Shown here in pieces: positions 1 to 21,180 of a stretch of DNA of 21,180 bases; the first letter of the stretch is position 1, and the number at the start of each line of letters is the position of its first letter. A program made the translations under genes and the position numbers. Source of the stretch: a virus. The notes beneath the pieces were generated by a model, which made no database searches, was not told where the DNA came from, and saw only the letters and a list, made by a program, of their open reading frames with translations. The stretch is from positions 1-21,180 of IMG/VR virus record IMGVR_UViG_3300024301_000112; one strand, given 5' to 3'.

Positions 1-402
1 CATCAAGTCAAGTAGTGCCTTTTTAGGGATAAAGACAAAATGTAATTTTTCCAAACGAGGATTAAGTACAACACAGCGAACAGCACCTTTCTTAAGTACA
101 CCGTTCTGAGATTTAACATTTGTGATTTCTGCTGACGAAAGACCATTAAGGTGAAGTGTACCAGTCTTGCATTCTGAACCATCATCAAAGTCTTCGTGTA
201 TTCCATCAATGAAATTGTATTGGCCGCCTGAGCTGATGGCCATCATATCCTCAATAAGATGTTCAATATTAAAGACTTGTGGTTTTTGAATTAATGCTTC
301 ACGGAACGGGGTCCCTTCAGCAAAGTTTGGATGATTTTCGAGTATAAGTTCAACATAAAGTTTTAATTTGATATCGGTATTCACCTTGTCATAATAAGCC
401 AT
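1..402 (-). CDS. Partial hypothetical protein, possible PD-(D/E)XK-like nuclease
   Basis: The frame starts at ATG 402-400 and stays open for 134 codons to the left edge, so the C-terminus lies outside the window. The start has a good Shine-Dalgarno (AAGGAG, 9 nt upstream) and lies directly behind a sigma70-type promoter at 434-462. The protein begins MAYYDKVNTDIKLKLYVELI. It contains a cluster reading DFDDGSECKTG, followed by strands such as VRCVVLNPR and LHFVFIPKK. An Asp followed by Glu-x-Lys next to beta strands recalls restriction-like nuclease active sites, but that is a motif-level guess only. I do not recognise the family. That it is a real gene is much surer than its function. Confidence 0.75.
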   Translation of the reverse strand, partial: MAYYDKVNTDIKLKLYVELILENHPNFAEGTPFREALIQKPQVFNIEHLIEDMMAISSGGQYNFIDGIHEDFDDGSECKTGTLHLNGLSSAEITNVKSQNGVLKKGAVRCVVLNPRLEKLHFVFIPKKALLDLM

Positions 403-433
403 CAGTTAGTTCTCCTTCCATCTGATAGCTACT

Positions 434-462
434 ATTATACTATAGTTTGAAGGGAATGTAAA
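434..462 (-). promoter_or_regulatory. Sigma70-type early promoter P1
   Basis: On the minus strand TTTACA (457-462) is followed by a 17-nt spacer and TATAAT (434-439). It sits between the stop of the primase-like gene (482) and the start of the left-edge gene (402). The layout is the same as four other minus-strand promoters in the window. The sequence following the -10 box (AGTAG...) is also shared. Confidence 0.85.
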
Positions 463-467
463 TAGCC

Positions 468-479
468 AATATGCATATT
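468..479. promoter_or_regulatory. Operator-like palindrome AATATGCATATT upstream of P1
   Basis: This perfect 12-bp palindrome lies exactly 5 bp upstream of the P1 -35 box. The same palindrome at the same spacing occurs at 13605-13616 and 17274-17285. It could be a binding site for a dimeric regulator or an UP-like element; nothing here identifies the binder. Confidence 0.5.
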
Positions 480-481
480 TT

Positions 482-1411
482 TTACATATTTTTATAGACA
501 AATTCGATAGCACGATCCGCTTCGACCTCGAAAGAACGACCTTGGTACCAATGACCTGTCTCTGCGTCAAGCTCTCGACAGAGTACTGCTACCTCATGAG
601 CCGTGATAGGATACTCACGGCGAACTGCGTTTGCGGCGATTGATACCATTAAACGATACATCGTATGATACCAACCAGTTCCATTGATTGCCTTATAATC
701 GTCAACGAGTTTTTTGTTAACGAACGGACAGTCATTGTAACTCTGCCATGTTATGCTAGTGTTCTCCATCTTTGATTTGCGGTGATTAATGACTTCCTTT
801 TGGATTGACTCAGGTAGTCTATCAAGAAACGTCTTACCTTGTTTCTCAACCATAGGATGCTTATTCATAAGTTCCATAGGATTAATCCAACTACCAGCAA
901 CATTAGTAAAGATAAAGTTGTTAGCGCCAGCATAGCTTGCAGGGATGTAATACATTCTAGATAAGTCCTTAGTCTGCCCATCTCCGATGCGTCCGAGCTC
1001 TTCGTTGAGGGCAAACCAAAAGTGTTTGATTCTAGATTGTTCAACCTTAGTTGTAAGTGGGAAGACGAGCCGAAACTTTGGGAAATCGTCTTTACTGCTT
1101 GCAGTACTATAGCAAATGTAGTAATGACTACCAAACCTACTAAATAGCTCATCCTTTAGCTGCCCATTAAAATTGTGGTCATCAACATCAACAGCAGCCC
1201 AACCTCCCCAATCAACAACATTCGCGTTGGCCCTAGTTGAGTCAACCACATAAGTAGCAGGTGATATAAGTTGCGCATCTTTCTTGCCTTCTCTTTCAAT
1301 TGCGGATAACCCGTACAAAAGATTCTCAAACTCTTCCCACGAGCTGAGGTCCATACGTTTATCCGTCTTGTTATCGAATATGCTGTTAAACAGCGTTAGC
1401 GAGATTTCCAT
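482..1411 (-). CDS. Primase-polymerase (AEP)-like protein
   Basis: This is a 309-residue protein. The ATG at 1411 is preferred because GAGGA lies 5 nt upstream; an in-frame ATG at 1423 lacks a ribosome site. The central region reads like the catalytic core of archaeo-eukaryotic primase/PrimPol relatives. It has a strand ending in VDVDD (two metal-binding acidic residues), then STASSKDDFPKFRLVFPL, then KDLSRMYYIPASY with a third Asp before an aromatic strand. The C-terminal ~90 residues (NGTGWYHTMYRLMVSIAANA and on) look like a helical PriCT-like accessory domain. It overlaps the MazG-like gene by 26 nt and follows gp43, which fits a replication role. No T4-type gp61 primase is present in this window, so the two could coexist elsewhere in the genome. 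The family call rests on motif order, not a search. Confidence 0.55.
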   Translation of the reverse strand: MEISLTLFNSIFDNKTDKRMDLSSWEEFENLLYGLSAIEREGKKDAQLISPATYVVDSTRANANVVDWGGWAAVDVDDHNFNGQLKDELFSRFGSHYYICYSTASSKDDFPKFRLVFPLTTKVEQSRIKHFWFALNEELGRIGDGQTKDLSRMYYIPASYAGANNFIFTNVAGSWINPMELMNKHPMVEKQGKTFLDRLPESIQKEVINHRKSKMENTSITWQSYNDCPFVNKKLVDDYKAINGTGWYHTMYRLMVSIAANAVRREYPITAHEVAVLCRELDAETGHWYQGRSFEVEADRAIEFVYKNM

Positions 1412-1808
1412 GATTGTCCTCATGACTTGGAGCAGTCCATCCTTCAGGTTTGATTAAGTCAGGTAGACCCAATGGATTAGGACGGCTTTCTTTAACACCT
1501 GGTTCTTTTGCCATGTTGGCTCGGTGAACCTCATCCCATGCCTTATGCGCATCCACGCCAAAAGCATCCAGTGTACCAATCGCAACAACGCATAGATCAA
1601 TTAAACCGTCAACGATCTCTTCAGGATCTCGCTCAACGACTGCTTTTTTCGTTTCGTTCAATTCTTCATCAAGAAACTTTAGACGGAACTTAAGGAACTC
1701 ATCAAGAACCTTCCAATCCACGTCGGATTGCATCTGTGCTTGCATCCACTTATGAACGCCATACTTAGCGTGCATTTCATTGATATCTTTTACCCAATCT
1801 TTGCTCAT
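1386..1808 (-). CDS. mazG: MazG-like NTP pyrophosphohydrolase
   Basis: This is a 140-residue all-alpha NTP-pyrophosphatase candidate. Members hydrolyse (d)NTPs or related nucleotides to monophosphate plus pyrophosphate with Mg2+ held by an EExxE...ExxD motif. Here EELNE (E48, E49, E52) is followed by EEIVDGLID (E64, D67), the family signature in order and spacing. The tail, from about residue 100, is Pro/Asn-rich and probably not part of the fold. The gene starts 10 nt after gp43 stops, and its Shine-Dalgarno TAGGAG uses the gp43 TAG, so the two are likely coupled. Phage MazG homologues are common in marine T4-like phages and are thought to act on nucleotide pools; the real substrate is not established by sequence. 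Confidence 0.85.
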   Translation of the reverse strand: MSKDWVKDINEMHAKYGVHKWMQAQMQSDVDWKVLDEFLKFRLKFLDEELNETKKAVVERDPEEIVDGLIDLCVVAIGTLDAFGVDAHKAWDEVHRANMAKEPGVKESRPNPLGLPDLIKPEGWTAPSHEDNHGNLANAV

Positions 1809-1817
1809 AATATTCTC

Positions 1818-4331
1818 CTATGCAAAAAAGTCTTCTAGTGTTTGTGTATCCTCGGGATTCCAGCCAACCGCATCAAGAATTGGAATGATTGGATCCAAGA
1901 ATGTTTTTTCGAACTGCTTATCGTAGTCAATGTACTTTTCAAGTTGTAACTCGGCAGGCAGATAGTCTGGGAAAGAGATTACGTTTTCTCTGATAGGATT
2001 AGGTACCTTCATATAGCAGAACTTAATCTTCTCTCCGTTTTGAATCATGGTGTACTTCTTGTCAAGACCCTTGTCCTTGACTGCCATATTATATAACAAT
2101 GCGCCACGAACATGGATTGGACAGCCTTTCTTATAGATGGTTTTACTGTCCTTCCACTTTGCGATATCGGATACACCGCGTGGAAATGATACCTCCTCAG
2201 GCTTAAGGGTTGAGAAGTATTCCTTGAACGACTGAATGGCGTGTTGAGTTTTTGTTTCAGAACCACTTACGATAACCTTGAACAATTCCTTGAGTGCTTC
2301 ACGACAAGCGGATGGTGTTGATGACTTGATTGCCTCGATGCCCATGATCTTGAGCTTAGGTTCAGCGTATTGAACACCTTCGTTGTTGTGCACGTTTAGA
2401 ATGTAACGTTTCTTAGCGGTCCATATGCCACGGTCAGCGATTACCTCACGACCCATCTCCATACGATTAGTGTAACACGCGAACTGTTTGAACAGACCAT
2501 CATACGATTCTGCAAGTACTTTTTCGAACTCACCCTTACATACCTCATCAAGAAACGCAACGGGATCCTTAGGCTCAAACTTATTGACCATCGGACCAAA
2601 GTTGATGTACAACGAATCAGTATCAATAGCGATAACATAATCAAAGTTGTCAGTCTTAAGTAGTTGGTTCATACGGAGGTTAACCGTTTTCTCTGCCCAA
2701 CGAACTGCAAGTTGACCTGACAGCGTGATTGCTTCAGCAACACGGAGATCGAAGTAACGGAAGTAACGATTACCAAGTGCGCCATACAGAGAGTTCATAA
2801 GAATCTTGATTGACATTTGTTGGTTTTCGTAATGACTGATGTCACGTTCGATCTCATAGATCCTTTGCTTATCAGACTTATCAGCCTGCTCAAGTAATTG
2901 TTTTGCCTCGAGCATTTTGTTCTTGACGAGCCTACGCTCATCGTAGTACTGAACAATGATGGCAGGAATGATACCTTGACGTTCCTTAGAGAAGTAAACT
3001 CCGTTTGCGGCTAGAGCCATATTGGAGTTAGGATTGCTTGCGCCATCAAGGCACGTGTCCGGATTAATGTCCGGTTCAGTCATACCCTCGATGATTGTCT
3101 CTGGACTCATGTTCCATTGAACAATGATGTTGGGATACAGCGAGTTTAGATCGAATGAACAAACCCACTCGTGAAGACCTACTTGAGGTTCCTTCACGTA
3201 ACCACCTGGATAGTCAGCTTTGAACTTGTCGGTTGATGGAGGTGGAACAATGTTCTTAGCTGCAAGATCACGATAGATGATCGTATCCCAAATCATAGTT
3301 GTTCCAAAAGTATCCTGATAGTTGACACCAGCCTTGTAGGCCATAGTAAGTGCGAGAGTAATCAGACCCATCTTGTCCTCAAGACGGTCAACCAACTCTA
3401 CGTCCTTGATGTTATAATCAATGAACTTTTGAAAGTCGTGTTTGTACAAGGCATGAAGCGAACTATGTTCCTCGTAGGACAACTTACGCTCGCCTAGTAC
3501 AACATGAGCGATATGGTCAAGCTTGTATGATTCCTGTGCGCCATACGAATAACCAAACTTTTGAAACAGGTCATAGTAGTCAAGTTGAGAGATACCATAC
3601 ATTTCGTATGTATCGAGTTCCTTACCCTTGACCGCAATCTTACGGTACTGAACTACACCCCAAGGCGATAGCTTTTTGACCATGTCATCACCCATGATAC
3701 GAGCGATACGATTGACAAGATAAGGAATATCGAATAGACGAGTATTCCAACCCGTAACGATATCGGGACAATGAGACGAACTACTCCAGTGGTCAAGAAA
3801 GGCCAGAAGTAGTTTGATCTCATCGTCACACTTTTTGTATATGACTCTGTGGTCCTGCATATACGAAGCGGATGCATCGTAGTCATACAGACCCCAGACG
3901 TAATACGTATTGTCGATGTTGTTTTTAACAGTGATAGAAATGACTGGGTGAGCCGCTTCTTCAGGAAGAGGGAATCCATCGTCGGAAGCAACCTCGATGT
4001 CGATCGTTGTTACATTGATCTTATCACGATCAAACTTGATCTCACCTGGGAACTTGTCGTAAATGAATTGGCTGATGTAATTGGTTGTACCATAGATCTT
4101 AAAGTTATCGACGTCTTTGTACGTCGCGATAAAATCCTTGGCATCACGCATAGTGTCGAGCACACGTGGCTCAACGCGGGTACCATCGATTGACGAGTAC
4201 CCAGTGTCCTTATTTGATCTTACATATAAAGTCGGCGAAAACGGAATCTTGCGAAGGACTCGCTCACCGTTTTCGTAACCTGCATAGAGCAGATTGTTGC
4301 CATAGCGATTGACGCTTGTATAAAAATTCAC
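1818..4331 (-). CDS. gp43: Family B DNA polymerase gp43
   Basis: This is the replicative DNA polymerase with 3'-5' exonuclease, 837 residues (T4 gp43 is about 898). Exonuclease motifs are DIE (D111, E113), NTRLFD (D201) and YNIKD (Y306, D310). Polymerase motif A is DLNSLYPN (D394), motif B KILMNSLYGALGN (about 509-521) and motif C DTDSLY (D570, D572); KKRY (about 640-643) is the KxY motif. All catalytic residues are present. The start is GTG, with GGAGG 6 nt upstream. The C-terminal LEDFFA resembles the short hydrophobic sliding-clamp-binding tail of T4 gp43, which would dock on gp45 (8813-9502). Its own sigma70-type promoter lies at 4357-4385, and MazG-like and primase-like genes follow. Confidence 0.98.
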   Translation of the reverse strand: MNFYTSVNRYGNNLLYAGYENGERVLRKIPFSPTLYVRSNKDTGYSSIDGTRVEPRVLDTMRDAKDFIATYKDVDNFKIYGTTNYISQFIYDKFPGEIKFDRDKINVTTIDIEVASDDGFPLPEEAAHPVISITVKNNIDNTYYVWGLYDYDASASYMQDHRVIYKKCDDEIKLLLAFLDHWSSSSHCPDIVTGWNTRLFDIPYLVNRIARIMGDDMVKKLSPWGVVQYRKIAVKGKELDTYEMYGISQLDYYDLFQKFGYSYGAQESYKLDHIAHVVLGERKLSYEEHSSLHALYKHDFQKFIDYNIKDVELVDRLEDKMGLITLALTMAYKAGVNYQDTFGTTMIWDTIIYRDLAAKNIVPPPSTDKFKADYPGGYVKEPQVGLHEWVCSFDLNSLYPNIIVQWNMSPETIIEGMTEPDINPDTCLDGASNPNSNMALAANGVYFSKERQGIIPAIIVQYYDERRLVKNKMLEAKQLLEQADKSDKQRIYEIERDISHYENQQMSIKILMNSLYGALGNRYFRYFDLRVAEAITLSGQLAVRWAEKTVNLRMNQLLKTDNFDYVIAIDTDSLYINFGPMVNKFEPKDPVAFLDEVCKGEFEKVLAESYDGLFKQFACYTNRMEMGREVIADRGIWTAKKRYILNVHNNEGVQYAEPKLKIMGIEAIKSSTPSACREALKELFKVIVSGSETKTQHAIQSFKEYFSTLKPEEVSFPRGVSDIAKWKDSKTIYKKGCPIHVRGALLYNMAVKDKGLDKKYTMIQNGEKIKFCYMKVPNPIRENVISFPDYLPAELQLEKYIDYDKQFEKTFLDPIIPILDAVGWNPEDTQTLEDFFA

Positions 4332-4356
4332 AGTTTACCTCCATAATTTAGATACT

Positions 4357-4385
4357 ATTATACCATAGTTCCGCTAGGATGTAAA
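4357..4385 (-). promoter_or_regulatory. Sigma70-type early promoter P2, upstream of gp43
   Basis: On the minus strand TTTACA (4380-4385), a 17-nt spacer and TATAAT (4357-4362), with a TGG extended -10. It lies 5 bp after the stop of the upstream gene and 26 nt before the gp43 GTG. It lacks the AATATGCATATT palindrome seen at P1, P4 and P6. Confidence 0.88.
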
Positions 4386-4390
4386 CCATT

Positions 4391-4675
4391 TTATAGAATT
4401 ATTTTCTTATCCGGAGTCATTACTTTGCCGAACATCTGCTGATATTGGTTCTTTAACTGTTCGACTGGATCCACCATGAACATGATGAAAGATGGGTTGA
4501 TATTGAATCCACCGCTAGCGTCTGAATACGCCATGAATGGTGCCAATCCGAGTTGGTTGGCTTCTGTAGGAATCAGGATAGCTACATCAGTAAGGTTATA
4601 CCCGCCGTCCTGTTCTTTAACATCACAAATTAACTCTTCACCAGTTGCGATTCTCACGATTTTAATATTTGACAT
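4391..4675 (-). CDS. Small conserved protein, Sm/SH3-like barrel candidate (paralogue of 17354-17743)
   Basis: This is a 94-residue protein. ATG 4675 is chosen because GGAG lies 6 nt upstream; the in-frame ATG at 4687 overlaps that ribosome site. The N-terminus IKIVRIATGEELICDVKEQ matches the start of the protein at 17743 (HFKLSSGEELISLVKG). Later segments also correspond: P-F-x-A-Y-S, then I-N-P-S-F-I, then a V...Y-x-x-M stretch near the C-terminus. A short beta-rich protein opening with a GEEL turn suggests a small barrel of the Sm/SH3 type, possibly nucleic-acid binding; this is inference. It lies between a terminator (4690-4721) and the gp43 promoter. Confidence 0.75.
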   Translation of the reverse strand: MSNIKIVRIATGEELICDVKEQDGGYNLTDVAILIPTEANQLGLAPFMAYSDASGGFNINPSFIMFMVDPVEQLKNQYQQMFGKVMTPDKKIIL

Positions 4676-4689
4676 ATTTGTCTCCATAG

Positions 4690-4721
4690 TAAAGGAAAGG
4701 GCCCCGCAGAGAGCGAGGCCC
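4690..4721 (-). terminator. Rho-independent terminator
   Basis: On the minus strand a 9-bp stem (GGGCCTCGC / GCGGGGCCC, one T-G pair) closes a 5-nt loop and is followed by TTTCCTTT. It stands 8 nt after the stop of the 4730-4966 gene. It would end the transcript arriving from the Hsp20 region, and leaves the 4391-4675 gene dependent on read-through or an unseen promoter. Confidence 0.8.
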
Positions 4722-4729
4722 AGTTGGTT

Positions 4730-4966
4730 TTAAGATTCTTTCTTATCAGTCACAAAAGAATAGAGCTTGTCGGCCTGTTCTTTGATTTCATCGGGCGTGT
4801 ACATTTTTGGAACGTACTTAGACCATGCATCAAGAGCGGCTTCATTATTTTCTTTGGCAAGATCCATTGCGTGATAGGCCATTTGCATATTGGTTTCGTA
4901 TTGACGATCCAATAATTCTTTAGCCATCTGCAAAACATCATAACGGATTTGATAGGGGTTTGACAT
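4730..4966 (-). CDS. Conserved hypothetical phage protein, helical
   Basis: This is a 78-residue protein. ATG 4966 is preferred over an upstream in-frame ATG at 5026 because AAGGAAAG lies at the right distance and the extra 20 residues look like translated leader. The sequence (MSNPYQIRYDVLQMAKELLD at the start) is almost entirely predicted helix, rich in Gln, Met, Glu and Lys, with no signal peptide, membrane segment or catalytic motif. It resembles small helical proteins I associate with marine T4-like phages, but I cannot give a function. A strong terminator follows its stop. Confidence 0.75.
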   Translation of the reverse strand: MSNPYQIRYDVLQMAKELLDRQYETNMQMAYHAMDLAKENNEAALDAWSKYVPKMYTPDEIKEQADKLYSFVTDKKES

Positions 4967-5043
4967 AATTTTCTTTCCTTTTTCGTGTGTGTAGCGATAC
5001 CATTCTATGTCTATGTCGGTATGCATGTGTTATATAGCAAGGA

Positions 5044-5442
5044 CTAAAAAGTCCAAGCTACTCCTACTTCGATCTCTCCGCGATCTTCTGCGTTGAAGTC
5101 GTAAGTTGTTTCGGCATACGCCATGGTGTTACCATTGATGTCGTATTCTGCGCCGAGTTCTAGAAGCGGGTAGTTCCCATCATCAAGAATATTTACTACG
5201 TTCCAATCATCACCACTCGTGTGGTTGGTTTCGTACATAGTGATTGGCATTTCGCCATATACTGATAGCGGCCCTGCTGCTGATGTCCAGCGCAATTCTG
5301 GTTCCACCGTCAAGTGATTGGTCTCAGCATCCACTTTGTGATATGCTTTGACTTCAGTGTTAAGGGCAAGACCCATTCCTAGATCTGCCGCGGCGGTAGA
5401 TGTTGCTGTTAGTGCTGCTACCGCGAAAAGTACTGCTTTCAT
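5044..5442 (-). CDS. Secreted protein with small outer-membrane-barrel features
   Basis: This is a 132-residue protein with a clear signal peptide: Lys2, a hydrophobic Ala/Val/Leu core, and an AAA-D cleavage site near residue 19. The mature part has many alternating short beta strands (NHLTVEPELRW, LSVYGEMPITMYE, MAYAETTYDF). It ends with a strand closing on Phe (EIEVGVAWTF), which fits the C-terminal beta-signal read by the BAM complex. At about 113 mature residues it could only form a small barrel or a barrel-like periplasmic domain. Phage proteins of this kind could alter the host surface, for example in superinfection exclusion, but that role is inferred. SD-like AAAGGAA lies 8 nt upstream of the ATG. 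A short palindrome (GGACT-TTTT-AGTCC, 5041-5054) overlaps its stop. Confidence 0.8.
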   Translation of the reverse strand: MKAVLFAVAALTATSTAAADLGMGLALNTEVKAYHKVDAETNHLTVEPELRWTSAAGPLSVYGEMPITMYETNHTSGDDWNVVNILDDGNYPLLELGAEYDINGNTMAYAETTYDFNAEDRGEIEVGVAWTF

Positions 5443-5472
5443 TTGTCATGTTCCTTTCTTTGTGACAATGAA

Positions 5473-5494
5473 GAGGGGTTAACCATGACCCCTC
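5473..5494 (-). terminator. Terminator-like hairpin between DUF3563-like gene and barrel-like gene
   Basis: GAGGGGT and ACCCCTC form a perfect 7-bp stem with an 8-nt loop on the minus strand. Only a weak T-rich stretch (TTCATT) follows, so it may pause or stabilise RNA rather than terminate. It lies in the 76-nt gap before the gene at 5442. Confidence 0.45.
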
Positions 5495-5518
5495 ACGCGT
5501 TTATTAAGTAACGACCCT

Positions 5519-5689
5519 TTAGACCCAACCCCTAAGATTAGGATTGGTAGACCATTTCAACTGCTTTTGCCGACGCTCAAGGTCGACTAGGTCAGTTGAT
5601 TTAGATAGGTATTCTTCTATTCTTTCGACTTCAGTCTTCGGTCTTACCGAGTTCCAAATGCCTGACAATGTCTTGAATACATACCTCAT
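5519..5689 (-). CDS. DUF3563-like small protein (56 aa)
   Basis: The gene runs from ATG 5689 to TAA 5519. The start overlaps the TGA of the upstream gene as ATGA, which supports translation by coupling; no good Shine-Dalgarno is visible. The protein is basic-acidic and helical. Its core, VERIEEYLSKSTDLVDLERR, matches my recollection of the bacterial DUF3563 pattern (E-x-Y-L-x-x-S-x-D-x-x-D-L-E-R-R). It ends in NLRGWV. DUF3563 proteins are short, of unknown function, and known from proteobacteria, which hints at the host group. AGA and AGG Arg codons occur, readable by the phage tRNA at 8360-8436. Confidence 0.7.
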   Translation of the reverse strand: MRYVFKTLSGIWNSVRPKTEVERIEEYLSKSTDLVDLERRQKQLKWSTNPNLRGWV

Positions 5690-5916
5690 TTGTAGATCCT
5701 ATCAATGGTTTGCTGGTTAAGCATCATTACGATCTCTTCGTATGTTTTCTTAGGATATTCACATCGAAGATAATGCGCTACTCTGCGATTAGCTTCTGCT
5801 TGTCTCGCTAAAATGATTGCTTTACCAACGCTTTTGAAGAATCCAACGATTGATTCAATTACTACCTCAATCGCTTTCGTTAAGTAGCTGTGAGCTACCA
5901 GTACTGCTTGTGTCAC
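5686..5916 (-). CDS. Small helical protein of unknown function, overlapping hsp20
   Basis: This is a 76-residue protein from a GTG start preceded by GGGGGAAA 8 nt upstream. The first 50 nt overlap the end of hsp20 in another frame. The N-terminal half (AIEVVIESIVGFFKSVGKAI) looks like an amphipathic helix. The second half is a basic helix followed by KKTYEEIVMMLNQQTIDRIY. No catalytic motif is seen. It vaguely recalls host DUF1127-type small proteins, but I would not assign it. The ATGA overlap with the following 56-residue gene makes a tight pair. Confidence 0.65.
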   Translation of the reverse strand: MTQAVLVAHSYLTKAIEVVIESIVGFFKSVGKAIILARQAEANRRVAHYLRCEYPKKTYEEIVMMLNQQTIDRIYK

Positions 5917-6337
5917 GTGTGTTTCCCCCGTTACTGATTTTTACTTTACGGGGACGCATTTCTTCTGGAATTACTACCTTCAATTGAACTGCTAGGATTC
6001 CATCCACAAGATCCGCTCCATGTACTTGAACGTACTCGGACAGCCTAAAGGTGCGTTTGAACTTCTTCGTAGAAATACCACGATGAATGTACTCGCGACC
6101 CTTACTTATATGTTCACCTGAGACGGTGAGAGTGCGATCCTTAACTTCGATTTCAAGTTCTTCTTCATTGAATCCAGCGACCGCTAGTTCAATAAGGTAT
6201 TCTTGATCGTCTACCTTAACGATATTATGCGGTGGGTAGTGGTCATTTGCATGCCGAGCTACTCGATCCAATTCGTCGAAAAGATGGTCGAAACCAACAA
6301 AAGATGCACGTGGGAAAAGTTGCTTTACGCCTGTCAT
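5867..6337 (-). CDS. hsp20: Hsp20 / small heat-shock protein (alpha-crystallin domain)
   Basis: This is a 156-residue sHSP, an ATP-independent holdase that would keep host or phage proteins soluble in the cytoplasm. The alpha-crystallin domain spans about residues 28-130: VDDQEYLIELAVAGFNEEEL, then LTVSGEH, then the strand-rich FKRTFRLSEYV, ending in DGILAVQLKVVIPEE, the family's G-x-L...P signature. A basic VKI follows. ATG 6337 is chosen because AAAGGAGATAACT precedes it; the frame extends upstream only to a GTG without support. The last ~20 residues are Ser/Thr/Asn-rich and encoded in the overlap with the next gene. A TATAAATA late promoter at 6400-6407 suggests late expression, so it may assist capsid or tail assembly. 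Hsp20 is common in marine T4-like phages. Confidence 0.93.
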   Translation of the reverse strand: MTGVKQLFPRASFVGFDHLFDELDRVARHANDHYPPHNIVKVDDQEYLIELAVAGFNEEELEIEVKDRTLTVSGEHISKGREYIHRGISTKKFKRTFRLSEYVQVHGADLVDGILAVQLKVVIPEEMRPRKVKISNGGNTRDTSSTGSSQLLNESD

Positions 6338-6399
6338 AGTTATCTCCTTTAATAAAGCAAGATTAATAATAGAGCCGGGCCTATCCCGCACTCCAATGT

Positions 6400-6407
6400 T
6401 ATTTATA
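6400..6407 (-). promoter_or_regulatory. T4-type late promoter (TATAAATA) upstream of hsp20
   Basis: An exact TATAAATA on the minus strand, 9 nt after the regA stop and 63 nt before the hsp20 ATG. It matches the T4 late consensus recognised by gp55-bound RNA polymerase with the gp45 clamp; both factors are encoded in this window. Confidence 0.75.
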
Positions 6408-6415
6408 CATCGACG

Positions 6416-6790
6416 TTATTTGTTTCCGATGTTATATTTTGGACATAGCTCCCATTGATCCTTATCCTTAAAGGATATGATCTTAATCTGTCGTAACGGA
6501 GCCGTGTCCTTTGCTTCCTGCGCGTTAACCGGAGTAATAAGACCCCAGTCGCTAAGCAGTGTCACAATAGTGTTACGACGCTGTATGTCATTATCTACTA
6601 GGTTGGATGGTTTACCGTCAAGGAGAAACAGTTCCTTAAAGTGAACGATAAAGTACCGCCCCTGTTTATGTAGAATATGGCATGATTGGTATAATTTGTT
6701 TTCTTTGCGGGAGGCTACCCCGATACGAGTTAGCGTTTCTCTCACCTTCAAGAAGTCATCGGGCTCGTTAAGAATTATCTCCAGCATCAT
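6416..6790 (-). CDS. regA: RegA translational repressor
   Basis: This is a 124-residue protein (T4 RegA is 122) that in T4 binds ribosome-binding regions of early mRNAs, including its own and those of clamp genes. The sequence aligns well from memory with T4: EPDDFLKVRETLTRIGVA, LYQSCHILHKQGRYFIVHFKE, DWGLI, and ISFKDKDQWELCPKYNIGN. The start at ATG 6790 (or the adjacent ATG 6787) matches the T4 N-terminus. A GTG at 6835 would add 15 unmatched residues inside the gp62 end. The two ATGs lie in the loop of a 7-bp hairpin (6779-6798). It follows gp62 by 31 nt, the same order as in T4. Confidence 0.95.
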   Translation of the reverse strand: MMLEIILNEPDDFLKVRETLTRIGVASRKENKLYQSCHILHKQGRYFIVHFKELFLLDGKPSNLVDNDIQRRNTIVTLLSDWGLITPVNAQEAKDTAPLRQIKIISFKDKDQWELCPKYNIGNK

Positions 6791-6798
6791 GGCTGGAG
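6779..6798 (-). promoter_or_regulatory. Hairpin presenting the regA start codons
   Basis: On the minus strand CTCCAGC and GCTGGAG form a perfect 7-bp stem around the 6-nt loop CATGAT, which contains the start region of regA. The stem lies across the 3' end of the initiation site and the first codons. This suggests structural control of RegA translation; T4 RegA represses its own mRNA. Confidence 0.6.
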
Positions 6799-6821
6799 TC
6801 CACTCTACGGCCACATTATTA

Positions 6822-7199
6822 TTATGTTCTTCCACCTTTATAGACCCTCAATCTCAATTCGTTAATCTGTTCATTACTCAGAAGGGTCAAGGCTTGGCGT
6901 GCCTTTTCATCGTTATAGCCATAATATTCTTTGACCGCTTCAACCGCAGCAGATTCCTCAGGCTTGAGCCATTTGGAAAACCTTTTGCGCTTTCTAATTG
7001 TATTTATCAAAAAGTCAAATTGAAGCTTTGAGTCTAGGTGGTGATACCTGTTCATTTCATTAGCAAGAAGGACGGTATCATTAAAGTATGATAGACCACG
7101 ATTAGCCATAAAAGGGTTGTACGCCTTTTCAGACAGATCATCGACCATCAGATCCTTTTTGCTGTAGTTGATTGCGTTTAAGAATTCAAAAGGGTTCAT
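6822..7199 (-). CDS. gp62: Clamp loader small subunit gp62
   Basis: This is a 125-residue protein, shorter than T4 gp62 (187). Gp62 joins four gp44 subunits to load the gp45 clamp on primer-template DNA. Recognisable blocks are MNPFEFLNAIN, AYNPFMANRGLSYFNDTVLL, HHLDSKLQFDFLINTIRKRK and RFSKWLKPE, followed by a helical tail. Short gp62 forms are typical of non-enterobacterial T4-like phages. The start overlaps the stop of the 66-residue gene as TAATG. In T4, gp44 and gp62 are directly adjacent and coupled; here a small membrane protein gene is inserted between them. Confidence 0.93.
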   Translation of the reverse strand: MNPFEFLNAINYSKKDLMVDDLSEKAYNPFMANRGLSYFNDTVLLANEMNRYHHLDSKLQFDFLINTIRKRKRFSKWLKPEESAAVEAVKEYYGYNDEKARQALTLLSNEQINELRLRVYKGGRT

Positions 7200-7399
7200 T
7201 ACCAATGCCTCACGACACCCGCTATAATAAAGAAGCAGGTGATCCAATTAACGAATTGCAACAACATACGAAGATACAAACCTAACCTTGCGTGTTCCAT
7301 AGTCAACACAGGTACCTTTGGTTCGTCCTCGTCATTGCGGCCGATATAGTAGTCTAGCGCTCTAGCTACAACCTTTTCCCAGATTCGGTATTCTATCAT
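7199..7399 (-). CDS. Small single-pass membrane protein between gp44 and gp62
   Basis: This is a 66-residue protein starting at ATG 7399, which overlaps the gp44 TGA as ATGA; an in-frame ATG at 7435 would lie well inside gp44. The N-terminal 40 residues are soluble and charged (RNDEDEPKVPVLTMEHARLG). Residues about 43-62 (LRMLLQFVNWITCFFIIAGVV) form one probable transmembrane helix, followed by RHW. There is no signal peptide. Its position inside the clamp loader operon, coupled on both sides, ties its translation to replication genes, but no function is known to me. Confidence 0.75.
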   Translation of the reverse strand: MIEYRIWEKVVARALDYYIGRNDEDEPKVPVLTMEHARLGLYLRMLLQFVNWITCFFIIAGVVRHW

Positions 7400-8334
7400 A
7401 CCCACTCCGCTGAGGCCATGATCTCTGTCATACAAGCTACAACATTGAGTTCATGATCCGCTACGAATGCATTCTTATACTGATAGTCAGCAAGAATGAG
7501 AACAACTTGAGGAATGGACTGCGGCTGCAGATACTTACTCATGTTGTCATAGATCTTACGAAAGATTGCTTGCGGTTCCGTATCCATATTGTCAACGACC
7601 CACTTGCGCATACCCTTGAAGTTCTTATCCTTAAGAGATCCCATAAGTGCATTGATGTTATCCTCTGACAGATTAACAAGTACACCAGCATCAATACGAC
7701 CTGCGACTGAGTATCGTTGACACTCATTGATCACACGACGCCAATCAGGGAAGTACCGTTCAACGAGAGCGGCTACTGCCTTTTGCTCAAACGGTACACC
7801 TTCCTTACCAAGAATGTCAGTCATTCGTGCAAAGAAGTTAGCCGCAAGCTGTGGCTTTTGATCGTTAGGAATACCAAACTCGTATACTGAACAACGAGAA
7901 TGCAACGGCTCAATAATTCGGTTCTTGAAGTTACAAGTCAGAATGAATCGGCAGTTGTTTGAGAACTCCTCGATGAATGCACGAAGAGCAGGTTGTGTTG
8001 ATTGCGGATTAAGATAATCAGCCTCGTCAAGTATGACTACCTTATAGCCACCTTGAAGTGAGACCGTAGAGGCAAACTGTTTGATCTTACCGCGAAGAGT
8101 ATCAATGTTACCCTCCTCGGATCCGTTAATTAAAATGTAGTCAAGTTCTAGTTCGTGGCACAATGCCTTAGCGACCGTCGTCTTACCGACGCCAGCTGAA
8201 CCAGAGAATAACATATTAGGTAATTCGTTTTTCTCAACGATCTTACCGAATACTTCTTTAAGATCAGTTGGAAGAATACAATCAGATATAGTTTTGGGGC
8301 GATACTTTTCGACCCATAGAAAGTCAGTAGACAT
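7396..8334 (-). CDS. gp44: Clamp loader large subunit gp44 (AAA+ ATPase)
   Basis: This is a 312-residue AAA+ protein (T4 gp44 is 319) that uses ATP to open and load the gp45 clamp. Walker A is GSAGVGKT (45-52), Walker B ILDEAD (101-106), sensor 1 lies in LTCN (132-135), and the SRC arginine-finger motif is at 146-148. The N-terminal FLWVEKYRPK is the usual RFC-family opening. GGAG lies 8 nt before the ATG. The gene is just downstream of tRNA-Arg and coupled to the 66-residue gene by ATGA. Confidence 0.97.
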   Translation of the reverse strand: MSTDFLWVEKYRPKTISDCILPTDLKEVFGKIVEKNELPNMLFSGSAGVGKTTVAKALCHELELDYILINGSEEGNIDTLRGKIKQFASTVSLQGGYKVVILDEADYLNPQSTQPALRAFIEEFSNNCRFILTCNFKNRIIEPLHSRCSVYEFGIPNDQKPQLAANFFARMTDILGKEGVPFEQKAVAALVERYFPDWRRVINECQRYSVAGRIDAGVLVNLSEDNINALMGSLKDKNFKGMRKWVVDNMDTEPQAIFRKIYDNMSKYLQPQSIPQVVLILADYQYKNAFVADHELNVVACMTEIMASAEWV

Positions 8335-8359
8335 TCACATACTCCATAATAAAATAAGG

Positions 8360-8436
<77 letters not shown>

Positions 8437-8445
8437 AGATGAAGA

Positions 8446-8463
8446 GGGAGACCGAAGTCTCCC
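8446..8463 (-). terminator. UUCG hairpin before the tRNA (weak terminator or processing signal)
   Basis: GGGAGAC-TTCG-GTCTCCC on the minus strand makes a perfect 7-bp stem with a C(UUCG)G tetraloop, a very stable fold. Only TCTTC follows, so termination may be partial. It separates the clamp region from tRNA-Arg and gp44 and could set their ratio or guide tRNA processing. Confidence 0.5.
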
Positions 8464-8471
8464 CCAAGGAT

Positions 8472-8771
8472 TTAGCCAACATCTTTTGGCATTCGTCCCT
8501 GTTCTTCTTCAGTTGGTGCAGCTTCAGCGGCAGGTTGCTCGCCTTCTGCTTCACCTTCTGGGGCAGGTGGTTTATTCGCCTCAACGAATTTAACCAAGCG
8601 TCCACGAAGGACACCCACTGATTCCAATTCTGGACCCTCAAAGGCCCCACGTTTGGAACATACGTCGATCACTTGTACCATAGCGGCCAAGTCTTGGATA
8701 CCCAGTGAAGGTGGTGCTTCCGCAGCCGCCTCCTGTTCTACTGCAGTATCTGCTGCTTGCTCTTCAGACAT
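8472..8771 (-). CDS. Acidic small protein between gp45 and gp44
   Basis: This is a 99-residue protein with AGGAG 8 nt upstream. Both ends are low-complexity, Ala/Glu/Pro-rich and acidic. The middle (residues about 22-66, LGIQDLAAMVQVIDVCSKRG then EGPELESVGVLRGRLVKFVE) looks like a compact helical unit. I associate similar proteins with this position in marine T4-like phages, but know no function. The position between clamp and clamp loader suggests a replication or late-transcription link. A GATAAATA element at 8810-8817 could give it separate late expression. Confidence 0.8.
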   Translation of the reverse strand: MSEEQAADTAVEQEAAAEAPPSLGIQDLAAMVQVIDVCSKRGAFEGPELESVGVLRGRLVKFVEANKPPAPEGEAEGEQPAAEAAPTEEEQGRMPKDVG

Positions 8772-8809
8772 AATTTACTCCTATAAAAGTTTAGTCGACT
8801 AGAGTAGTT

Positions 8810-8817
8810 TATTTATC
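8810..8817 (-). promoter_or_regulatory. Possible late promoter GATAAATA overlapping the gp45 stop
   Basis: It has one mismatch to TATAAATA, lies 39 nt upstream of the 8771 start, and contains the gp45 stop codon. The spacing resembles the uvsY late promoter (41 nt). It is weaker than the exact matches at 6400, 19726 and 20345. Confidence 0.4.
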
Positions 8818-9502
8818 CACCAAAGGTAGATGATTTCTCAAGCGCAATCCAATATTCCACGTCAGCTGCCTGACTCTTGAAATGCGAGATTAACTTGCTT
8901 GAGATTGCAACATCGTAATCGCCAGAGATAAGTTTGAAGTTACCAATATTGAATACGAAATTAAATTGATCGGATGGTCGTGTAACGTTCGACAGTTCTA
9001 GCTCAAAGGAGTTAGCGGTCGAATCATTTACATCAGTGACCATGATCTTAGCGTCAGATGCACCTTCAGCTCCAGTAACAACCACATCACTAACACCAAG
9101 AGTTGATGCTGCTTTACGCAATGCGGAAAGGTCGTCGTTGCTTAACGTGAAGGTGACCTCGGTGGACGGCATGACGATGTCCTTGGAAGGAGAAGTGAGA
9201 ATGGACGGATCCGAGAAGAAGTATTTTACAGAGCGCTTGCCTTCCGCAATAGATACGGAAGTCATTTCCTCATTGAACTTCAATTCTGGATTTTCGAACA
9301 TGCTCGTCACACCGAGGAACTCGTTCAGATCGTAAATACCAAACTCACGATCTGGGAATACTTCGGATACCGATGCCTTGGCAAGAATGTTCTTAGCCTC
9401 GGCCATAGTTTTAATCGTGCTACCTGTTTTGAACACGATGTTAGAGTTAATGTTTGCAAAGTTCTTAAGAACTGCGGTCGTTTCACTTGAAAGATTCATC
9501 AT
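8813..9502 (-). CDS. gp45: Sliding clamp gp45
   Basis: This is a 229-residue protein (T4 gp45 is 228) that forms a homotrimeric ring, tethering gp43 and, in T4, activating late transcription with gp55. Matches include the N-terminal LSSETTAVLKNFANINSNI, the DREFGIYDLNEFLG segment, SDPSILTSPSK, the FNFVFNIGNFKLISGDYDVA block and the end WIALEKSS. Two adjacent ATGs (9502, 9499) follow AAGGAAACTA; the first overlaps the TGA of the DUF3310 gene as ATGA. Confidence 0.96.
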   Translation of the reverse strand: MMNLSSETTAVLKNFANINSNIVFKTGSTIKTMAEAKNILAKASVSEVFPDREFGIYDLNEFLGVTSMFENPELKFNEEMTSVSIAEGKRSVKYFFSDPSILTSPSKDIVMPSTEVTFTLSNDDLSALRKAASTLGVSDVVVTGAEGASDAKIMVTDVNDSTANSFELELSNVTRPSDQFNFVFNIGNFKLISGDYDVAISSKLISHFKSQAADVEYWIALEKSSTFGG

Positions 9503-9969
9503 TTAGTTTCCTTGGTTTCGTTAAGATGTTTTTGATTCATTGTGTTCCACTGCTGTGGAGTAATGCTATCGATACTACCATTATACACTACTTTAGGCGA
9601 ATTGTAAATAGCCTCATCAGTATAATTTTCAGCAGTATAAGAAGTTCCTATACCATAAGATAGGTTAGCGCCAAAGTCCATGCTGTCTGAAGGGGAATCA
9701 GTTTCCTGTTCCTCATCATGAACATGGAGCGCAATAAGAGCGTAATGCAGAACCTTCATAAGATCCTTTCGGTTCTTACCGTCCTTTTTACCATAACGCT
9801 GAACGTACTTTAAGCAGTTGCCTAAAGCAAATCCTTCACCATGACCGCAGTCAATAATGAACTCTGTAGATTGGAACTTATTCTTGGAGTAGTGCCCATC
9901 ATAAGTACCGTCAATGTACGACTGGAGCTCTGCGATCAGAGCTCCTTCGTTGAACTTATATTTAACCAT
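9499..9969 (-). CDS. DUF3310-domain protein
   Basis: This is a 156-residue protein. Residues about 25-85 carry the DUF3310 pattern: HYSKNKFQSTEFIIDCGHGE, then GFALGNCLKYVQRYGKKDG, then RKDLMKVLHYALIAL. This domain is frequent in phages, and one version occurs in T7 gp1.7, reported as a nucleotide kinase; whether this protein has that activity is unknown. The C-terminal half is Ser/Tyr/Asn-rich and probably disordered. It starts 8 nt before the CobS-like gene ends and is coupled by ATGA to gp45. Confidence 0.75.
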   Translation of the reverse strand: MVKYKFNEGALIAELQSYIDGTYDGHYSKNKFQSTEFIIDCGHGEGFALGNCLKYVQRYGKKDGKNRKDLMKVLHYALIALHVHDEEQETDSPSDSMDFGANLSYGIGTSYTAENYTDEAIYNSPKVVYNGSIDSITPQQWNTMNQKHLNETKETK

Positions 9970-11122
9970 TCAATGCATCCTCTAAAATATCATCAAGTTG
10001 AACATCGGTTTCAGAAGTTGTTGTTTCTGAACCGTCAGTGACCGTTACATCGACCTTGCTATACAGATCAAGGAATGCTTCCTTAGTATCTTGGTCAAAA
10101 CGGTTTACACAAAGTCCGATTGACTTCATACGATCATTAAAGATCGAGAAGGTTTGGACGATGTGACACAAACGACGAGTCGAGATCAATTCATCGATAC
10201 CGTCATCATCATATGTCTTACGAATAGTTTCAGACCACTGCGACAGTAGTACTGCGAAATCCTCATCAATACAATCAAACTTTTTCATGTGATTGATAAT
10301 GATACGCTTTTCAGTCGCAAGTGTTGGATACGGTTGTTCCATTGTGATCGTGAAACGCTCAAGGAAAGCTTCATCGATAATCGTTGCTGCTACGAAACGA
10401 CCATCATCAGAACCCTTACCTTTAGTGTTTGCTGTTGCAATAACGTTAAATCCTTTTGAGGGACTAACGACTTGACCTGTCTTTTTGATCATAACAGGCT
10501 TGCCTTCAAGAACACCTTGTAGACACATGATCTTGTTTGATCCACGGTCAATCTCGTCAATGAGAAGGATTGCGCCTTGCTTCATTGCCTTGATGACTGG
10601 ACCTTCTGAGAAAACAGTCTCACCGTTAACTAAACGGAAACCACCGATAAGATCGTCCTCATCGGTCTCAGGAGTAATTTGTACACGAACGTATTGACGA
10701 TTGGTTTTGGCACAAGCCTGCTCAACCATCATAGTCTTACCGTTGCCTGACAGACCAGCGACATATACTGGATAAAAGATACCAGACTTAACGATTGACT
10801 CAACGTCCTTGTAGTGACCCCACTTTACGTAAGTGGTATCAAGTGAAGGTACATATACCTCATCGTTCAAAACTGATTGTACTGACGATGCCACTGAAAC
10901 ATTTTCCTTATGTTGTTCATCCCTGAACGGTAGTATAACCGCTTCGAGATTATATACGCCACGACGAACCTTAGGCATTGCGTGAGCGAGTTTGTAACCT
11001 TCTGACTTAGGAAAGCCAAGGTTAGACGCCGTAGCCATAAGCTCGGCTGGTGTAAATTCTGTCTTGTCGGATGACGCCAAAGATCTGACGATAGTGTCCT
11101 GTGCAAGAGTTAATGTAGTCAT
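9962..11122 (-). CDS. cobS: CobS-like MoxR-type AAA+ ATPase
   Basis: This is a 386-residue protein. ATG 11122 is chosen because AAGGAG lies 8 nt upstream; the frame's earlier ATG at 11140 would include that site. It has an N-terminal ~90-residue domain, then the AAA+ core: Walker A GLSGNGKT (123-130), Walker B LLIDEID (186-192), sensor 1 IATANTKG, and LERFT with a candidate Arg finger. It resembles CobS, the AAA+ chaperone subunit of aerobic cobaltochelatase, and phage CobS proteins known from marine T4-like phages. CobS and MoxR ATPases work with VWA partners, and such a partner is encoded just upstream (11373-13544). No CobN is visible here. Own early promoter at 11152-11180. Confidence 0.88.
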   Translation of the reverse strand: MTTLTLAQDTIVRSLASSDKTEFTPAELMATASNLGFPKSEGYKLAHAMPKVRRGVYNLEAVILPFRDEQHKENVSVASSVQSVLNDEVYVPSLDTTYVKWGHYKDVESIVKSGIFYPVYVAGLSGNGKTMMVEQACAKTNRQYVRVQITPETDEDDLIGGFRLVNGETVFSEGPVIKAMKQGAILLIDEIDRGSNKIMCLQGVLEGKPVMIKKTGQVVSPSKGFNVIATANTKGKGSDDGRFVAATIIDEAFLERFTITMEQPYPTLATEKRIIINHMKKFDCIDEDFAVLLSQWSETIRKTYDDDGIDELISTRRLCHIVQTFSIFNDRMKSIGLCVNRFDQDTKEAFLDLYSKVDVTVTDGSETTTSETDVQLDDILEDALNG

Positions 11123-11151
11123 AATATAGTCTCCTTCCATTTGATAGTACT

Positions 11152-11180
11152 ATTATACCATAGTCTTCTACCAATGTAAA
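11152..11180 (-). promoter_or_regulatory. Sigma70-type early promoter P3, upstream of cobS-like gene
   Basis: TTTACA (11175-11180), 17-nt spacer, TATAAT (11152-11157) on the minus strand, with TGG extended -10. Upstream lies a run of A-tracts (11191-11220) that could act as an UP element. It likely drives the cobS-like, DUF3310 and gp45 genes. Confidence 0.88.
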
Positions 11181-11190
11181 TAGCCAAATG

Positions 11191-11376
11191 CTATTTTTTT
11201 TCACTTTTTTCACTTTTTTTCTTATCTTTCCACCATTGATCTACTCTGTCGTTGTAATCTTTCATACGAAAAAATTGGCTAAATCCTGTATGTCTGTGGT
11301 ACATCAACTGTGGACCACTAAGGACTTTATCTATAGGTCCGTCCTTAGTGATCTCAATTCCTTTGTCTTTTCTCAT
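11191..11376 (-). CDS. Lys-rich small protein after the CobT-like gene
   Basis: This is a 61-residue protein whose ATG overlaps the CobT-like TGA as ATGA. It is strongly basic, has GPIDKVLSGPQLMYHRHTG in the middle and ends in a Lys/Ser/Glu tail (WWKDKKKSEKSEKK). The tail is encoded by repeated A-tracts that end just upstream of promoter P3. No family recognised. Being coupled to the VWA protein and placed before the ATPase, it may belong to that module. Confidence 0.7.
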   Translation of the reverse strand: MRKDKGIEITKDGPIDKVLSGPQLMYHRHTGFSQFFRMKDYNDRVDQWWKDKKKSEKSEKK

Positions 11377-13544
11377 GCCACCATTTGAGCAAATTGAGCT
11401 GCGAGCACGCGGTTTCCTTTCTTACTGTTAGCGAACTTCTTAAAGGCTCGAGTGATCTCACCTTTGGTTGCGTTCTCACGAATTGCAAAATCTTCAGTAT
11501 CAGTATCAAGTGTGCGACGATCCGCTTTCACTACGAAGAAACGATCATAACCAAGTGTGTCATCGTATGAGGCAAACTTATTCTTGTTTAGCATTTTGTT
11601 TGCGTTACGGAATGACTCTTGATCCCAAGATCCTGTTGCTCTACTGATTGCTCGGTTTGAGTCATAACGACGTTCTGCTAGGAAGAACCCAACATTAGTA
11701 CAACCCAATGAACGAAGGTTATCAGTCAGTTTCACAGTAAGGTCATGGTTGCTAAACGCTTTAACTATTTTGTTATTTATAGAAACAGCTGTACCACGAG
11801 TATGAACGGTTGATGCATCTTCCTTTGTGTACATGTACTGAGCATCACCGTCAGTGATAATCACGTTAATGACGCGTTGCACTGGATGACGACTCTTGAA
11901 CTGTTGTACGATATGCGGCATTGCGATCAGTGATTCGTTTAGCGGAGTACCACCAAGTTGGTCATACTCACCGCAGAAGTTACCGTATGGCATACCGTAA
12001 CCACAAGTCTGCATAAACATTTGAAAGAACGCAGTGTCGTAATCAGTCTTAGTCATAGACGAAGATAAAAGGTTAAAGATACGAACATCACGGTGGTCAA
12101 TATCACCAGGAAGTAGGGTTGCTTTAGCGTTTTCCCATCTGCCGTTAGTAAAGCCATAAACCTCAAACGGTATATTGACTTTCTTACAGAACGTTGATAA
12201 GTTAAGTATTTGCTTGATGACTGATCCCATGATCCCATGCATTGAGCCTGAGTAGTCAACTAGCATAATCATACCATGTGACTTTGCATCAGCAAGTTTT
12301 GTAACGCGGCTAAAGATATCGTCGTTGTACTTGTAGCTGTGTAGCTTGTTTACGTCCAACGAACCAGAGCGTGCAGTCTGAGCGCGGCTGTATTGATATG
12401 CGGCTTTACGCATCTCAAACTCTTTAGCCATGACTGATGTTACCTTTTTAGTTTCAGCCATAAACTCAGCGAAGTCCGATGCGTGTTCAGAGACGTCGTA
12501 TTTGTAACCACCAGGGTTTGCCTCCATAACCTTTTGACGAGAAGCCATTACTTCCTTGTAGGATACGAGCATATCGTTGATCTGTTCCTTACGAAAACCA
12601 TTTACGATCTTTGGCTGTGATCCTACTTCATCGGTATCAAGTAGCTTACTTTCGTTACGACGAAGAGCTTCATCAGTCTCAACACGGTGAGACTTTTTGT
12701 TGGTTAGTGGAGAATCAGCAAGTTCACGATTGCCTTCCTCACCACCTAACTGCTTCTGGTTATCCTCAGTTTTGTCGCCATCACTGTCTTGACGGTGTCC
12801 ACTCGGATGTTGATCAGCATCAGCATCAGATCCGTTGTTTTGATCTGTATCCATCTGCTGTTGAGTGTCGGTATCATCTCCACCATCTTCGTCAGCAGAT
12901 CCAAAATCCTCAGTTTGAGATTCAGCATCTTGATCTTGACCTGAAGACGGCGCTTGCGCCTCTGCGGATTGTAACTCCTCAGTTTCATTGTTATCCTCCT
13001 GCTCAGCAAACTCAAGTAAGGCTCTGCATACGTTAAGAACGTCATCCCAAGTCTCAACGTTCATAGCCATGTCTACGAACTGCTGTTCAATTGCGTTAAA
13101 AGGTACCTCAACAAGTTCGCGTAGTTTGGACTTAATGTTAAGGCGATTCATAAACGACATATCCGAAATGTCTTTGCCTGCGATCTCAAAGAAGTCGTTC
13201 TCAAACAGATGTGCGTAGCCTTGCTTAAAGGAACGGACCAACCCAGGATACTGTCTCTGGATTTTTTTCTCAATACGGATATCTTCGACTATATTGATAA
13301 ACGCGCGAGGGATCCCAGGAACTTCGATCTCACAATCGTGCCAACCTTCGGCTGGTGTATAAAGGGCATGACCTACTTCGTGACCGACCAACATATCAAG
13401 CAAACCTTTGTTATCATACTTCCACATAGGTAAGCAAAGAATACGATTTTGGACGTCAAACGATGCCGTATGGTAGTTCCCATAGCGGACGGTGATGTTC
13501 TCCTTCGCCAGCAGTTTTGCTAGGATTGACTTTGACTCGTTCAT
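11373..13544 (-). CDS. CobT-like protein: zincin-like motif plus acidic linker plus VWA domain
   Basis: This is a 723-residue protein. ATG 13544 has AAGGAG 5 nt upstream. The N-terminal ~180 residues contain HEVGH (55-59) followed by NIVEDIRIEKK (E87 as possible third ligand), the layout of a zinc metallopeptidase. Residues about 180-280 are an Asp/Glu/Gln-rich linker. The C-terminal VWA domain has a complete MIDAS: DYSGS (D430, S432, S434), GGTP (T533) and ITDGD (D565). CobT of cobaltochelatase also has an acidic middle and C-terminal VWA and partners with CobS, encoded next. I know CobT without an HExxH, so peptidase activity is an added inference. Phage copies are often named peptidase or CobT. 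Own promoter P4 at 13571-13599. Confidence 0.88.
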   Translation of the reverse strand: MNESKSILAKLLAKENITVRYGNYHTASFDVQNRILCLPMWKYDNKGLLDMLVGHEVGHALYTPAEGWHDCEIEVPGIPRAFINIVEDIRIEKKIQRQYPGLVRSFKQGYAHLFENDFFEIAGKDISDMSFMNRLNIKSKLRELVEVPFNAIEQQFVDMAMNVETWDDVLNVCRALLEFAEQEDNNETEELQSAEAQAPSSGQDQDAESQTEDFGSADEDGGDDTDTQQQMDTDQNNGSDADADQHPSGHRQDSDGDKTEDNQKQLGGEEGNRELADSPLTNKKSHRVETDEALRRNESKLLDTDEVGSQPKIVNGFRKEQINDMLVSYKEVMASRQKVMEANPGGYKYDVSEHASDFAEFMAETKKVTSVMAKEFEMRKAAYQYSRAQTARSGSLDVNKLHSYKYNDDIFSRVTKLADAKSHGMIMLVDYSGSMHGIMGSVIKQILNLSTFCKKVNIPFEVYGFTNGRWENAKATLLPGDIDHRDVRIFNLLSSSMTKTDYDTAFFQMFMQTCGYGMPYGNFCGEYDQLGGTPLNESLIAMPHIVQQFKSRHPVQRVINVIITDGDAQYMYTKEDASTVHTRGTAVSINNKIVKAFSNHDLTVKLTDNLRSLGCTNVGFFLAERRYDSNRAISRATGSWDQESFRNANKMLNKNKFASYDDTLGYDRFFVVKADRRTLDTDTEDFAIRENATKGEITRAFKKFANSKKGNRVLAAQFAQMVA

Positions 13545-13570
13545 GGCTACTCCTTCCATTTGATAGTACT

Positions 13571-13599
13571 ATTCTACCATAGTTTCGTATGGATGTAAA
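13571..13599 (-). promoter_or_regulatory. Sigma70-type early promoter P4, upstream of cobT-like gene
   Basis: TTTACA (13594-13599), 17-nt spacer, TAGAAT (13571-13576) on the minus strand, with a TGG extended -10. The -10 has one change from TATAAT. The palindrome at 13605-13616 lies 5 bp upstream of the -35. Confidence 0.85.
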
Positions 13600-13623
13600 T
13601 AGCTAATATGCATATTTATGAAA
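13593..13623 (-). repeat. 31-bp repeat, copy 1 (inverted copy of 17267-17297)
   Basis: By eye these 31 bases are identical, in reverse complement, to 17267-17297. The repeat includes the 12-bp palindrome and the -35 box and stops one base downstream of that box. Confidence 0.8.
13605..13616. promoter_or_regulatory. Operator-like palindrome upstream of P4
   Basis: AATATGCATATT, a perfect palindrome, ends 5 bp from the P4 -35 box, as at P1 and P6. Confidence 0.5.
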
Positions 13624-13638
13624 AAAAGTTCATTTTTT

Positions 13639-13821
13639 TTAGCCAGAGACGTAATTTTCCTTAGGTCTGTACCAAACTTTCTGATGATATATCTTAGCCA
13701 ACAGATCAACAACGCGTCGTTTATCGTCATTATTGCTTAAGTTAGACTGTAGTTCCTGCAGAGCTTTTTCTATCAAAGCTATGTCTTTTACGTCTAATCT
13801 GAACTCCGTGTTTGGTTTCAT
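13639..13821 (-). CDS. Small hypothetical protein after gp46
   Basis: This is a 60-residue protein whose ATG overlaps the gp46 TGA as ATGA. It is helical and charged (IALIEKALQELQSNLSNNDD, then KRRVVDLLAKIYHQKVWYRP). Likely function is unknown. The pattern of alternating helices with a Lys/Arg-rich second half would suit a protein-protein or nucleic-acid contact, but nothing specific is visible. Its stop is 40 bp upstream of the P4 -35 box; a run of A then T (AAAAAAA...TTTTTTT) lies in between. Confidence 0.75.
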   Translation of the reverse strand: MKPNTEFRLDVKDIALIEKALQELQSNLSNNDDKRRVVDLLAKIYHQKVWYRPKENYVSG

Positions 13822-15536
13822 GCCACCATCTTACTAAAGTTGTGCTCCTTGGCGAACTCAATCTTACTACGGAATTTACCATCCAATAGATCACCCTTGT
13901 GACTGATGACGAATACGTTTGAGTCGTCCTCCAGTGTACCAAGGATCTTCATAAGGTTATCTACGCCGTCATGGTCGAGTGAGCTATCGAAGGTTTCGTC
14001 CAAAACGAGGAGGTTTGTTGATGTTGAGTTTTTCATACGTGCGATCTGTCGCCATGTAAACAACAAGGCCAAATCAATACGCTGCTTTTCACCCTCAGAG
14101 AACGATGCATAATTGAACGAATCCCTATGGCGTGACTTAATGACCTCGTTAAAGTTTTCGTCAAGGTGGAACGATACAAAGAAGTCAAGTACTTGTAAGT
14201 AGTTGTTCACCAGTTTGTTCATCACTGGTAGATACTCCTTAATGATCTTAGTCTTGATGCCAGTGTCCTTTAACATTTCAGCCGCTGCGTCGTTATAGGT
14301 TCTTTCATCGATCAAATGGAGTTTTTGTTCTGATACGCCGTCACGTTCCTCGACCAGAGTGGACAGTTCAGAGTTGGCCTTGCCTAGATCTCCGCCCTTG
14401 CCATTAAGGCTGCTGATGTCGTTTTCGATATTTCGTATCTGTCCTTGCATCCTGGAGATTGATGTATTGTTAGAAGAAACAAGTGATGTTCTCTTCCGTA
14501 CTTCCTCGGAAATTTCATTGAGCCGTTGAATATCCTGTTCCACAGAAGTTGACTCTGTAGAGACATCGTCCATTGCTTTGTGAAGCTCCGCCGCTTTGTC
14601 TTGGGCTGTTTTGAGTTTCCCTGATCTAACACTCTCACTAATATCTTGGGAACATGTGGGGCATGAGTCATTATCCTCATAAAACTTCGCGTCTTTAACG
14701 ACTGTCCTAATTTGCTGTTGGAACTGAGCTTGGTATTGGAGTAACGCTTGCTTTTTGTCGTGTTGCTTTTTAAGGTTTGACTGAAGCTCGTCCTGGACCT
14801 TTTCGATGTAATCAGTGGCCTCTTTACATTGCGACTGTAACGTATCGATTTCTTTGTTGAGGTTGTCGATCTCTTTACGTTTTTCTTTAATCTGACCATC
14901 ATTAATCTCCGTAATATCTCTAATGTACTTACGCTGTAGGGTTACCTTTTCCTTCATAAGCTCAAGGCGATAGTTCGTATCGTTGATCTCTTCCTTGAGT
15001 TTACCGTTTCTTTCCTTAAGGATTTGATTCATTTTACTAAACACCTGTATATCCAACAAGTCCTCGATTACTTCACGTCGGATGTAAGCAGGTAGTTGCA
15101 TAAAGGGAATGAATGAGGATGATCCTAGAACAACGATCTGGTGAAACGATTTGTGGTTTAGCTTAAGAATGTTTTGCTCAAGGAACTTTTGGTAGTCACG
15201 AGCCATGGAGGCCTGATTGATCATATTGTCGTTTTGCCATATCTCAAACTTATTTGGCTTGATACCACGAACAACCTTAAACGAATGTGGTCCAATGTCA
15301 AACTCAACCTCAACGACGGTACCCTTACCATTAATAGTATTGACCATCTGCAGTTTATTAATATCGCGGTGAGCCTTACCGAATAAACCAAACGACAATG
15401 CGTCAAGCAGTGTTGATTTACCTGAGCCGTTTTGACCGACGATTAGTGTTGATGGCGATCTATCGAGTTGTACCTCAAGGAACGTGTCACCGGTTGATAG
15501 GAAGTTCTTCCATCTTACATTACGAAACTTAATCAT
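13818..15536 (-). CDS. gp46: Recombination endonuclease subunit gp46 (Rad50/SbcC-like)
   Basis: This is a 572-residue SMC-type ATPase (T4 gp46 about 560) that pairs with gp47 to resect double-strand ends for recombination-dependent replication and host DNA breakdown. Walker A is GQNGSGKS (34-41). Long coiled coils flank the zinc hook CPTC (292-295). The ABC signature is FSEGEKQRIDLA (479-490), Walker B LLVLDETFD (509-517) and the H-loop SH at 545-546. GGAG lies 5 nt before the ATG, and the start overlaps gp47 as ATGA. Confidence 0.97.
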   Translation of the reverse strand: MIKFRNVRWKNFLSTGDTFLEVQLDRSPSTLIVGQNGSGKSTLLDALSFGLFGKAHRDINKLQMVNTINGKGTVVEVEFDIGPHSFKVVRGIKPNKFEIWQNDNMINQASMARDYQKFLEQNILKLNHKSFHQIVVLGSSSFIPFMQLPAYIRREVIEDLLDIQVFSKMNQILKERNGKLKEEINDTNYRLELMKEKVTLQRKYIRDITEINDGQIKEKRKEIDNLNKEIDTLQSQCKEATDYIEKVQDELQSNLKKQHDKKQALLQYQAQFQQQIRTVVKDAKFYEDNDSCPTCSQDISESVRSGKLKTAQDKAAELHKAMDDVSTESTSVEQDIQRLNEISEEVRKRTSLVSSNNTSISRMQGQIRNIENDISSLNGKGGDLGKANSELSTLVEERDGVSEQKLHLIDERTYNDAAAEMLKDTGIKTKIIKEYLPVMNKLVNNYLQVLDFFVSFHLDENFNEVIKSRHRDSFNYASFSEGEKQRIDLALLFTWRQIARMKNSTSTNLLVLDETFDSSLDHDGVDNLMKILGTLEDDSNVFVISHKGDLLDGKFRSKIEFAKEHNFSKMVA

Positions 15537-16594
15537 AGGATCTCCATATTCTGTGCTTCGACGTATAACCCTCGCATCAGACCCTTCATCTTTTCTTTAT
15601 CAAGTTCGGTATCAACCGACTCGACGTATGTGTCAAGCAACTCTGTGGTATCCTCAACGGATATCTCATCGTCGTTAACATTTGAGCCAAGGAACTCATC
15701 AAACGTTTCTGCGATCTTTAACTCATAGGTATCCACCTGATGTATACGATCAATGAAACGATCAAACAAGAACGGATCCGACTTATTAGCAACGACTACC
15801 TTTACGAACTTATTCTTAAGTTTATCAACATCAAAGTTGGTATAGTCGTTAACCTTATCGTCATAAACGACCTTCTCAAAGATAGAGATAGGATTGCGAA
15901 CTGGAGTTAGTTCCCTCGTTTCTGTATCGATCACGTGAAAGTATTTTGGATCGCCGGCGTCAGCCCAGGTAAACTCCATCTGAGACCCTAGGTAATGGAC
16001 ATTGCCCTGTTGCGATTTTGTATGGAAGTGGCCTGTCATAACACACTCGAATCTCTTAAAGACTTCGGCCGACATGCCGTGCGTGTTTTGTACTCCGCGC
16101 ATCATTTCGAAACCAGTCAGTTCGAGGTGGGCGCCAACCCATGAGGCATTACACTTACCTAAGAACTTCATCGTTTCTTCGTAGTTCTCGTTATTGATCC
16201 ATGGTACCAGTGCTATCTTTAGACCATCATAGTCTAAGACCTTTGGCTTCATAACGATGTTTACGTTTGATGTAAAGTATCCAAGTAGTTCCTTAAGGGA
16301 ACACAGATAGTTAGTGTTCTTATAGTATACGTCGTGGTTGCCCGGAATGATATCCATGCTAATACCATCGTCACGCATACGTTCAAGAAACGATTTACGA
16401 TTTTGATTTAATGCCTTAAAGTTGACGTACTTACGATGGTCGTAATAGTCACCAAGATGAAGTATCTGCGTAATGCCGTGTTCCTTTAGATAAGGAAAGA
16501 ATACTTCGTTGTAGAATCTGTCTTGGTAATTAAGGAAGATGTCTGAGCTATTTCTGACACCACAGTGGGTATCATTCAAGACTGCGATTTTCAT
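15533..16594 (-). CDS. gp47: Recombination endonuclease subunit gp47 (Mre11/SbcD-like)
   Basis: This is a 353-residue metallophosphoesterase nuclease (T4 gp47 is 339). Metal-binding motifs are in order: D8 and H10 (LNDTHCG), D49 (HLGDYYDHR), GNHD (85-88), H156 (GAHLELTG) and GHFH (188-191). The C-terminal ~100 residues are acidic and likely contact gp46. The ATG follows the gp55 TAA by 3 nt; upstream GGGATAA is a weak ribosome site, so coupling to gp55 is likely. Confidence 0.97.
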   Translation of the reverse strand: MKIAVLNDTHCGVRNSSDIFLNYQDRFYNEVFFPYLKEHGITQILHLGDYYDHRKYVNFKALNQNRKSFLERMRDDGISMDIIPGNHDVYYKNTNYLCSLKELLGYFTSNVNIVMKPKVLDYDGLKIALVPWINNENYEETMKFLGKCNASWVGAHLELTGFEMMRGVQNTHGMSAEVFKRFECVMTGHFHTKSQQGNVHYLGSQMEFTWADAGDPKYFHVIDTETRELTPVRNPISIFEKVVYDDKVNDYTNFDVDKLKNKFVKVVVANKSDPFLFDRFIDRIHQVDTYELKIAETFDEFLGSNVNDDEISVEDTTELLDTYVESVDTELDKEKMKGLMRGLYVEAQNMEIL

Positions 16595-16597
16595 ATG

Positions 16598-17182
16598 TTA
16601 TCCCATAAACAATTCAACGCCTGAACGTTTTTTAGTTTTTTGCTTTTTCTTTTCTTTTGTTGCGAATTCTTTGATCTGTGTATCATGGTCGCGTACCTTA
16701 TCAATACGGTCCTTGAGTTGATCAACGAATGCACGACTAACCGATTGGTCAACCATACCGCCTTCATCGTATTGAATAAAGTCGTCAATACCTGCTTTCT
16801 CAATGAATCTGAACTTGATGTCCTGCTGACGTTTTTCCTTGGCCAACCTACGAAGAAATGCATAGTAGCAAATCTGTGTAAAGTAAGCAAAGGCGTTAGG
16901 GTTACCAGTTCGAGTCGCTGTTTCAATGTTGTAGTTGGTCACTGCTTTGAGACAGTTCTCAACTGCGTCCATCACCATCTCTTCGCGGTAGGTATAGCGA
17001 ATAAAGTTGGACTTGTGGGATAAACCCTCAGCGATCTTAAGAAAACACTCTGCGATATAGTCAGGAACGATAGGTAGCTTTTCGTTCTTTTCCTCGGCCT
17101 CTCTCACGAGTTTAACGTAATCAACGACAGCCAGAGAGAACTGCTTGTTGTTGACGTAGTGTGGTTTTTGCTTAGGTTTCAT
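16598..17182 (-). CDS. gp55: Late sigma factor gp55
   Basis: This is a 194-residue protein (T4 gp55 is 185), a minimal sigma that directs host RNA polymerase to TATAAATA late promoters. ATG 17182 has GAGGAG 5 nt upstream; an earlier ATG at 17194 lacks support. Region 2-like residues include MVMDAVENCLKAVTNYNIE, then NAFAYFTQICYYAFLRRLAK, the part that binds core and reads the -10. The C-terminus is Lys-rich and ends in GVELFMG, a short hydrophobic/acidic tail of the type T4 gp55 uses to bind gp45. Promoter P5 lies just upstream; four late promoter matches occur in this window. Confidence 0.95.
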   Translation of the reverse strand: MKPKQKPHYVNNKQFSLAVVDYVKLVREAEEKNEKLPIVPDYIAECFLKIAEGLSHKSNFIRYTYREEMVMDAVENCLKAVTNYNIETATRTGNPNAFAYFTQICYYAFLRRLAKEKRQQDIKFRFIEKAGIDDFIQYDEGGMVDQSVSRAFVDQLKDRIDKVRDHDTQIKEFATKEKKKQKTKKRSGVELFMG

Positions 17183-17217
17183 AATACTCCTCAATCACTA
17201 CGATATCATATTGTACT

Positions 17218-17246
17218 ATTATACTATAGTTTAGGTTGAATGTAAA
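17218..17246 (-). promoter_or_regulatory. Sigma70-type early promoter P5, upstream of gp55
   Basis: TTTACA (17241-17246), 17-nt spacer, TATAAT (17218-17223) on the minus strand, no extended -10. It likely drives gp55-gp47-gp46 and the 60-residue gene. Upstream is AT-rich with TTAATTAA (17251-17258) but without the AATATGCATATT palindrome at this spacing. Confidence 0.88.
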
Positions 17247-17266
17247 TAGTTAATTAATAAAAATAA

Positions 17267-17297
17267 TTTCATAAATATGCATATTAGCTATTTACAT
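17267..17297 (+). repeat. 31-bp repeat, copy 2
   Basis: This copy is on the plus strand and identical by eye to the reverse complement of 13593-13623. It carries the palindrome and the -35 box of promoter P6. Confidence 0.8.
17274..17285. promoter_or_regulatory. Operator-like palindrome between divergent promoters
   Basis: AATATGCATATT, 5 bp upstream of the P6 -35 box and 27 bp from the P5 -35 box. A regulator bound here could affect both. Confidence 0.5.
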
Positions 17298-17319
17298 ATC
17301 TAGGAAACTGTGTTATAAT
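17291..17319 (+). promoter_or_regulatory. Sigma70-type promoter P6 on the plus strand (antisense)
   Basis: TTTACA (17291-17296), 17-nt spacer, TATAAT (17314-17319), with TGT as extended -10. It faces opposite to every gene in the window and would transcribe into the complement of 17354-17743 and uvsW. No plus-strand gene with coding character follows. An 8-codon ORF starting at ATG 17357 is the first one downstream. The 171-bp gap 17183-17353 contains only P5, P6, the palindrome and AT-rich DNA. Confidence 0.75.
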
Positions 17320-17353
17320 TAATTGTACCGCCGGGAGCAGGGGATATACTATA

Positions 17354-17743
17354 TTAATGGAGCTTAGTTTTACTAGAGTTTAGTTCCATCATAGCCTCAA
17401 GCATGTCTAGTTCCTCAGGCGAATCATTATACGAAGGATCTTCTAGTTCTTCAGGATAATCCTTCTGTTCCAAACACATCCTTACGTATCTTTCCTTAAC
17501 ATCATTGTCACACTCGACGTGTGATACGATATGCATGGGGTTTAGCGCAACGATGTCAGTTTTAGATAGTGGTTGCCACTTAGTGAAAACAAATCCTTGA
17601 GTCCGCTCTTTCATCATCGTGTGTAGTTCCATAGGGGACTCAAGAATAATCATAGTATTATCATTACCCTTAACCAAAGAAATCAGCTCCTCCCCCGAGG
17701 ACAACTTGAAATGGCGAATGTTGACGTCGTCTAGCTCATTCAT
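17354..17743 (-). CDS. Small conserved protein, Sm/SH3-like barrel candidate (paralogue of 4391-4675)
   Basis: This is a 129-residue protein with GAGG 7 nt before the ATG, and an ATGA overlap with the uvsW stop. The opening (IRHFKLSSGEELISLVKG) and the later segments WQPLS, LNPMHI and a V...RYVRMC stretch correspond in order to the 94-residue protein at 4675. An acidic C-terminal tail of about 35 residues (EDPSYNDSPEELDMLEAMME) is extra. Small beta-barrel of the Sm/SH3 type is a plausible fold, hence possible RNA or protein binding, but this is inference. The plus-strand promoter P6 would produce antisense RNA across this gene. Confidence 0.8.
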   Translation of the reverse strand: MNELDDVNIRHFKLSSGEELISLVKGNDNTMIILESPMELHTMMKERTQGFVFTKWQPLSKTDIVALNPMHIVSHVECDNDVKERYVRMCLEQKDYPEELEDPSYNDSPEELDMLEAMMELNSSKTKLH

Positions 17744-19239
17744 ATGTTAACCTCATAAATCTTGTAGTTAAATTTTTCTTTAGTATATATCTTTATTCTC
17801 TCAGCCGCATGATTGAGCGTGTAATTTTTGTTCTTTTTCCAGTGGAGATCATCGGCGATGTCAAACAGGATTGTATCTCGTCCATCTTCTGATTTCCGTA
17901 ATCCTCGTCCGATTGACTGTAAGACTCTGATCTGCGATTTAGACGGAGAAGCAAATATGATATTATGCAGGTTCCGTATATTAATACCAGTAGAGAAAGT
18001 ACCAAGACTAGCGACAATGATAGCATTTTTTTCGTTCTCCGTAATCGATCTTATTTGCTCTCGAGTATCGACATCAGTTGAACCAGACACGAAAAATATT
18101 TTTCTTCTACGGTGAGCTCGGTCATTGATCATATCATATAATGGTTTACCGTGCTTTTCTACATACTGAAAAAGTACTAGGGTATTTCCTTCTTGGTCCA
18201 GTGCTAAGTTACTAATAAACAAATTGCGAGGTTGGTGTGTAACGATAAAGTCGAGTTCTTCTTGATATTTAATTTTATTTATACGTTTACATAATTCGTC
18301 AGAATACTTAAGTAAAAGTACGTTGATAGTTAGGTCAGCCAGCGAACCCTTATCCATCAGATCCTTAGTGGTAGTGACATAATATGCTGGTCCAAACAAT
18401 CCCTCCAAGACAAGTTTATGGGTCTGCGTCCCATCAAGAGTACCAGTGGTACCAAAACGATACTCAGCATCACGCAGCTTAGTAAGTATAGAGGTAAGAG
18501 ACTTCGCCTTAAAATTATGCGCCTCGTCGCCGAACACCGCGCCAAACTGTTCGAACCAAGTCCCAGGAAGTTTATATATTGATTGCCAAGTTGAGATAAC
18601 CACCCTTTCGTTTTCGGCGAACTTAGGTCTGCCAGCGTATATCCTGTGACAACTAGACTCAGTGTCGAAACCATCATCGTATGCAGAGTAGTCAGCGAAG
18701 TCAGAATACATTTGTTGAACCAACGAGGTTGTCGGTACAATAATAAGGACCCTCTTATCGTGATTTGCAAGGTACCATCGAAGTAGACTGTATATGATGA
18801 GTGACTTTCCCGATGCCGTAGGTGAAACAAGTAAGGCAGACTTCCGACTGAGACCGTGCCTAATCGCTTCAAGCTGATAATCCCTAGGCTCAATTGCTTG
18901 TCCTTTCGATGATATAGTTAGGTCATTCATGAACGACATATCAACGTCAGTCTCTGCTCCAGGGTAACCATACACAAGATCTTCTTGCAGCTCAATAGTA
19001 TGGCCACGTTCTAAACTAGCAAACTCGTTAAGATACGCAAACAATCCAGCATACAGCTCTTTGGTCTGAGAGTTGTATAACCTAATACGACCGTCCCACA
19101 TTTTGTTTTTGTACGCAGGCATAAACTTATACCCAGGAACAAAGAAGGTGAAGAAATCAGTCAGCTCGTTCAAAGCCGACGGTTCTCCATCAACGGTTAT
19201 ATACGCGTGATTCTTTTTCTTAACAGTCAGTACTGACAT
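17740..19239 (-). CDS. uvsW: Recombination helicase UvsW
   Basis: This is a 499-residue SF2 helicase (T4 about 503) that unwinds R-loops and branched DNA, shutting off origin-dependent replication late in T4 infection. ATG 19239 overlaps the uvsY TAA as TAATG. Walker A is SPTASGKS (139-146), motif II DEAH (238-241), motif III is in TTGT, and motif VI is QSIGRGLRK near the C-terminus. The N-terminal ~110 residues form the family's small DNA-binding domain (AYKNKMWDGRIRLYN). It is read from the late promoter upstream of uvsY, consistent with T4 where UvsW is a late protein. Confidence 0.96.
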   Translation of the reverse strand: MSVLTVKKKNHAYITVDGEPSALNELTDFFTFFVPGYKFMPAYKNKMWDGRIRLYNSQTKELYAGLFAYLNEFASLERGHTIELQEDLVYGYPGAETDVDMSFMNDLTISSKGQAIEPRDYQLEAIRHGLSRKSALLVSPTASGKSLIIYSLLRWYLANHDKRVLIIVPTTSLVQQMYSDFADYSAYDDGFDTESSCHRIYAGRPKFAENERVVISTWQSIYKLPGTWFEQFGAVFGDEAHNFKAKSLTSILTKLRDAEYRFGTTGTLDGTQTHKLVLEGLFGPAYYVTTTKDLMDKGSLADLTINVLLLKYSDELCKRINKIKYQEELDFIVTHQPRNLFISNLALDQEGNTLVLFQYVEKHGKPLYDMINDRAHRRRKIFFVSGSTDVDTREQIRSITENEKNAIIVASLGTFSTGINIRNLHNIIFASPSKSQIRVLQSIGRGLRKSEDGRDTILFDIADDLHWKKNKNYTLNHAAERIKIYTKEKFNYKIYEVNI

Positions 19240-19685
19240 TACATGCCCGATGTAAACTGGCGCCACTTAATCATATTACCAATATTTTGATGCCGCCACT
19301 TGATGTTTTCCATGATCTCAGAAAGGGTATCAACCAGTGTTTGGAGATACTCAATGTGAGCGTTAGCTTCTTGAATGTGTTGGTCTGAATCATAAAAATG
19401 ATCCATGTCGCCTTTTAATACCTTAAGACCATTCAATGGATCGTACCCCCAACCTAGTTTATCCATCTCTGCTTTTGACATTTTGCCATTGTACCACAGC
19501 CATTTGTTCTTAAGCAGCACTTTGAACTCCATCTCCTTCTTACGAAGCTGAAGCTTTGTTACTGATAGTAGTTCTAAATATTTGGAGTGTAGTTTTGCAG
19601 ACTGCTGACTAGCAGTGTCTAGGTTTAACTCATCGATAGGAGAGTCGTTCTTCCACATCTCAAGGACTTTGTCAATCGTGATCAT
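19239..19685 (-). CDS. uvsY: Recombination mediator UvsY
   Basis: This is a 148-residue protein (T4 is 137) that loads the RecA-like UvsX on ssDNA covered by gp32. ATG 19685 is chosen because GAGGT sits 5 nt upstream; the frame opens earlier only through the preceding intergenic DNA. Typical segments are the N-terminal MITIDKVLEMWKNDSPID, the Lys-rich helix KLQLRKKEMEFKVLLKNKWL and the C-terminal helix with ENIKWRHQNIGNMIKWRQF. TAATG coupling to uvsW. Confidence 0.95.
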   Translation of the reverse strand: MITIDKVLEMWKNDSPIDELNLDTASQQSAKLHSKYLELLSVTKLQLRKKEMEFKVLLKNKWLWYNGKMSKAEMDKLGWGYDPLNGLKVLKGDMDHFYDSDQHIQEANAHIEYLQTLVDTLSEIMENIKWRHQNIGNMIKWRQFTSGM

Positions 19686-19725
19686 AATATACCTCAAAGC
19701 GTATCCCAACATTAGGATACAAAAT

Positions 19726-19733
19726 TATTTATA
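19726..19733 (-). promoter_or_regulatory. T4-type late promoter upstream of uvsY
   Basis: Exact TATAAATA on the minus strand. Its TAA is the stop codon of the tail-tube-fold gene. The uvsY ATG lies 41 nt downstream. It would put uvsY-uvsW and the following gene under gp55 control. Confidence 0.75.
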
Positions 19734-20244
19734 CGAGCTTAAAGTAGGAGTAGTTAAACGTTACGTTGCCTACTAGGTACTCAACATCGGTTGAGCTAGC
19801 ATCAAATGGTAGAGACGATAGGTTCGTTGGATACGCGTCAGTGAACTTAATCTCACGTGATACGTTGTTGTGAGAGTTCAAAATCATTAAAGACATGTCT
19901 CGTTGTTTACGAACACCAGTATCGTCCTCGACCACAAGACCCATCATCCAATCGTGAATTTCTTTATAGTTAACCAGATCCTCGTCGATCAAAAAGGTCA
20001 TTTCAAATTGACCATACTCGACCTTATCTGGCATTGAGGTAATGTTTCTTTGTGGTGTATTTAACGGTGCACCAGTAACCGACAAGTCAGGAAGCGCAAC
20101 GGTCTGTACCGTAAACTGAGCGTTCTTATACTTTTGGTTATCGATCAACAACCTAAATCCGGATGGACTTACGAATGTTGGGTTAGCGATTACTTGGCTC
20201 GTCTCTGCGCCCTCGCTAAAATCGACGTTAAGCTGATATGCCAT
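19729..20244 (-). CDS. Tail-tube-fold virion protein (gp19-like)
   Basis: This is a 171-residue structural protein. The order of features matches the T4 gp19 tail tube: an opening strand with FRLLID, then FTVQTVALPDLSV, then MTFLIDEDLVNYKEIHDWM, and a C-terminal block VSREIKFTDAYPTNLSSLPF ending in aromatic strands (FNYSYF). T4 gp19 has an equivalent EIEIKGLWPTN block. The main tube gene normally lies beside gp18, far from gp23, so this is probably a second tube-fold protein. Alternatives are gp54-like initiator or what other annotations at this place call gp3. GAGG lies 8 nt upstream; late promoter at 20345-20352. Confidence 0.8.
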   Translation of the reverse strand: MAYQLNVDFSEGAETSQVIANPTFVSPSGFRLLIDNQKYKNAQFTVQTVALPDLSVTGAPLNTPQRNITSMPDKVEYGQFEMTFLIDEDLVNYKEIHDWMMGLVVEDDTGVRKQRDMSLMILNSHNNVSREIKFTDAYPTNLSSLPFDASSTDVEYLVGNVTFNYSYFKLV

Positions 20245-20344
20245 TTGCTAAACCTCTAGTCTAAAGCCATATTGACTACTTTGTGTAGTCTACCTGCCTT
20301 CATTAGTTTGTGTAGTTTCTTCATATATTTTCTAATCATATAAC

Positions 20345-20352
20345 TATTTATA
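20345..20352 (-). promoter_or_regulatory. T4-type late promoter upstream of the tail-tube-fold gene
   Basis: Exact TATAAATA, just after the gp23 terminator on the minus strand, about 100 nt before the ATG at 20244. It leaves an untranslated leader of roughly 90 nt in which I see no other feature. Confidence 0.75.
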
Positions 20353-20355
20353 CAC

Positions 20356-20382
20356 AAAAAGAAGGGGGCCTAAGCCCCCTTC
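20356..20382 (-). terminator. Rho-independent terminator of gp23
   Basis: On the minus strand GAAGGGGGC and GCCCCCTTC form a perfect 9-bp stem with a 4-nt loop, followed by five T. It lies 30 nt after the gp23 stop. This is a strong terminator, as expected after the most abundant late protein. Confidence 0.92.
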
Positions 20383-20387
20383 AACGA

Positions 20388-20401
20388 GTACATTAATGTA
20401 C
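20388..20401. other. 14-bp palindrome between gp23 stop and its terminator
   Basis: GTACATTAATGTAC is a perfect palindrome 10 bp downstream of the gp23 stop. It may form a small additional hairpin in the 3' end of the capsid mRNA; no other role is evident. Confidence 0.5.
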
Positions 20402-20411
20402 CTTCTTATTA

Positions 20412-21180
20412 TTAGCCTTCGCCAAGAATGTTGTCGACACGCATAATACGGAAGTATTGGTTCTGACGAGCAGTACCGATTCCGTCTGGTGAAGCTTCAA
20501 CAAATGGGTTGGCGATCATGCCGTAGCGAGTTTTGAAACCAATCTTCGGCTGGAAGTTGTTCTCACCAACTGCACGAACCATAGTCAATGGAACGTATGG
20601 GCAATAGAACATACCTGCGTCGTATGGGTTAGCACCACGGTAACCAACAGTCAAGTAGTTCACAGTTGCATATGGGTCGATGTAGACCTTAATGCCACCT
20701 GTAAGTGTACCTGCGAAGGTGTTACCTGAATCGTCAACAGCAAGACCTGCATTGCCAGCAAGAGCTGGAGTATAATCCAACATGCCAGAAGCAGAAAGTG
20801 CAGCAGCTACATCAGAAGAACACAGGATGAAGTTACCTTTACCGCGACGTGTTTCACGTGCGATAACATTTGCTTCACGCTGGATCTGTACCAACAGACC
20901 TTTGTACTTCTCAACAGACCAACGGCCATCAGCGTCAGTATCCAAGTCGAAGATACCTGCAGTTGTCAGGTCAGCTTGCTGGGCACCGAGCTTAGCGCGT
21001 GAGTTGATTGTACGAACCATCTCGCGGTTGATTTCTGCAAGGATCTCAGCAGACAAGATATTTGCCAACTCAGATTCAGCATCCAAACCGTGGATAGCTT
21101 TAAGATCCTGTGCAAGCTCCATAGTGTACTCAGCTTTCAGAGCACGGCTACGAGCAGTCACAGTAGCTTTGTCAATAGTG
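20412..21180 (-). CDS. gp23: Major capsid protein gp23 (C-terminal part)
   Basis: About 256 codons run to TAA 20412, with the frame still open at the right edge, so the N-terminal half lies outside. The first visible residues are TIDKATVTARSRALKAEY; the Val is not a start. Strong matches to T4 gp23 include TMELAQDLKAIHGLDAESEL, ILAEINREMVRTINSRA, REANVIARETRRGKGNFILC, GGIKVYIDPYA and the end block FQPKIGFKTRYGMIANPF. It forms the hexameric capsid lattice. A strong terminator follows; its late promoter must be outside the window. Confidence 0.98.
   Translation of the reverse strand, partial: TIDKATVTARSRALKAEYTMELAQDLKAIHGLDAESELANILSAEILAEINREMVRTINSRAKLGAQQADLTTAGIFDLDTDADGRWSVEKYKGLLVQIQREANVIARETRRGKGNFILCSSDVAAALSASGMLDYTPALAGNAGLAVDDSGNTFAGTLTGGIKVYIDPYATVNYLTVGYRGANPYDAGMFYCPYVPLTMVRAVGENNFQPKIGFKTRYGMIANPFVEASPDGIGTARQNQYFRIMRVDNILGEG

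Follow-up and report, generated by a model that had tools for sequence, protein, structure and literature searches.

What a small gene for an apparently exported protein does in the replication and accessory region of a T4-type phage, and why it lies where it does, is the question raised by positions 5044–5442 of the stretch of viral DNA analysed here (21,180 nucleotides, called the window). An earlier note, made from the letters of the DNA, described an exported protein with an outer-membrane β-signal at this locus; that description is supported by conservation across the family, by fold prediction and by a remote relationship with cyanophage proteins of the DUF680 / Phage_OMP type. We propose, at a probability of about 0.8, that this barrel gene of a marine T4-like phage is expressed during infection and yields a small accessory protein of the outer membrane that alters the envelope.

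The barrel gene and its product

The gene and its parts are arranged as follows.

5044..5442, minus strand: barrel gene for a 132-residue exported, predicted outer-membrane β-barrel protein (open reading frame call, relatives, fold and profile match)
5452..5456, minus strand: AAGGA, resembling a ribosome-binding site and placed 9 nt ahead of the start codon (seen in the sequence itself)
5389..5442, minus strand: putative signal peptide, residues 1–18 (family alignment and hydrophobicity)
5047..5388, minus strand: mature part, residues 19–132 (AlphaFold2 models)

The coordinates given earlier are correct, and the strand, which had been left out, is minus: the open reading frame of 132 codons runs from an ATG at 5442–5440 to a stop at 5046–5044, and the plus strand of the same interval contains several stops. 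Successive scans of viral contigs yielded relatives at 12, then 26, then 33 loci; many of these are near-copies, which means that the loci cannot be counted as independent. Among nine copies almost identical to the window, differences from it fall at a total of nine nucleotide sites, every one of them a third codon position, and the encoded protein is the same. Because relatives occur at 33 viral loci and the differing sites are all third codon positions, 5442–5044 is a real gene under selection. The dN/dS ratio is 0.09–0.41 in eight of nine chosen pairs, the ninth being saturated. In a 20-row family alignment, identity to the window protein ranges from 67% down to 40%. Purifying selection and a conserved segment at residues 74–78 speak mildly against a fast arms race.

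Outside this family, sequence searches gave little. The window protein and its relative from locus L010 had no tblastn match in the phage collection, and the L041 and L040 proteins had partial matches only, with E of 4 or worse. Pattern-based scans of bacterial genome contigs, which distant host relatives could escape, confirmed no relative. The PDB sequence search returned flavivirus envelope domains at E 0.11 or worse, taken as chance, and searches of PHROGs, NCBIfam and PADLOC gave no convincing family for the barrel protein.

The second residue of the window protein is a lysine; a hydrophobic run follows, with a Kyte-Doolittle mean peaking at 2.89 over nine residues, and then an alanine-rich end. 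A lysine or arginine within the first five residues, followed by a hydrophobic run of at least 2.03, is present in all 20 aligned family members. The signal peptide reported earlier thus stands, but its cleavage site is better placed elsewhere than at the proposed AAA-D: Ala18 is invariant in the family alignment and residue 19 is variable, so that cleavage after Ala18 is the better fit and is the site inferred here. The mature part would comprise about 113 residues, with no cysteine and a net charge of −17. The last residue is a phenylalanine, as had been noticed, and it is invariant in 20 of 20 aligned members, where it is preceded by a conserved Gly-Val.

Predicted fold and probable remote kinship with cyanophage proteins

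AlphaFold2 predicts an all-β meander from 16 full-length sequences (pLDDT 73.2) and also from 20 mature sequences (best pLDDT 82.1, pTM 0.70). The five models of the mature part disagree, with pLDDT values of 82.1, 78.7, 64.3, 39.5 and 39.1. The strands of the first model are:

residues 25–36, 41–53, 59–64, 67–73, 79–83, 94–103, 106–114 and 122–130 (AlphaFold2)

The structure prediction thus gave no soluble fold, as the reading of the earlier note implied, while closure of the barrel stays a prediction: the mature model has seven to eight strands, so that a closed barrel is likely and no firmer than that. Strand alternation in the window mature part exceeds that of its shuffles at p 0.006 on one measure and 0.056 on a stricter one; most other members alternate more strongly than the window protein, and those of L027 and L028 reach 0.05 on neither measure. 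For both models, BFVD ranks first a Synechococcus phage DUF680 protein (E 4e-4); most of the entries that come next are likewise DUF680 or 'cyanophage outer membrane protein-like'. Foldseek matches in the PDB, at E 0.044 or worse, are mostly outer-membrane barrels. With VIA-align, the full-length model reaches a highest Z of 9.3; for the mature model none reaches 8, and the best, KdgM (Z 7.8, rmsd 2.1 over 88 residues), has a score that, according to the tool, can mean a common arrangement and no more.

Small eight-stranded outer-membrane barrels of the OmpX / OmpA / Ail-Lom type include Lom of phage lambda. The window protein resembles them in size class, predicted meander and terminal aromatic residue, and in weak PF13505 and Foldseek matches; it differs in its shorter mature chain (113 residues) and in its seven to eight strands with predicted closure. 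PF13505 (OMP_b-brl) scores 22.5 bits against the window protein (E 1.4e-4), below the curated cut-off of 28.7, and matches six of 16 family members at E 0.1 or better. Ail_Lom is absent from the three Pfam families listed for the window protein. Together, these results make a small outer-membrane β-barrel the most likely form of the protein.

The closest kin are the cyanophage proteins known as DUF680, PF24653 Phage_OMP, T4-GC 241 or PhCOG173. Aligned by hhalign to a profile of ten DUF680 proteins, built from 10 of 13 places found in cultured phage records, the family profile reaches a probability of 90.5% and a score of 41.4 at about 18% identity; 100 column shuffles of the mature part average 22.0, with a maximum of 29.2, and the reversed profile scores 16.4. 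PF24653 exceeds its cut-off in ten of 11 cultured phage records tested, the exception being C48C1, which by DNA polymerase (57.5%) is the cultured phage closest to the window. The cut-off of 27 bits is exceeded in none of 12 records, 11 of them virus records with the window's family, whose best member, from L041, scores 19.9 bits over profile positions 5–122 of 122. Conversely, the profile of the window's family (A3) found nothing in 11 phage records. Since the match lies above the shuffle null but below the PF24653 cut-off, the window's family is most likely a remote relative of DUF680 and not a member of the Pfam family. Both share a signal peptide, a length of about 120–130 residues, an all-β predicted fold and a terminal phenylalanine.

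The gene had been called unusual inside a T4-type region, which holds only in part. The DUF680 protein of phage S-SSM4 matches 469 phage records, and its gene occupies the same slot between hsp20 and gp43 as the window barrel gene. In S-SSM4 the order is hsp20, the DUF680 gene, two small open reading frames and DNA polymerase; in the window, as identified with PHROGs, it is hsp20, two small open reading frames, an RNA element described below, the barrel gene, two further small open reading frames and DNA polymerase. The DUF680 gene lies elsewhere in P-SSM2, P-SSM4, S-SCSM1, ACG-2014f and S-BM1, and P-TIM68 and S-T4 have the hsp20–gp43 slot without a barrel gene. A second S-SSM4 gene, carrying the annotation OMP1, lies across hsp20 from its DUF680 gene (L075 444–935, minus strand). 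A passage of one comparison finds DUF680 in 15 of 16 cyanophages (PMC3037559).

The mechanism that we propose runs from export to an altered cell surface. The protein would be exported by Sec via its cleaved signal peptide, and its C-terminal strand, with the final phenylalanine, would let the BAM machinery insert it into the outer membrane of the host. There it is predicted to form a barrel of seven to eight strands, with a conserved, charged inner face alternating with a hydrophobic outer face, and the envelope of the infected cell would be altered.

It is improbable that the protein is instead a periplasmic or virion-associated β protein. A DUF680 protein was detected by two peptides in the virion proteome of S-SZBM1, according to a passage of PMC9146016; one group calls DUF680 non-structural in a passage of PMC6224464. 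Closure of the window barrel is only predicted, and the YadA-type membrane anchors of phage adhesins are also matched over 41 residues of the model, so a barrel of several chains would be possible. Against a place in the periplasm or virion stand the cleavable signal peptide, the terminal phenylalanine and the structural matches to outer-membrane proteins; moreover, a virion protein made in the cytoplasm would need no signal peptide.

For the outer-membrane protein that we favour, the mature chains of the family, at 106–115 residues, are too short for a wide monomeric pore, and plugging or occupying the surface is therefore the most likely single role. We tentatively assign receptor masking or superinfection exclusion, a role that we hold plausible at somewhat less than even odds. 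Nutrient permeability under limitation ranks after it and is rather unlikely: in phosphate shortage the protein, perhaps as an oligomer, would aid uptake through the outer membrane, a role that has been put forward for DUF680. Copies of DUF680 adjoin pstS in three cyanophages, where they lie directly upstream of it:

L074 3258–4238: DUF680 gene of P-SSM2
L075 13213–13581: DUF680 gene of S-SSM4
L081 2188–3116: DUF680 gene of S-SCSM1

Clusters of DUF680 and PstS are both listed as over-represented at BATS in a passage of PMC3686209, and a passage of PMC6224464 suggests that DUF680 acts in phosphate limitation. The same source, in the part that concerns adaptation of S-TIM4 to Synechococcus WH8102, describes DUF680 as inactivated by many mutations, with a cumulative mutation frequency near 100%, a loss that fits an accessory gene. 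Against the nutrient role, pstS was found in one of nine contigs with the window's family, about 20 kb from the gene, several of these contigs being fragments, and the chain is short for a pore. No psbA was found in any of the nine. Envelope stability ranks third and is more doubtful still.

A twin-hairpin RNA element

The earlier note had the gene flanked by a weak hairpin and a palindrome, and both are real.

5473..5518, minus strand: 46-nt twin-hairpin RNA element, right after the stop codon of the upstream open reading frame 5519–5689 (covariation)
5498..5513, minus strand: hairpin P1 of the element, 4 bp with the 8-nt loop ACTTAATA
5473..5494, minus strand: hairpin P2 of the element, 7 bp with the 8-nt loop CATGGTTA; this is the weak hairpin
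5035..5060, minus strand: hairpin overlapping the stop codon of the barrel gene (region 4985–5060, z −4.1, 0 of 200 shuffles)

The palindrome lies at 5028–5039 with arms 89% complementary; in single-sequence folding, the stop-codon hairpin at 5035–5060 is the stronger of the two. A GC-rich hairpin followed by a run of T occurs within 60 nt after the gene in 15 of 18 relatives, judged by eye, and the window lacks it. The gene also has no clear promoter of its own, as had been stated: no sigma-70-like site was found on the minus strand between 5442 and 5519. A T4 late promoter was rejected for the window gene, with no TAAATA within 160 nt upstream; eight of 19 sequences do have one.

A pattern for P2 alone found 49 stretches, and a looser pattern 105, of which 80 are among the matches listed. 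Seven of the 49, near-copies of the window or L041 lineages, were left out of the model search. The model, built from 14 sequences, gave 74 matches in 97 sources, representing 29 distinct sequences; of 86 stem-like matches, only those among the sources of the model search were counted. The 29 sequences, with six to seven P2 pairs, were set apart from seven chance-like ones with three to five.

In the 14-row alignment, all 154 of 154 pair cells are paired and 33 are changed on both sides; across the 29 distinct rows, 99.7% of 319 pair cells are paired and 78 are changed on both sides. The numbers of paired and two-sided cells and the covariation score were reached by none of 500 shuffles on either alignment A6, which was gathered by a pattern fixing most of P2 and no letter of P1, or A7, which was fitted to the model. 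Two weaker measures discriminate less: of 500 shuffles each, 474 on A6 and 31 on A7 attain the observed 'further pair types', and 52 and 35, respectively, the observed 'pairs with a change on both sides'. Given no structure, RNAalifold predicts the same two hairpins. Both 8-nt loops (NCKUAAUA and CAYGGUUA) and the CGT linker between the hairpins are nearly invariant. The alignments thus identify the element as a structured RNA, and its structure rests on covariation, because the single-sequence fold of 5440–5540 is no better than shuffles (z −0.42) and places the P2 bases in other pairs; thermodynamic proof was therefore given up. A coding reading of the element (GTG AGG GGY CAY GGT TAR) was rejected on our own reading of the sequences, since some members have in-frame stops and changes in P1 letters change residues.

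Rfam 15 has no match at the element in the window (4950–5600, E up to 5), where it reported only an unrelated stretch at 5181–5236, nor, at gathering thresholds, in those sources carrying the element that were searched. A blastn search of the element against the phage collection returned only an 18-nt match at E 5. Among 22 whole records, 12 have the element, once each; it is absent from four contigs of the barrel family and six cultured phages.

Termination suggests itself as part of the element's story, with at least five T in the next eight bases in 47 of 74 matches, and conservation of P1 and the loops would call for a partner that binds them. That the element is an ordinary intrinsic terminator, its sequence conserved through the recent spread of one cassette, is possible but doubtful. 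Its frequent position close after a stop codon, sometimes before a convergent gene, fits a terminator as well as the T-rich tail does, yet 27 of the 74 matches lack that tail. Termination would not need P1 either, which is nonetheless kept in 29 of 29 distinct sequences despite changed letters, and the near invariance of both loops and the linker is likewise at odds with a plain terminator. In L134, L155 and L163 the first open reading frame detected after the element, 114 nt further on, has a start like that of a small lipoprotein (MKKIATIAAIAAFTTLAAC).

Two stem-loops make up the put RNA of phage HK022, and the PeSL of T4-type phages are intergenic promoter-stem-loop cassettes repeated within a genome. 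By description only, the element is like these in its two neighbouring hairpins or its place as an intergenic stem-loop in a phage genome. A shuffling site, beside which cassettes such as the barrel gene would be swapped by recombination as with PeSL, seems unlikely. The neighbours of the element do vary between phages, and the barrel gene that directly follows it in the window is absent in L157; however, unlike the repeated PeSL cassettes, the element is a single copy in 12 of the 12 records that have it.

Gene, element and tmRNA as neighbours

A permuted alphaproteobacterial tmRNA lies upstream of the barrel gene, on the same strand, in 17 of the 20 relatives' loci searched with Rfam (eight of nine and nine of 11).

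L022, L024–L032, L037–L042 and L045, same strand as the gene: loci with tmRNA upstream of the barrel gene

The gap between tmRNA and gene is 34–158 nt in 16 loci and about 1.8 kb in L032. ARAGORN sees a tmRNA in only four of the 23 relatives' loci given to it (L028, L030, L039 and L040), which makes Rfam the main basis for this assignment. The window has no tmRNA; only a tRNA-Arg at 8360–8436 was found. The 5' leaders of L022, L024, L031 and L032 have in common a different hairpin, GTGAGCAA...GCTCAC, just before the barrel gene. This neighbourhood distinguishes the window's family from DUF680: the neighbour is mostly tmRNA, not psbA or pstS. A tmRNA beside the gene does not prove an alphaproteobacterial host, because Methylophilales phage Melnitz infects a gammaproteobacterium and yet carries an alphaproteobacterial tmRNA, according to a passage of PMC9004378. 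The relatives' loci and Melnitz, as that passage describes it, are alike in a phage-carried tmRNA matching the alphaproteobacterial model; they differ in that the tmRNA of the relatives recurs beside a small barrel gene, and the window itself is without one.

A homologue of the barrel gene adjoins the element in 17 of 74 matches. It is directly upstream in 15 (five distinct element sequences) and directly downstream in two, the window and L083, which belong to one lineage. The other 57 have no detected family homologue beside the element, so the link between the two is recurrent but not general. Where a barrel or barrel-like gene lies upstream of the element, a tmRNA precedes it in eight of eight loci (L084, L102, L103, L135, L140, L145, L150 and L161); among these, the L103 gene has no detectable homology to the family and the L145 gene weak homology.

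L157 has the same upstream open reading frame and element as the window, and in it the element leads straight into the homologue of the open reading frame that comes next in the window, with no barrel gene between; L160 agrees downstream of the element, and upstream its contig ends. Comparison of L157 with the window therefore places the gain or loss of the barrel gene precisely at the junction of the element and the next open reading frame. That frame (4730–5026, minus strand) probably starts at an ATG near 4966 (MSNPYQIRYDVLQ), because the L157 homologue begins MSQNKNPFEIRAEMLQ. The barrel gene would be a mobile accessory cassette with varying neighbours: often a tmRNA precedes it and either a terminator or the element follows; in the window, the element directly precedes the gene.

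At close to an even chance, though on the lower side of it, the element may stand for a new class of structured RNAs in phages: a regulatory RNA, single-copy and recognised in trans, with conserved 8-nt loops and freely covarying stems, that marks the placement site of accessory genes, above all of small outer-membrane barrels, and takes part in a recurrent module of tmRNA, barrel gene and twin hairpin in marine phages. Should it turn out to be regulatory, this phage RNA would be one not described before, and its covariation signature is clear and its sequence short and easy to test. A natural comparison is at hand in the contigs that have the barrel gene at this site and those that lack it. 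Through the likely kinship with DUF680, envelope proteins of that kind would also be represented by a distinct family in phages where psbA was not detected, and their role could then be studied outside photosynthetic hosts.
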